Shown here in pieces: positions 1 to 64,000 of a stretch of 64,000 nt of DNA. The position numbers were made by a program, and so were the translations under genes. Origin of the DNA: Gracilibacillus salinarum (GTDB lineage Bacteria > Bacillota > Bacilli > Bacillales > Amphibacillaceae); the NCBI RefSeq assembly GCF_022919575.1, contig NZ_CP095071.1, positions 62,001-126,000 on the forward strand, read 5' to 3'. The notes beneath the pieces were generated by a model, which saw only the letters and a program-made list of their open reading frames with translations, ran no database searches and had not been told where the DNA came from. Position 1 is the stretch's first letter. Every line of letters begins with the position of its first letter.

Positions 1-172
1 CGGCGTACTGTCAGAAGGAATGGTAAGCGGAGAACATGTTTTTTGTCCGTTACACGATTGGAAAATTAATGTCTCGGATGGATTGGTCCAAGCCCCTGAT
101 GAAGGCTGTGTTCAAACCTATCGAACAACAATAGAAGATGATAAAGTGTACGTTGAAATAACGGATAAATAA
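1..172 (+). CDS. nirD: Nitrite reductase small subunit NirD, C-terminal fragment
   Basis: The reading frame enters from the left edge and ends at TAA 170-172, leaving 56 C-terminal residues. They contain CPLHDW, the second Rieske-type Cys-x2-His motif of the small subunit of NADH-dependent nitrite reductase, followed by a short beta-strand tail ending VYVEITDK. The partner NirB would lie further left, outside the window. The siroheme genes that follow support the call, because siroheme is the cofactor of NirB. The first Rieske motif is not in view, so an intact cluster cannot be judged. Confidence 0.85.
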
Positions 173-210
173 AGTGCGGAAGAAACTGAGGAAAACAGTT
201 TTCAGCCAAA

Positions 211-274
211 GGAGAAGGCGAACATAACAAGAAATCCAGTAATAAATGATTCCAGTTATGTTCGGCTTTTCTCC
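211..274 (+). terminator. Long hairpin after nirD
   Basis: GGAGAAGGCGAACATAAC at the left pairs almost perfectly with GTTATGTTCGGCTTTTCTCC at the right across a loop of about 26 bases. It lies 40 bases after the nirD stop. The T run is weak, so it is either an inefficient terminator or an mRNA-end stabilising hairpin. Confidence 0.55.
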
Positions 275-329
275 TTCACTGTATGGATATACTGCGAAGT
301 AAGTTTGTGCAAAACTTAACAGAGCTGTA

Positions 330-845
330 TATGAACGTGGCGATTTTGAAATGTTTTATGTGCTAATAAAAGCTCCGGAAATAGGCTCCGCGTCCTGTGG
401 GCACGGCTTCAGCTAACTTATGAAAGAAAATACTTTTCTTTCATAAATGGATCTTCAGCTCGCGCTGATTCCACGGGAGTCTTCGCCTATTTCCTACGCT
501 TATGGGAAGTGCTACAACGAATGGCGGAGCTAAAAGCAGTGGTGCTAGACATTATAAATCATCAAAATGGTTAATCCATGCAGATAGCGGTCCATATCCT
601 TCTTGTTACATCAGTTGTAAAGCTCCATCCTAGCATAGGCCAACCACGGAGACTCCCGCGGGATTGTGCAGGTGCTGGAGATCCACTTTGTCTGCACCTG
701 CGTCTACTAGTAACGCTTCGAAGTAGGCTTTCTCGGTTCAAGGCAGCAGTGAAGTAATTCATGTAGTTGCCTAGCTCCAGTAGTGCCCGGCAGGACGCGG
801 AGTGGTTGGACAGAGCGGTATCCCAGCACATAATGTATGTCAAAA
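330..845 (-). repeat. Intergenic hairpin-pair element, degraded copy 1
   Basis: This copy holds hairpin B (377-494, arms GGAAATAGGC / GCCTATTTCC, short tip) followed by hairpin A (640-809, arms CCAACCAC / GTGGTTGG, long tip). The terminal inverted repeats and outer flanks seen in other copies are missing or unrecognisable. It fills most of the gene-free stretch between nirD and cobA. Short ORFs inside it are by-products of the hairpins. Confidence 0.8.
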
Positions 846-1032
846 TAATCTCATGGTTAAACGAATGGATTGCTGCGTAGTATGCTTCATATCTGTATTA
901 TTTGAATACCGTGGTAATAGAGATTGGTACTGTAATTTTTCATTTCTAGCAAATATAATTCTGTTATGACAATCGTTTTCTATTATATTAATAGAATAAT
1001 GGATCGGGGCAATTCTAAAAGGGGGATAACAA

Positions 1033-1809
1033 ATGGGAAAAGTATATTTGGTTGGAGCAGGTCCTGGAGATCCTGATTTGATCACTGTAAAAGCATTAAA
1101 AGCGATTCAACAGGCAGATGTGATTTTATACGATCGTTTAGTCAATCCGCAAATTTTACAAGAAGCAAAAAAAGAGGCAGATTTAATATACTGTGGAAAA
1201 TTACCGAAATTACACTTGATGAAACAAGATACGATCAACCATTTACTCGTTAAATATGGTAAGAAAGGGAAGAATGTAGTACGATTAAAGGGAGGAGATC
1301 CTTTTGTTTTCGGAAGAGGAGCGGAAGAAGCGGAAGCATTAGTAAAGAACGGGATTGATTACGAGATTGTGCCAGGAATAACGGCTGGTATAGCGGCACC
1401 GGCATATGCGGATATCCCCGTAACGCATCGCGAATTGGGACGTTCATTTGCTGTTGTTACCGGTCATTGTAAAGACGGTGAACCTTCTGAAATTAAATGG
1501 GAATACCTCGCCAAATCCGTTGATACCATTGCGATATACATGGGGATGAGTAATCTTGAATATATTACTGACCAATTAATGAGCCATGGTTTGCCAGCTT
1601 CAACGCCCATAGCAATTATCCAGGAAGGTACGACTGCTAATCAGAAGAAGGTTAGTGGTACGTTACAAACGATCATAGAACAAGTAGAAAAGCATCAAAT
1701 TCAAAATCCTGCTATGATTGTAATAGGTGAGGTTGTCAAAGTTGGTGAAAGGCTGCAATCTTTAAAAGAAAGCTTTCAGGAGATAAGGCCAATTTCAACT
1801 GCATTATAG
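1033..1809 (+). CDS. cobA: Uroporphyrinogen-III C-methyltransferase
   Basis: This enzyme methylates uroporphyrinogen III twice with S-adenosylmethionine to give precorrin-2, the first dedicated step of siroheme synthesis. The 258 residues match a stand-alone enzyme without the CysG dehydrogenase domain. Visible motifs are VGAGPGDPDL at residues 7-16, RLKGGDPFVFGRG at 84-96, and VVTGH near 140. The ATG follows GGGGGATAAC. It lies 12 bases before the chelatase gene, and with sirC at 4467-5081 and the chelatase completes the siroheme route needed by the nitrite reductase upstream. B. subtilis calls the equivalent SumT/YlnD/NasF. Confidence 0.93.
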   Translation: MGKVYLVGAGPGDPDLITVKALKAIQQADVILYDRLVNPQILQEAKKEADLIYCGKLPKLHLMKQDTINHLLVKYGKKGKNVVRLKGGDPFVFGRGAEEAEALVKNGIDYEIVPGITAGIAAPAYADIPVTHRELGRSFAVVTGHCKDGEPSEIKWEYLAKSVDTIAIYMGMSNLEYITDQLMSHGLPASTPIAIIQEGTTANQKKVSGTLQTIIEQVEKHQIQNPAMIVIGEVVKVGERLQSLKESFQEIRPISTAL

Positions 1810-1821
1810 GAGTGAGCACAA

Positions 1822-2589
1822 GTGGAAGCTGTTATTTATATTTGTCACGGAAGCAGATTAACAGAATCAAAGAAAGAATCTATTGATCTAATCGAAAAGG
1901 TTAAGGAACGTGTGAATGTCCCTATTCAGGAAACATGTTTCTTAGAACTGCAGGACCCGACATTGGCACAAGCAGTTGATAATGCGGTGGAGCAGGGTGC
2001 GACAGAACTTTATATTATGCCGATTTTATTATTGACGGCTGGTCATGCAAAAAAAGATATTCCTGCGATGATTGAGCGGGAACAGGCAAGATATCCGGAG
2101 CTTTCTGTACATTATGGACGTGCGATTGAAGTTGAACCGAAAATGATTGATATTTTAGTTGATCGCATTTATGCTTGCACCGACGATCCAGCAACTTATG
2201 ATATATTACTTGTCGGGAGGGGAAGCAGTGATCAGCAAGCAGTGGGGGATACAGAGACCTTAGCTGAAATGCTTCGTCATCGGTTTCCTGCCAATCGAAT
2301 TGAAAAATGTTTTTTAGCAGCCAGTGAACCCAAATTTGAACCTTTTTTAGCAGATAAGGTTCAACAAGGAAAATCAGTATTAGTGTTACCTTATATCTTG
2401 TTTACCGGTCTGCTCGATCGAGGAATTAAAGATTACGTGAAAACATTTGAACTCGAAACAGGTCAGGAAATATTACTTACGGATTATCTCGGTCATCATT
2501 CAATAATTGTGGATATTTTAACAGAAAGAGTACTAGAAGTAAGAGAAGGAGCGAGTACGGATGCAACAATGGCTGAAAGAAGTAGCTAG
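1822..2589 (+). CDS. sirB: Sirohydrochlorin ferrochelatase (CbiX/SirB family)
   Basis: It inserts iron into sirohydrochlorin to give siroheme. The start is GTG after AGGAGTGAG. The 255 residues form two tandem chelatase half-domains. The first carries CHGSR at residues 8-12 (His9) and GHAKKDIP at 74-81 (His75), the usual metal-binding histidines. The C-terminal half has VGRGSS where some relatives have a second His. Its 3' end overlaps the next gene by 29 bases, suggesting translational coupling. A cobalt chelatase role is formally possible, but no cobalamin genes are present. Confidence 0.88.
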   Translation: MEAVIYICHGSRLTESKKESIDLIEKVKERVNVPIQETCFLELQDPTLAQAVDNAVEQGATELYIMPILLLTAGHAKKDIPAMIEREQARYPELSVHYGRAIEVEPKMIDILVDRIYACTDDPATYDILLVGRGSSDQQAVGDTETLAEMLRHRFPANRIEKCFLAASEPKFEPFLADKVQQGKSVLVLPYILFTGLLDRGIKDYVKTFELETGQEILLTDYLGHHSIIVDILTERVLEVREGASTDATMAERSS

Positions 2590-3610
2590 AGGTAAGAAGG
2601 GTTCAAAAGATTTACCGTATGAAGAAACAGTCGAAATTGCGGAAACAATGCTGACAAACCAGGCAACAGATGCCCAAATTGCCGCCTATTTGGTTGCGGA
2701 ACGTATAAAAATGGAGACGCCTGAAGAATTACTAGCGTTTATTCATACGCTCCAAAAGCATGCGGATCGCTTTGAACTATCAAAAGAAATGCAGCAACAA
2801 ACAATTGATTTTGTCGGTCCTTATAATGGCCGTAATTCATTTGCTGCTACCATTCCTGTTTCGATTTTGTTAGCAGAGCATGGAATTCCTGCTTTTCTTT
2901 CGGCAAGTGATACGTTACCACCGAAATACGGTACATCCTTGAAAGAAGTCATCAAAGCACTTGGCTTAGCATCTGATACCGACAAAGCCACCAATGAAGC
3001 ACGATTTGCACAACATCGTTTTGCTTTTGCAGATACCGAAAAATATTGCTTGCCACTCGCAAGTATTCGGTCGATTCGTAAAGAAATTGGTGTGCGGACG
3101 TTGTTTAATACCGTGGAAAAACTAGTCAATATTGCACAAGCGCGAAATGTTATGCTAGGAGCCTTTCACCGTACTGCAATCAACAATCTTGCACATGTGT
3201 TCAAACAACTTGATTATGACCATGTTTTTCTTGTGCAAGGTTTAGAAGGATCAGAAGATGTGCCTGTCCATCGAAACAGTTTTGTATTTGATTGGACACC
3301 AGATGGTTTGGAATCCTTCTCAGTAAAGCCAAAGGACTATGGTCTGTATTCGGAGGATTATGATAAATCAGTAAAATTGTCTGCAGAAGAGCAGGCAGCT
3401 ATTGTACGTTCTGTCTTTGCTGGGGAAGCATTACCGGAACATCAATATTATTATTATCAGATTCTATTAAATGCCGGGTTGCGCTATTATTTATTCAAAG
3501 TAACCAATTCAATTGAAGAAGGTATTGAGCTGGCCGATCAACAGATAAAATCGGGTAAGGCGATGGAAAAATTACAGCAATTGCAAAAAGACAAATGTGA
3601 GGTGAGTTAA
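2561..3610 (+). CDS. Anthranilate phosphoribosyltransferase-like protein (TrpD2/YbiB type)
   Basis: The 349 residues have the helical N-terminal region and nucleoside-phosphoribosyltransferase fold layout of the TrpD family, including an ETML...ATDAQIAAYLVAERIKMET stretch at about residues 27-54. The glycine-rich GTGGD phosphoribosyl-diphosphate loop of true TrpD is replaced by VGPYNGRNSF, so tryptophan synthesis is unlikely. YbiB-like relatives bind nucleic acid, but the role of this branch is not known to me. It overlaps the chelatase gene by 29 bases and ends the siroheme cluster, which suggests a function tied to nitrite assimilation or siroheme. The start ATG follows GAGAAGGAGCG. Confidence 0.7.
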   Translation: MQQWLKEVARGKKGSKDLPYEETVEIAETMLTNQATDAQIAAYLVAERIKMETPEELLAFIHTLQKHADRFELSKEMQQQTIDFVGPYNGRNSFAATIPVSILLAEHGIPAFLSASDTLPPKYGTSLKEVIKALGLASDTDKATNEARFAQHRFAFADTEKYCLPLASIRSIRKEIGVRTLFNTVEKLVNIAQARNVMLGAFHRTAINNLAHVFKQLDYDHVFLVQGLEGSEDVPVHRNSFVFDWTPDGLESFSVKPKDYGLYSEDYDKSVKLSAEEQAAIVRSVFAGEALPEHQYYYYQILLNAGLRYYLFKVTNSIEEGIELADQQIKSGKAMEKLQQLQKDKCEVS

Positions 3611-3632
3611 ACCTCATATTTGTCCTTTTTGT
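3590..3632 (+). terminator. Intrinsic terminator of the nir-siroheme operon
   Basis: GACAAATGTGAGGT pairs with ACCTCATATTTGTC and is followed by CTTTTTG. The stem begins inside the last codons of the TrpD-like gene. Confidence 0.85.
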
Positions 3633-3639
3633 TCAGTCA

Positions 3640-4326
3640 AGAAAAGTGCAGTCACAGCAGTAACCATTTTGAACATGAAGCTGAGTTCCTATAATATGGA
3701 TTATGTAAACTATCCATCACTAGCCAAGCATCCATTTTGAGATATTTAATATGCTGGGATACCGCTTCAGCCAACCATTCCGCGTCCTGCGGGGCACGGC
3801 TGAAGCTAACTTTGTGAAGAAGGTCGCTTCACAAAGTGGATCTCCAGCACCTGCCTGATCCCGCGGGAGTCTCCGTGGTTGGCCTACGCTAGAATTGGGA
3901 CTCTGCAATTTTTGTAAGAGCTAGCATATTGATCGTATGCATATAATAGCTATCGAAAAATGACTAGAACCACTGCTTTTAGCTGTTCCATATGATGTAG
4001 CATTTCCCTAAAGCGTAGGAAATAGGCGGAGACTCCCGTGGAATCAGCGCGAGCTGAAGATCCACTTCATTTGTGCCTGTGTCTGCAAGCATTGCTTCGA
4101 AGTAAGCTTCCTCGGCACAAGGCAGCAAAGAAGTATTTTCAAGTAGTAGCCTAGCTGAAGCCGTGCCCACAGGACGCGGAGCCTATTTCCGGAGCTTTTC
4201 TAAGCAGATAAAATATATCAAAATGATCATTCTGCAATACAGGCTTTGTTTACATAATCCATATTATAGGAAGTTGTTTACTAATTAAGTCAATAAGGAT
4301 CAGGTGGTTTATGCCCGGTTTTTCCT
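3640..4326 (+). repeat. Intergenic hairpin-pair element, complete copy 2 (A next to L)
   Basis: The order is left flank L with GTGCAGTCACAGCAG at 3647, inverted repeat TATAATATGGATTATGT at 3690-3706, hairpin A 3771-3882 (short tip), spacer, hairpin B 4018-4190 (long tip), matching inverted repeat at 4252-4268, and right flank R ending ATGCCCGGTTTTTCC. This is a good reference copy for the family. It occupies the gap between convergent operons. Confidence 0.9.
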
Positions 4327-4340
4327 ATAAGCAGCGGGAT

Positions 4341-4447
4341 TATATATGTACTGTCATAGAAGTGATCAAGCTGAACATGGGTTCTTTTAATATGGATTAT
4401 GCTAAGACTGTATTTCAAAATAAACACTAACATAATCCATATTATAG
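4341..4447 (+). repeat. Miniature derivative of the intergenic element
   Basis: Directly after copy 2, an L-like stretch (TGTACTGTCATAGAAG) runs into TAATATGGATTATG at 4388-4401 and, after only about 30 bases, ACATAATCCATATTATAG at 4430-4447. Both hairpins are missing, leaving a short palindromic element. Confidence 0.75.
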
Positions 4448-4466
4448 CTAGTTACGAGTGGAAGGT

Positions 4467-5081
4467 TTAAGACCTGTTTCTTTGCTTATGCAGCCATGTT
4501 TGCTGTTCTTTTTTGTCGTAGATGGGGTCTTCTATCAGTTGTGACAACAATTGTTTTTTTAGCTGAGGTGTTAACTCTTGCTGTTTTAGTAATTTTCTTG
4601 CCTGATATAGAAAGTCAACATACTGTTCATATTGATCAGGAATTTCCTGCTCGATTGCATGTTTTATTTTTTTCGCAAGTATGGGACTTGCTCCTCCTGT
4701 TGAAATGGCAATTTGCAGTTTCCCTCTGGTTAGCGTAATAGGGAATTGTACATTGCCATCTTCTGAGCGATGACTGGCGTTAATCCAAGAATGGGAAGGT
4801 GCATGATCGACTATGTATTGGTTGATTGCTTCATCATTGGTTGCAATGATGATTAAGTCGGCATTCTGGAAGTGTTGAAATTTACATTTTTCCTTCAGCC
4901 AATCTATTTGATACCTTTTAATTAATTGATGCAATTCAGCAGTTACTGACGGACTTACCACTGTGATTTTCTGGTAATAGGGAAGCAAGTGCTTCAGCCT
5001 TCGAAGTGCGACTTGTCCACCACCTATGATGACGATTTTTTTATTGTTTAAATTCACAAACAGAGGGGAAAATTGCCTCAT
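4467..5081 (-). CDS. sirC: Precorrin-2 dehydrogenase (SirC/YlnF-like)
   Basis: It oxidises precorrin-2 to sirohydrochlorin with NAD+, the step between CobA and the chelatase. The 204 residues fit the stand-alone SirC family. The N-terminal Rossmann motif VIIGGGQVALRR lies at about residues 17-28, and NASH...VQFP and TGGASPILAKKIK follow in the expected places. It is convergent with the siroheme operon, so the pathway is split over two transcription units, separated by element copy 2 and its miniature. Confidence 0.9.
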   Translation of the reverse strand: MRQFSPLFVNLNNKKIVIIGGGQVALRRLKHLLPYYQKITVVSPSVTAELHQLIKRYQIDWLKEKCKFQHFQNADLIIIATNDEAINQYIVDHAPSHSWINASHRSEDGNVQFPITLTRGKLQIAISTGGASPILAKKIKHAIEQEIPDQYEQYVDFLYQARKLLKQQELTPQLKKQLLSQLIEDPIYDKKEQQTWLHKQRNRS

Positions 5082-5157
5082 GCGCTACACTCCAATATTT
5101 ATTACTATCGCTCGTACTTCTTATTGTAGTATGCTTAGGGAGAGTGGGCAAGCTTAC

Positions 5158-5187
5158 TTGACAGATATCATTACTATTTTTTACACT
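5158..5187 (+). promoter_or_regulatory. Sigma-A-type promoter for the hydrolase gene
   Basis: TTGACA at 5158-5163 and TACACT at 5182-5187 are separated by 18 bases, about 50 bases before the hydrolase start. The -35 is perfect and the -10 has one mismatch. Confidence 0.6.
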
Positions 5188-5237
5188 AGGATAAAGAAAA
5201 TGTTTCGAATTTGAGATAAAAGAGAAAGGGTGTAGGC

Positions 5238-5846
5238 ATGAAACATATTTTTAAAGAGGGAAAAAGCCTAACAGGCCCCACCATATTACTATTGCATGGA
5301 ACAGGTGGAACGGAACAGGATTTATTACCGTTAGCTGACATTATAGATTCAGAAGCAAATGTGTTAAGTGTGCGTGGCAATGTACTCGAAAATGGGATGC
5401 CACGTTTTTTTAAGCGCTTGGCAGAAGGTGTGTTTGACGAGGAAGATCTTATCGAACGAACGAAAGAATTGTATCAATTTATCGATGAAGCAGCCCAGGA
5501 ATACGGATTTGATCGCAATTATGTGATTGCAGCAGGTTATTCGAATGGTGCTAACATTGCAGCAAGTCTGTTGTTCCATTACCAGGACGCCCTTACGGCT
5601 GCGGTATTACATCATCCCATGGTTCCTAGAAGAGGTATAGAATTACCGGAGCTTGCCAGTGTGAACGTCTTGATTACTGCAGGCAGAAATGATCCATTAT
5701 GTACAGAACAGGAATCACAAGATTTAGAAACGATTCTGCAAGCGAACGGTGCAGATGTAGAAGTACACTGGGAAAATAACGGACACCAGCTAACCCAAAC
5801 CGAAGCAGAAGCCGCAAGAGAGTGGTATCAGAGAAAATTTAAATAA
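5238..5846 (+). CDS. Alpha/beta hydrolase, MhqD-like carboxylesterase family
   Basis: The 202 residues have the carboxylesterase/phospholipase layout: oxyanion-side motif LLHGTGG at 18-24, nucleophile elbow GYSNG at 100-104 (Ser102), Asp152 in GRNDPLC and His183 in NGHQLT. Relatives such as B. subtilis MhqD are linked to quinone or electrophile stress, but the substrate cannot be read here. It is a single-gene unit with its own promoter and a strong terminator. No signal peptide, so cytoplasmic. Confidence 0.8.
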   Translation: MKHIFKEGKSLTGPTILLLHGTGGTEQDLLPLADIIDSEANVLSVRGNVLENGMPRFFKRLAEGVFDEEDLIERTKELYQFIDEAAQEYGFDRNYVIAAGYSNGANIAASLLFHYQDALTAAVLHHPMVPRRGIELPELASVNVLITAGRNDPLCTEQESQDLETILQANGADVEVHWENNGHQLTQTEAEAAREWYQRKFK

Positions 5847-5855
5847 TAGAGAAGA

Positions 5856-5900
5856 AGCTGTGCATATCAGATTAAATGCACAGCTTTTTTTTTTTTTTTT
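5856..5900 (+). terminator. Intrinsic terminator used as an intron landing site
   Basis: AGCTGTGCAT (5856-5865) pairs with ATGCACAGCT (5876-5885), followed by about 16 T. The group II intron begins some 10 bases later. Confidence 0.92.
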
Positions 5901-6441
5901 ATGAGTAGCGTGCCCAGCAAGCCGTTAATTGCTAGTTGGTGAAAGTCCAATACGAGTAAGTGCCAAGACGCTCGGTAGCTGACGAGCAACTGGTGGAGAA
6001 ATCCTAAGGTTGAAGCCTCGTGACAAAGTAACTCTTTAGGGAGTGCGAGCAACTTAGCAGGTCGTAACATAAAGTGAATCTTGTAGCCTCGACAATTACA
6101 ACCCTCTAAGAGGAACAAGGGAAGTCTAGCCTCTTGCTCATAGGTGAAGACCATGGAAGGTGTAAAGAACTTGGATAGACAACACCAAAGAATCCCTCGG
6201 GGTATGGAGATCGACATGTTAAGAAAGTAGTTAACGGAACTGGGGATATCCTCCTCGGTCACTTCAGAGAAGAAGTAAAACAAAAACCTATAAGCGTAAT
6301 GTGAAATGGTGGATGGGCTGAGAGGAAGTCGGAGGGGGTTATAGTACCGAAGAAAGCCATGACAACACAACGTGGCTGAAGGGAAGGACGGCAGAAGCCA
6401 ATTCCCTACTTCGTTCATATGTTTTAAGGAGGTAAGAGTGA

Positions 6442-7737
6442 GTGAATGCTAAAATAGCTAACTACACCAATAATGTAAAAGCTCGACAACTTCAACGAAC
6501 ATTATACCTTTGTGCCAAGGGAAGTAAGACACGGCGGTTCCATGCGTTATATGATAAGATGCATCGACCTGATATCCTATGGGAAGCATGGCGAAGAGTG
6601 AGAGAAAATAGAGGAGGTAGCGGGGTCGATCAACAAACACTGGAAGATATCAGTGATTATGGAGAAAAGAAGTTCTTGAATGAGCTCTACGTGGAATTGA
6701 AAGAGAAAGACTATCAGCCTCAACCCGTGCTACGAACCTATATACCGAAAGATGATGGAAAGAAACGACCACTAGGCATCCCAACGGTGAAGGACAGGGT
6801 TGCACAAATGGCAATGAAGATTGTAATCGAACCCATTTTTGAGGCGGACTTTAAAGAAAGTTCGTATGGGTTTCGTCCAAAGCGAAATGCTCATCAAGCG
6901 ATTGCGAAAATTCGCAAAGAGAGTAAACGAAGCTATTGGGTGTTAGACGTCGACATCCAAGGTTACTTTGACAACATCAATCATGAAAAGTTGATGAAAT
7001 TGGTAGAACAGCGTATAAGTGACCGGAGAATTCTCAAGTTAGTCCGTAAATGGTTAAAAGCAGGTATTATGGAAGACGGTTCGTTACAAGAATCGGAATG
7101 GGGTGCTCCGCAAGGCGGGGTCATTTCACCATTACTATCTAATGTTTGCCTAAATGTCATGGACACGATATGGGAAAAGCAGTTTGGTCATTTGGGAACG
7201 CTGATTCGATATGCGGACGATTTTGTCATTATGTGTAAAACCAAGCAACAAGCACTAGGGAGTATACGTGTGATTCAAGGAATCATGAAGAAACTGGATT
7301 TAACGTTACACGAAGGCAAATCAAAGCTTGTCAATATCTGGGATGATAATGAAGGGTTTGATTTCTTAGGTTTTCATCATCGAAAGTTTCCTGTACGGAA
7401 GAAAGGCGGTCACGTTTTCTATTTCATGCATCATATTCCTAGTAAGAAAGCGATGAAGAAGATGCGAAAGAAAATAAAAGAATATACATCACCACGTTTT
7501 AAATTACATGTAGACATGGAAGAATTAATAGAAGGCTTAAATCGCAAATTACAAGGATTTAAGAATTACTATCAACTCTCTCCAATGTCCAAAAGATGGT
7601 TAAATCGAATTGATTGGTATGTATTACAGCGACTAAACATCTTTCGTAACAACAAGAAGAATAGGCGGTATAAGCATGGTTATCTGCAAGAAACAGCCAA
7701 AGAAGTAAGTTACAAACTAGTGAAACTGGCTATATAA
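6442..7737 (+). CDS. ltrA: Group II intron reverse transcriptase/maturase
   Basis: The 431-residue intron-encoded protein splices and mobilises the intron. RT blocks include GSGVD near 59-63, RPLGIPTVKDRVAQ at 109-122, SYGFRPKRNAHQA at 141-153, DVDIQGYFDNI at 169-179, GAPQGGVISPLLSN at 221-234 and the catalytic YADD at 257-260. The maturase X region follows, with GFKNYY. The protein ends just after X with no HNH endonuclease domain, so integration would not use second-strand cleavage by this protein. The start is GTG after AAGGAGGTAAGAGTGA. All RT motifs look intact. Confidence 0.93.
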   Translation: MNAKIANYTNNVKARQLQRTLYLCAKGSKTRRFHALYDKMHRPDILWEAWRRVRENRGGSGVDQQTLEDISDYGEKKFLNELYVELKEKDYQPQPVLRTYIPKDDGKKRPLGIPTVKDRVAQMAMKIVIEPIFEADFKESSYGFRPKRNAHQAIAKIRKESKRSYWVLDVDIQGYFDNINHEKLMKLVEQRISDRRILKLVRKWLKAGIMEDGSLQESEWGAPQGGVISPLLSNVCLNVMDTIWEKQFGHLGTLIRYADDFVIMCKTKQQALGSIRVIQGIMKKLDLTLHEGKSKLVNIWDDNEGFDFLGFHHRKFPVRKKGGHVFYFMHHIPSKKAMKKMRKKIKEYTSPRFKLHVDMEELIEGLNRKLQGFKNYYQLSPMSKRWLNRIDWYVLQRLNIFRNNKKNRRYKHGYLQETAKEVSYKLVKLAI

Positions 7738-7767
7738 CCCGTAAAGCCAAAGGAAGAAGAACGTCGG

Positions 7768-7804
7768 AAAGCCGTATGAAGGAAAACTTCACGTACGGTT
7801 TGAT
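7768..7804 (+). ncRNA. Group II intron domain V
   Basis: AGCCGTATGAAG, a GAAA loop and ACTTCACGTACGGTT form the characteristic catalytic hairpin 30 bases after the RT stop. The AGC/GTT base and the CG bulge position fit the family. Confidence 0.9.
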
Positions 7805-7911
7805 GAGGGGAAATAGGAGGAGGATACTACCTTTCAGTCTGGCTTAGTAAGGTGGAACACCCTGAAACCCGAGGACAGAAGACAATATCCAATTCCTGTT
7901 TTCTACTCTAC

Positions 7912-8473
7912 AAGAAAGTATATAAGTACAGTAACAGCAGTAATCATTTTGAACATGAAGCTGAGTTCCTATAATATGGATTATGTAAACAAAGTCTGTA
8001 TTGCAGAATGATCATTTTGATATATTTTATCTGCTTAGAAAAGCTCCGGAAATAGGATCCGCGTCCTGTGGGCACGGCTTCAGCTAACTTATGAAAGAAA
8101 ATTCTTTTCTTTCATAAGTGGATCTTCAGCTCGCGCTGATTCCACGGGAGTCTCCGCCTATTTCCTAAGCTTTAGGGAAGTGCTACATCATATGGAACAG
8201 CTAAAAGCAGTTGTTCTAATCATTTTTCGATAGCTATTATATGCAAACGATCAATATGCTAGCTCTACCAAAAATTGTAGAGTCCCAATTCTAGCGTAGG
8301 CCAACCACGGAGACTCCCGCAGGACGCGGAGTGGTTGGACAGAGCGGTATTCTAGCACATTAAATATCTCAATATGGATGCTTGGCTAGCAATGGCTGAC
8401 ATAATCCATATTATAGGAAGTTGTTTATTAATTAAGTCAATTAGGACCGGGTGGGTTATGCCCGGTTTTTCTT
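7912..8473 (+). repeat. Intergenic hairpin-pair element, copy 3, core reversed (B next to L)
   Basis: Flank L and inverted repeat TATAATATGGATTATGT (7970-7986) are as in copy 2, and the right repeat (8399-8415) and flank R are also in the usual orientation. Between them the order is reversed: hairpin B (8048-8165, short tip) comes first and hairpin A (8301-8338) second. The 70 bases after the left repeat are nearly identical to the reverse complement of the 70 bases before the right repeat of copy 2. Hairpin A has lost its whole tip, leaving a 38-base stem. Confidence 0.9.
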
Positions 8474-8483
8474 AGTCGATTAA

Positions 8484-8540
8484 CAATAAAGTAGCTCGGT
8501 GCAGTGAAAATATAAAATGTAGCAAGTATACGAAAGCAAG
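8484..8540 (+). repeat. Short repeat family 2, copy a
   Basis: AGTAGCTCGGTGCAGTGAAAA followed by AGCAAGTATACGAAAGC resembles stretches at 43671, 47690 and 55158 with the shared pattern GACGYAGTGAAAA...AAGTATA. All lie beside the large intergenic elements or in a gene-free gap. Confidence 0.5.
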
Positions 8541-8581
8541 ACATAAAGGAGAATTTCAAGCTCAAAAAGAAGTGCGGTGCC

Positions 8582-8748
8582 TATAATACGGATTATGTAG
8601 AGTAGAACTGTCAGATATTGCAGTAATTTTAATAGATTATATTGACTTTGCAAAGCTCCTAAAAATTATCCCGCCGGACGCGGGGCGGTGTCTAAGCAGA
8701 CGAAATATTGCAAAATTACCACAAAACTGCTACATAATCCGTATTATA
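8582..8748. repeat. MITE-like miniature element with perfect 19-base inverted repeats
   Basis: TATAATACGGATTATGTAG at 8582-8600 is exactly repeated in inverse at 8730-8748. The interior keeps traces of hairpin material (AAAGCTCC, CCGGACGCGGGGCGG) from the large element. The repeat differs from the large family's by one base (ACGG for ATGG), and both ends carry that change. Confidence 0.82.
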
Positions 8749-8837
8749 GGCAACTTTATTATATTCTTATTCTTTAAGTTGAATTGTTAATTTGGACTAA
8801 ATATGAAATGAAGTCTTGCTTTTTTCAAAATATGTCA

Positions 8838-8871
8838 TATAATTAAACTGTACTAAATATACTAATACAGT
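8838..8871 (+). promoter_or_regulatory. Promoter -10 and YtrA-type operator
   Basis: TATAAT lies at 8838-8843. Just downstream ACTGTA (8847-8852) and TACAGT (8866-8871) form an inverted repeat with a 13-base spacer. From memory, B. subtilis YtrA binds AGTGTA-13-TACACT, the same spacing and nearly the same half sites. Two further TACAG copies follow before the gntR start. The position fits autorepression. Confidence 0.65.
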
Positions 8872-8915
8872 TAATACAGATCATACAGTGTAATACAGTA
8901 GAAAGGGAGGGTGCC

Positions 8916-9320
8916 ATGTTTGAACTGGATTTGCGCAGCCGAATGCCAATATACGAACAATTGGTAGATAAATTAAAACAACTGATTATCAATGATATTT
9001 TGAAACAAGATGAGAAACTGCCTTCAGTCCGCATGCTTGCTCAGCAGTTGTCGATTAATCCTAACACGATTCAAAAAGCATACCGTGAACTCGAGACACA
9101 AGGCTTTATCTATTCTGTAAAAGGGAAGGGGAGTTTCGTGAATCATATGATGATGACAGACAATACTGCTGAAGTGAAGCAAGTAAAAGACCAATTAAGG
9201 AAACAAATTGCGGAAGCGCTATTTTTAGGGATATCCATTTCAGAAATAGATCAATTGATCAAAGAAGTCGATCAGACGATGCGGGGGGATATAAATGATT
9301 CAAGTTCAGAACGTGATTAA
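8916..9320 (+). CDS. GntR-family repressor, YtrA subfamily
   Basis: The 134-residue protein has an N-terminal winged helix (PIYEQLVDKLKQLI at about 11-24, PSVRMLAQQLSINPNTIQKAYRELE at 42-66 spanning the recognition helix, GKGSFV on the wing) and only a short helical C-terminal part, as in YtrA. There is no ligand-binding FadR or UTRA domain. It overlaps the ABC ATPase gene by 26 bases and has a matching inverted repeat in its promoter. It probably represses this operon until an envelope or antibiotic signal appears; that signal is inferred only from the family. Confidence 0.88.
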   Translation: MFELDLRSRMPIYEQLVDKLKQLIINDILKQDEKLPSVRMLAQQLSINPNTIQKAYRELETQGFIYSVKGKGSFVNHMMMTDNTAEVKQVKDQLRKQIAEALFLGISISEIDQLIKEVDQTMRGDINDSSSERD

Positions 9321-10194
9321 AAAGTTCGAAAAGGACAAGGTCGTTGATAACGTAAGTCTTCAAATTGCAAAAGGTTCTGTTTATGGATTACTTGGTTCAA
9401 ATGGGGCTGGCAAAACGACACTGCTTAAGATTATTGCAGGAATCATGAAACAACAGGAAGGTGCTATTCATATAGAAAGAAAAACTGTGTTTGAAAATAT
9501 TGAGCTGAAGGACCGAATTATTTTTCTTCCCGATTCGTTATATTTCTTTTCACATTATACGGTGAACCAAATGGCGAGTTTTTATCAAAATTTGTATTCA
9601 AGCTGGAACCAGCAACGATTTGAACAGCTTCAGCAAGTACTGGAACTCGATCCTAAACAAAAAATTCAGCGTTTTTCCAAAGGGATGCAACGTCAGGTTG
9701 CTTTCTGGCTAGCGCTATGTGCCATGCCTGATTATTTGATTTTAGATGAACCATTTGATGGACTGGATCCAGTTATTCGCAGAAAAATCAAATCATGGAT
9801 TATTCAGGATGTCGCAGAGCGAGAGATGACAGTGCTGGTTTCTTCACATAACTTAAAAGAAGTGGAAGATATCTGTGATGAAGTAGGTATCTTACATAAG
9901 GGCGCTTTATTATTGCAAAAGGGTTTGGACGATTTAAAAGCAGATATTCACAAGGTGCAAATAGCTTTTAAGCAGGAAGTGGATAAGGAATTGTTTGCAA
10001 ACATGGATATACTCTATCAGGAAAAACGCGGAAGTGTCTATGTATTTATTATTAAAGGCGAATATCAGTATGTAGAAAATCAAATTAGCAGTATGTCTCC
10101 AGTCATCTTCGATATGTTGACGTTAACTCTCGAGGAAATATTTATTTATGAAATGGAGGGGGCAGGTTATGCTATCGAAAACATCATACTTTAA
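9295..10194 (+). CDS. ABC transporter ATP-binding protein (YtrB-like)
   Basis: The 299-residue ATPase has Walker A GSNGAGKTT at 34-42, signature FSKGMQRQ near 124-131, Walker B LILDEP near 146-151 and the switch His in SSHNLKE. SKG replaces the usual SGG in the signature, as is common for ABC-2-type exporters. The C-terminal third is a family-specific extension. The start overlaps gntR and the end overlaps the permease gene by 26 bases, so the three are one translationally coupled unit. Confidence 0.9.
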   Translation: MIQVQNVIKKFEKDKVVDNVSLQIAKGSVYGLLGSNGAGKTTLLKIIAGIMKQQEGAIHIERKTVFENIELKDRIIFLPDSLYFFSHYTVNQMASFYQNLYSSWNQQRFEQLQQVLELDPKQKIQRFSKGMQRQVAFWLALCAMPDYLILDEPFDGLDPVIRRKIKSWIIQDVAEREMTVLVSSHNLKEVEDICDEVGILHKGALLLQKGLDDLKADIHKVQIAFKQEVDKELFANMDILYQEKRGSVYVFIIKGEYQYVENQISSMSPVIFDMLTLTLEEIFIYEMEGAGYAIENIIL

Positions 10195-11878
10195 AAAAGA
10201 AATTTGGAAGCAAGGCTTTCGTTCTACAGGATGGATTGGTCTTGCCTACTTTGTCATATTGCTTTTATTAATACCGTTAAGAATATTGATGGAGAAATCA
10301 AATGAAGACAGTGAAATGATTGGCTATTATCAAAATAATGCACAAGATTTATTTTTCATTAATGGAGAGATACAGCTTGTCCTGTTAGTTACTGTACCAG
10401 TAATTGCCGGCATCTTTGCATGCAGATATTTACAAGTAAAAGGTTCTGCAGACTTTATGCATAGTCTTCCTATTAAACGTTCCAGCTTATTCATTCATCA
10501 GTATCTTATTGGTATTACTAACGTTTTGTTGCCATTATTATTGATTGCATGTCTAATGTGGATCCTTCATGGTATGGTCGATGTTAATTACATGTATCAG
10601 CCAATAGATATCGCTAGCTGGCTGTATTATACAATAATGTGTAATTTATTTTTCTATTCTTTTAGTTATTTAATCGGTATGTTAACGGGCATTTCTGTTG
10701 TGCAAGGCGGTTTAACTTATATCTTTTTATTGTTTCCTTACGGCATTTCGATGCTTATCTTGTACAATCTCGACATGTTGCTTTTTGGCTTCAGTGAGCA
10801 AAATGCAAATTTGCTAGGATTATTTGTATTATTTTCGCCATTCTATTGGGTCATTCAATTGACGATGAATTATGCAGAAGGTATTGTAACCTGGTATTAC
10901 TGGCCACTATCCGTTATATGTATAGGACTATCATTTATGTTGTATCGATACCGACAAACCGAATCGGCCAGTCAAACATTGGCGTTTTCCATTATTAAGC
11001 CGATTTTTAAATTTGGTGTAACCATCTGTTTTATGCTGCTTGGCGGTGTATATTTCGGGATGAATCAGCAACACACAATAGAGTGGAGTATATTTGGCTA
11101 CATTTTAGGGGCATTACTCGGTTATTTTTTGGCAGAGATGCTGATTCAGAAATCGTGGCGTGTCTTTAACAAGTGGAGAGGACTCGCAATTTATTCGGGG
11201 ATTTCGATGATCGTACTGCTCTCCATAGTGTTAGACTGGTATGGATATGAGACTAAAATTCCGGAGCAAGAAGATATTGAAGGGATTTACTTCTCCAGTG
11301 GTTATGAGGGCTTTACTTACTTTGAAGGTGACCGTGTAAAACAGCCAAATATAATGGATGAAGCGTTAAAATCGCAAGTAATTTCACTTCACGAAAAAAT
11401 CATTTCAGATCAAATTGGTATTAATGAACAAAATATTCATTTTACTAATGATACAGTCACAACCCAAATTACTTATTATTTAACGAATGGAAACGAAATA
11501 ACAAGAGAGTATATCATTCCCGATCGTACTGAACTGGACCCATTTATCATTCCTATCTTAAAATCAGATGCATACAAACAAGCTAACTTTTCATGGCTGT
11601 ACGAAGAAGATAAAGTCTTTAAAGAAATATCTGTTCACGGAATAGAGGGGAGTGAGGTAGTAAAGGATCAGGAAACCATTCGCAAAATTGTAGAAGCATT
11701 GAGAACAGACTATTTGAATGCTTCGTATAAGGAAATTTTAGAAAGCTATAGATACGATTCAAGAACGATACAATTTGATGATGGAACAGATAGCTATTAT
11801 TACATGCCTGTACATGAAGCATATGACGAGACAATGCAAGTCTTGAAAGAAGAGAACCTGGCGAGATGGTTTAATTAA
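10169..11878 (+). CDS. ABC-2-type permease with large C-terminal domain
   Basis: The start is ATG at 10169 after GGAGGGGGCAGG; an upstream in-frame ATG at 10148 lies before that site and is less likely. The 569 residues begin with a hydrophobic segment (about residues 20-40), then several transmembrane helices up to roughly residue 360. A hydrophilic region of about 200 residues follows, probably outside the cell, rich in acidic and aromatic residues. It is the partner of the preceding ATPase. The substrate is unknown; YtrBCD-like systems are tied to cell-wall stress. Confidence 0.83.
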   Translation: MLSKTSYFKKEIWKQGFRSTGWIGLAYFVILLLLIPLRILMEKSNEDSEMIGYYQNNAQDLFFINGEIQLVLLVTVPVIAGIFACRYLQVKGSADFMHSLPIKRSSLFIHQYLIGITNVLLPLLLIACLMWILHGMVDVNYMYQPIDIASWLYYTIMCNLFFYSFSYLIGMLTGISVVQGGLTYIFLLFPYGISMLILYNLDMLLFGFSEQNANLLGLFVLFSPFYWVIQLTMNYAEGIVTWYYWPLSVICIGLSFMLYRYRQTESASQTLAFSIIKPIFKFGVTICFMLLGGVYFGMNQQHTIEWSIFGYILGALLGYFLAEMLIQKSWRVFNKWRGLAIYSGISMIVLLSIVLDWYGYETKIPEQEDIEGIYFSSGYEGFTYFEGDRVKQPNIMDEALKSQVISLHEKIISDQIGINEQNIHFTNDTVTTQITYYLTNGNEITREYIIPDRTELDPFIIPILKSDAYKQANFSWLYEEDKVFKEISVHGIEGSEVVKDQETIRKIVEALRTDYLNASYKEILESYRYDSRTIQFDDGTDSYYYMPVHEAYDETMQVLKEENLARWFN

Positions 11879-11920
11879 AAATAAGTATGGTAGAGAACCA
11901 CCAGTAGGGAGGGTAGGTTA

Positions 11921-12457
11921 ATGGATAACAATGAGATATTTAATGAGCTTGTTAATCAATTTCATTCGATGATGTATTATACAGCATTAAAAATTGTGAA
12001 GGACACTCAAATGGCAGAAGATGCAGTGCAGGAGTCGTGGATAAAGGTTTTTAAGCATCAGTTGAAATTAGAACGAATCGAGACGTTAGGGTCGTGGCTT
12101 CGGACGATTACATCCCGCAGTGCGATCGATCTTCTACGTAAGGAAAAACGAAGAAAGGAATCACTCCTAACAGATGAAGCCAATTCTTTAGAACACCTGG
12201 AACGATGCTCAGTTAAAGCGGTAGATGATGAACTTGACTGGAAATTCACCTTCGAATACCTGGAACAGCTTGTCCATAATAAAAAATTACTGCCCGTTTT
12301 TCGGATGAAGTACCAAATGAATCTAGACGATGAACAAATCGCAAAACAGCTTAATATCAGTCACTCTGCGGTTAAAATGGGAGTGTTCAGGACGAGAAAT
12401 CTAATAAAAAATTCATATCATGTTCAGACAGAGAGTACTTTAAAATCAGGAGCATAA
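11921..12457 (+). CDS. ECF-type RNA polymerase sigma factor
   Basis: The 178 residues show region 2 (ALKIVKDTQMAEDAVQESWIKVF at about 23-45) and region 4 (LDDEQIAKQLNISHSAVKMGVFRTR at about 132-156). No anti-sigma gene follows; the next gene encodes a small membrane protein without a recognisable anti-sigma motif. It lies 42 bases after the ABC permease and may be in the same operon. The ATG follows GGGAGGG. Confidence 0.85.
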   Translation: MDNNEIFNELVNQFHSMMYYTALKIVKDTQMAEDAVQESWIKVFKHQLKLERIETLGSWLRTITSRSAIDLLRKEKRRKESLLTDEANSLEHLERCSVKAVDDELDWKFTFEYLEQLVHNKKLLPVFRMKYQMNLDDEQIAKQLNISHSAVKMGVFRTRNLIKNSYHVQTESTLKSGA

Positions 12458-12529
12458 ATGTTTCTGGTTTTTTCTTTTTGTAAAAAGGTTTATAATGGAA
12501 GTAGTAATGATCGTTAAAGGATGAAGAAG

Positions 12530-12787
12530 ATGAGTTTTGTTATATATGTTGTGCTGCCATGGATATTTTTATGCCTGTTTGTAATCGGTGTCTTCTACAG
12601 TCTGTGGAAGAAACTCCCATACTGGTGGGGGTTCCTTAGTTGTGCAGGAGGAGTTGCTATCTACCTGGTAGGGAATGAAGTAGTTGGCGGCTATAATGGT
12701 ATGAGCTTAAGCTTAATTGGTGCTTTACCATTTACTATCGGTTTGTTTATTTTATTCTTTCTTTTTGTCGGTAGTAAGTTCCAGTAA
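12530..12787 (+). CDS. Small integral membrane protein, unknown function
   Basis: I do not recognise the family. The 85 residues form about three hydrophobic helices: residues 2-22, a middle one through the GGVAIYL segment, and a C-terminal one with ILFFLF. The ATG at 12530 is preferred over 12521 because AAAGG ends at 12520, giving a normal nine-base spacing. It follows the ECF sigma gene by 72 bases and could be its product's partner, but only position suggests this. Confidence 0.55.
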   Translation: MSFVIYVVLPWIFLCLFVIGVFYSLWKKLPYWWGFLSCAGGVAIYLVGNEVVGGYNGMSLSLIGALPFTIGLFILFFLFVGSKFQ

Positions 12788-12861
12788 AGGTTGAAATATT
12801 CACGGGTATTACCTCACGATTCGTACAAAATAGAAAGGTACCATCGAATGGAGGGGTCCCA

Positions 12862-12960
12862 ATGAAAATGACTGGAAACAGAATGCTTCCCATGCTAGCT
12901 TCAATCGGCATCGGTGCGTATGCCTATTATCAAATGAAAAAAAATAAAACTATGTCATAA
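12862..12960 (+). CDS. 32-residue membrane-anchored small protein (DUF3918/YrzQ-like)
   Basis: The ATG follows GGAGGGGTCCCA. The product MKMTGNRMLPMLASIGIGAYAYYQ... has one hydrophobic stretch with GIGAYAY and a basic tail. That fits the DUF3918 group of short Bacillaceae proteins, whose function is unknown. A strong ribosome site and a terminator right after the stop support a real gene. Confidence 0.7.
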   Translation: MKMTGNRMLPMLASIGIGAYAYYQMKKNKTMS

Positions 12961-12963
12961 GAA

Positions 12964-13000
12964 TGGAAAACCTGGTAGGAAAGTTGCCAGGTTTTCTTTC
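12964..13000 (+). terminator. Intrinsic terminator
   Basis: GGAAAACCTGG pairs with CCAGGTTTTC, followed by TTTC and ATTTTTG. Confidence 0.85.
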
Positions 13001-13062
13001 ATTTTTGTTATTTGCTATAATGAAGAAGAGCAAATATTCAAAAAGAAAGGAATGATACATGT

Positions 13063-14103
13063 ATGGCGCAATACATAGGTTATATCGGTTCTTATACAAA
13101 AAAAGACAGTGAAGGCGTATATCGTTTCACATTAGATACGGATCAGAAGAAATTGATTGATGTTGTCCCAGCTGCATCACTGGATAATCCTACATACTTA
13201 ACGGTCAGTCAAGACAATCAATATGTTTATGCAGTATCAAAAGAGGGAGATCAAGGTGGGGTAACAGCCTATAAAATCACGGATGACAAAGGAACACTTC
13301 AACCATTAAACAGTCAGGCAACGCCTGGTTCAGCACCTTGTCATGTCAGCGTAGACAGTGAGAATAAGCTGGTCGTAGCTGCAAATTATCATACAAAGCT
13401 AGCAGAAGCTTTTCAAACCAATAAAGATGGTTCTCTTCAGAAACCTGCAGCTGTGGAACATGCAGGAGAAGGACCGCATGAAAGACAGGAAAAACCTCAT
13501 TTACATTATGCTGGTTATACACCTGATGAGAAATATGTGGTTGTGGTTGATTTAGGAACAGATTCGATAACAACTTACCAGCCTGTTGATGGAGAACTAA
13601 AAAAAGTGCAAGAATTAAAAACAAAAGCAGGAAGTGGTCCTCGTCATATTGCCTTTCATCCTAATGGTAACTATGCGTACGTTATGACAGAACTAAGTAA
13701 TGAAGTAATTGTATTATCTTATGATGAGCAAGCGGGATCGTTTGAAGAGATACAATATATCTCTACATTACCTGATGACTTTACCGAAAACAGCCAGGGG
13801 AGTGCTGTGTACCTATCTTCAGATGGCAAATTTGTTTATGTGGGCAACAGAGGCCATAACTCGATCACGGTCTTCCAAGTAAAAGATGATTATACGGTAG
13901 GATTAGTGGAATGGACGAATACGGAAGGGGACTGGCCGCGTGATTTTGTCCTCGATCCTTCTGAGCAATTCATTGTAGCATCCAATCAGGAATCAGGTAC
14001 ACTGGTCTTATTCGAAAGAGATAGGGAGAAGGGTACATTATCTCTAGTCCAAAAAGATGTAAAAGCGCCAGAAGCAGTTTGTCTGAAGTTTTTACACCAG
14101 TAA
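13063..14103 (+). CDS. pgl: 6-phosphogluconolactonase-type beta-propeller (lactonase family, YkgB-like)
   Basis: The 346 residues show the repeated blades of the seven-bladed lactonase propeller, with recurrent motifs such as NPTYLTVSQDNQYVYAV, GPRHIAFHPNGNYAYV and GDWPRDFVLDPSEQFIVASNQ. Members hydrolyse 6-phosphogluconolactone in the pentose phosphate pathway; B. subtilis YkgB has that activity. No signal peptide, so cytoplasmic. It is a single-gene unit ending in its own terminator. Confidence 0.85.
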   Translation: MAQYIGYIGSYTKKDSEGVYRFTLDTDQKKLIDVVPAASLDNPTYLTVSQDNQYVYAVSKEGDQGGVTAYKITDDKGTLQPLNSQATPGSAPCHVSVDSENKLVVAANYHTKLAEAFQTNKDGSLQKPAAVEHAGEGPHERQEKPHLHYAGYTPDEKYVVVVDLGTDSITTYQPVDGELKKVQELKTKAGSGPRHIAFHPNGNYAYVMTELSNEVIVLSYDEQAGSFEEIQYISTLPDDFTENSQGSAVYLSSDGKFVYVGNRGHNSITVFQVKDDYTVGLVEWTNTEGDWPRDFVLDPSEQFIVASNQESGTLVLFERDREKGTLSLVQKDVKAPEAVCLKFLHQ

Positions 14104-14108
14104 ATAAT

Positions 14109-14140
14109 AACCCGGATAGTATAGCAACTATCCGGGTTTT
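14109..14140 (+). terminator. Intrinsic terminator of the lactonase gene
   Basis: AACCCGGATAGT pairs with ACTATCCGGGTT, then TTA. Confidence 0.9.
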
Positions 14141-14144
14141 ATCA

Positions 14145-14200
14145 GTCAAAAAAGTATATAAGTGTAACCACAAGGACCGGGCGGATTAATGCCCGGTTTG
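14145..14200 (+). repeat. Collapsed copy of the intergenic element (L start joined to R end)
   Basis: AAAAAAGTATATAAGTGTAA (start of flank L) is joined directly to AGGACCGGGCGGATTAATGCCCGGTTT (end of flank R). The inverted repeats and both hairpins are absent, which is what a deletion of the whole core would leave. Confidence 0.72.
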
Positions 14201-14208
14201 CTTCTTCC

Positions 14209-14385
14209 TTATTTTAACGTTCGATTATTCAAATCAACATCAAGTAAATCTTGATTTTCTTTCGATTCATAGCGTGAGATAAAGCCATCACCATGACAAA
14301 TGGAACACGTATAACGCCATTCTTCATCATCCATTAATAGTCCCGTTCCGTCGCATGCTTTGCATTTCATATGTTGTGAACCCAT
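14209..14385 (-). CDS. Small zinc-finger protein downstream of aconitase
   Basis: The 58 residues start MGSQHMKCKACDGTG and carry two Cys-x2-Cys pairs (Cys8/Cys11 and Cys27/Cys30) followed by DGTG and HGDG. This resembles a minimal DnaJ-type CxxCxGxG finger. The gene begins 20 bases after the aconitase stop with AGGAAGTAC before its ATG, so the two are probably co-transcribed. Function unknown; iron-sulfur or metal handling for aconitase is a speculation based only on position. Confidence 0.72.
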   Translation of the reverse strand: MGSQHMKCKACDGTGLLMDDEEWRYTCSICHGDGFISRYESKENQDLLDVDLNNRTLK

Positions 14386-14405
14386 CGTTGTACTTCCTTT
14401 CTGTA

Positions 14406-16343
14406 TTAGTTTTGTTTTTGTTTAATCCAATTGATAATACCACCTTGAAGAATAATATCGATATGACGTTTCGTTAAGTCATGGCGGACTTCGATCGGCT
14501 GATCTTTACCTTTTACATGAATCGTGAATGTGTTGTTCGTTTGAATCGTTTCATGAATGTTTCGGAACTCCAGGATGTCATTTTCTGAAATCAGGTCGAA
14601 GTCTGATTCATCTACAAAAGTTAACGGGAGTATACCGAAGTTGATCAGGTTTTGCAGATGTATTCTGGCAAAATCTTTTACCAATACGACTTTTAACCCT
14701 AAATAACGAGGTGCTAATGCAGCATGTTCCCTGCTGGACCCCTGTCCATAATTGACACCGGCAGTGATCATATGTCCACCATTATCACGCTTTTTCATGG
14801 CAAGCTCATAATAATTTTCGTCGACGATTTCGAAGGCAAAAGTACTGATTCTCTGGATGTTACTGCGATAAGGTAATACTCTGGATCCACCTGCGAGAAT
14901 TTCATCAGTGGAGATATTGTCACTCATTTTTAACAAGATAGGTAGGTCGAAATTATCTTTGATTGGTTCAAAGTCTGGAATGGATGTAATATTTGGACCT
15001 TTTTCCAGTTCGACCTTATCATCCGGTCTTGCAGGTGCTTCCAGCATGCCTTCTGTTGCGAACTTTTTCGGCTCTTTAATAGCAGGATAATCCATTTCTA
15101 ACGTTCTTGGATCAGTAATTTTTCCGTGTAGAGCTGACGCCGCAGCTGTTTCCGGGCTACAAAGGAAGACACTGTCCTCTTTGGTACCAGAACGTCCCGG
15201 GAAATTACGTGGTGTTGTCCGCAAACTATTTCTGCCTGTTGCAGGTGCTTGTCCCATTCCGATACAGCCATTACAACCTGCCTGATGCATTCTTGCCCCT
15301 GCTGATAAGAGATTTGCAATGTGTCCATTTTCAACCAACTGTTCTAACAATTGTCGAGAAGTTGGATTAATGTCGAGAGAGGTCCCAGGAGCAATTTGTT
15401 TTCCTTTAACAATTTCACTGGCAATTGCAAAATCTCGGTATCCTGGGTTGGCAGATGAACCAATATAAGACTGGTAAATGGTTTCACCAGCTACTTCTGA
15501 TACGGGCACAACATTCCCAGGACTGGAAGGTGTAGCGATTAATGGTTCTAACTTTGATAAATCAATATGCTCGTCTATATCATATTTTGCATTTCTATCT
15601 GCTTTTAATTCCACCCAGTCATCTTCACGACCTTGTTGTTTTAAGAATTTTTTAATTTCCTTGTCAGAAGGGAAGACAGTGGCAGTTGCACCTAACTCAG
15701 CTCCCATGTTTGCAATAACATGCCGGTCCATTGCTGTAAGTTTTTTTACACCAGGTCCATAATATTCAATGATCTTACCAACACCACCTTTAACGTCATA
15801 GCGGCGTAACAATTCAAGAATGACATCTTTAGCGCTTACCCAATCTGGGACTTTTCCAGTTAGCTTAACGCCCATGATCTCAGGCATTTTTACATAATAT
15901 GGTTCACCAGCCATTGCCATTGCAACGTCAATTCCGCCAGCACCGATGGCCAGCATACCCATACAACCGTTCGCACAAGTATGACTGTCAGATCCTAATA
16001 AGGTTTTACCCGGCTTTGCTAATTGCTGCATATGGACAGGGTGACTGACGCCATTTCCAGGTCTGCTATAGTAGATTCCAAATTTTCTGGCAGCACTTCG
16101 TAAGAATAAGTGATCATCAGCATTCCGGAAGTCTTCTTGAATTAAATTATGATCTACGTATTGAGCAGAAGCCTCGGTTTTTACGCGATCAATGCCCATT
16201 GCCTCTAGTTCCAACATGACCATGGTACCCGTAGCATCTTGTGTTAACGTTTGATCAATTTTTAACCCAATTTCTTCTCCAACTTGCATATTACCGGAGA
16301 CAAGATGCTGTTCAATTAATTTTTGAGCGACATTCTGTTTCAC
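14406..16343 (-). CDS. acn: Aconitate hydratase, short Aquifex-type
   Basis: It interconverts citrate and isocitrate through a 4Fe-4S cluster. At 645 residues it is far shorter than the roughly 900-residue AcnA/CitB usual in Bacillus and fits the Aquifex/clostridial-type putative aconitases. Visible motifs are LLGSDSHTCANGCMGML, GCNGCIGMGQAP with two cluster cysteines, RNFPGRSGT, and the swivel-domain GVNYGQGSSREHAAL. The start is GTG after GAGGAGGAAATCAAT. A homoaconitase or dehydratase relative is possible, but aconitase is the simplest reading. Confidence 0.85.
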   Translation of the reverse strand: MKQNVAQKLIEQHLVSGNMQVGEEIGLKIDQTLTQDATGTMVMLELEAMGIDRVKTEASAQYVDHNLIQEDFRNADDHLFLRSAARKFGIYYSRPGNGVSHPVHMQQLAKPGKTLLGSDSHTCANGCMGMLAIGAGGIDVAMAMAGEPYYVKMPEIMGVKLTGKVPDWVSAKDVILELLRRYDVKGGVGKIIEYYGPGVKKLTAMDRHVIANMGAELGATATVFPSDKEIKKFLKQQGREDDWVELKADRNAKYDIDEHIDLSKLEPLIATPSSPGNVVPVSEVAGETIYQSYIGSSANPGYRDFAIASEIVKGKQIAPGTSLDINPTSRQLLEQLVENGHIANLLSAGARMHQAGCNGCIGMGQAPATGRNSLRTTPRNFPGRSGTKEDSVFLCSPETAAASALHGKITDPRTLEMDYPAIKEPKKFATEGMLEAPARPDDKVELEKGPNITSIPDFEPIKDNFDLPILLKMSDNISTDEILAGGSRVLPYRSNIQRISTFAFEIVDENYYELAMKKRDNGGHMITAGVNYGQGSSREHAALAPRYLGLKVVLVKDFARIHLQNLINFGILPLTFVDESDFDLISENDILEFRNIHETIQTNNTFTIHVKGKDQPIEVRHDLTKRHIDIILQGGIINWIKQKQN

Positions 16344-16625
16344 ATTGATTTCCTCCTCTATAACATTCCGCTAAATGAAACTTTGTCTATAATGTAATAT
16401 TTCACAAAAATTAATTAATAAACGTTTTAATTTGATTGGGAAGGAGATATCAATCGGCTTCAGTTACCTTAAACTTCGGAGTGGGGGGAGTTATCAAGCA
16501 TAGTTATGTTTAACAATATGGGTCTGGAAAAGAAGCCGCCAAGTCAGACGCCGTTTATACGAACTCCACTTCATATTCAATATAATCACTGCTGTGGGCT
16601 GCACTTATATACTCTCCTGACTGAC
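16344..16625. other. Gap between acn and htpG with a fragment of flank L
   Basis: No gene is supported. At about 16565-16625 the sequence GAACTCCACTTCATATTCAA...ATCACTGCTG...GCACTTATATAC matches flank L of the intergenic element in reverse, without inverted repeat or core. The remainder holds the acn upstream region, in which I see no clear promoter. Confidence 0.55.
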
Positions 16626-16661
16626 AAAAAAACAGGAGGCACTGTATGCCTCCTGTTTTCA
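16626..16661 (-). terminator. Intrinsic terminator of htpG
   Basis: Read leftward, AAAACAGGAGGCA pairs with TGCCTCCTGTTTT, followed by a T run. Confidence 0.9.
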
Positions 16662-16664
16662 CTG

Positions 16665-18545
16665 TTAGACCATTACTTTGCACATATCGTTTGTCAATGC
16701 CACCGGGTCTTCGATTGGCAGCCCTTCAATCAATAATGCCTGGTTATATAAAATATTCGTATAAAGTTTTACTTTATCTTTATCAGCTTGGTGTGCATTA
16801 ACTAACGCTTGGAAAATGTCGTGTTTGTTATTAATTTCTAATACTTTTGATGCTTGAATGTTTTGGTTGTCAGGCATCTGACTTAACACTTTTTCCATTT
16901 CGATTGATACATCACCATCAGCAGATAAACATACAGGATGGGACTTTAATCGGGTAGAGAGCTTGACGTCTTTTACTTTGTCGCCAAGGATTTCTTTCAT
17001 TTCTGATAATAAATCTTTATGTTCTTCTTTTTGTTTCTCTGCTTCTTTTTTCGTTTCTTCATCTTCTAGATCTAAATCACCACTGGATACATTTTTGAAC
17101 TCTTTTTCATCGTAATTCATTAACATTTTGATAACAAATTCGTCTACTTCATCTGTGAAATAGAGGATTTCGTAGCCTTTATCTTTGACCATTTCTGTTT
17201 GCGGTAATTTTTCAATACGCGCGTGTGATTCTCCTGTCGCGTAATAAATATGTTCCTGATCTTCTGGCATGCGGTCGCGGTATTCCTTCAATGTTACCAG
17301 TTTCTCTTCTGTAGAAGAATAGAAAAGTAGTAAGTCTTTTAACTTGTCTTTATTGGCACCGAAATCAGCATAGGCACCATATTTTAATTGGCGTCCGAAA
17401 GCATCGAAGAATGTTTCATATTTTTCACGATCATTTTTCAACATGCTTTGTAAATGATTCTTGATTTTTTTCTCTAAATTTTTTGCAATAAGATTTACCT
17501 GACGATCTTGTTGTAATATTTCTCTGGAAATATTAAGGGATAAATCTTCAGAGTCAACAATACCACGGACAAAACTGAAATGATCTGGTAACAAATCAGC
17601 ACACTTGTCCATGATCAGCACACCGTTTGAATAGAGTTCTAAGCCTTTTTCAAAGTCTTGAGAATAATAGTTAAACGGAGGCTGCTTCGGAATATAAAGG
17701 ATCGACTGGAAGCGAACCATCCCGTCTACACTAATATGCAGATGGCTGAGTGGCTGATCAAAGCCAAAGTGTTTCTCTTGATAGAAGCTTTCGTAATCCT
17801 CATCTGTAAGTTCTTGTTTATTTTTACGCCAAATCGGGATCATGCTGTTAACGGTTTGTTCTTCCGTCACTTCTACTAATTCATCTTCATTATCTTCTTT
17901 TGGTTTTTGTTCCGTTACATCCATTTTGATCGGATAGCGGATAAAGTCTGAGTATTTTTTTATGATTGATTTTAGTTTGTATTCTTCCAGATACTCATCA
18001 TAATTTTCTTCGTCCTCGTTTTGCTTCAATTCAATGACAATTTCTGTACCAACATCTTTTTTGTCAAATGGTTCAATGGTATAACCATCTACACCATCGG
18101 AAACCCATTTGTATCCTTCGTCACTGTGAAGGGCACGTGTATAAACTGTAACGTTGTCTGCTACCATAAAGGAAGAGTAAAACCCGACACCAAATTGGCC
18201 GATAATTTCCTGTCCGTCTTTCATTTCGATTTCATTTTTGAATGCTAAAGAACCGCTCTTAGCAATTGTACCAAGATTCTCTTCAATTTCTTCTTTCGTC
18301 ATCCCGATACCAGTATCTGTTACAGTAAGAGTGCGCTTATCTTTATTTGCTTCGACTCGAATGTAATAGTCATCTTGGTTAAATGAAATACTATCATCAG
18401 TTAAAGCTTTATAATAGATCTTATCAATCGCATCACTTGCATTTGAAATTAACTCGCGTAAAAAGATTTCTTTTTGAGAATAGATAGAATGTACCATCAT
18501 TTCAAGCAAGCGTTTGGATTCGGCCTGAAATTGTTTTTTCTCCAT
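16665..18545 (-). CDS. htpG: Hsp90-family chaperone HtpG
   Basis: The 626-residue chaperone has the GHKL ATPase domain near the N terminus ([35 protein letters not shown]), the middle domain and the C-terminal dimerisation region. The start is placed at ATG 18545 after GGGAGGAAACG. A longer frame exists but would run into the CIRCE operator at 18584-18610. It is a single-gene unit. CIRCE predicts HrcA control, unlike B. subtilis, where htpG is not an HrcA target. Confidence 0.95.
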
Positions 18546-18583
18546 GTTTCGTTTCCTCCCTTTATTCATCGTACGTATGTAAT

Positions 18584-18610
18584 TTAGCACTCATGATGCA
18601 AGAGTGCTAA
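18584..18610 (-). promoter_or_regulatory. CIRCE element (HrcA operator)
   Basis: TTAGCACTC, nine bases, GAGTGCTAA: a perfect match to the CIRCE consensus, 39 bases upstream of the htpG start and within its leader. HrcA normally binds this to repress groE and dnaK. Confidence 0.95.
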
Positions 18611-18773
18611 CACACTATAAATATCACAAAAGCACTGACCTGTCAAGCTTTATCACAATTTGACTTCCGTTGTCTGATCCCTTATTTTAAGTAAAGTATC
18701 AGAATTTTTCTGCATTTATGCTATCATATAATTATGGCATCAGTTGTTCGTATAAACAAACAGGGGGGATTGG

Positions 18774-19499
18774 ATGGCATTTGATTATCAGACGCCACGT
18801 TACATACATGTAATTGAGCAAATAAAAACAAAAATTAACGAAGGAGAATTAGAAGCAGGGGAGCGATTACCATCAGAAATGGAGCTGGCTAAGCAGTTAA
18901 ACGTCTCTCGTAATACATTAAGGGAAGCGCTTCGTATTTTAGAAGAAGAAAATATCATTATACGACGCCATGGAATCGGCACTTTCATCAATAAAAAGCC
19001 TGCCTTCTCAGGGGGAATTGAGGAGCTTTTCAGTATCACTGATTTTATTAAAAGAGAAGGAAAAGACCCCGGTACGGAAATGTTATTTCATGGTGCAACC
19101 GAGGCCCACAGTGAAGACAAAAGGGAGTTGCAGATAGAAGAAGATGATCAAGTATACTTAGTTAAACGGGTAAGAACAGCAGATAATGAGCCACTGGTAT
19201 ATTGTATTGATAAAATTCCATTGTCATTAGTAGGTGAAGATTATCAATTGGATGAACAGTCCATGTTGCAATCCTTACAAGAAAAAAAGAATATCACGAT
19301 AAGCTATGCGAAAGCAGAAATAAAGACGATCGGTTACCATGAAGAAATTTCTAAAATTCTTCGGAGTGAAAAAAATCAGCCTTTGCTCATTTTGAAACAA
19401 ATACATTATGATTTGAACGATCATCCGATTTTATATTCACTTAACTTCTTTCGCTCTGATCAAGTTAGTTTTAGTGTATTTCGTAAGCGTTTATTTTAA
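18774..19499 (+). CDS. GntR-family regulator with UTRA ligand domain (HutC subfamily)
   Basis: The 241 residues have an N-terminal winged helix (PRYIHVIEQIKTKI, RLPSEMELAKQLNVSRNTLREALRILEEE, RRHGIGTFI) and a UTRA effector domain from about residue 95 to the end. It stands directly upstream of nupC-pdp-xapX-deoB-punA-cdd-deoC in the same direction. Three TTGGACRTCCAA-like palindromes in that operon are probable binding sites. A nucleoside or sugar-phosphate effector is inferred. This replaces the SorC-family DeoR of B. subtilis. Confidence 0.88.
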   Translation: MAFDYQTPRYIHVIEQIKTKINEGELEAGERLPSEMELAKQLNVSRNTLREALRILEEENIIIRRHGIGTFINKKPAFSGGIEELFSITDFIKREGKDPGTEMLFHGATEAHSEDKRELQIEEDDQVYLVKRVRTADNEPLVYCIDKIPLSLVGEDYQLDEQSMLQSLQEKKNITISYAKAEIKTIGYHEEISKILRSEKNQPLLILKQIHYDLNDHPILYSLNFFRSDQVSFSVFRKRLF

Positions 19500-19528
19500 A
19501 CCATTCCTAAAGGGGAGTGGTTTTTTTA
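19497..19528 (+). terminator. Intrinsic terminator of the GntR gene
   Basis: AACCATTCC and GGAGTGGTT form the stem, followed by seven T. It separates the regulator from the nupC promoter. Confidence 0.85.
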
Positions 19529-19530
19529 GG

Positions 19531-19609
19531 TAGTAAGAAAAGTACAGTCATTGAAGTAATCAATGTTGAACAAGAAGATAGGTTCGGTTCCCATAACATG
19601 GATTATGTC
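19531..19609 (+). repeat. Flank L fragment of the intergenic element
   Basis: AAGTACAGTCATTGAAGTAATCA, GGTTCGGTTCCCATAACATGGATTATGT retains flank L plus the left inverted repeat (with substitutions). No core or right flank follows. Confidence 0.7.
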
Positions 19610-19638
19610 AAATGCAATTATTGGATATCAAAAAGTGA

Positions 19639-19668
19639 TTGACTTGTAGGACGTCTAACCTTTATAAT
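19639..19668 (+). promoter_or_regulatory. Promoter of the nucleoside operon with operator 1
   Basis: TTGACT (19639-19644) and TATAAT (19663-19668) with an 18-base spacer. Inside the spacer lies TAGGACGTCTAA (19647-19658), where a repressor would block polymerase. Confidence 0.82.
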
Positions 19669-19714
19669 GATTTCGAACCCGATTGGAAAGGGTTTTCATT
19701 TTAACGTGTAGTTG

Positions 19715-19726
19715 TTGGACGTCCAA
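19715..19726 (+). promoter_or_regulatory. Operator 2, perfect palindrome TTGGACGTCCAA
   Basis: A perfect 12-base palindrome in the nupC leader, 40 bases before the start codon. It shares GGACGTC with operator 1 and the site before xapX. Confidence 0.78.
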
Positions 19727-19754
19727 TCATTAAAAATAGGAAGGGGAACACCGC

Positions 19755-20951
19755 ATGCATTTTTTGTGGGGAATAGCAGGTATCGCAGTCATCTTGGGGA
19801 TTGCGTTTCTCTTATCATCAAAAAGGAAAGCGATTAATATCCGCACGATTTTGGGAGGATTAATAATCCAAATTTTCTTTGCATTTGTCGTATTAAAGTG
19901 GGAAACGGGACAAACAGCATTAAAGTGGTTTACATTACGTGTTCAGGATATTATTAATTATGCCAATGAAGGAATCAGTTTTCTGTTCGGTTCATTAGCA
20001 AACAGTGACGAATTTGGATCGATCTTTGCTTTGCATGTTTTGCCGATCATTATATTCTTTTCGTCCCTTATTTCTGTCTTGTATTATTTAGGGATTATGC
20101 AATGGATTATTAAAATCCTTGGTGGTGGTTTATCGAAATTGCTAGGCACGAGCAAGTCAGAATCGATGTCAGCAGCCGCTAATATTTTTGTCGGTCAGAC
20201 CGAAGCACCATTAGTAGTAAGACCGTTTTTAAACAAAATGACACAATCGGAATTGTTTGCTGTCATGACAGGAGGACTTGCATCTGTTGCAGGATCCGTA
20301 TTAGTTGGATATTCATTATTAGGAGTGCCTCTGGAGTATTTACTTGCAGCCAGTTTTATGGCAGCACCTGCCGGTTTAATAATGGCAAAAATGATGATGC
20401 CGGAAACTGAGGAGTCTGTGACGACAGATAATTTGGAAATGGAAAAAGATAATGAGTCAGTTAACGTTATCGATGCAGCAGCTAAGGGTGCCTCAGATGG
20501 TCTGAAGCTGGCATTAAATGTAGGTGCGATGCTATTAGCTTTTATCGCGTTAATTGCATTAATCAATGGGATTCTCGGAATATTCGGTGATATAACATTA
20601 GAATTAATTCTTGGCTATGTATTTGCTCCTGTTGCCTTTGCTGTTGGTGTGCCATGGAATGAAGCAATCACGGCTGGTGGTTTTATCGGGCAAAAACTTG
20701 TATTAAATGAATTTGTCGCCTATGCATCATTTGCACCAGAAATGGCTAACTTATCTGACAAAACGAATTTAGTAATAAGCTTCGCACTGTGTGGGTTTGC
20801 TAATTTAAGTTCAATGGCGATATTGCTCGGCGGACTTGGAGGTTTAGCACCGAATAGACGTAAAGACATTGCAAAACTTGGACTAAAGGCGGTAGTCGCG
20901 GGAATGTTGGCTTCACTATTAAGTGCAGCTGTTGCAGGTATGTTCTTCTAA
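19755..20951 (+). CDS. nupC: Nucleoside transporter NupC (CNT family)
   Basis: This concentrative cation-coupled transporter brings nucleosides into the cell. The 398 residues are mostly hydrophobic. CNT motifs are visible: SAAANIFVGQTEAPLVVRPF near residues 137-156, GGLASVAGSVLVGY, and CGFANLSSMAILLGGLGGLAPNRR near the C terminus. It is the first gene of the salvage operon, after two palindromic operators. Confidence 0.93.
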   Translation: MHFLWGIAGIAVILGIAFLLSSKRKAINIRTILGGLIIQIFFAFVVLKWETGQTALKWFTLRVQDIINYANEGISFLFGSLANSDEFGSIFALHVLPIIIFFSSLISVLYYLGIMQWIIKILGGGLSKLLGTSKSESMSAAANIFVGQTEAPLVVRPFLNKMTQSELFAVMTGGLASVAGSVLVGYSLLGVPLEYLLAASFMAAPAGLIMAKMMMPETEESVTTDNLEMEKDNESVNVIDAAAKGASDGLKLALNVGAMLLAFIALIALINGILGIFGDITLELILGYVFAPVAFAVGVPWNEAITAGGFIGQKLVLNEFVAYASFAPEMANLSDKTNLVISFALCGFANLSSMAILLGGLGGLAPNRRKDIAKLGLKAVVAGMLASLLSAAVAGMFF

Positions 20952-20985
20952 AAGATAGGACAGAGCCTGTACACTATATATCTAA

Positions 20986-21012
20986 GGCTTTCACCACTAT
21001 TGGTGCAAAGCC
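20986..21012 (+). other. Hairpin between nupC and pdp
   Basis: GGCTTT-CACCA-CTAT-TGGTG-AAAGCC, then AATTTTTC. It looks like a weak attenuator or an mRNA-end stabiliser that would set nupC expression apart from the downstream genes. Confidence 0.6.
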
Positions 21013-21041
21013 AATTTTTCATTTGGAAAGGAAGATAGTTA

Positions 21042-22343
21042 ATGAGAATGGTAGATCTTATCGCTAAAAAACGTGATGGTAAAGAATTAACACAAGAAGA
21101 AATAAACTTCATGATAGATGGTTATACGAAAGAGGAAATTCCTGACTATCAAATGTCAGCTATGGCAATGGCACTGTATTTTCAAGGGATGACAACGGAA
21201 GAAAGAGTTCATTTAACGATGGCTATGGTAGAATCCGGAGATCAGATCGATTTATCGGATATTCATGGAATCAAGGTGGATAAGCATTCTACAGGCGGAG
21301 TTGGTGATACGACTACATTAATATTAGCGCCGTTAGTTGCGTCTGTTGGCGTGCCGGTTGCCAAGATGTCAGGAAGAGGACTAGGGCATACAGGTGGTAC
21401 AATCGACAAGTTAGAATCAATTGAAGGGTTTCAAGTCGAATTGACAGGAAATCAATTTAATCAGTTAGTGAATGAACAAAATGTTGCAGTAGTTGGACAA
21501 AGCGGTAATTTAACTCCTGCTGACAAAAAACTTTATGGATTACGTGATGTTACGGCTACAGTCAATTCAATTCCGTTGATCGCGAGTTCCATTATGAGTA
21601 AAAAAATTGCAGCAGGGGCAGATGCAATTGTATTAGATGTCAAAACAGGTTCAGGTGCTTTCATGACAGAACTGGAGGATGCTAAAGCATTAGCAAAGGC
21701 GATGGTTGACATTGGTAATGGAGCAGGGCGTGAAACGATCGCTGTTATTTCTGATATGAATCAGCCTCTTGGATTTGCTGTAGGCAATGCATTGGAAGTG
21801 AAAGAAGCTATTGAAACATTACAGGGTAAAGGTCCCAAAGACTTAGAAGAATTGTGCCTTACTTTGGGCAGTCAGATGGTCTATTTAGCAAAAAAAGCAA
21901 CATCTATTGAGCAAGCGAGAGAGATGTTAACAGATGCCATTCAATCAGGCAAAGCAATGGAGAAATTGAAGACATTTGTCAGCTCCCAAGGCGGTGATGC
22001 TTCCGTTATCGATCATCCAGACCAATTACCAACTGCAGCCTATATAACAGAAATTAAAGCACAAGCAGCAGGTATTGTTCATCACATTTCAGCTGATGAG
22101 ATAGGAGTAGCTGCAAGTATGCTAGGAGCTGGACGCTTAACGAAAGATTCTCAAATTGATTTGGCGGTAGGTGTCGTATTACAAAAGAAATTAGGCGATG
22201 AAGTAAAGGTTGGAGACACGCTGGTAACGATCCACAGTAATCACCAGAATATAAATGAGGTGAAGGATAAAGTTGTGCAGGCGTATCAGATTAAGAATGA
22301 AGCGTATAAAAATGCACCACTTATATACGATATAATTAAATAA
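21042..22343 (+). CDS. pdp: Pyrimidine-nucleoside phosphorylase
   Basis: It cleaves uridine, thymidine and deoxyuridine with phosphate to base and (deoxy)ribose-1-phosphate. The 433 residues match the family's full length. Motifs are [22 protein letters not shown] near 82-103, [19 protein letters not shown] near 108-126, and KTGSGAFM. The (deoxy)ribose-1-phosphate produced is the substrate of DeoB downstream. Confidence 0.95.
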
Positions 22344-22364
22344 AGGCTAATGACATGCAGAAGA

Positions 22365-22380
22365 GGTTGGACATCCAACC
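22365..22380 (+). promoter_or_regulatory. Operator 3 inside the nucleoside operon
   Basis: GGTTGGACATCCAACC is palindromic except for its central CA and carries the same TTGGAC-TCCAA core as operator 2. It lies between pdp and xapX. It implies either an internal regulated promoter or a roadblock site. Confidence 0.7.
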
Positions 22381-22408
22381 TTAGAAGCAGTACAATAAGG
22401 AGGACATC

Positions 22409-22573
22409 ATGAAAGCAATTTTGTTAAGTCTACTTGCCGGTGTCATCGTCGGTATCGTATTTAAATTTTTGAAATTACCTTTACCTGCACCGCCTGTTCT
22501 GACAGGTGTGTTAGGAATATTTGGTATTTATTTCGGAGGGCAAATTGCAGAATGGATAAAATCCTTCCTTTAA
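22409..22573 (+). CDS. XapX-domain small membrane protein
   Basis: The ATG follows AAGGAGGACATC. The 54 residues form two hydrophobic helices separated by LKLPLPAPPVLTGVLGIFG, typical of the XapX family found in some xanthosine and nucleoside operons. Biochemical function is not established. Its place between pdp and deoB suggests a role in nucleoside uptake. Confidence 0.82.
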   Translation: MKAILLSLLAGVIVGIVFKFLKLPLPAPPVLTGVLGIFGIYFGGQIAEWIKSFL

Positions 22574-22596
22574 TTATGGTGAGAGGAGATTGAAAT

Positions 22597-23775
22597 TTGA
22601 AACCTTTTAAACGAGTATTTTTAATTGTATTAGATTCTGTCGGAATTGGCGAAGCACCTGATGCAGAGCAATTTAATGATAGTGGAGCGGATACGTTAGG
22701 ACATATTGCAGCCCACATGAATGGATTGAATATGCCGAATATTGGTCAACTAGGTTTGAGTAACATCCGAAAAATCAAAGGAATTGAGCAATCAGCCAAA
22801 CCAATGGCCCATTTTACAAAAATGCAGGAAGCATCTAATGGAAAAGATACGATGACAGGTCATTGGGAAATGATGGGGTTGCACATTGAACAACCGTTTC
22901 AAACCTTTCCTGACGGGTTTCCAGATGATTTAATCCAAACCCTGGAAGCAAAAACAGGTAGAAAAATTATTGGAAACAAACCGGCGTCTGGGACAGAAAT
23001 TATCGAAGAACTAGGGGAACATCATGTAAAGACGGGAGATCTTATCGTTTACACTTCTGCGGATTCCGTTTTGCAAATTTGTGCGCATGAAGCAGTTATT
23101 CCTTTGAAAGAGCTTTATGAAATATGTGAAACAGCGCGGGCTTTAACGATGAATGAAACGTATATGATTGGCAGAGTCATCGCTAGACCTTTTGTTGGAG
23201 AAGTCGGTCATTTTGAACGAACTTCCAATCGACATGATTATGCTTTGAAACCTTTTGGCAGGACAGTTATGAATGAACTAGCAGATGCATCCTACGATGT
23301 TGTCGCATTAGGTAAGATCTCTGATATTTATGATGGAGAAGGGGTTACCTCTTCCATTAGGACAAAAGATAATGACGATGGAATGGAAAAATTCATTCAA
23401 TCAATGGACGATGATTTTCATGGTCTAAATTTTCTTAATTTAGTCGATTTTGATGCAAAGTATGGTCATCGTCGTGATCCGCAAGGCTATGGGGAAGCGT
23501 TAGAAGCTTTCGATCGACGGTTACCAGAAATGCTGGCCAAATTACAAGAAGATGATTTGTTTATCATTACAGCAGATCACGGCAATGATCCGGTACACCA
23601 TGGTACAGATCATACAAGAGAATACGTACCATTGCTCGTCTATCATAACCAAATAACAGAAGGAAAACAGCTAGCGATTAGAGATACATTTGCAGACATT
23701 GGTGCTACCATTGCAGATAATTTTGGTGTAACATTACCTGTAAACGGGAAAAGTTTTCTAAAGGACATAAAATAA
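22597..23775 (+). CDS. deoB: Phosphopentomutase
   Basis: It converts (deoxy)ribose-1-phosphate to the 5-phosphate. The 392 residues start at TTG after GAGAGGAG. Alkaline-phosphatase-superfamily metal motifs are present: [12 protein letters not shown] near 12-23, [12 protein letters not shown] with the catalytic Thr, and [22 protein letters not shown] near the C terminus. It links the phosphorylases to DeoC. Confidence 0.95.
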
Positions 23776-23789
23776 GGGAGGGTCATTCA

Positions 23790-25029
<1,240 letters not shown>

Positions 25030-25041
25030 GGAGGATGAGAA

Positions 25042-25707
25042 ATGAAATTAGCAAATAAAATCGATCATACGGCTTTAAAGCCCGACACGACCAGAGAGCA
25101 AATAGAAGTATTGTGTAACGAAGCAAGAGAATATGGTTTTTATTCTGTCTGTGTGAATCCTACATGGGTAGCGTACAGTAATGAATTATTAAAAGGCTCA
25201 GAAGTTAAGGTATGTACGGTAATTGGATTTCCTTTAGGAGCAACAGCCTCAGCTGTAAAAGCTTTTGAAGCAAAATACGCAGTAGAAAAAGGTGCAACAG
25301 AGGTGGATATGGTCATCAATATTGGTGCTCTAAAAGATGGACAACATGATGCTGTCAAACAAGATATCGAAGCCGTCGTGCAAGCAGCAGGTGAAAAAGC
25401 ACTAGTAAAAGTCATTATCGAAACATGTCTGTTAACAGATGAAGAAAAAGAAATAGCATGTCGTTTAGCAATTACGGCTGGAGCAGATTATGTAAAGACA
25501 TCTACTGGTTTCTCCACAGGTGGGGCGACGAAAGAAGATATTGCTTTAATGAGAAAAACAGTTGGTCCTAACGTCGGTGTCAAAGCATCAGGAGGCATCC
25601 GTGACACCGAAACCGCCGAAGCAATGGTTACAGCAGGCGCGTCCCGAATCGGAGCAAGCGCAAGTGTAGCGATTGTAAATGATGAAGAGAGCGATAGTGA
25701 TTATTAA
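25042..25707 (+). CDS. deoC: Deoxyribose-phosphate aldolase
   Basis: It splits deoxyribose-5-phosphate to glyceraldehyde-3-phosphate and acetaldehyde. The 221 residues contain [41 protein letters not shown] and the Schiff-base region [13 protein letters not shown]. It is the last gene of the operon. It completes a route from nucleosides to central metabolism, with DeoB upstream. Confidence 0.95.
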
Positions 25708-25716
25708 TGAAGCACT

Positions 25717-25754
25717 GAGGGAGACAGTTTGAAACAACTGTCTCCCTCTTTTTG
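25717..25754 (+). terminator. Intrinsic terminator of the nucleoside operon
   Basis: GAGGGAGACAGTT pairs with AACTGTCTCCCTC, then TTTTTG. Confidence 0.93.
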
Positions 25755-25760
25755 TACTCA

Positions 25761-26512
25761 GACAAGAAAGTACAGCCACAACAGTAATCATATTTTTAAC
25801 ATGAAGTTGAGTTCTTATAATATGGATTATGTCAGCCATCGCTGCCAAGCATCCATATTGAGATATTTAATGTGCTGGGATACCGCTTCGGCCAACCACT
25901 CCGCGTCTTGCGGGGCCCGGCTGAAACTAAGCTACTACCCGAAATACTTCTCTGCTGCCTTGCACCGAGGAAGCCTACGTCGAAGCTTTACTAGTAGACG
26001 CAGGTGCAGACGTTGTGGATCTCCAGCACCTGCTTGTCCCGCGGGAGTCTATGTGGTTGGCCTCCGCTGATGTATAGCTCCACAATTTATGCGACAGCTA
26101 GGATATGAAGCATTGTCTGCAAGATTTACACCTTAATTGATGAAATACATTGCCTAGCACGACTGCTTTTTGCTGTTACATAAGTTGTAGGACTTCCCTC
26201 AAGCATAGGAAATAGGCGGAGACTCCCGTGGAATCAGCGCGAGCTGAAGATCCATTTCATTTGTGCCTGTGTCTGCAAGTATCGCTTCGAAGTGAGCTTC
26301 CTCGGCACAAGGCAGCAAAGAAGCTGTTCAAGTAGTATCCTAACTGAATCCGTGCCCACAGGACGCGGAGCCTATTTCCGGAGCTTTGCTATGCACATAA
26401 TAACTATCAAAATAGCCACAAAGTGAAACAGCTCCAGTTAACATAATCCATTTTATAAGTAGTTGTATATTATTTTGTTAGTTAGGACCAGGTAAAATTC
26501 CCTGTTTTTTCT
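25761..26512 (+). repeat. Intergenic hairpin-pair element, complete copy 4 (A next to L)
   Basis: Inverted repeats lie at 25816-25832 and 26441-26457. Hairpins A and B both have the long tip containing GCTTTACTAGTAGACGCAGG or GTATCGCTTCGAAGTG-type sequence. Flank R is slightly decayed (GGACCAGGTAAAATTCCCTG). It fills the gap between the deoC terminator and splA; I see no clear sporulation promoter in the remaining 130 bases. Confidence 0.88.
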
Positions 26513-26650
26513 AAAATAAGAACAATGAAGCTCAAGAAGCAATTCTACTCAAGCTGAAGCTTGATTCTTAGTTTGTCTTGTGGGGAACAGGTTCGGATAC
26601 ATAATTTCAGCCATCCTATTCCATCCTATCAGATAGAAAGGATGTGACGT

Positions 26651-26893
26651 ATGCATTATCAAGCAGGCGACATAGTATATGTGTTTTATCGAAACCCACA
26701 TACGCAAAATGTAGCGAATGTACAAGAAGCGGCTGTAGTTAAAAATCCAGAAGATCCGAATGGTGGTCTCGCAGTATTTCTTTACGAAACGTATTATCCT
26801 ATAAGTGATGAAATGGCAGTATTTCAGAGTGCAGAGGAAGCAGAAAATGCCTATCAGTATTATTTTGGTGATGTTTCTGGAGGCGAAATCTGA
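26651..26893 (+). CDS. splA: SplA, regulator of the spore photoproduct lyase operon
   Basis: The 80-residue protein begins MHYQAGDIVYVFYRNPHTQNVA, characteristic of SplA, a small TRAP-like protein that limits splB expression in the forespore. Its TGA overlaps the splB ATG by one base, so the two are coupled. The ribosome site is AGAAAGGATGTG. Confidence 0.88.
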   Translation: MHYQAGDIVYVFYRNPHTQNVANVQEAAVVKNPEDPNGGLAVFLYETYYPISDEMAVFQSAEEAENAYQYYFGDVSGGEI

Positions 26894-27921
26894 TGGTAAG
26901 ACCTTTTCGACCCCAACTTGTATACTTTGAACCGAAAGCTTTGGACTATCCTTTAGGTGCTGAACTTAAAGAAAAATTCGAGAAAGAAGATGTAGAAATT
27001 AGGTATACAACATCACATAACCAAGTTCGAAATCTGCCGGGTGATAACGATTTTCAAAAATACCGTGTTGCAAAATCCACCTTAGTTGTGGGAATTCGTA
27101 AAACATTAAAATTTGATACACCAAAGCCTTCAGCAGAATACGCTATTCCCTTAGCGACTGGCTGTATGGGACATTGCCATTATTGTTATTTACAAACGAC
27201 AATGGGAAGTAAACCATATATTCGTACGTATGTAAATGTCGAGGAGATATTAGAAGCTGCTACAACATATATGGAAGAACGTGCACCAGAAGAAACAAGA
27301 TTTGAAGCATCGTGTACGTCTGATGTAGTAGGCATTGATCATTTAACCCATTCCTTAAAACGAACGATTGAATTTTTTGGAAAATCAGAACTTGGCAAAC
27401 TACGATTTGTCACCAAATTTCATCATGTTGACCATTTATTAGATGCCGAACACAATGGGAAAACGAGGTTTCGTTTTAGTATTAATGCAGATTATGTAAT
27501 TAAATACTTTGAACCAGGCACTTCTCCGCTGACTAAGCGAATAGAAGCGGCGGGGAAAGTGGCTCGGGCAGGCTATCCATTAGGTTTTATTGTAGCACCT
27601 ATTTATTTACATGAGGGATGGAAAGAAGGCTATTATCACATGTTTGAACGTCTCGATAAAGAGTTACCTGAAGATGCAAAGAATGATATTACCTTCGAAT
27701 TTATTCAGCATCGATTTACGAAATCTGCGAAACGAGTAATTCAAAAAAATTATCCGATGACGAAGCTTGAGTTGGATGAGGAGAAAAGAAGGAATAAATG
27801 GGGAAAATACGGAATGGTGAAATATATTTATCAAAAGGATGAGGAAGAAGAAATCAAGGAACATCTTTTTGATTACATGAAACAATTCTTTCCGAATGCT
27901 AAGCTGGAATATTTTACGTAG
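26893..27921 (+). CDS. splB: Spore photoproduct lyase
   Basis: This radical-SAM enzyme repairs spore photoproduct (5-thyminyl-5,6-dihydrothymine) in UV-damaged spore DNA at germination. The 342 residues carry the cluster motif Cys91-x3-Cys95-x2-Cys98 (GCMGHCHYCY) and Cys141, the conserved hydrogen-donor cysteine. Length and these positions agree with B. subtilis SplB. It follows splA in one operon. Confidence 0.96.
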   Translation: MVRPFRPQLVYFEPKALDYPLGAELKEKFEKEDVEIRYTTSHNQVRNLPGDNDFQKYRVAKSTLVVGIRKTLKFDTPKPSAEYAIPLATGCMGHCHYCYLQTTMGSKPYIRTYVNVEEILEAATTYMEERAPEETRFEASCTSDVVGIDHLTHSLKRTIEFFGKSELGKLRFVTKFHHVDHLLDAEHNGKTRFRFSINADYVIKYFEPGTSPLTKRIEAAGKVARAGYPLGFIVAPIYLHEGWKEGYYHMFERLDKELPEDAKNDITFEFIQHRFTKSAKRVIQKNYPMTKLELDEEKRRNKWGKYGMVKYIYQKDEEEEIKEHLFDYMKQFFPNAKLEYFT

Positions 27922-27949
27922 ATGCATAGCTGCAGAAAGGGTGTTTTAA

Positions 27950-28552
27950 GTGGAATTTGATTGGATTTGGAAGGCAGTATTAATAATTGCACTTGGCTCG
28001 CTGCTTTTACGACTAGCAGGGAGAAAGTCCATCTCTCAAATGACGCTGACACAGACAGTGTTAATGATTGCAATTGGTTCTTTACTTATCCAGCCGGTCT
28101 CCGGAAAAAATATTTGGATTACATTTGCTGTTAGTGCTGTCTTAATACTTACTTTAATTGTTATGGAATTTATACAATTAAAATCAGATGCATTTGAAAC
28201 ATTTATTACAGGCAAGTCAGCGATATTGATTGAGAATGGGCAACTAAATGAAAAAAACTTAAAACGATACAGGCTTACGGTGGATTTGTTAGAGATGATG
28301 CTTCGTCAGCAAAATATTAATAAAATAAGCGATGTAGAGTGGGCAACTATTGAACCGAATGGAAAATTAGGCTGCCTCCTAAAACCGGATGCACAACCTG
28401 TGACAAAGGCAGATATGAAGTTACTAATAGAAGAAGTCCAGAAGTTAGATCCATCCTTTAAGCAACAACCACCACAAAATAAAAAAGAAGATATTTTTAA
28501 GGAAGTTGCAGATAAGAAACATCAGACTGCAATTCCGAAAAAACTGCAGTAA
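27950..28552 (+). CDS. DUF421 (YetF-family) membrane protein
   Basis: The start is GTG after AGAAAGGGTG. The 200 residues begin with three hydrophobic helices (about 9-22, 40-55 and 63-82), then a soluble region beginning SDAFETFITGKSAILIENGQLNEKNLKRYRLTVDLLEMM (YetF-type DUF421 domain, read in parts). Relatives are sporulation-linked membrane proteins of unknown function, some accompanying spoVA2 operons. It sits 28 bases after splB and may be read with it. Confidence 0.82.
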   Translation: MEFDWIWKAVLIIALGSLLLRLAGRKSISQMTLTQTVLMIAIGSLLIQPVSGKNIWITFAVSAVLILTLIVMEFIQLKSDAFETFITGKSAILIENGQLNEKNLKRYRLTVDLLEMMLRQQNINKISDVEWATIEPNGKLGCLLKPDAQPVTKADMKLLIEEVQKLDPSFKQQPPQNKKEDIFKEVADKKHQTAIPKKLQ

Positions 28553-28557
28553 ATACA

Positions 28558-28591
28558 AAGTAGGACCATGCCGAATGGCAGGTCCTACTTC
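28558..28591. terminator. Bidirectional terminator
   Basis: AAGTAGGACCATGCC and GGCAGGTCCTACTT form a strong stem between the convergent DUF421 and YteA-like genes. Confidence 0.82.
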
Positions 28592-28596
28592 CTTGG

Positions 28597-29286
28597 TTAA
28601 TCATACATAATGGAATTGACGTTATTTTCATCTAAATAGTCTTCATATTTTTCATGTGCCTCATTGACGCCAATATATTTTCCATCTAGACCAGCTAAGA
28701 GAAAGCCTTCAAGTTCTTCAACACTGCCAACCAGTTCCTCTGATTGATAATACATATGCGAGTAATCTTTTTCAGTATCATAAAAATCAGATACACCATC
28801 TGAAGAACCATATTGCTCAACATCTTGCCAGGCATCTTCGCCATCGTACATGGTGTAATCATTGTTTTCCAACTCTTGTTCATCGACATGAGAGTGGAGC
28901 AGATCTTCTTCTACCGGTCGATGATTATCAATATGCTGTTCTGCGTGTGTTTTGCAGCGTAGAGTCGTTGGCATTGCTGCTAAGCGTTCTTGATCAATTG
29001 CTCTGTGGCAAACTTCACACTGTCCATACGTTTTATTATTGATCGCTTGCAAAGCACGTTCGATATCTTCCAGTTCTTGCTTCTCATGTTCATTCAGTGC
29101 TATATCTTTTTCTCGCTCATATAATTCAGAGCCTGAATCGGCTGGATGGTTATCATAATTTGACAGCTCAGACGTTGATTCACGTTGAGACTGTTCCAGG
29201 TTAAAATGATCGGAAATGTGTTGCTGCAAAGATTGTTTCCTCTGGAATAATTCTTCCTGGCACAGCTGAAGTAGTTCATGATTCAT
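28597..29286 (-). CDS. YteA-like sporulation protein with DksA/TraR-type zinc finger
   Basis: The start ATG at 29286 is preferred over GTG 29298, which overlaps the ribosome site GGAGGTG. The 229 residues have a coiled helical N terminus and a zinc-finger region YGQCEVCHRAI...TLRCKTH, in which the fourth ligand is His rather than Cys. The C-terminal half is acidic, ending YEDYLDENNVNSIMYD. YteA is expressed in the mother cell in B. subtilis, but its role is unknown. Confidence 0.82.
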   Translation of the reverse strand: MNHELLQLCQEELFQRKQSLQQHISDHFNLEQSQRESTSELSNYDNHPADSGSELYEREKDIALNEHEKQELEDIERALQAINNKTYGQCEVCHRAIDQERLAAMPTTLRCKTHAEQHIDNHRPVEEDLLHSHVDEQELENNDYTMYDGEDAWQDVEQYGSSDGVSDFYDTEKDYSHMYYQSEELVGSVEELEGFLLAGLDGKYIGVNEAHEKYEDYLDENNVNSIMYD

Positions 29287-29490
29287 CACTTCAAGCACCT
29301 CCTTACGAGCTTAGTATGTCCATAACTCGCCTGATCCACAGATGAGGATTCTGGTAACGGAAGTGAATAATGTGAAAGAGAGGAGAGAAACTACAATTAA
29401 GATAAAATATTTAAAGCCAAACAACTTATATTGACATCACAAAGGTGGTGCTACATGACGTAATCTCTATTATAAGAGCCCATGCTAATA

Positions 29491-30190
29491 AGAAAAAACC
29501 GTGCATAACCCGCCCGGTCCTAATTGATTAAATTATATCCAACTACCTATAATATGAATTATATTAACTGGAGCTGTTTCACTTTGTGGCTATTTTGATA
29601 GTTATTATGTGCATAGCAAAGCTCCGGAAATAGGCTCCGCGTCCTGTGAGCACAGCTTCAGCTAGGCTACTACTTGAAAATGCTTCTTTGCTGCCTTGTG
29701 GCGAGGAAGCTTACTTCGAAGCAATGCATGCAGACACAGGCACAAATGAACTGGATCTACAGCTCGCGCTGATTCCACGGGAGTCTCCGCCTATTTCCTA
29801 CGCTTGAAGGAAGTGCTACAAATTATGTAACAGCAAAAAGCAGTCGTGCTAGGAATGTATCTCATCAATTATGGTGTGAATCTTGCAGATAGTGCTTCAT
29901 ATCCTAGCTGTCGAATAAATTGTGGAGCTATACATCAGCGGAGGCCAACCACGGAGACTCCCGCGGGATTGTGCAGGTGCTGGAGATCCACTTTGTGAAG
30001 CGTTCTTCTTCACAAAGTTAGCTCCAGCCGTGCCCCGCAGGACGCGAGTGGTTGGACGGAGCGGTATCATACCACACATATTTTTTCAAAATGACCACTA
30101 AGCTGCTAGTTTACATAATCCATATTATAGGAACTCATCTTCATGTTGAATATGATTACTGCTGTAACTGCACTTATATGCTTTTTTGAC
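29491..30190 (-). repeat. Intergenic hairpin-pair element, complete copy 5, on the minus strand
   Basis: The entire element is reversed: flank R (with GCATAACCCGCCCGGTCC) is on the left, inverted repeats are at 29548-29564 and 30113-30129, and flank L is on the right. Read on the minus strand the order is L, A (short tip), B (long tip), R, so A lies next to L. It fills the gap between the YteA-like gene and leuD. Confidence 0.88.
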
Positions 30191-30194
30191 TGAT

Positions 30195-30232
30195 AAAAAA
30201 AGCTAACTTCCTTATTAGAAAGTCAGCTTTTC
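30195..30232 (-). terminator. Intrinsic terminator of the ilv-leu operon
   Basis: Read leftward, AAAAGCTGACTTTC pairs with GGAAGTTAGCTTTT and ends in a T run, just after the leuD stop. Confidence 0.88.
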
Positions 30233-30234
30233 GA

Positions 30235-30819
30235 TTAGTCTCTTGCTGTTTCAAATTGATCGATTTTATCTGCGTGGGTTAGGGTGACGGCAATTTCGTC
30301 CCAGCCATTAAGCAGCATTTCGCGTTTGTAATCATCTAGATCGAACGATGCTTCAAAGCCTTGATTATCATATACTTTTTTGGATTCAAGATCCACTGTA
30401 AGATGATATTGTGCTGCTTCAGCATTATTGATAAGTGTGTGCACTTCATCTTCCGTTAATTTGACCGGAAGAATACCGTTTTTAGTACAATTGTTATAAA
30501 AAATATCAGCATAACTTGGTGCAATAATTACTCTAAATCCATAATCCTGCAAAGCCCAAGGTGCATGCTCACGGGAGGAGCCGCAGCCGAAATTCTCACC
30601 AGCGACTAAAATAGACGTTCCTTCATATTTTGACTGGTTTAAAGAGAAGTCGTCGCGTAAATCACCTTTTGAATCAAATCGCCAATTATAGAAAACGAAC
30701 TGGCCAAACCCTTGACGAGAAATACGCTTCAAAAATTGTTTCGGAATAATTTGATCTGTATCCACATTTGCTCTGTTTAGAGGAAAGACAAGTCCTTCAT
30801 GTTTACGAATTGGTTCCAT
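30235..30819 (-). CDS. leuD: 3-isopropylmalate dehydratase small subunit
   Basis: With LeuC it isomerises 2- to 3-isopropylmalate. The 194 residues start at ATG 30819 (a TTG one codon upstream is possible) after GGGGGTAAC. Motifs are NVDTDQIIPKQFLK, GENFGCGSSREHAPWAL and NNCTKNGILP. It is the last gene of the operon, 25 bases after leuC. Confidence 0.95.
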   Translation of the reverse strand: MEPIRKHEGLVFPLNRANVDTDQIIPKQFLKRISRQGFGQFVFYNWRFDSKGDLRDDFSLNQSKYEGTSILVAGENFGCGSSREHAPWALQDYGFRVIIAPSYADIFYNNCTKNGILPVKLTEDEVHTLINNAEAAQYHLTVDLESKKVYDNQGFEASFDLDDYKREMLLNGWDEIAVTLTHADKIDQFETARD

Positions 30820-30844
30820 CAATTGTTACCCCCTTTTTTATTTG

Positions 30845-32263
30845 TTAGCTTGGTGTTGGAACTTCTAAATGACGAACGTCAACAAAATGCCCTTTGATTG
30901 CCGCGGCAGCAGCCATTTCAGGACTAACAAGGTGAGTACGAGCACCTGTACCTTGACGGCCTTCAAAGTTACGGTTGGACGTAGATGCACAACGCTCACC
31001 TTCAGGTACGACGTCATCATTCATTGCCAGGCACATGCTGCAACCGGCATCACGCCATTCAAATCCTGCTTCTTTGAAAATGATGTCAATGCCTTCTTTT
31101 TCTGCTTGGGCTTTGACGCTGTGAGAACCTGGTACAACAATAGCACGTACGTTAGGATTTACTTGTTGACCTTTCACAATTTCAGACGCTTTTTTTAAGT
31201 CTGCAAGGCGGGAGTTAGTACAAGAACCGATGAAAACATGTTCAACAGGTACAGATGAAATGGGCTCTCCACCAGTTAATCCCATATATTCTAGAGCACG
31301 TTTGATTTCTTCTTTGTCATTGGCATTTTTTCCTTCATCAACGGTTGGTACGTTGGCGCTGACAGGGATACACATACCAGGATTCGTACCCCAAGTTACT
31401 TGAGGCTCGATTTCATTTGCATCGATCTCTACTTGTTCATCGTAAACAGCACCATCATCACTAGCTAATGCTTTCCACTCTTCTGCAAGCTGATCAAAGG
31501 CTTCTCCTTGCGGTACATGACGTTTGCCGCGAAGAAATTCAACAGTTGTATCATCCGGACTAATTAATCCGGCACGAGCGCCAGCTTCAATCGACATATT
31601 ACAAATGGTCATACGGCCTTCCATGGAAAGGTCACGGATTGCTTCCCCAGTATATTCCAGTACATATCCAGTACCAAACTTTACACCAAACTTGCCGATG
31701 ATTGCCAGAATTAAATCCTTTGCAGTAACACCTGTACCCAACTTGCCGTTAACTTTCACATTCAACGTTTTTGGCTTTTGCTGCCAAATGGATTGAGTAG
31801 CTAGCACATGTTCCACTTCACTAGTACCGATACCAAAGGCAAGAGCTCCGAAAGCTCCGTGTGTAGATGTGTGACTGTCACCACAAACAATCGTTTTTCC
31901 AGGTTGTGTTAATCCTAACTCCGGACCGATAACGTGTACGATACCTTGATCCGGATGATGGATATCTGCTAAAGGTACACCGAACTCATCACAGTTGGCT
32001 TTTAATGTTTCCATTTGTGTTTTGGAAACTTCATCCTTGATGACATTACGATGAATAGTAGGTACGTTGTGATCCATAGTGGCAAATGTACGATCAGGTC
32101 GGCGTACTTTTCGGTTGTTCATTCTTAATCCTTCAAAAGCTTGAGGAGAGGTAACCTCATGAACCAAATGTAAGTCAATATATAAAAGATCCGGTTTACC
32201 TGCTTCATGATGAACGATGTGTTTTTCCCAAATCTTTTCGATAATTGTTTTTGGCTTTCTCAT
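30845..32263 (-). CDS. leuC: 3-isopropylmalate dehydratase large subunit
   Basis: The 472-residue catalytic subunit carries the 4Fe-4S cluster. Motifs are [36 protein letters not shown] and [11 protein letters not shown], giving the three cluster cysteines. It is separated from leuB by 83 bases holding a strong hairpin. Confidence 0.96.
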
Positions 32264-32294
32264 CTTTTTTCACTCCTTACATGCATAATGTGGT

Positions 32295-32345
32295 GCTAAA
32301 AGAGGGAAGAAGTATAAAAAATACTACTTCTTCACAAGTTTTAGC
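32295..32345 (-). other. Intercistronic hairpin between leuB and leuC
   Basis: On the minus strand GCTAAAA...GAAGAAGTA pairs with TACTTCTTC...TTTTAGC around a T-rich loop. There is no T run after the stem, so it more likely shields the 3' end of a processed upstream mRNA than terminates transcription. Confidence 0.72.
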
Positions 32346-32346
32346 A

Positions 32347-33417
32347 TTATTGGTTAATTGCCTTCACAATTAAATCTGTCATTTCAGACGTATTTACTAG
32401 AGTGCCATGCTCATTTTTTAAATCTGCCGTGTGATAGTTCTGATTAAGAACTGATTCAACAGCAACTTCAATCTCATTTGCTTCCTGGTTCATGTCGAAA
32501 GAATAACGAAGCATCATGGCTGAAGATAAAATCATGGCAACTGGATTGGCGATACCTTGACCAGCGATATCTGGTGCAGATCCGTGGGCGGGTTCATATA
32601 AACCAACACCATCCTCTGCAAGGCTGGCAGAAGGTAACATTCCCAGTGACCCTGTTAGCACGGAAGCTTCATCACTTAAGATATCACCAAACATATTTTC
32701 CGTTACGATTACATCGAATTGTGTCGGATTAGTGATCAGCTTCATTGCAGCAGCATCAACTAACACATGTTCAACTGTAATATCAGGGTATTCCGATTTC
32801 TTTTCTTCTACAATTTCACGCCATAATTTACTAGATTCCAACACGTTTGCTTTATCAACTGATGTTAGGTGTTTGTTACGTAATGCAGCACTTTGAAATG
32901 CTTTGTCAATAATTCGTTCCATCTCTCTTTTTGTATACGACAGTGTATCGACTACTGCATTGCCATTATCGATTCGTTCACTAGGCTGACCAAAATATAA
33001 ACCACCTGTCAGTTCTCTGACAATCAGCAAATCACTTCCTTGTATAATTTCTTCTTTCAGTGGAGAAGCGTGTAACAATTTGGGGAAGCCTTTGACAGGA
33101 CGAAGGTTGGCGTATAAATCAAGTGCTTTGCGAATGCCTAATAAGCCTCTTTCCGGTCGTAAATCAGATGGGTTATTATCCCATTTAGGACCGCCGACTG
33201 CACCTAACAAAACGGCATCTGCCTGTTTACAAGCTTCGACTGTTTCATCGGGTAGGGGAGTACCATGCTGATCAATGGCAACTCCTCCTATATCATAAGA
33301 TGAAAATTGAAATGTTCTGTTATATTTTTTACTTATTGCTTCCAGTACATCTTTGGCAGCGTAAATGACTTCTGCTCCAATACCGTCACCAGGAAGCAAG
33401 ACAATGTTATGACTCAA
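32347..33417 (-). CDS. leuB: 3-isopropylmalate dehydrogenase
   Basis: It oxidatively decarboxylates 3-isopropylmalate with NAD+. The start is TTG at 33417 after GGAGG; an ATG at 33435 overlaps the ribosome site and the leuA stop. The 356 residues contain LLPGDGIGAEV, VRELTGGLYFG, VTENMFGDILSDEASVL and YEPAHGSAPDIAGQ. Confidence 0.95.
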   Translation of the reverse strand: MSHNIVLLPGDGIGAEVIYAAKDVLEAISKKYNRTFQFSSYDIGGVAIDQHGTPLPDETVEACKQADAVLLGAVGGPKWDNNPSDLRPERGLLGIRKALDLYANLRPVKGFPKLLHASPLKEEIIQGSDLLIVRELTGGLYFGQPSERIDNGNAVVDTLSYTKREMERIIDKAFQSAALRNKHLTSVDKANVLESSKLWREIVEEKKSEYPDITVEHVLVDAAAMKLITNPTQFDVIVTENMFGDILSDEASVLTGSLGMLPSASLAEDGVGLYEPAHGSAPDIAGQGIANPVAMILSSAMMLRYSFDMNQEANEIEVAVESVLNQNYHTADLKNEHGTLVNTSEMTDLIVKAINQ

Positions 33418-33434
33418 TGGACTAACCTCCTGCA

Positions 33435-35997
<2,563 letters not shown>

Positions 35998-36035
35998 TCA
36001 AAATTTGTTTTTTCTATATAATAATTTAATTATTA

Positions 36036-36560
36036 TTAGCCTAGTAATGAAGAATAACTGCTGCCATCTTGTATGCTGGGCTGTTGGCCTCTGGCGAATG
36101 CTGTGACACCAGTTCTTGCTAATTCTTTGATGCCATATGGACGCAACAGTTCGATCAATGCTTCAATTTTTTCCGGCTTTCCGGTAACTTGAATCGATAA
36201 GCTGTCTTTACTCACATCGATTATAGAAGCACGGAATGGTTCAATAATCCCCTGTACTTCTGCACGAAGCTGACTGTTGCTGACTATTTTTATCAGTGCC
36301 AGTTCTCTGGCGACAATGGCTTTATCGGTAATATCAGATACTTTAATGACATCAATCTGTTTGTTCAGCTGTTTTGTTACTTGTTCTAATTTTTGAAAAT
36401 CTTCTACATCCACCACAAAAGTCATTTTGCTCATGCCTTCTGTTTCGGTTCTGCCAACGGAGATGCTTTCGATATTAAACTGGCGACGTTGAAGTAAACT
36501 GGTTACCCGATTGAGCACACCGCTGCGGTTTCTGACAGTGGCTGTTATGATTCGTTTCAT
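36036..36560 (-). CDS. ilvN: Acetolactate synthase small regulatory subunit
   Basis: The 174 residues contain an N-terminal ACT domain ([23 protein letters not shown]) that confers valine feedback, followed by the C-terminal regulatory domain. Its ATG overlaps the ilvB stop (ATGA), so the subunits are made together. Also called ilvH. Confidence 0.95.
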
Positions 36561-38293
36561 GGTTTCACCCCGATCATTTCATTTAATCCTGTACCAGGTG
36601 CAATCATTGGGAATACATTCTCCTGTTGTAATACGCGTGCATCTACAACGACAGGCCCTTCATAATCAAATATTTCTGGGATAGCCTTGATAAATTCTTC
36701 TTGTGTTTTCACCTGTAATCCTTTCACGTTGTATGATTCAGCGAGTTTAACAAAATCAGGCTGAATGCTGAAAATGGACTGTGAATATCTTTCGGAGTAG
36801 AATTTCTCTTGCCATTGTCTAACCATTCCTAATGCTTGATTATTGACAATGATGACTTTTACAGGTAATCCCTTTTCTTGTAAGATGGACAATTCCTGTA
36901 ATGTCATTTGGAAACCACCGTCTCCAACAATTGCTACGACCGTTTCATCAGGTTTTGCAAGTTGTGCACCAATCGCGGCAGGGAAGCCAAAGCCCATTGT
37001 CCCTAATCCACCTGATGATACCCATTTGTCCGGTTTGTTGAACGTATAGAATTGAGCTGTCCACATTTGGTGCTGTCCAACGTCAGTTGTCACGATTGCA
37101 TTACCATCGGTTGCTTCATGTACTTGCTTGATAACCCATTGACCAATCATATCCTGGTCTGGTTTATTGAACCATAATGGGAAATTTTCTTTGTTCTCAT
37201 GAATGCGTACTAGCCAGTCATCATGTTCCGGCTGGGTGATTTCATGAGTCAATAACCTGATTAATGCTGCTTTTGCATCGCCAACAATCGGTATATCAGC
37301 AGGTACATTTTTGCCAATTTCTGCAGGGTCGATATCAATGTGCGCGACCGTAGCATTTGGTGCGAAGGAAGATAATTTTCCAGTTAACCGATCATCAAAT
37401 CGCGCTCCAATATTGATTAACAAATCACATTCATACAACGCGGTGTTTGCAGTGTATGTTCCGTGCATTCCGGCCATTCCCATGAATAATGGGTGATTAC
37501 CAGGGAAAGCACCTAATCCTAATAGGGTAGAAGTGACTGGAATAGAATACTTTTCAGCAAATTCCAACACTTCCTCTGATGCTTTCGCGAACAAAATGCC
37601 AGCACCTGTTAATAGGACAGGTTTTTTTGCGTTACTGATGGCATCAGCCAATTTCTTCGTTTGAAGTGGATTCGGTTTTGTATTCGGCTGATAACCAGGT
37701 AAATCTAATTCGATGTTTGGAGAGAAACTTTCTTCGATAATCTCTCCAGAAATATCTTTCGGCATATCAATCAGTACTGGTCCTGGTCGGCCTGTTGTTG
37801 CAATATGGAATGCCTCTCGGATAATCCGAGGTAATTGTTTAACATCTCGTACTTGGTAGTTGTGTTTTGTAATTGGGGTTGTAACACCCATTACATCAAC
37901 TTCTTGAAAAGCATCCGTTCCGATGACACCCTGAGCAACTTGACCAGTAATGATGATCATTGGCAGTGAATCAATCATCGCATCAGCAATCCCGGTAACT
38001 AAATTCGTTGCACCTGGTCCTGACGTTGCTACGACAACTCCTGGTTTACCTGAGACTCTGGCATAGCCTTCCGCTGCATGTATAGAACCTTGTTCATGTC
38101 GTGCAAGAATTTGATCAAAGGCATTTTGTGCTTTATACAAAGCATCAAAGATAGGTAATGCAGCTCCGCCAGGATAGCCGAATAATGTTTCAACACCTTC
38201 GTTGATCAACGATTCGACTAGTAGATCAGCACCTGTTCTGGGTTCTTTTCTTTCAGTGGCTGCCTGCGGGTCTTGCTTATGTGTTCTTTCCAT
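36557..38293 (-). CDS. ilvB: Acetolactate synthase large subunit
   Basis: This thiamine-diphosphate enzyme makes acetolactate from pyruvate and is the first enzyme of branched-chain amino acid synthesis. The 578 residues contain [32 protein letters not shown] with catalytic Glu, [12 protein letters not shown], and the ThDP/Mg motif [13 protein letters not shown]...NN. It is the first gene of the operon, behind the T-box leader. Confidence 0.96.
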
Positions 38294-38364
38294 TCCAATC
38301 CCTCCTAAATGTAAGATTTAATAAAAACCAACTCTTTTATATAGTGAGTCTTATTTTCTTTATA

Positions 38365-38690
38365 GATAGAAAAAAGGCCAATCCTTCCTTGCTTATGCTA
38401 GTTTAAATAGCAATAAACAAGGGAGAAAAGGCCTTTCTTTTCACGGTACCACCCTGATTCACAACATTCTCGCGAATATTGTCTTATGAAGCTGACAAAA
38501 AGCAGCTTCCATTTGATAACAGGTGTAGTGTACACCTGGTTGTGCTTACTAAGAAATACTTTTCGACACAACACTCTGGGATGAGTAATCGGAAAAGGGG
38601 GTATTACCAAGTTCCCACCAGCCTTGGCTCTCTTTGAATACCGGTTCCAAATCCTTTGTTCCCGTCAACGTTTTTCTATTTATCTTGTTA
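38365..38690 (-). promoter_or_regulatory. T-box leader of the ilv-leu operon, probably leucine-specific
   Basis: The antiterminator sequence AGGGTGGTACCGTG (38444-38457, minus strand) precedes a terminator of the CCCTTG/CAAGG and GGCC/GGCC stem ending in six T (about 38370-38435). Stem I shows AGAGAGCC and GGCTGGTGGGAAC. A CTC triplet at 38583-38585 stands where the specifier codon is expected, which would read tRNA-Leu, as in B. subtilis ilv-leu. Uncharged tRNA-Leu would allow read-through into ilvB. Confidence 0.9.
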
Positions 38691-38745
38691 TATTTTATAC
38701 TATACGATTGATACTATTCTGTCCACAGATTTTTTAAAAATAAGT

Positions 38746-38829
38746 AATTTTCTAAAATATCTGATTGACGACAATCATACAACCAAAATCCGATTTGGTC
38801 AACCGTTTTTTGCAAACTTTCTGATATTT
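38746..38829 (-). promoter_or_regulatory. Two CodY-box-like sites upstream of ilvB
   Basis: AATTTTCTAAAATAT (38746-38760) and AACTTTCTGATATTT (38815-38829) each differ from the CodY consensus AATTTTCWGAAAATT at three positions. CodY repression of ilv-leu is known in Bacillus. The matches are modest in an AT-rich region. Confidence 0.4.
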
Positions 38830-38964
38830 CAAACATTTATAATTTCGTAGGAAACGGTTACATTCTTGTGCTGATTCGGATTGCATCAAGGGGATAATTT
38901 TAAATTATTTTACACTGTCAGCTTCGATTTTGTATAATATGACAATGAGATAGGAGAGAAGGTC

Positions 38965-39441
38965 ATGACGCAATTATTTATCATTCCCTGTGGCAAAAAG
39001 AAAATTTGGGACAAAGAACCTGAATCGGGAGCTGTAAAGGCAAAAAACGCATATATTGGGGTGCTTCATCAATTATGTCGTCAATATGTCGATCATTTTG
39101 ATGGAGACTGGGTGATCATATCAGGAAAGCATGGCTTGCTACTGCCGAACGATACAGTTCCTGATAATTATGACCTCACATTTCGGAAAAATGATCCTCG
39201 TGTAGTGAGCGTTTCAACTTTACAACGTCAGTTTAAAGAGAAACACTTGCAATCGTATGACGATATAATTGCTTTGACTGGTAAAAAATATCAACCTTAC
39301 CTGGAAGAAGTTTTTGTCAAAGCAGAACGTATACAATATCCTTTGCATGGTGCCAAAGGAATCGGACATATACAAAAGTGGTTAAAAAATAGTATTGCAA
39401 CAAATTCACCCCTTCACGATAAAGGTATAGGAGATGAGTAA
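38965..39441 (+). CDS. DUF6884-type protein
   Basis: The 158 residues open with FIIPCGKKKIWD and include ISGKHGLLLPND and YDLTF, the pattern of DUF6884/DUF4433-neighbour proteins seen in bacteria and phages. Function is unknown. The fixed Cys and GKKK, and GKHGLL, look like an active site of a nucleotide or nucleic-acid enzyme, but this is inference. Its stop is immediately followed by the ATG of the oxidoreductase gene, so the two form an operon. The ribosome site is AGGAGAGAAGG. Confidence 0.7.
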   Translation: MTQLFIIPCGKKKIWDKEPESGAVKAKNAYIGVLHQLCRQYVDHFDGDWVIISGKHGLLLPNDTVPDNYDLTFRKNDPRVVSVSTLQRQFKEKHLQSYDDIIALTGKKYQPYLEEVFVKAERIQYPLHGAKGIGHIQKWLKNSIATNSPLHDKGIGDE

Positions 39442-40407
39442 ATGAAAGCATATGTCGTAAAAAACGCAGAACAACAATTATTGGAACATCCAGTAAGAGA
39501 ACCTGAAGAAGGACAGGTTCTGGTACGTGTAATAACAGCAGGTTTAAATCATCGCGACTTAAAAATGAAAGAACGAATTGGTTCCCAGGAGCAAGCTTAT
39601 CTGCTAGGTTCCGACGGGGCTGGTGTTGTAGAGGCGATAGGGGATAACGTATCACGATTTCAACTTGGAGATGAAGTGATTTTCAACCCGAGCTTAAACT
39701 GGTATAACAATGCTGATGCACCTCCTTCATCTTTCAAAATTCTGGATGGAACTTTTGCTGAATACCTGTTAATTTCAGAGGATTTTATTGAAGTGAAGCC
39801 GTCTCACATGAGCTGGGAAGAGGCAGGTGTTTTTGCATTATCCGCACTAACTGGATACCGGGCATTATTCACTCAAGGAAATTTGAAAAAAGGGGACACA
39901 TTGTTTATTCCCGGCGCAGGAGGTGGAGTGACCACTTTTATTATTCAAATGGCCAAGGCTGCAGGTGCACGAGTCATTACTACGTCTAGGGATGAAGAAA
40001 AGTTAGAGAAGGCTCGTCAGTTAGGATATGATAAAGGACTGCTAACGAGCGAAGATTGGGGAAGTGCGCTTGAAGGTGAACAAATAGATCTGGTAATTGA
40101 GAGTATTGGTGGCGCGACATTCAACAGGTCCTTAGAAGTTCTGAAGAAAGGTGGTCGTCTGGTGACCTTTGGATCTTCGACGGACGATCAATTTACTTTT
40201 AATCTTCGCCAATTTTTCTATGGACAGTATAAAATGCTAGGTTCAACGATGGGGAGCAGGGAAGAATTTCGAGATTTACTTCATTTCTGCGAAGTCAATA
40301 AATTAAAGCCAATTCTGGACAGAGGATATTGCTTAGATGAAATCGACGAAGCTTTTTCTTATCTTGCATCACAGCAACAGCTAGGTAAAGTTTATATAAC
40401 AATGTAA
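39442..40407 (+). CDS. Zinc-type alcohol dehydrogenase/quinone oxidoreductase family protein
   Basis: The 321-residue medium-chain dehydrogenase has a GroES-like N-terminal domain (AGLNHRDLKMKERIG, GSDGAGVVEAIG) and a Rossmann domain with PGAGGGVTTFIIQMAKAAGA. It lacks the four structural-zinc cysteines, so it resembles zinc-independent quinone oxidoreductases such as YogA. The substrate is unknown. It is tightly linked to the DUF6884 gene. Confidence 0.82.
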   Translation: MKAYVVKNAEQQLLEHPVREPEEGQVLVRVITAGLNHRDLKMKERIGSQEQAYLLGSDGAGVVEAIGDNVSRFQLGDEVIFNPSLNWYNNADAPPSSFKILDGTFAEYLLISEDFIEVKPSHMSWEEAGVFALSALTGYRALFTQGNLKKGDTLFIPGAGGGVTTFIIQMAKAAGARVITTSRDEEKLEKARQLGYDKGLLTSEDWGSALEGEQIDLVIESIGGATFNRSLEVLKKGGRLVTFGSSTDDQFTFNLRQFFYGQYKMLGSTMGSREEFRDLLHFCEVNKLKPILDRGYCLDEIDEAFSYLASQQQLGKVYITM

Positions 40408-40412
40408 AAAAA

Positions 40413-40449
40413 GGTTCCGGTCAACTTATTGATCGGAACCTTTTTTTTA
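40413..40449 (+). terminator. Intrinsic terminator
   Basis: GGTTCCGGTCAA pairs with TTGATCGGAACC, followed by eight T. Confidence 0.93.
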
Positions 40450-40732
40450 GTAATGAAAGGAAGTAATGGTACAGTTAAACAGTTTATATCAGCTGGTGTT
40501 TTTAATACATTTTACAGCGATGTTAATAGCGGCTGTAGTAAGAAGAATGCTTGTGCTTTAAAACAATACTCGAAAAAGGGATATCTTCAGTTGTAAGAAA
40601 GATTACGATGGAAGCAAATACCCGAAGCAGCTCCAACCTTAATCAGATTTTTGCACAAAACCAATCTCGTCCGTATCTCAATTCAAAAAATGGCTTGCAA
40701 CAAAATGACATTCAATCATTGATCTCACTCTA
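40450..40732. other. Gene-free gap after spoVAE
   Basis: Nothing convincing is seen. A 48-codon frame from 40453 on the plus strand has no ribosome site. The minus strand shows only short broken frames, so this may be decayed DNA. Confidence 0.5.
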
Positions 40733-41083
40733 TTATCCTTTTGCCTTGAAGAAGATTGCGCCGATCATACCAAATATAATTGCAGAGGAGATACCGGCAC
40801 TTGTAACTTCAAACATTCCTGTTACAACTCCAATGATCCCGTGTTTTTCCGCTTCAGCAAGGGCTCCATGCACGAGAGAGTTTCCAAAGCTTGTGATTGG
40901 AACGGTTGCACCTGCGCCGGCAAAATCTATTAGTGACTCATATAAGCCGAAGCCATCCAAAATAGCACCTGCTACTACTAGAATGCTTAATGTATGACCA
41001 GGTGTCAATTTAGCTACATCGAATAATAACTGACCAATTACACAAATCAGTCCTCCTACGAGAAATGCCCAAAGAAATACCAT
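40733..41083 (-). CDS. spoVAE: Stage V sporulation protein AE (SpoVAEb type)
   Basis: The 116-residue membrane protein of the forespore inner membrane dipicolinate channel starts [18 protein letters not shown] and contains [21 protein letters not shown], shared with SpoVAC. Four hydrophobic segments are visible. It is the last gene of the operon, 18 bases after spoVAD. Confidence 0.93.
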
Positions 41084-41101
41084 TTATCTTCACCTCGATC
41101 C

Positions 41102-42106
41102 TTAAACATTTTCAATTGAAACAGCATGAGCAATACAAGGTATTGTCTGCTTTTGCTGAACGGTTAATGGAGAAAGTAAGGCTCCGGTCGCTACTACGAG
41201 GATTTTGTTACATTCTCCTTGCATGAGTTTTTTAACAAAATGGCCGTAAGTTACTACTGCAGAACATGCAGGACCACTACCACCAGCGAAGACAGGCTGA
41301 TTCGGTTTGTAAACCGTCAATCCGCAGTCAATAAACTTACTTTCCTGTATTTGATAATTATCCTTTGACAATAAGTCTAGACAAATATCTCGTCCATATT
41401 TGGCCAAATCACCTGTGATAATATAGTCGTAATAATCTGCAGTAATATTGCGATCCTTTAAGTGCTGGGTGATGGTATCATACGCTGCAGGTGCCATAGC
41501 TCCACCCATATTAAATGGATCCTTTAACTGCCGGTCAATGACTTTGCCGATCGTAGCTGACGTTACCTTTGGACCTGCACCATTTTTGGCTAAAATAGCT
41601 ACGCCTGCACCTGTTACAGTCCATTGCGAGGAGTCAGGCTTTTGGCTGCCATATTCAGTCGGGTAACGAAATTGGCGCTCGACAGCAGAATTATGACTTG
41701 CTGCACCAGTAATCACATACTCAGCTTGCATTTGACTCATAATTAAAGCAGATAGAGCTAATCCCTCCATAGAAGTAGCACAGGCATTAAACAATCCAAG
41801 ATAAGGAATCGCCAGGCCCCGAGCTGCAAAATTGGATGGAGTCAATTGATTGATAAGATCACCATGAAGAAAAAACTGAATATCACTTAGATCCAAATTT
41901 GCTTTCTCGACAGCATAATGACAAGCATCTTCGATCATATGCTGATGTGCCAGTTCAAATGATTTTTCGTCCATCCATTGATCAGAGTAAAAATAATCAA
42001 AGTCATTCGGAATATTACCTTGCTCTTCAAAAGGCCCTCCAACTACACCTGTTGAGATAATAGTGGGAGGTGTATCAAATAACCATGTTTGTTTACCAGT
42101 AATCAT
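41102..42106 (-). CDS. spoVAD: Stage V sporulation protein AD
   Basis: It binds dipicolinic acid during spore loading and has a thiolase-like fold. The start is ATG at 42106 after GGAGTGG; a TTG at 42121 lies on that site. The 334 residues contain NACATSMEGLALSALIM, TGAASHNSAVERQFRYPTEYG and GGSGPACSAV. It follows spoVAC by about 15 bases. Confidence 0.95.
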   Translation of the reverse strand: MITGKQTWLFDTPPTIISTGVVGGPFEEQGNIPNDFDYFYSDQWMDEKSFELAHQHMIEDACHYAVEKANLDLSDIQFFLHGDLINQLTPSNFAARGLAIPYLGLFNACATSMEGLALSALIMSQMQAEYVITGAASHNSAVERQFRYPTEYGSQKPDSSQWTVTGAGVAILAKNGAGPKVTSATIGKVIDRQLKDPFNMGGAMAPAAYDTITQHLKDRNITADYYDYIITGDLAKYGRDICLDLLSKDNYQIQESKFIDCGLTVYKPNQPVFAGGSGPACSAVVTYGHFVKKLMQGECNKILVVATGALLSPLTVQQKQTIPCIAHAVSIENV

Positions 42107-42121
42107 ATCGCGCCACTCCAA

Positions 42122-42559
42122 TTAAGAAAAAATTGTTTTAATTAATGCAATAATAAATGCAGAAAAAACACCGAATAAAATAACGGAACCAGCAAGCTTA
42201 AACATGTTTCCGCCGACACCCTGTACAAAGCCCTCTGTTCGATGTTCAATTGCAGCAGATATAACAGCATTGCCAAAGCCGGTAACAGGAACGGCTGTAC
42301 CAGCACCAGCAAATTGAGCAAATCGGTCATATACGCCAAATCCTGTAAGCAGCATTGTTATAAAAATTAATGTTGCAACAGTGGGATTGCCGACAGTTTG
42401 TTCGGTGAAATTAAAAAAATACATGTAAAACGTTGATATTGCTTGACCGATCAAACAAATGAAGCCACCAACTAAAAAGGCTTTAATGCAATTTTTTAAT
42501 ACAGGACGTTTCGGTTCTTTACTTTTTTCATAATCTTTATATAAATGTGGTTCTTTCAT
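42122..42559 (-). CDS. spoVAC: Stage V sporulation protein AC
   Basis: The 145-residue mechanosensitive-type membrane subunit of the dipicolinate channel has a basic N-terminal tail, then helices with FLVGGFICLIGQ, FAGAGTAVPVTGFGNAVISAA and a C-terminal helix. The ATG follows GGAGGAATGAAAA. Confidence 0.94.
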   Translation of the reverse strand: MKEPHLYKDYEKSKEPKRPVLKNCIKAFLVGGFICLIGQAISTFYMYFFNFTEQTVGNPTVATLIFITMLLTGFGVYDRFAQFAGAGTAVPVTGFGNAVISAAIEHRTEGFVQGVGGNMFKLAGSVILFGVFSAFIIALIKTIFS

Positions 42560-42573
42560 TTTTCATTCCTCCG

Positions 42574-43026
42574 TTATGCACTGTCTTTAGCAAGTTTTTT
42601 TAATTTATCTAACCTTTTTTCTATTTCTTTCTTTGTTAACTGTTCATTTTCAATCTTTGTTAATTCGATATGGAATTTCTGATCAGAAGTAACAAAAACG
42701 TCTTTCAATCCGGTGAGCTCTTTTAATCTTTTCTTTAGTTTTTTTTCTATATTTTGCTCAATTGCCTGTTTGAAAGGTGTCGCTGTAAATGCTACAAACA
42801 GTTCATCGTTAATATGTATTGCTTTGTAGGATGCAACGTCATCAGTCTGATTATCCATAAAATCTTTGACCTTTGTGGAGATTGTATTATTTTGATTGGC
42901 ATTTGGAGTGTTAGAGCTTATTTGTGTAATATCTGATTGGATATCTTCTTGAGCAGAAGGTTCCTGATTATTACAGGCAACAAGCATTGCAATGAATAAA
43001 ATCATGATGTATAGTGCTTTCTTCAT
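42574..43026 (-). CDS. YhcN/YlaJ-like sporulation lipoprotein
   Basis: The start at ATG 43026 gives 150 residues with a lipobox, LVAC (Cys18), so the protein is membrane-anchored. The remainder has the YhcN/YlaJ layout, with VKDFMDNQTDDVASYKAI and a long basic helix at the end. It heads the spoVAC-AD-AE genes, as in spoVA2-type operons. A possible sigma-G promoter, GCATA then CAAGATA with 17-base spacing, lies upstream on the minus strand. Confidence 0.8.
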   Translation of the reverse strand: MKKALYIMILFIAMLVACNNQEPSAQEDIQSDITQISSNTPNANQNNTISTKVKDFMDNQTDDVASYKAIHINDELFVAFTATPFKQAIEQNIEKKLKKRLKELTGLKDVFVTSDQKFHIELTKIENEQLTKKEIEKRLDKLKKLAKDSA

Positions 43027-43178
43027 CTCTTTTTTTCTTCCTTCCGTATATGAAATCAAGCTTATACATATCTTGTAGAATTTTGAAAAAAATATGCATT
43101 TTTAAAATGAAATGAAACAAAATGGCATACCTAATCGTCTATATATAATAAGGGGAAAGAGTGGAGGAGGTCGGGAAA

Positions 43179-43628
43179 GTGGTGTGGAAACGATTTACAA
43201 TCACTATTGTTGTAATCGCTTGTATTGCAGCCTTCATGCTGTTTATTACAGGCGTCTTTCAAAAATCTGTCCTTGCAGAAACCGTTAAACTGGAGGAACA
43301 ATATAAGGATTTTATCGTACATATTAGAATTGAGCCGTTAGAGGAAGGATTTCAAGTGTTACGTTCGTTACAGTATACAGGTGAAGCGTCACTTGTAATT
43401 GAACACCGCTCTCCTTTGACTCAAGTGACGATTGATGCTGATAATCCGACATTTACAGGTAGCCCGGTCACCAAACAGCTGAACGCTGATTACCAATACT
43501 ATCCGCAGCCAACCTTGCTGTTTGACACTTTGGAAAAAGGAAAGCATACCATTTATATTCATACCCAATTCTATATCGAAGGGGAGAGGGTAGATATTAA
43601 AACAAAAGAAACGTTAATATTTGAATAA
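43179..43628 (+). CDS. Single-span membrane protein, unknown function
   Basis: I do not recognise the family. Start GTG 43179 (43182 also possible) after GGAGGAGG gives 149 residues: one transmembrane helix at about residues 5-26 and an exported beta-rich domain with SLQYTGEASLVIEHRSPLT. It is a single gene with its own terminator and is divergent from the spoVA operon. Confidence 0.65.
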   Translation: MVWKRFTITIVVIACIAAFMLFITGVFQKSVLAETVKLEEQYKDFIVHIRIEPLEEGFQVLRSLQYTGEASLVIEHRSPLTQVTIDADNPTFTGSPVTKQLNADYQYYPQPTLLFDTLEKGKHTIYIHTQFYIEGERVDIKTKETLIFE

Positions 43629-43631
43629 TTA

Positions 43632-43662
43632 AAAAGCGAGCGCCTGAGGACGCTCGCTTTAA
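43632..43662 (+). terminator. Intrinsic terminator
   Basis: AAAGCGAGCG pairs with CGCTCGCTTT around CCTGAGGA. Confidence 0.88.
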
Positions 43663-43670
43663 GTTTATAC

Positions 43671-43745
43671 GGTAGGAAAGTATAAAATTTTAGCAATGAA
43701 GAAGTTCGACGTAGTGAAAATTTAGTATGTACCAAGTATAAGAAT
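43671..43745 (+). repeat. Short repeat family 2, copy b
   Basis: AGCAATGAAGAAGTTCGACGTAGTGAAAATTTAGT... then CCAAGTATAAGAAT closely matches the copy at 55158. It leads into flank L of element copy 6. Quoted in parts; see also copies at 8484, 47690 and 55158. Confidence 0.62.
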
Positions 43746-44370
43746 ACGGTCATAGCAGTAATTATATTGAACATGAAGTTGAGTTCCTATAATATGGATT
43801 ATGTTAACTAAGCATTACTAGCTAAGCATCCATATTGAGATATTTAATGTGCTAGAATACCGCTCTGTCCAACCACTTCGCGTCCTGCGGGGCACGGCTG
43901 AAGCTAACTTTGTGAAGAAGAGCGCATCACAAAGTGGATCTTCAGCGCCTGCCTGTTCCGCGGGAGTCTCCGTGGTTGGCCTACGCTAGAATTGGGCTTC
44001 TACAATTTTTGGTAGAGCTAGCATATTGATTGTATGCATAAATAATAGTTATTGAAAAATGCCTAGAACCACTGCTTTTTGCTGTTCCATGCATTGTAGC
44101 ACTTCCCTTAAGCGTAGGAAATATGCGGAGACTCCCGTGGAATCAGCGCGAGCTGAAGATCCACTTGGTAAAGAAAAGAATTTTCTTTACCAAGTTAGCT
44201 GAAGCCGTGCCCACAGGACGCGGAGCCTATTTCCGGAGCTTTGCTAAGCAGATAAACGATATCAAAATGACCATTTGGCAATACAGTCTTTGTTGACATA
44301 ATCCATATTATAGGAAGTTGTTTATTAATTAAGTCAATGAGGACCGGGTGGGTTATGCCCGGTTTTTCTT
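43735..44370 (+). repeat. Intergenic hairpin-pair element, complete copy 6 (A next to L)
   Basis: Inverted repeats are at 43788-43804 and 44296-44312. Both hairpins carry short tips: AACTTTGTGAAG/CTTCACAAAGT-like in A, and ACTTGGTAAAGAAAA with its complement in B. Flank R ends in ACCGGGTGGGTTATGCCCGGT and TTTTCTT at 44370. Confidence 0.9.
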
Positions 44371-44372
44371 AA

Positions 44373-45068
44373 TTAATTATCTTCATATCCCACAGCACCA
44401 TCACTAAGTAAAGATATCGTTTGCTGAAGCGTTTCTTGATTTTCAGGAGTATGGTAGAAGATATCAAACGTTTCTTCATCCAACCAGGCTGCCTCTGTAA
44501 TTTCTTTGGTCTCTGTTAATTTCGGTTGGGGGTCGAGGACTTTCCAATCTTCTATATTAAATACAGTATATTGTTCTGTGTCAGATTGTTTAAATAGAAA
44601 GAGAAAGTGATTCTGTTCAGGTGAAGGAAGTATCTCTTCTATTAGTACCAGATCATCAAGTAAAAAAGATCGATTTGGTTCATTGCGATCAAGTAATAAA
44701 TAGGAACATGTCGTATCATTACAATTAAAAGAGAGAAGGTAGAGCCCCTCTATTTCTAATTTTTGCAATGCCATATCAGCTACGTCTTGTTGCTGATATG
44801 GCATGACGGATAGGTATTCTTTTAGTATTGGAATATTTTCTGTATTTAACGTGACAGTCTCCTGTTCCAAAACAAATTCCAGTTCTCGATTCTCTTCTTC
44901 TGCTGGTGTATTTTCGATATTCGTTTCTTCCGTAAATGATTGTTCAGTATTCTCCATTTCTTTATCATTAGTGATCATTGTTTCATTCGTTTCATTGTGA
45001 CTGCAAGATAGCAGGAATAATAGGAGAAGAATAGTAATGGTATATTTCAATAGAGCACCCCATCTCAT
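44373..45068 (-). CDS. Lipoprotein, unknown function
   Basis: The 231 residues start MRWGALLKYTITILLLLFLLSCSH, with lipobox LLSC. An acidic linker rich in Glu, Asn and Thr follows, then a beta-rich domain. No family recognised. Its start overlaps the protease gene stop by four bases, so it is the third gene of that operon. Confidence 0.72.
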   Translation of the reverse strand: MRWGALLKYTITILLLLFLLSCSHNETNETMITNDKEMENTEQSFTEETNIENTPAEEENRELEFVLEQETVTLNTENIPILKEYLSVMPYQQQDVADMALQKLEIEGLYLLSFNCNDTTCSYLLLDRNEPNRSFLLDDLVLIEEILPSPEQNHFLFLFKQSDTEQYTVFNIEDWKVLDPQPKLTETKEITEAAWLDEETFDIFYHTPENQETLQQTISLLSDGAVGYEDN

Positions 45069-46198
45069 TCATTTGCTTTATCAAGTTGTAAAATTTTAAG
45101 CTGATCATTCTCATAGCCAATGGTCATGTTATATACCATCGATTTTTCTGTTTCTTCATAATTATTATTGCGAACTGTGGTCTTAACGTTAATTTCCATT
45201 TCTGCTTGTTCATTTTCGATATTTTTAATGGATTTCTTTTCTACTTTTAGATCAATCATATTCTGAAATGATTGGCGAAATGCTGTATAGCTTGTTTGAC
45301 CCTGATACTGACTGCCAAGCAGAGAATAGGCATTCACGTAATCTCGTAATGCGATATTATCAAAGAAGTAATCGGCGACGTAATTGACGTTCTCTTCAAG
45401 CTTTTCTTTATCTACTTGCTGATTAAGGGGTGAAAGATAGTTTAATTCGTCTTCTTTCACATTGCTGGTCCATTCGCTAACCTTCGCTGCTACTTGAGTA
45501 ATCGGTATACTGAATCCGATGTCGGTATCAGATATTCCTGCTGAATTAATACCGATTACCTTACCAGTACTACGTAAAATGAGTGGTCCACCACTATTGC
45601 CATGAGTAATATTTGCGGAAATTTGGTAAACCTCATCATATTGGTAATCATTAATGGTAAAAGAACGATCTGTACCGACAATTAAACCTAATGATACACT
45701 ATTTTGTATCCCCATCGGACTCCCTATTGCCATAATCTCATCGCCAATATCTATGGACTGATTCGTATCCAGTGGGATTGGTTCAAGATCGTTAATATCA
45801 GGTATTCGAATAACGGCAAAATCTTGCTCTTCACCAATCCCTACGATGGCGGCGGGATATTCACGAGTGTTCGATAATTTCACCACAATAGAATCAGCAT
45901 CTTTTACTACATGTGCATTTGTAATAATATCTCCATTATTATTAATCAAAAAACCAGATCCTGTTTTCGTAGTGACGTCTATGGTGCTTTCAATCTGAAC
46001 GACCGATTTTTGTGATTGATGTATGATATTCTTTAAGCTGGTGTCACTATCATTATTTTTAATACTGGCGGCCAGTGTATTGTTGACTTGTAATGGCTGA
46101 TTATTCCAATTGATGACCAAATAGAAAGAGGTAATGATTGCTGCTAGCAAGATCAAAACAGTTAAAGTAATTGGAATATATTTTCTATATTTAAACAT
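45065..46198 (-). CDS. Membrane-anchored S1C (HtrA-type) serine protease without PDZ
   Basis: The 377 residues have an N-terminal transmembrane anchor (about 8-29), a trypsin-like domain with the catalytic triad His96 (TNAHVV), Asp126 (EQDFAVI) and Ser202 (GNSGGPL), and then about 120 residues of a helical/NTF2-like C-terminal domain. A PDZ domain, usual in HtrA/DegP, is absent. It would act outside the membrane. It is flanked in one operon by a zinc-ribbon protein and a lipoprotein. Confidence 0.88.
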   Translation of the reverse strand: MFKYRKYIPITLTVLILLAAIITSFYLVINWNNQPLQVNNTLAASIKNNDSDTSLKNIIHQSQKSVVQIESTIDVTTKTGSGFLINNNGDIITNAHVVKDADSIVVKLSNTREYPAAIVGIGEEQDFAVIRIPDINDLEPIPLDTNQSIDIGDEIMAIGSPMGIQNSVSLGLIVGTDRSFTINDYQYDEVYQISANITHGNSGGPLILRSTGKVIGINSAGISDTDIGFSIPITQVAAKVSEWTSNVKEDELNYLSPLNQQVDKEKLEENVNYVADYFFDNIALRDYVNAYSLLGSQYQGQTSYTAFRQSFQNMIDLKVEKKSIKNIENEQAEMEINVKTTVRNNNYEETEKSMVYNMTIGYENDQLKILQLDKANE

Positions 46199-46216
46199 TA
46201 TTAGCCCTCCGAATCG

Positions 46217-47374
46217 TTAGTTTAAATACCAAGTGATTTCTTCCACTTTTGGTGTGAGCTGATTAGCCTCTGATTCCATGTCGTAATGAGTGAATTCAAA
46301 CTTTCCGACCTCATTTGGATATAAGGTTTCAGGGAACACATACACTTCATTATCGACGAGAGCATTTTCCTCTTCATCATTAACGGTATATTTAACTAAG
46401 ATGGAATGAATCGGTACAGTTGCTACACTTTTTAACTCACCAGTGACTTTCCACGTATTGTTATCTTTTTGTAATTGAATATCTTTTAATTCGATGGCAT
46501 GACTTTCATTTACTTCCTGTTCTTCTTCAAAAGCAGTTAATGCTTGTTCAATTCTTTCTTCTTGAGCAGATTCAAAAGCTGTTTTTTCTTTGTTGATGGT
46601 CGTCTTTAAACTTTCCAGCTGTTCTGAGCTTTCGATAACTTTCATCGTGTCATCTATTACAAGTAAAGCTTTTGAAAATTGCAGATCATCTAAGCGTGCG
46701 GTTGCCTTTTCATATGTCATCGAGACTAGCTTCTCGGTAATTTGACTTTTTACTTCAGCTGCCTGATCTTCTGAAATATCCTCAATTTCCCAGAGTAATG
46801 TTTTTAATTCATCCATAGAAGGATCATTATTTAGCTGATAAGTTGCCTGTGCGAGCATAGTCTGATTTTTCATCAGCAGATTCTGTTCCATTAATTGATC
46901 GACCAGGTCACCGTTAAATTGCTGAAGCGCTTCTTCTGATTGTTGCAGGCTATCAAAAGATTGCTGAAAGTCATGCTCGTCATTACTTGTTTTGACTTGC
47001 TTGAACGTATCCTCAGTTTGAATAGCAACTTTTAGGAAAGAGTCTACTTGTTCAGCTGCAGGAAAATACTCTTTATATTCCAGTGCATCATTTATAAGCG
47101 TAGAAGCTTGATTGTAATCACCAATCTGAGCCATTTCTTCTGCTTCATTAAAATAGGATAATGCTTTATTCGTCTGATAGCGTTGAAAGACATATACAGA
47201 TCCCATGATTAAACAGGCTATTACTAATGATAGAACAGGTAAAAACCACCATTTCCTGGATGGTTTAACTGGTCTTTTTCTTTTTAGTATATCTTCAGGA
47301 AGTTTTTTGCCGCAGGATACACAGAATGTCTCTATTTCCTGGACTTGACTTCCACAATTTGGACAATATGACAA
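46217..47374 (-). CDS. Zinc-ribbon membrane protein
   Basis: The start is probably TTG at 47374 after GGCGAGGAATT; the frame extends to 47401. The 385 residues begin SYCPNCG...FCVSCGKKLP, a four-cysteine cytoplasmic zinc ribbon, then one transmembrane helix (about residues 44-66), then a long alpha-helical extracellular region, and a C-terminal beta domain. The layout resembles TcaA/YvbJ-type envelope sensors. No family assigned with certainty. It heads the protease-lipoprotein operon. Confidence 0.78.
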   Translation of the reverse strand: MSYCPNCGSQVQEIETFCVSCGKKLPEDILKRKRPVKPSRKWWFLPVLSLVIACLIMGSVYVFQRYQTNKALSYFNEAEEMAQIGDYNQASTLINDALEYKEYFPAAEQVDSFLKVAIQTEDTFKQVKTSNDEHDFQQSFDSLQQSEEALQQFNGDLVDQLMEQNLLMKNQTMLAQATYQLNNDPSMDELKTLLWEIEDISEDQAAEVKSQITEKLVSMTYEKATARLDDLQFSKALLVIDDTMKVIESSEQLESLKTTINKEKTAFESAQEERIEQALTAFEEEQEVNESHAIELKDIQLQKDNNTWKVTGELKSVATVPIHSILVKYTVNDEEENALVDNEVYVFPETLYPNEVGKFEFTHYDMESEANQLTPKVEEITWYLN

Positions 47375-47540
47375 AAATAATTCCTCGCCTTCCAAAATCA
47401 AATAAATCGAACGCTTCTATTATAGCATGATCAAGCTGTTAACTTTAAGTTAACTAGAAGAAATTTTAGTAAATTTTTCTTTATTAAAATGAACAGGTGA
47501 GGTATACTAGAGAAAGTAGTATCTTGAAAATGAGGTGTGA

Positions 47541-47630
47541 ATGATGGGAGAAACAGAATTGTTTGGTATCGTTTGCTTTGTGATCTTAATCGGATGTATA
47601 GGATATAGTATCTTTGATCGCGTTAAATAA
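47541..47630 (+). CDS. 29-residue single-span membrane protein
   Basis: The ATG (47541, or 47544) follows TGAGGTGTG. The product is a single hydrophobic helix (LFGIVCFVILIGCIGYSIF) with an acidic start and basic end. A strong terminator follows within 20 bases. No family recognised. Confidence 0.6.
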   Translation: MMGETELFGIVCFVILIGCIGYSIFDRVK

Positions 47631-47647
47631 TGACCAGACTTGATGAA

Positions 47648-47680
47648 CCTCAATAGCACAAGTACTATTGAGGTTTTTGT
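47648..47680 (+). terminator. Intrinsic terminator
   Basis: CCTCAATAG, CACAAGTA loop, CTATTGAGG, then TTTTTGTT. Confidence 0.93.
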
Positions 47681-47689
47681 TCTACAAAG

Positions 47690-47760
47690 AGAGATAAAAT
47701 TATAACGCTGAAGCAGATTGACGCAGTGAAAAGATTATAATCTGCAGAGTATACGAAAAA
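47690..47760 (+). repeat. Short repeat family 2, copy c, in a gene-free gap
   Basis: GCAGATTGACGCAGTGAAAAG and GCAGAGTATACGAAAAA match the family pattern. The remaining gap to 48202 shows no gene I can support. Confidence 0.5.
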
Positions 47761-48202
47761 ATTCGGCACTCACGAAAGACGAGTATTTTTAAAATACAAC
47801 GTAATAACTACTTATACTTTCCTGCTCTATGCCACTAGTGCGTTATATAACAGCTGAAGATCCTCCATTTTAACCAATAAACAACTCAAATAAAACACGC
47901 ATTAATTATAAGCAATAAAGGTATGAGGTAACTGCAATGCTAACACTATGGAGAATAGTTGTGCAGGAACAATAGTACTTATTACCTCTTATCAGATAGA
48001 ACCACATCGATAATCCTAGTAATTATTTTGGAAAACTATGTCGAATGGTCCTGTTTTTTGTGGGGAAAACGGTGGCAAATTTTAAAAGATTTGTCTTATT
48101 TTGCGGTTTGCTTTACTTTGGTAAAATTATTTGCGATAATCAATAACGCTTACGATAAATGTTGTATAACAATGAACCAAAATAGGGGGTAACACGGTAA
48201 AA

Positions 48203-48388
48203 ATGTCAGTATATCCAATGAGTTTAATTAGTAAGATTGAGAAATTACGTAAAGAGATGACCGATGTTGCTCTCAAAAAAGGAATTACAAGTAAGGAATC
48301 CATACATATTAGTCAAGAGCTTGATGAGTTACTTAATGATTATGAAATGTACAAGCGCAAACAAGATGAAAAAAAACACCAGGACTAA
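48203..48388 (+). CDS. Spo0E-family aspartyl-phosphate phosphatase
   Basis: The 61 residues contain IEKLRKEM and SQELDELLNDYE, the Spo0E family signature. The family dephosphorylates Spo0A~P and so delays sporulation. The ATG follows ATAGGGGGTAACACGG with long spacing. Confidence 0.85.
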   Translation: MSVYPMSLISKIEKLRKEMTDVALKKGITSKESIHISQELDELLNDYEMYKRKQDEKKHQD

Positions 48389-48407
48389 CCGATTCTGGTG
48401 TTTTTCC
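48371..48407 (+). terminator. Intrinsic terminator of the Spo0E-like gene
   Basis: AAAACACCAG pairs with CTGGTGTTTTT; the stem overlaps the gene's stop. Confidence 0.85.
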
Positions 48408-48524
48408 GTATCCGATTCATTGCTGCATAACGATTTTATACCACGCAATCAAAGATCATATCTAGAACATACGAACGCTTATTTTATGAAGGTGAAGAAT
48501 GGTATTCTGTTTCAATAAGTAACG

Positions 48525-49679
48525 TTATTGTCTAGTTATGATTCGTTCGATTCTGTTTAATCCTTCTTCTAATGTATCCATATCGTAAGCATAGGATAGG
48601 CGAAGATATCCTTCTCCATATTCGGAAAATGCACTGCCAGGTACTAATGCCACTTTTGCTTCCTCCACTAATCGTAAAGCAACTTCAAACGATGTACTTC
48701 CAAGATGACGAATGTCAATAAAATAGTAAAATCCGCCCTCTGGTTTGTAAGAAGCTAGATTCATGGATTTGAGTCTATGATAAACATAATCTCGACGCTT
48801 CTGGTACGTTTTTTTCATTTCAACAGGATCGTTCATCCCGTTCTGGATAGCTTCCAATGCACCATACTGACTGATGGATGACGCACAAGAGACATTATAT
48901 TGGTGAACCTTAAGCATATGCTTACATAACCAGTCAGCTGCGAGAATATATCCAATACGGTATCCAGTCATCGAGTGTGATTTCGACACGCCATTAATAA
49001 TGATTACCTGATCGCGAATTTCTTCAAACCTTCCAATAGAAAAATGACTTGTCTCATAAACTAATTCGCTGTAAATTTCATCTGCAATCATAAAAAGCTG
49101 ATGCTTCTTAATAACTGCAGCAATGTCACCTAGCTCTTTCTCAGTTAATGTGACACCGGTCGGATTCGATGGATAAGGTATGATAATAGCTTTTGTCTTG
49201 TCAGTTATCGCATTTTCAATTGCTTCTGCCGTCATTTTAAATTGAGTTGCACGTGTATCAACGTAACGAGGGACGCCTCCTGCTAGCTTGACGAGTGGTT
49301 CATAGCCTGGATAAACAGGTCCAGGTAGTATGACTTCATCCCCATTTTCTACAATTGTACGTAAGCAAACATCAATTGCTTGAGAAGCTCCTGCAGTCAC
49401 AATAACCTCTTCATTAGCGTTATATTCCAATTGATATCTCTTTTTAACAAAGGACGAAATAGCCTGTCTTAATGGCAAAATACCAGCATTATGTGTATAG
49501 GTAGTTTTATTATGGTCGATTGCTTCTTTCGTTTTGGCTTTTACATGTTCAGGAGTAGGGAAATCCGGCTGACCAATTGTTAGAGACAAAATGTCTGATT
49601 TATCAGCGACCATGTTGAAAAATTTCCTGATTCCTGATATCTCAATATCCTTAACTTTACGATTTATAGATGCTTCCAT
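48525..49679 (-). CDS. patA: N-acetyl-LL-diaminopimelate aminotransferase PatA
   Basis: This PLP-dependent class I aminotransferase acts in the acetylase branch of lysine/DAP synthesis. The ATG at 49679 after GGGAGGTAAC gives 384 residues. KDIEISGIRKF...SLTIGQPDFPTPEHVK matches B. subtilis PatA, and IINGVSKSHSMTGYRIG carries the PLP lysine. DapH and the deacetylase of the same branch are at 53.6 and 55.3 kb, and synteny with ykyB-ykuE supports the assignment. Confidence 0.9.
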   Translation of the reverse strand: MEASINRKVKDIEISGIRKFFNMVADKSDILSLTIGQPDFPTPEHVKAKTKEAIDHNKTTYTHNAGILPLRQAISSFVKKRYQLEYNANEEVIVTAGASQAIDVCLRTIVENGDEVILPGPVYPGYEPLVKLAGGVPRYVDTRATQFKMTAEAIENAITDKTKAIIIPYPSNPTGVTLTEKELGDIAAVIKKHQLFMIADEIYSELVYETSHFSIGRFEEIRDQVIIINGVSKSHSMTGYRIGYILAADWLCKHMLKVHQYNVSCASSISQYGALEAIQNGMNDPVEMKKTYQKRRDYVYHRLKSMNLASYKPEGGFYYFIDIRHLGSTSFEVALRLVEEAKVALVPGSAFSEYGEGYLRLSYAYDMDTLEEGLNRIERIITRQ

Positions 49680-49789
49680 CTTGTTACCTCCCGATATTTC
49701 TATTATAACTAGCAAAAAGCTTGGAGATAATAGTACTAATTATCAAAACTAGCATTATTTTATCATAAATTGAAAGGGAGAGATACAAA

Positions 49790-50101
49790 ATGCTAAAAGA
49801 GTTATGGAATAAGATAGTGAGCGGATCCGATTATATACTATTAACTATGCAAGCAGAAGCGCGCTTAGTTGTATACGTTGTACTTGGACTTATTGGTCTT
49901 TATTTTCTGTTAAAACCATTTGTGCGGTTTGTGATGGCTTTAGAATGGAATGCTTTTATCACTTATTTATTCGTCATTCTGTTAATGTGTTTAATTATGA
50001 CTAGATTTACATCAGCAAACGATTGGAAATATTTTCTGTATGCGGTAGTTATTTTTTCCATTGTATTAAGTGTGAAACGAGCGATATCGTTTATAAGATA
50101 A
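49790..50101 (+). CDS. Small membrane protein, unknown function
   Basis: The 103 residues have three probable transmembrane helices (about 27-44, 54-70 and 80-96) after a short amphipathic start. The ATG follows AAAGGGAGAG. It is divergent from patA. No family recognised. Confidence 0.6.
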   Translation: MLKELWNKIVSGSDYILLTMQAEARLVVYVVLGLIGLYFLLKPFVRFVMALEWNAFITYLFVILLMCLIMTRFTSANDWKYFLYAVVIFSIVLSVKRAISFIR

Positions 50102-50125
50102 TGGACAAGAGGTATTTGTAATTAG

Positions 50126-50187
50126 TCAGGAAAGCATATAAGCGTAATAATAGCAGTAAAATTGAATAGGAAGTTTCGTTCTTATAA
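50126..50187 (+). repeat. Extra partial flank L before copy 7
   Basis: GTCAGGAAAGCATATAAGCG, AGCAGTAAAATTGAATAGGAAG and GTTCTTATAA repeat the L sequence that starts again at 50189. The tandem L suggests one element inserted beside, or recombined with, an older one. Confidence 0.68.
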
Positions 50188-50188
50188 G

Positions 50189-50885
50189 CAAAGAAAGTAT
50201 ATAAGTGCAGTCATAGAAGTAATCATGCTGAATAGGAAGATGGGTTCCTATAATATGGATTATGTAAACTACCCATTGCTAGCCGAGCACCCATGTTGAG
50301 ATATTTAATGTGCTGGGATACCGCTTCGTCCAACCACTCCGCGTCCTGCGGGGCACGGCTGAAGCTAACTTTGTGAAGAAGAGCACTTCACAAAGTGGAT
50401 CTTCAGCACCTGCACAATCCCGCGGGAGTCTCCGTGGTTGGCCTACGCTGATGTATAGCTCCACAATTTATGCGACAGCTAGGATATGAAGCACTATCTG
50501 CAAGATTTACACCATAATTGATGAGATACATTCCTAGCACGACTGCTTTTTGCTGTTACATAATTTGTAGCACTTCCCTCAAGCGTAGGAAATAGGCGGA
50601 GACTCCCGTGGAATCAGCGCGAGCTGAAGATCCATTTTATTTGTGCCTGTATTGCTTCGAAGTGGGCTTCCTCGGCACAAGGCAGCAAAGATGCTGTTCA
50701 AGCAGTAGCCTAGCTGAAGCCGTGCCCACAGGACGCGGAGCCTATTTCCGGAGCTTTGCAACGCAGATAAAATATTTCAAAATGACCGTTTTGCCATATA
50801 GCCTTAGTTGACATAATCCATACTATAGGAAGTTGTTTATTAATTAAGTCAACTAGGACCGGGCGGTTTATGCCCGATTTTTCTT
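50189..50885 (+). repeat. Intergenic hairpin-pair element, complete copy 7 (A next to L)
   Basis: Inverted repeats are at 50249-50265 and 50811-50827. Hairpin A has the short tip, and hairpin B a long tip with an internal deletion (GTGCCTGTATTGCTTCGAAG). Flank R ends GGGCGGTTTATGCCCGATTTTT. Confidence 0.9.
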
Positions 50886-50899
50886 AAGTGAAAGGATGA

Positions 50900-50940
50900 C
50901 CGTGCTAAGAGGCTAGCATTGCATCAGCCTCTTAGCGCGG
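50900..50940. terminator. Hairpin after ykyB
   Basis: CCGTGCTAAGAGGCT and AGCCTCTTAGCGCGG form a 14-pair stem between element copy 7 and ykyB. No strong T run on either strand. Confidence 0.6.
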
Positions 50941-50958
50941 TTTGAATAAATAGGTGAA

Positions 50959-51432
50959 TTACCACCTTTTTCGCTTATGATAAAAAGGAGACAGAGAAGA
51001 AGGGGAATTCGTAAATGGTGAGTATTTTGGTTTAGGCTTGGCTTGCTTCTGCTTAGTTGCTTTTACTGACCAATCCAAATAGACTAGTAATGTTTTCTTT
51101 GCATTTGTCAGCGACAGGGAAGGTTTAGGGTTTCGATAGGATTCATCGAGCTTTCCTAAATGCTTCAGAGCCTGCATATCATCTTTGGATGGAGGCATGT
51201 GAAAATAATAGTTTCCAACTTGAACAAGAAGGACAGAATGCTGTCTGCTTTGTTTAGGATTATTGGAAAAATGCAGTCCTACTTTAATTGCTTTTTTTTC
51301 TGATAAGAGTTTTTTCATTGTTTCATTTTTTAACTGGTATAATTGTGTGGGATCAAGCGCTGTTTTAGCATGGCGGTTCACAATAAAAAGGGCTTGGCCT
51401 ATTTTATTGATTTCTGTATGTTGATCTTCCAT
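50959..51432 (-). CDS. ykyB: YkyB-family protein
   Basis: The 157 residues match the YkyB family: INKIGQALFIVNRHAKTA at the start and a basic, Lys/Pro-rich tail. Function unknown. It lies beside patA and ykuE relatives, as in B. subtilis. The ATG follows GAAAGGAAGGTG. Confidence 0.84.
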   Translation of the reverse strand: MEDQHTEINKIGQALFIVNRHAKTALDPTQLYQLKNETMKKLLSEKKAIKVGLHFSNNPKQSRQHSVLLVQVGNYYFHMPPSKDDMQALKHLGKLDESYRNPKPSLSLTNAKKTLLVYLDWSVKATKQKQAKPKPKYSPFTNSPSSLSPFYHKRKRW

Positions 51433-51457
51433 ATATTCACCTTCCTTTCTTCATAAT

Positions 51458-51488
51458 AAAAAGCAGAAGAGCGAACTCTTCTACTTTT
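51458..51488 (-). terminator. Intrinsic terminator of the SCO-like gene
   Basis: Read leftward AGTAGAAGAGTTCGCTCTTCTGCT is a hairpin followed by TTTT. Confidence 0.85.
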
Positions 51489-51492
51489 CACT

Positions 51493-52059
51493 TTAATTCA
51501 TTGATTGGATATCTTCAACTATTTTTTTCATATTATCCGCTTTTTGTCCATTGTACCCTTTAATAGCATTACCATCCGGTGATACAAGATAAAAGGTAGT
51601 AGAATGAATAACCTGGTCATCATTCTCAGGATTTTCTACGAAAGCTTTGAAAGAATTTTCTGTAAAGCTTTTAATCTCATCGTCTGTATAGCCAGTTAAT
51701 GCGTGCCAATTGTCAAAGGTTCCACCACGCTCCGAAATATAATCTTTCAAAACTTCAGGAGAATCATTGGTTGGATCTACACTGAAAGAAACTAGCTCTG
51801 CATCAATTCCGGCATCGTCTAATTGTTTTTGCAATCGTGCCATATTAGCTGTCATAGGTGGACAAACCGTCTCGCAATTAGTGAATATCATATCGGCTAT
51901 CCAAAATTTTCCTTCTAAATCACTTTTTGAAAAACTTTCACCGTCTTGATCAGTGAATGTAAAGTTTTGAACTTCGTACGAAAAATCACCTTCATATTTG
52001 TTACCGCATCCAACTAAAATAAAGAGCAGTGCCAGTGACACCAGCAACGTTTTTTTCAT
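51493..52059 (-). CDS. SCO1/SenC-family copper lipoprotein
   Basis: The start at ATG 52059 gives 188 residues with a lipobox LVGC (Cys18). The copper/thiol motif Cys62-x3-Cys66 (NCETVCP) and a downstream His (VIHSTTFYL) are intact, so it could deliver copper to the cytochrome oxidase CuA site. B. subtilis YpmQ is the relative. It is 16 bases after ykuE and may share its transcript. Confidence 0.9.
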   Translation of the reverse strand: MKKTLLVSLALLFILVGCGNKYEGDFSYEVQNFTFTDQDGESFSKSDLEGKFWIADMIFTNCETVCPPMTANMARLQKQLDDAGIDAELVSFSVDPTNDSPEVLKDYISERGGTFDNWHALTGYTDDEIKSFTENSFKAFVENPENDDQVIHSTTFYLVSPDGNAIKGYNGQKADNMKKIVEDIQSMN

Positions 52060-52075
52060 CCTAATCACTCCTGTC

Positions 52076-52927
52076 TTACATTTGTTTTAATTGATAAATT
52101 GTCATTTCAGGTTTACACAAGAAACGGTAAGGTAACCTGGTAGTGCCGAGTCCCCGACTGACATATAATTGCATTGGTGTTTCGCCAACCTGATAATGAC
52201 CTTCTACATATTTTTCAGCAAGGTGTGGCGTATAAATATACCCGATAAATGGCAGTTGAACTTGTCCACCATGACTATGACCAGACAGTTGTACATCGAT
52301 TGGATAATCTTTTGCGATATCGGCATAATCAGGTTCGTGAGCAAGCAAGATAGTAAAATATGTATCATTCAATCCTTTCATTGCCTGCGCTAAATCTGGT
52401 GATCCTAATAGGACATCGTCAACACCTGCAACATTTATCATAGCATCATTCTTTTGGATTTGTCTGTGTCCATTCTGCAACAATTCAAACCCTGACTTAT
52501 CAAATACCTCTTTTATGATATCTGTTCCGTACCCACCGTGATCATGATTTCCGTAAATCCACAGTTTTCCATCTTTTGCATTTATCTTTTGTAATATCTG
52601 TATTAATCTGTCAGAGATCTTATAAAGACGTGGATTATCAACCAAATCACCGGTAAAGACGACAAGGTCAGGCGCTTCCTGGTTGATCTTGACAACTAAT
52701 TTCTCTAATTGATCCAGTGAATATTGAAAACCAATATGTGTATCCGAAAATTGTAAAATGCGATAGCCTTCAAACGATTTAGAAATTTTGAGGTTCGGCA
52801 CCGTCACATAATGAACATCCAGCATACTTGTTTCCACTTCCCGAGCGTAATAATAAGTTCCGCCACCAAGCCCGAACATCGCGACGAAACTGCCAAATAA
52901 ACGTTTTAAAAAAGTTCTTCGCTTCAT
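52076..52927 (-). CDS. ykuE: Tat-exported metallophosphoesterase YkuE
   Basis: The N terminus MKRRTFLKRLFGSFVAMF contains the twin-arginine motif RRTFLK. The calcineurin-like metal ligands follow: FSDTHIG, FTGDLVDN, YGNHDHGG, LAHEPDYAD and SGHSHGGQ. B. subtilis YkuE is a known substrate of TatAyCy, and its metal content is manganese-linked. 283 residues, full length. Confidence 0.92.
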   Translation of the reverse strand: MKRRTFLKRLFGSFVAMFGLGGGTYYYAREVETSMLDVHYVTVPNLKISKSFEGYRILQFSDTHIGFQYSLDQLEKLVVKINQEAPDLVVFTGDLVDNPRLYKISDRLIQILQKINAKDGKLWIYGNHDHGGYGTDIIKEVFDKSGFELLQNGHRQIQKNDAMINVAGVDDVLLGSPDLAQAMKGLNDTYFTILLAHEPDYADIAKDYPIDVQLSGHSHGGQVQLPFIGYIYTPHLAEKYVEGHYQVGETPMQLYVSRGLGTTRLPYRFLCKPEMTIYQLKQM

Positions 52928-53098
52928 ATTATTTCATATACCCTTTCTTTACTAACGAACGATCATTACTTATTATAGCATGGAGTATAACAGATATGAT
53001 ATCGAGACATTAGATTACACAAATTTTTAAAAAATATGTTAAAATAGAAAAGTGATGTCATAATAGCTCCTTCACTAAAACAAAAAGGAGTGTCCCAT

Positions 53099-53539
53099 AT
53101 GTCTAGTGTGTTAAGGAAAACGCTAACTGATTTGACGGTAGGGGATTTAATGATCCCGGCTGAGAAGGTAGCGCATGTACAAGAAGGGAATCCAATCGAG
53201 CATGCACTGCTTGTGTTAGTCGAATCAGGTTATTCGTCAGTTCCCGTTTTAGACTTAGAATACAAATTTAAAGGTACAATTGCGAAAACACCAATCTTAA
53301 AAAGCGTAATGGGCATGGAACGATTTGAGATGGAACGATTAGCGGAAATTAAAGTAGAAGCTGTTATGCAAAAGGATCAGCCAACTTTGACAGAGGATAC
53401 GGATTTTCTCACCTGTCTGAAAGTGGTTATTAATCATGCCTTTGCTTGTGTGACAGATGAGCAAGGTTATTTTCTTGGAATCCTGACAAGACGTGCCATA
53501 TTAAAAGAAGTGAATAAATCCATGTATACAACAAAATAA
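53099..53539 (+). CDS. cbpB: CBS-pair protein CbpB (YkuL/DarB), c-di-AMP binding
   Basis: The ATG at 53099 after AAAGGAGTG gives 146 residues. Two CBS domains fill the protein: residues 10-70 with VGDLMIPAEKV and SVPVLD, and 75-140 with VEAVMQKDQP and GILTRR. B. subtilis YkuL/DarB binds c-di-AMP and, when free, the stringent-response protein Rel. Its position upstream of dapH matches B. subtilis. Confidence 0.88.
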   Translation: MSSVLRKTLTDLTVGDLMIPAEKVAHVQEGNPIEHALLVLVESGYSSVPVLDLEYKFKGTIAKTPILKSVMGMERFEMERLAEIKVEAVMQKDQPTLTEDTDFLTCLKVVINHAFACVTDEQGYFLGILTRRAILKEVNKSMYTTK

Positions 53540-53608
53540 TATTACTTGTTAAAGAGGTTATTGTTTTGTTACATTTATAAAGACAACAATTTAATGGAGG
53601 ACTAATCA

Positions 53609-54328
53609 ATGAAGCAAATGGATGCACATGAAATAATTTCATTTATTTCAAACAGTACAAAATCCACACCTGTAAAAGTGTATGTGAAAGGAACTGATCT
53701 AGCGTCTGTAGAAGCAACAGGTTCCGTGCAAACATTCTTAAATGAAACGAATGGTGTTATTTTTGGTGAATGGAAAGAGGTAAAAGCACTGCTTGATACA
53801 TACAGTGATCAAATCACAGACTACGTAGTAGAAAATGATCGTCGCAATTCAGCAATCCCGTTATTAGATATGAAAGATATCAATGCACGTATCGAGCCGG
53901 GAGCAATTATTCGTGAGCAAGTAGAAATTGGCGATGGCGCTGTTATCATGTTTGGTGCGATGATTAATATTGGTTCTGTCATTGGTGAAGGAACCATGAT
54001 TGATATGAATGCTTCACTTGGAGGTCGTGCTACAGTAGGTAAAAACTGTCATGTCGGCGCCGGTGCTGTATTAGCAGGAGTTATTGAACCACCTTCTGCT
54101 CAACCAGTTGTTATTGAAGATGGCGTTGTAATTGGAGCCAATGCAGTAGTATTAGAAGGGGTACGTGTAGGAGAAGGAGCAGTTGTAGCAGCTGGAGCTG
54201 TTGTAACGAAAGATGTACCGCCAAATACAGTTGTAGCTGGCACGCCAGCTAAAGTGATCAAAGAGATTGATGATCAAACAAAAGCAAAAACTGAAATCAT
54301 GGAAGCACTTCGCAAATTGGATGATTAA
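53609..54328 (+). CDS. dapH: Tetrahydrodipicolinate N-acetyltransferase
   Basis: It acetylates tetrahydrodipicolinate with acetyl-CoA, the first step of the acetylase branch to DAP. The 239 residues have an N-terminal helical domain and a left-handed hexapeptide-repeat domain ([31 protein letters not shown], read in pieces), plus [24 protein letters not shown]. The deacetylase gene, normally adjacent, is separated here by element copy 8. Confidence 0.95.
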
Positions 54329-54334
54329 GTAAAA

Positions 54335-54369
54335 ACAAGGCAGGATCGCCAGGATCCTGCCTTGTTTTA
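54335..54369 (+). terminator. Intrinsic terminator of dapH
   Basis: ACAAGGCAGGATC, GCCA loop, GATCCTGCCTTGT, then TTT. Confidence 0.93.
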
Positions 54370-54370
54370 A

Positions 54371-55152
54371 CGAGTAAGCAAGTATTAACGTACTGTCACA
54401 TAGAAGGAATCAGTGAAGAACAAGAAAATGGGTTCTTATAATGTGGATTATGTCAAATAGAATTGTATGTAGATGTGGCAATTTTGATTGAGAAATATGT
54501 GCTTAGCAAAGCTCTGTAAATTGGCTCCGCGTCCTGTGGAACGGCTTCAGCTAGGCTACTACTTGAACAGCATCTTTGCTGCCTTGTGCCGAGGAAGCCC
54601 ACTTCGAAGCAATGCTTGCAGACACAGGCACAAATGAAGTGGATCTTCAGCTCGCGCTGAGGCATGAGGAGTCTCCGCCTATTTCCTACGCTTAAAGGAA
54701 GCACTACACCACTAGTGACAATTAAAAGCAGCAGTGCTAAGCATCAAATCTCCATCATTCGCAATGCAATTGTTAATTGTTGCTTTTGGATGGCAATCTA
54801 CATGGTAAATCTTACATTAGTTGTAGAGCCCCTATCCTAGCGTAGGCTAACCACGGAGACTCCCGCGGGACAGGCAGGCGCTGAAGATCCACAACGTCTG
54901 CACCTGCGTCTTCTAGTAACGCTTCGAAGTAAGCTTCCTCGGTGCAAGGCAGCAAAGAAGTGATTCGTGTAGTAGCCTAGCTTCAGCCGTGCCCCGCAGG
55001 ACGCGGAGTGGTTGAACGGAGCGGTATCCCAGCACATGAATCATTTCAAAATTACCACTAAGCATAAAGCGGCTAGTTTACATAATCCATATTATAGGAA
55101 ATTGTATATAAATTACATCAATTAGGACCGAAGAGTTATGTCCGGTTTTTCT
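54371..55152 (+). repeat. Intergenic hairpin-pair element, copy 8, core reversed (B next to L)
   Basis: Flanks L and R keep the usual direction, with inverted repeats at 54437-54453 and 55080-55096, but hairpin B precedes hairpin A. Both have long tips. This is the second copy, after copy 3, with an inverted core. It separates dapH from the deacetylase gene. Confidence 0.9.
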
Positions 55153-55157
55153 AGTGT

Positions 55158-55225
55158 GTTAGAAGAAAGTAGCAATGAATAAGCTTGACGTAGTGAAAAT
55201 TTAGTTTGTACTAAGGTATAATAAC
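55158..55225 (+). repeat. Short repeat family 2, copy d
   Basis: AGCAATGAATAAGCTTGACG followed by TAGTGAAAATTTAGTTTG and ACTAAGGTATAATAA, very close to copy b at 43671. It follows flank R here but precedes flank L there. Confidence 0.62.
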
Positions 55226-55286
55226 TACAGCACTCACTGTTAATGCAGCGATTCTATGCATAGTGAAAATAGAAGAGGAGTATATT

Positions 55287-56402
55287 ATGGAGCGCGATCA
55301 GCTATTAAATATTAGAAGAGAATTACATCAAATACCTGAATTAGGTTTTAAGGAATTCAAAACGCAAGCCTTTTTAATAGATACAATTGAGCAGTTTAAT
55401 CGAGAGAATATTACCATTACAAAGTGGGAAACAGGGTTATTTGTATTGGTTAAGGGAACAAATCCAACGAAAACAATGGCTTACCGTACCGACATTGACG
55501 GCTTGCCAATTACGGAAAACACCGGACTGCCATTTGCTTCAACACATACAGATCGAATGCATGCATGTGGACATGATATTCATATGACCATTGCGCTCGG
55601 CGCCCTGGATCATATCAGCGCTAATCCAATCGATGATAATGTGTTGTTTATTTTTCAGCCAGCAGAGGAAGGACCGGGTGGGGCAGATCCAATCTTGAAA
55701 TCTGACGTCTTCCAACAATTTGATGTTGATAGTATTTTTGCCCTGCATATTGCACCAGATTTGCCAGTCGGCACAGTTTCTAGCAGAACAGGCTTACTGT
55801 TCGCCAATACGAGTGAACTGTTCATGGATTTCACCGGAAAGGGTGGACATGCTGCCTATCCACACTTGACGAAAGATATGATAGTTACTGCCAGTACGTT
55901 CGTGACACAGATCCAGCAAATTATTTCAAGAAAAGTGGATCCGCTTGACAGTGGTGTGATAACGATCGGGAAGATGACAGCTGGGACGGTCCAGAATATT
56001 ATCGCTGAAACAGCTCGTTTGGAAGGGACTATTCGAACCCTGCAACCTGAAACCATGATTACAATCAAGCAGGAATTGGAGCGCGCCATCAAAGGATTTG
56101 AATTAGCTTATGACTGTCAAATTGATGTGGACTATGGGGCTAATTATTATCAAGTTAGTAATGATCAAACCTTTGTAGACTTGTTTACTAAAGTAGTGGA
56201 GGCAGAAGGAATTTCATTTAAAGAAGCAAATGCTGCGATGACCGGTGAGGATTTTGGTTATTTCTTAAAAGAAATACCAGGGTTCATGTTCTGGTTAGGA
56301 GTAAATTCACCGTACGGATTACATCACAGTCAACTTAATCCAGATGAAGATGCAATCGAAGTTGGGGTAAAAGCTGTAACGGCTATGATGAGGGCATTAT
56401 AA
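55287..56402 (+). CDS. N-acetyldiaminopimelate deacetylase (YkuR)
   Basis: It removes the acetyl group from N-acetyl-LL-diaminopimelate. The ATG at 55287 after AGAGGAG gives 371 residues. This M20-family metallopeptidase has RRELHQIPELGFKE, AYRTDIDGLPI, MHACGHDIHM, FQPAEEGPGGADP and GEDFGYFLKEIPG. It is YkuR of B. subtilis (also called DapL there, a name used for another enzyme elsewhere). Confidence 0.92.
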   Translation: MERDQLLNIRRELHQIPELGFKEFKTQAFLIDTIEQFNRENITITKWETGLFVLVKGTNPTKTMAYRTDIDGLPITENTGLPFASTHTDRMHACGHDIHMTIALGALDHISANPIDDNVLFIFQPAEEGPGGADPILKSDVFQQFDVDSIFALHIAPDLPVGTVSSRTGLLFANTSELFMDFTGKGGHAAYPHLTKDMIVTASTFVTQIQQIISRKVDPLDSGVITIGKMTAGTVQNIIAETARLEGTIRTLQPETMITIKQELERAIKGFELAYDCQIDVDYGANYYQVSNDQTFVDLFTKVVEAEGISFKEANAAMTGEDFGYFLKEIPGFMFWLGVNSPYGLHHSQLNPDEDAIEVGVKAVTAMMRAL

Positions 56403-56574
56403 AAAAGTCAGTTAGCTGTGCCATAATTACATAGCTAGTCTACCTAATCTATTTATAAATGGTTAACAGTCATTTTAAGTTATATAGTAACGATTGTTTT
56501 TCTCTGAAACAATTTAAAAGAGCTGACTGAGGATCTAAATGATAGGGAAAAGTGGAAACTAATTAAATGAATGT

Positions 56575-56608
56575 AAAAACTCCGAGCGTTAATGGCCCGG
56601 AGTTTTTA
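56575..56608. terminator. Shared terminator between ykuR and ykuT
   Basis: AAAAACTCCG and CGGAGTTTTT flank a 13-base loop; T runs on both strands allow it to serve both convergent genes. Confidence 0.82.
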
Positions 56609-57442
56609 TTACTTATCTTTTTGAATATAAACTTGATGTGGAAATGGGATTTCGATATTATTAGCGTCAAATGCTTCTTTAATACGTTTGCGAATATCAC
56701 GTTCTGCACCAAATTGTTCCATGTTCAGGGTTTTACCAATAATTCGTAATACTACCTCGCTTGAACCGAAAGCCTGTACACCTAATACATCAGGTCCTTC
56801 TGCAAAGCGTGGATCAGATTCGAATTCCTGGCATACTCCTTGTAATACAGACATTGCTTCATCGATATTGTCATCATAGCTGATACCAATATCAACTAGT
56901 GCACGCATATTTCCTCTGGAGTGGTTACTGACACCAGAAATTTCACGGTTCGGTACAAAATGAAGCGTGCCATCAAACCCGCGAATTTGTGTGGTTCTTA
57001 AGCCAACTTCTTCTACTATACCGCCATATCCAGCTGTCGTAACATAGTCTCCAACATCGACTTGTTTTTCTAATAGAATGAAAAAACCAGTTACAATGTC
57101 ACTGACTAATCCTTGTGCACCAAAACCAATAGCAAGGCCGACAACACCTGCACCTGCTATTAGTGGAGCAATATCTAATCCGATAATTGCAAAGAACATG
57201 ACGACGAATACAAATATTAACACATATGAAAATACGTTAAGTAATAATTTCTCTAATGTTTGTATTCTTGCTTCTGATACCCTTTGTTTTGAACTTGATT
57301 TTCTTATGCTTGCAGAGATGATTTTTTTTCCAATTGGTTTAACTATCATCATAGCTAAAATCAGAATAATAATCTGAATTCCAAATCCGATGACAGTGTC
57401 TAATATGTAGCCCCAATCCAATGCTAGTCCATCTTCAAACAT
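56609..57442 (-). CDS. ykuT: MscS-family mechanosensitive channel YkuT
   Basis: The ATG at 57442 after AAAGGAGGC gives 277 residues. Three N-terminal transmembrane helices end in the pore helix LIAGAGVVGLAIGFGAQGLVSD (glycine/alanine-rich), followed by a beta domain with VGDYVTTAGYGGIVEEVGLRTTQIR (in parts). Expected to release solutes on hypo-osmotic shock. Confidence 0.9.
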   Translation of the reverse strand: MFEDGLALDWGYILDTVIGFGIQIIILILAMMIVKPIGKKIISASIRKSSSKQRVSEARIQTLEKLLLNVFSYVLIFVFVVMFFAIIGLDIAPLIAGAGVVGLAIGFGAQGLVSDIVTGFFILLEKQVDVGDYVTTAGYGGIVEEVGLRTTQIRGFDGTLHFVPNREISGVSNHSRGNMRALVDIGISYDDNIDEAMSVLQGVCQEFESDPRFAEGPDVLGVQAFGSSEVVLRIIGKTLNMEQFGAERDIRKRIKEAFDANNIEIPFPHQVYIQKDK

Positions 57443-57609
57443 GTTATGCCTCCTTTTTATGTGAATATTTCTATCATATAGTATACATACCTCAACATTC
57501 AAATGATAAAACTAAAAAATAATTTAAGAAATTGAGTCGAAAAGGTGGAAATTTATTTCGGATGCCGTTATATTTATACATACGTAAAAAATTAGGGGGT
57601 GCAAACTAA

Positions 57610-59361
57610 ATGGAAATCTTTAAGAAGTTGAAACAGTTTTATTGGCCGTTTCGAAGGTTCTTTCTTCTGTCCGTATTATTCGTTGTAATCGTTACAGCTA
57701 TTACTCTCGCTTATCCGATCATTCTGCAGAAAACGATTGATGACGTTGTAAGAGGACAGGAGTACCAGCTTATACCGATTTTATCGGTGACGTTTATTGG
57801 GTTAATGATTATAAAAGGGATAGCTAATTTTCTGCAACAGTATTTAGGGGACTTATTCGGAATTAAATCTGTGTATGTTTTACGCGATGCATTATATAAG
57901 AAATTGCAAAGGCTTTCGTTCACTTATTATGACAACGCTAGAACAGGAGATTTAATGTCAAGGCTTACAATGGATGTGGAAGGATTTAAGTTTTTCCTGG
58001 CAGCAGGTTTTAGAGAATTGATTCGAGTCACTTTATTAATCACAATTGCTTTATGTGTCATGTTCTTCTATTCTGTACCATTAGCATTAGTTACGATGGC
58101 CGCAATGCCTTTTTTAGCCATCGTTGTCTATCGATTCGATAAGAAAGTTCATCCGGCTTTCCGTAATGTCCGTAAATCTTTAGGACGATTGAACACAAGA
58201 ATACAAGAAAATGTCAGTGGGATGAATACAGTTAAATCGCTATCCAAGGAAGATTTTGAAATCGACCGTTTTACAAAGAATAATGCCAATTATAAAGAAG
58301 TGAATATTTTTACGTCAAATATTTGGTCGCGTTATTTTCCTTTGATGGAATTCATCGGGAATATTTCGATGGTAGCACTATTGATTTACGGGGGATACTT
58401 GGTTATTAATGGTTCGTTACAGCTCGGTGAATTAGTTGCCTTCTTCAGTTTAGTTACCTATATATTAGGGCCGTTAATGCACTTAGGTTTTATCGTAAAC
58501 CAATTCTCCCAGGCAAAAGCGTCAGGAGAACGATTGTTAGAGATTTTAGAAGCAAGAGAAGATATTGTGGAAGATGAAGATCCACTATTAGCCGAACAAA
58601 TTCAGGGACATGTGACGTTTAAAAACGTGTCATTAACCTATATCGAGGATGATGATGCGGCACTAAAAAATATTTCATTTGACGCACCAGAAGGAAAAGT
58701 AATTGGGCTAATCGGTCCTACGGGTGCAGGGAAGACGAGTATTACCCAGCTGATCACCAGATTTTATGAACCAGATCAGGGTGAGGTTCTTGTTGATGGC
58801 AGACCTACGTCATCTTATACGCTTCAATCATTGCGAAAGCATATCGGCTTTGTATTACAGGAATCGTTCTTATTTTCTACTACGATTAAAGAAAACATTT
58901 CTTACGGAAATCCTGATGCAACAATGGATGAGATTATTGCAGCAGCAAAACGAGCACAGGCTCATGACTTTATAATGGAGATGCCAAAAGGTTATGATAC
59001 ATTACTTGGAGAGCGGGGTATGGGTCTTTCCGGTGGTCAGAAGCAGCGGATTGCTATTGCACGTGCGATTTTGATCGATCCTTCCATCCTCGTGCTGGAT
59101 GATGCTACCTCAGCTGTTGATATGGAAACAGAGTTCAACATTCAAAAAGCATTAAAAGAAGTAATGGATGACAGAACGACCTTTATTATCGCACATCGAA
59201 TTTCTTCATTGAAGCACGCAGATGAAATTATTGTATTAGACGAAGGTGAAATAGTAGAAAGAGGAACGCATGATCAACTTATTCATCAAAATGGAGCTTA
59301 TCGTCGAATCTATGATATACAATATCAAGACCGAGAAACGGTGTTACAATCAACTAAATAA
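57610..59361 (+). CDS. Heterodimeric ABC exporter, subunit with degenerate ATP site
   Basis: The 583 residues have six transmembrane helices, then a nucleotide-binding domain with Walker A GPTGAGKTS at about 369-377, signature LSGGQKQR near 472, and Walker B LVLDDATSAVD near 494. The catalytic Glu after Walker B is Asp, typical of the non-hydrolysing half of heterodimeric exporters such as BmrC/BmrD or TM287/288. The partner gene follows 18 bases later. Substrate unknown; multidrug or lipid export is possible. Confidence 0.88.
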   Translation: MEIFKKLKQFYWPFRRFFLLSVLFVVIVTAITLAYPIILQKTIDDVVRGQEYQLIPILSVTFIGLMIIKGIANFLQQYLGDLFGIKSVYVLRDALYKKLQRLSFTYYDNARTGDLMSRLTMDVEGFKFFLAAGFRELIRVTLLITIALCVMFFYSVPLALVTMAAMPFLAIVVYRFDKKVHPAFRNVRKSLGRLNTRIQENVSGMNTVKSLSKEDFEIDRFTKNNANYKEVNIFTSNIWSRYFPLMEFIGNISMVALLIYGGYLVINGSLQLGELVAFFSLVTYILGPLMHLGFIVNQFSQAKASGERLLEILEAREDIVEDEDPLLAEQIQGHVTFKNVSLTYIEDDDAALKNISFDAPEGKVIGLIGPTGAGKTSITQLITRFYEPDQGEVLVDGRPTSSYTLQSLRKHIGFVLQESFLFSTTIKENISYGNPDATMDEIIAAAKRAQAHDFIMEMPKGYDTLLGERGMGLSGGQKQRIAIARAILIDPSILVLDDATSAVDMETEFNIQKALKEVMDDRTTFIIAHRISSLKHADEIIVLDEGEIVERGTHDQLIHQNGAYRRIYDIQYQDRETVLQSTK

Positions 59362-59379
59362 AGAAAAGGAGGAAGGAAA

Positions 59380-61218
59380 ATGGCGAAATCTATATCTGCA
59401 AATCAATCGAAAAAGAAAAGTCCTCATTTGAACCGCTTTTACTACCCGCTGGATCAGGCAGTAGAAAAGCCTTTTAACTGGAAGCAGATGTTGCGTCTGT
59501 TAAACTATTTAAAACCGTATGTTAAAACATTAATGCCTGCTGCGATTGCGGTAATGCTGATTTCTACAATAGTACGCCTTGTCGTACCTGTTATTATCGG
59601 TACCTGGGTTATTGATAAAGCTATCACAGAACAAAATGTCAGTTTGCTTACATATCTGATCATAGGTATTTCTGTTCTATACCTTGTCAGTTTTATAGCA
59701 AACAAATACAGGATTAAATGGGTGAATATTCTCGGACAGCGTGTTATTCACGATTTGCGAAAAAGTCTATTCTCTCATGTACAACGTTTATCGCATAATT
59801 TCTTCGATTCCCGTTCAGCTGGTTCTATTCTAGTAAGGATTCTGAATGATGTGAACTCCTTGCAGGAACTGTTTACAAATGGGATTATTAATTTATTGAT
59901 GGATATCGTCCTGCTTACAGGGATTATTGTTATGTTATTTGTTCTTAGTCCGCCTTTAGCTTTGGCAGTATTAATTATTTTGCCTATCATGTTCTTTATT
60001 TCAACAAAGCTTAGACGTACGATCCGACGTTCGTGGCAAGATGTACGTATCCAGAAATCACGTCTGAACTCCCACCTGAACGAAAGTATGCAAGGGATTC
60101 GGATTACACAGTCGTTTTCACAGGAAAAAGAGAATACGGAATTTTTCGATGGTGTCAATGGTGATAACTATGAAAAAGAACGTGTTGCCATGAAAAAAAG
60201 TGCCTACTTTGGGCCTTTCGTCGAAATGAGCAATGCAATCGGAACGGTTATTCTCATATCTTACGGGGCACACCTAATTATTAACGGCAGTATTCAAATC
60301 GGTATCTTTGTTTCCTTCGCGTTCTATTTAGGGATGTTTTGGGAACCAATCTCTCGTCTTGGTCAAATATATAATCAATTATTAGTAGCAATGGCATCTT
60401 CAGAGCGAATATTCGAATTTCTGGATGAGCAACCAAATGTAAAAGAAAAAGAAAATGCACAGACATTCAAGGATATGAAAGGGCATATTGTCTTTGATCA
60501 TGTACAATTTGCCTATAATGAGGATCGAATCGCGTTACATGAGATTTCCTTGGAAATGAAGCCAGGCCAAACGGTCGCTCTAGTTGGGCATACTGGTTCA
60601 GGTAAAACAACAATCGCGAATTTAATCAGTCGTTTTTATGATCCAACACAAGGGTCTGTTAAAATCGATGGCCATGACCTGCGTGATATGAGACTAGACA
60701 GTTTGCGGACAAATATTTCCGTTGTACTGCAAGATACGTTTATTTTCTCCGGTACAATAATGGAAAACATTCGCTTTGGTCGTCCTGACGCAAGTGATGA
60801 AGAAGTGAAGGAAGCAGCTCGTGTTGTAGGTGCAGATGATTTTATTAAAAGATTGAATAATGGCTATGAAACAGAAGTAGAGGAACGAGGAAACATCTTA
60901 TCGGCAGGTGAGAGACAATTATTATCATTTGCCAGAGCATTACTTGCAGATCCTCGTATATTAATTCTGGATGAAGCAACGGCAAGTATTGATACAGAAA
61001 CAGAGGTCATGATTCAAACAGCGCTAAAACGGTTATTACAGGGCAGGACCGCGATAATGATTGCTCACCGCTTGTCTACGATCAGAGAAGCAGATAACAT
61101 TATTGTACTCGAACATGGAAAGATTCTTGAGCAAGGTAACCATGATGAATTAATGAAACATGGTGGGGAATATTATGACCTTGTAAAATCACAATTTGAA
61201 ATGTTAGATGCCTTATAA
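59380..61218 (+). CDS. Heterodimeric ABC exporter, catalytically competent subunit
   Basis: The 612 residues have a longer cytoplasmic N-terminal tail, six transmembrane helices, Walker A GHTGSGKTT at about 404-412, signature LSAGERQL near 507 and Walker B LILDEATASID near 528. The Glu is present, but the signature is non-standard (LSAGE for LSGGQ). Together the two proteins give one full ATP site and one degenerate site, as expected for this exporter class. Confidence 0.9.
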   Translation: MAKSISANQSKKKSPHLNRFYYPLDQAVEKPFNWKQMLRLLNYLKPYVKTLMPAAIAVMLISTIVRLVVPVIIGTWVIDKAITEQNVSLLTYLIIGISVLYLVSFIANKYRIKWVNILGQRVIHDLRKSLFSHVQRLSHNFFDSRSAGSILVRILNDVNSLQELFTNGIINLLMDIVLLTGIIVMLFVLSPPLALAVLIILPIMFFISTKLRRTIRRSWQDVRIQKSRLNSHLNESMQGIRITQSFSQEKENTEFFDGVNGDNYEKERVAMKKSAYFGPFVEMSNAIGTVILISYGAHLIINGSIQIGIFVSFAFYLGMFWEPISRLGQIYNQLLVAMASSERIFEFLDEQPNVKEKENAQTFKDMKGHIVFDHVQFAYNEDRIALHEISLEMKPGQTVALVGHTGSGKTTIANLISRFYDPTQGSVKIDGHDLRDMRLDSLRTNISVVLQDTFIFSGTIMENIRFGRPDASDEEVKEAARVVGADDFIKRLNNGYETEVEERGNILSAGERQLLSFARALLADPRILILDEATASIDTETEVMIQTALKRLLQGRTAIMIAHRLSTIREADNIIVLEHGKILEQGNHDELMKHGGEYYDLVKSQFEMLDAL

Positions 61219-61226
61219 AGCGAACG

Positions 61227-61258
61227 GAGAAAACCAGAGTCATTTCTGGTTTTCTTTT
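61227..61258 (+). terminator. Intrinsic terminator of the ABC exporter operon
   Basis: GAAAACCAGA, GTCAT loop, TCTGGTTTTC, then TTTTTC. Confidence 0.9.
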
Positions 61259-61308
61259 TCATTTGGTATGGTAAAATAGGTATGATTACATAGCTTGGAG
61301 GAATCTTA

Positions 61309-61983
61309 ATGAAACGCGAATTTGCTGTGATAGGATTAGGTCGATTTGGCGGCAGTATTTGCCGGGAACTAAGTGCGGAGGGAATGGATGTGCTGGCGAT
61401 CGACTTGCAGGAAGATAAAGTGAATGAATTTAGAAATATAGCTGCCCATGCAGTTATTGCAGATACTACCGATGAGAATGTGTTAAAGGAATTGGGGATA
61501 CGTAATATCGATCATGTGATTGTTGCCATTGGCGATGACATTCAGGCAAGCATCTTGACCACACTAATGTTAAAAGAATTGGGTATTAAGAAAATTACAG
61601 TAAAAGCACAAAACGATTATCACGAAAAAGTGTTGAATAAGATTGGAGCAGATCATGTTGTGCATCCTGAGCGCGATATGGGGAAACGTATTGCCCACAG
61701 TATTATTTCCACAAATATTCTTGATCACCTTGAATTATCAGATGATCACAGCATAGTCGAGGTAAAAGCGGGAGAGAAAATGCATGGTAAGACATTAATA
61801 GATCTTGATATCCGTGCACAATACGGTTGTAACGTTGTAGCCATTAAAGAGGCAGACGAAAAAGGAATCAATGTTTCACCTATGGCAACACAACACATCG
61901 AAAAAGACGATATTTTGATTGTCATTGGTGCAGATAAAGACATCTCCAGATTCGAAAAACAATTGGTCGTAGAAGACGATTGA
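61309..61983 (+). CDS. ktrC: Potassium uptake regulatory subunit KtrC (RCK domains)
   Basis: The 224 residues form an RCK_N domain with VIGLGRFGGSICRELS at 7-22 and an RCK_C domain from about residue 140. It gates a Ktr-type potassium channel using ATP/ADP at RCK_N, and c-di-AMP inhibits family members through RCK_C. It lies next to rnjA, as ktrC (ykqB) does in B. subtilis, hence KtrC rather than KtrA. The membrane partner KtrD is not in the window. Confidence 0.9.
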   Translation: MKREFAVIGLGRFGGSICRELSAEGMDVLAIDLQEDKVNEFRNIAAHAVIADTTDENVLKELGIRNIDHVIVAIGDDIQASILTTLMLKELGIKKITVKAQNDYHEKVLNKIGADHVVHPERDMGKRIAHSIISTNILDHLELSDDHSIVEVKAGEKMHGKTLIDLDIRAQYGCNVVAIKEADEKGINVSPMATQHIEKDDILIVIGADKDISRFEKQLVVEDD

Positions 61984-62001
61984 GCTTAATCTATTCATTG
62001 T

Positions 62002-62034
62002 AAAAAAATCCGGGAGTAACATCCCGGATTTTTT
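62002..62034 (+). terminator. Intrinsic terminator of ktrC
   Basis: AAAAAATCCGGGA, GTAACA loop, TCCCGGATTTTTT. Confidence 0.93.
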
Positions 62035-62042
62035 ATCACAAG

Positions 62043-62562
62043 TATAGAAAGTATATAAGTATAGTCATAGAAGTAATCAGGCTGAATTGGAAGTTTGGTT
62101 CCTTTAAAATGGATTATGTTAACTAACAGCTTAGTAGCCATTTTGAAATATCTCATCTGCTTGGATACCGCTCCGTCCAACCACTTCGCGTCCTGCGGGG
62201 CACGGCTGAAGCTAACTTTGTGAAGAAGACCACTTCACAAAGTGGATCTTCAGCACCTGCCTGTTCCGCGGGAGTCTACGTGGTTGACCTACGCTGATTT
62301 ATAGCTCCACAATTTATGTGACAGCTAGGATATAAAGCACTATCTGCAAGATTTACACCTTAATTGATGAATTTCAGTGCCTAGCACGTGTTACATCCAT
62401 TGCAGAACTTCTCTAAAACGTAGGAAATAGGCGGAGACTCCCGTGGGATCAGTATGAGCTGAAGATCCACTTTGTTTGTGCCTGTGTCTGCAAGCATTGC
62501 TCCGAAGTAAGCTTCCTCGGTACAAGGCAGCAAGGAAGCATTACATAATTCATAGTATAAGT
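62043..62562 (+). repeat. Intergenic hairpin-pair element, truncated copy 9 (A next to L)
   Basis: Flank L, the left inverted repeat (62103-62119, TTTAAAATGGATTATGT) and hairpin A (short tip) are normal. Hairpin B stops inside its long tip at about 62540 and runs straight into a right inverted repeat, ACATAATTCATAGTATA (62543-62559). Flank R is missing. The deletion removed half of B but spared the repeat. Confidence 0.85.
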
Positions 62563-62565
62563 ACC

Positions 62566-62598
62566 AAAAAAGAGCAGTGAATTAAATTCACTGCTCTT
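62566..62598 (-). terminator. Intrinsic terminator of rnjA
   Basis: Read leftward AGAGCAGTGAATTTAATTCACTGCTCT is a perfect hairpin followed by TTTTTT; quoted stem arms are AGAGCAGTGAA and TTCACTGCTCT. Confidence 0.92.
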
Positions 62599-62602
62599 CA
62601 TA

Positions 62603-64000
62603 TTATACTTCCATGATAATAGGTAAGATCATTGGACGTCTTTTGGTTTTGTCGTATAAGAATGGAGCGATGGTATCGGTGATTTCGTTTTTAATCTCAG
62701 ACCATTGCGTTGTGCGACGCTCCATAACTTTGTTCAAATGATTAGACACAAGCTTTTGCGCTTCGTTAATTAAGTCTTCGGATTCTCTCATATACACGAA
62801 ACCTCGTGAAATAATATCCGGACCGGAAGCGATTTGGAATTCCTTCATATTGATGCTGACCACGACGATGACAAGCCCTTCTTCAGAAAGGATTCGTCGA
62901 TCGCGTAATACGATATTACCAATATCTCCAATACCGCTGCCATCAACATAGACAGAACCGGAAGGAATCTTTCCTGCAATTGCAGCGTGATCTTTCCCTA
63001 ATGCTAATACTTCACCATTATCCATGATAAAGCTGTTTTTGAACGGGATGTCACAACTGTCAGCCAGTTTCGTATGTTCTTTCAACATACGATATTCCCC
63101 GTGAATCGGCATAAAATACTTAGGTTTAATTAAACGCAGCATTAATTTTTGTTCTTGTTGTCCACCGTGGCCAGATGTATGAATATCATTTAATGGTCCG
63201 TGAATGACTTCTGCACCTGCACGATATAATTGATTGATAATTCGGCTGACACTTAGCGTATTCCCAGGGATTGGTGAAGAAGAGAATACAACCGTGTCAC
63301 CAGGTATAATTTGAATTTGACGGTGTGTACCATTAGCAATTCTTGATAATGCCGCCATTGGTTCCCCTTGAGAACCAGTACATAGGATGGTCACCTCGTT
63401 AGCTGGAAGCTGATTAATTTGGTGTGCTTCAATAAACGTATTTTTTGGCGCACGAATATAGCCAAGTTCTTGTCCTATTTTTATGGCACCTTCCATACTG
63501 CGGCCGAATACGGCAATTTTACGGTTATGTTTAACGGCGGCTTCCACGACTTGTTGCAAGCGGTGAATATTGGATGCGAACGTAGCAAATATTAATCTGC
63601 CATCGACTCTAGAGAAAATATCATTAATACTGTCACCAACTACTCGTTCAGATAACGTAAATCCGGGAACTTCACTGTTTGTACTATCTGATAACAGACA
63701 TAGTACACCCTCTTTACCGATTTCAGCCATTCTTGATAAGTTGGCTGGTTCTCCGACCGGTGTAAAATCAAATTTAAAGTCTCCGGTATGCACAACGTTA
63801 CCAGGAGGGGTTTTCACAACAATACCATAGGAATCGGGAATACTGTGCGTTGTTCTAAAGAACGACACAGCTGTTTTTCTGAATTTAAAAATATCATCTT
63901 CTTGATAAGTGTGTAATTTTGCCTTACGAAGAAGACCATGTTCATCCAATTTATTTCGAATTAGTCCCATTGCTAATTTACCTGCATAGATAGGCACATT
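62603..64000 (-). CDS. rnjA: Ribonuclease J1, missing the N terminus
   Basis: This 5'-3' exo- and endoribonuclease is central to mRNA turnover in Bacillus. The gene runs past the right edge; about 465 C-terminal residues of a roughly 555-residue protein are present. The metallo-beta-lactamase motif HxHxDH is outside, but [37 protein letters not shown] and the beta-CASP and C-terminal regions are in view. The terminator is immediately downstream. Confidence 0.94.

Follow-up and report, generated by a model that had tools for sequence, protein, structure and literature searches.

Dispersed non-coding elements of the Gracilibacillus salinarum chromosome end in inverted dif-like sites and carry their cores in both orientations

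Results

The window analysed here, that is, the whole stretch of 64,000 nucleotides, corresponds to bases 62001-126000 of the single 4,801,263-base contig of Gracilibacillus salinarum (genome G000). It holds several copies of one element, in which two core halves, P and Q (A and B in an earlier note on this DNA), lie between terminal repeats described below as dif-like sites, with outer flanks, L and R, beyond them; the standard order is L-P-Q-R. In window coordinates, the features are:

3684..4274, + strand, copy 2 from dif-like site to dif-like site (3689-4269 by the outer ends of its 17-bp repeats), L-P-Q-R, standard
4385..4447, + strand, 63-bp miniature, two repeats with the core almost absent
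7912..7963, + strand, L flank of copy 3, a direct match to the L flanks of other copies; its left limit is approximate and abuts the group II intron
7964..7991, + strand, left dif-like site of copy 3, assigned from its sequence, the 28-bp consensus and B. subtilis dif (PMC3025954): XerC-type arm 7964-7974, spacer TATGGA 7975-7980, XerD-type arm 7981-7991
7969-8416, + strand, copy 3 by the outer ends of its 17-bp repeats, L-Q-P-R, inverted
7992..8393, + strand, core of copy 3, order Q-P, inverted relative to copy 2
8394..8421, - strand, right dif-like site of copy 3, inverted, XerD-type arm inwards, assigned from its sequence and the consensus
8422..8473, + strand, R flank of copy 3, with a terminator-like hairpin at 8452-8464
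8581..8749, + strand, 169-bp short copy, flanks uncalled
25815..26458, + strand, standard copy, L-P-Q-R
29547..30130, - strand, standard copy, R-Q-P-L as read on the + strand
43787..44313, + strand, standard copy, L-P-Q-R
50248..50828, + strand, standard copy, L-P-Q-R
54436..55097, + strand, second inverted copy, L-Q-P-R
62102..62560, + strand, partly decayed copy, only L and P called

A core-like copy with no recognised dif-like site pair at its ends lies at 322-846. A group II intron with a reverse transcriptase ORF (5933-7911), located 3' of a terminator-like hairpin, directly adjoins the L flank of copy 3; it was the sole Rfam match in the window, and positions 3600-4500 gave nothing at E up to 1. 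Comparison of copy 2 with plasmid records gave no match.

Copy 3 carries its core reversed with respect to copy 2. Positions 7966-8086 are 98% complementary to 4152-4272 over 121 nt and positions 8116-8324 are 96% complementary to 3859-4067 over 209 nt, while copy 3 aligns with other copies in the direct sense on its L side (7900-7992) and on its R side (8397-8482). These matches confirm the order L-B-A-R with flanks in the standard direction, as the earlier note had read it, and the reverse-complement match to copy 2 that it had noticed over about 70 bases is there as well. Copy 3 is thus inverted, as had been claimed, but is no exception, since the second copy at 54436-55097 and 18 of 49 callable sampled copies are inverted as well.

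The further suggestion that the element is an invertible DNA switch found no support. We found 0 promoter-like matches in 7880-8520, where 2.0 were expected in shuffles, and two terminator-like matches in the same interval; ORFs in copy 3 reach 40-57 aa only, and the promoter or gene that an invertible promoter system carries within its inverting segment was not seen there. Both strands of the core fold about equally well as RNA (48 standard and 21 inverted elements). A TATAAT in the XerC-type arm is a possible -10 box in combination with the L flank, and it stays put on inversion. As the core is partly self-complementary, its strands fold about alike and copy 3 has no promoter-like match, the flip looks nearly neutral.

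Across 132 ends from 66 G000 elements, the 17-base repeats turned out to be the middle of 28-bp sites. The earlier note had explained the core inversion by recombination at the 17-base repeats; that the exchange takes place at the terminal inverted repeats has good support, described below, but the repeat unit is about 28 bp and not 17. The consensus of the element sites, AGTTCCTATAA-TATGGA-TTATGTAAACT (that is, AGTTCCTATAATATGGATTATGTAAACT), is identical in 24 of 28 bases to the dif of B. subtilis, given as ACTTCCTAGAATATATATTATGTAAACT in PMC3025954, and single ends share on average 21.5 of 28 bases with it. Xer sites are described as two 11-bp arms around a 6-bp centre, following the rule ATAA-centre-TTAT (PMC11705084). 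In the 132 ends, ATAA occupies positions 8-11 and TTAT positions 18-21, with 1.58-2.00 bits each, and the XerD-type arms point inwards at both element ends, which places the two sites in inverted orientation. By these features, the terminal repeats are dif-like, putative Xer sites with Xer-type arms and an altered spacer.

The likely native dif of G000, with spacer TATATA, is located at 530032-530059, where the GC skew flips its sign: it is +0.049 over the 24 kb that begin at 518 kb and -0.034 over the 24 kb after them. The distance from this site to the window is about 400-470 kb, and to copy 3 about 460 kb. In the congeners G002, G006, G009 and G022 the single dif equals the element site except in the spacer (26 bases scanned). 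Near-perfect palindromes of two XerD-type arms, AGTTTACATAA-6-TTATGTAAACT, were also seen at G000 434037 and 449689 and at 3540029 of the congener G011, on one side of dif. They are reminiscent of XerD-binding sites that have been reported close to the terminus of B. subtilis.

The repeat motif occurs at 542 places of the 4.80-Mb G000 genome (280+262, at up to 2 mismatches; reversed control 3+2), well in excess of chance, which corresponds to about 270 elements, and exact repeats lie on both strands. Pairing of sites into elements gave 46 in 864 kb, scaling to about 256 genome-wide, with sampled lengths of 63-662 bp from repeat to repeat. G011 has the element motif at 168+170 places (control 0+0). 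At up to 2 mismatches, 15 other congeners have one dif-like site apiece and G011 has 10; among the congeners scanned, multiplied dif-like sites are common to G000 and G011 only. A stricter element pattern, searched in 397 genomes of the order drawn without G011, matched only G000 (252) and one other genome (one place), and the exact element pattern had 0 matches in the named genome collection, which may omit close relatives of G000. Parts of the core hairpin recur in G012 and other congeners having one dif-like site, which suggests that the core motif predates the dif-like ends it now has.

To describe orientation, we sampled 864 contiguous kb of G000 and 16 further evenly spaced 20-kb stretches, which together hold the 66 elements. 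Both flanks could be called in 21 elements of order L-P-Q-R and 10 of order L-Q-P-R; with single-flank calls added, 31 are standard, 18 inverted and 17 uncallable or mixed. The flank caller assigned a label to 1 of 281 random 60-mers. With other reference sequences, the 864-kb part gave 28 standard and 10 inverted of 46 elements, and in G011 the figures were 12 and 7 among 32. One of the uncallable or mixed elements, G000 158387-158924, has an L-type flank at both sides, the outcome expected from exchange between different elements.

The place of the exchange was read from 86 ends carrying both a flank and a core label. Outer nucleotides track the flank label, with mutual information that reaches 0.70 bit outside the site and is 0.67 at dif position 2 and 0.09 at position 7; inner nucleotides, beginning at position 26, track the core label (0.62 bit at position 31). 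At positions 8-25 neither label rises above the shuffled 95% level, mostly since these positions hardly vary, although position 24 does vary and tracks neither; the near-invariance of positions 8-23 prevents a finer placing by this linkage test. A pair of elements, G000 819488 and 1012335, is more informative. They are identical in 528 of 531 columns from repeat to repeat, with cores opposite relative to the same L flank, which is joined to the P end in one and to the Q end in the other, while their R flanks differ in sequence. The shared L run comprises 52 identical bases, 29 of flank plus dif positions 1-23. A rare G at position 7 stays with L and position 24 goes with the core, which puts the crossover within dif positions 8-23, spacer included. 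Flank and core labels thus part within the site, and the flipped pair agrees, so the exchange falls inside the repeats and not outside them, as the earlier note required. Inversion of the core by exchange inside the terminal dif-like sites is well supported by these comparisons.

The same exchange might be produced without Xer proteins, if the quasi-palindromic element formed a cruciform or made a replication fork switch template and the core was then flipped by homologous or illegitimate exchange at the paired end repeats. Copy 2 folds far better than its shuffles (z -12.2), and the identity of cores with their own reverse complements is 57%, compared with 45% after shuffling (n=70), so the two ends of an element can lie side by side. 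Yet in length and letters the inverted segment that the ends share comes close to dif, and it is here, rather than in the longer self-complementary arms, that the exchange lands. A 28-bp repeat is, moreover, short for homologous recombination. We consider this non-Xer origin unlikely.

Comparison with G011 adds a second genome, since 62-888 kb of G000 and 3.10-3.90 Mb of G011 are collinear. Scored by P and Q, 20 compared loci were opposite in 8 cases, the same in 5 and uncallable or conflicting in 7. At G000 460504 and G011 3512513 the alignment of the flanks continues across both sites (100 and 108 of 132), and the core is flipped; this is the only locus well aligned on both sides, so the other cross-species cases may include independent insertions. 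The locus of copy 3 corresponds in G011 to a collinear gap of 685 bp in which the P and Q signals conflict and a full site pair is lacking.

Gaps shorter than 200 bp lie opposite 16 G000 elements in G011, and opposite 10 in the reverse comparison. No element trace was found at the 95% level in 14 of the 16 and 6 of the 10, whereas 2 of the 16 and 4 of the 10 keep part of an element above the 95% null, and so does, by eye, one more, opposite G011 3131596. The 95% null was used because the 99% null, by which every gap would count as clean, was spoilt by decayed elements among its random pieces. The gaps with no element trace indicate that the element family has been mobile. Most inserted stretches reach beyond the repeats by L and R, and at G011 3510918 the left insertion point is at the repeat itself, although many flanks are too diverged for empty-site comparisons to give exact insertion units. 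No target duplication was noticed by eye in these comparisons, and several insertions lie, also by eye, 3' of terminator-like sequences. At G000 191703, 499675 and 531760 a different dispersed repeat, TCAAGAAAGTATAAATTTT...GATGTTCGCTGACAGAAACG, follows directly after the R flank, and its start resembles the L start.

On a quick tree of 72 cores turned one way (41 from the sample, 31 chosen because they resemble copies 2 and 3), orientation has to change 17 times, and well-supported (starred) branches force 12 of these changes. With shuffled labels the mean is 19.7, and 17 or fewer changes sufficed in 44-54 of 500 shuffles. The best core relative of copy 3, G000 2959037 (88%), has flanks too diverged for calling. 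Standard junctions number 56 of 86 (p 0.009), a weak association of flank and core labels which means that the mixing of orientations is incomplete. It could be proposed that nothing flips in place, and that at least two founder forms, L-P-Q-R and L-Q-P-R, spread as units and passed on old inversions. The mobility seen in the element/empty-gap differences between G000 and G011 and the excess of the standard order speak for such founders; orientation is nevertheless scattered on the core tree almost as if shuffled, and the near-identical cores at 819488 and 1012335 differ in it. We judge this explanation very unlikely, and repeated inversion of the core, many independent times, is well supported by its distribution on the tree.

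The native spacer TATATA was found in 0 of 132 G000 ends and 0 of 64 G011 ends, the prevailing spacers being TATGGA in G000 (99 of 132) and TACGGA in G011 (38 of 64). Both spacers of an element are identical in 45 of 66 G000 elements, where 37.2 are expected (0.0002 of shuffles), leaving 21 unequal, and in 22 of 32 G011 elements, where 12.9 are expected (0 of 5000 shuffles), leaving 10 unequal. Like spacers at paired sites, a mark of dif modules, thus occur above shuffles in both genomes. Their identity shows no tie to orientation (standard, 19 same and 5 different; inverted, 6 same and 3 different). Equal pairs, TATAGA/TATAGA among them, are compatible with exchange from site to site within an element, and could equally be expected from inheritance of a parent copy. 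According to PMC11705084, recombination does not occur between sites whose central regions are not closely related, nor in the absence of XerC. As to exchange between sites of different elements, no opposite-strand alignment longer than 1 kb was found in the 825 kb compared. Pairing would seem to be restricted to the nearest partner site.

Genes for XerD (641657-642550) and XerC (265936-266838) are present in G000 above the NCBIfam cut-offs, and the genome has 11 PF00589 matches. A XerS-family gene (528842-529930; L077:2842-3930) scores 402 bits against a cut-off of 267 and ends about 100 bp from the native dif, and this neighbourhood, like the number of PF00589 matches, would suit another tyrosine recombinase, such as the XerS-family protein, as the agent of flipping. 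The XerS cut-off is exceeded in only 2 of 17 congeners (G000 and G004), and G011, which falls below it, has elements in both orientations, so XerS is unnecessary for both orientations to arise. The sites also carry arms of XerC/XerD type around a 6-bp spacer. A role of XerS or a similar enzyme is in our view most improbable.

Discussion

We propose that the housekeeping XerC and XerD would pair the two inverted dif-like sites of one element, and that strand exchange in the 6-bp spacer would invert the core and leave the flanks L and R unmoved. TATGGA in place of the native TATATA would keep the element sites from recombining with true dif. To this reading, in which XerC/XerD invert each cassette at its inverted sites and the altered spacer separates these from true dif, we assign a probability of about 0.7. 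The identity of the enzyme as XerCD and the action of the spacer change as a barrier are both what we infer from sequence. In a wider form, about 270 non-coding dif modules may have colonised the chromosome and may flip genome-wide via the essential XerCD, the two-base spacer change forming a channel separate from true dif and thereby allowing them to coexist with dimer resolution, a proposal that we hold at slightly better than even odds.

Several points bear on this proposal. The incomplete mixing of orientations, the lack of visible exchange between different elements in the 825 kb compared, and spacer identity that does not go with orientation all speak against it. In Acinetobacter, XerD cleavage at dif is described as requiring FtsK; a similar control would favour the terminus, whereas the elements sit everywhere, which would count against the XerCD reading. 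Also, the flip model leaves the spread of whole elements unexplained, because inverted sites cannot excise a circle.

The closest known kind are the dif (pdif) modules of Acinetobacter. In the D-type modules, as described in PMC13141974 and PMC12907356, two dif-like sites in opposite orientation, their XerD arms pointing inwards, enclose a segment, as in the G000 elements; the same sources report that the segment inverts where the spacers of its sites are alike, and describe one D module with no predicted ORF. The Acinetobacter modules, as these sources present them, lie mainly on Rep_3/OrfX plasmids, D alternating with C modules, and mostly contain genes. The G000 elements are instead solitary, non-coding and located in a Gram-positive chromosome, with about 270 copies of one family and conserved outer flanks; being chromosomal and dispersed, they show no C/D alternation on a Rep_3/OrfX plasmid. 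The element may therefore be regarded as a chromosomal, non-coding analogue of a dif module.

Inversion between short inverted repeats is also shared with Xer-type phase-variable systems. At the Ureaplasma mba locus, short inverted repeats are bound by the Xer-type recombinase XerC and the segment between them inverts; inversions of this type are presented as individual loci that contain genes and affect expression, with repeats other than dif (PMC3599477). The G000 elements, in contrast, have dif-like sites and many copies, and no output was seen. With MITE-like bacterial repeats they share being short, non-coding, high-copy, structured and intergenic with inverted repeats, but their repeats are dif-like and usually do not mark where the conserved unit ends, as L and R lie outside. 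The only dif modules that we found in the open full-text literature searched came from Acinetobacter, dif-flanked repeats of Bacillaceae did not turn up there, and PMC13141974 calls the dif-module system unique to Acinetobacter.

The element sequence itself records the flips of that element. Chromosomes normally carry one dif, guarded by where it lies and, in the cases studied, by FtsK. About 540 dif-like sites in one genome constitute a natural experiment on what limits Xer recombination, be it spacer, distance or translocase. If our reading is true, the dif-module lifestyle would extend from Acinetobacter plasmids to a Gram-positive chromosome.
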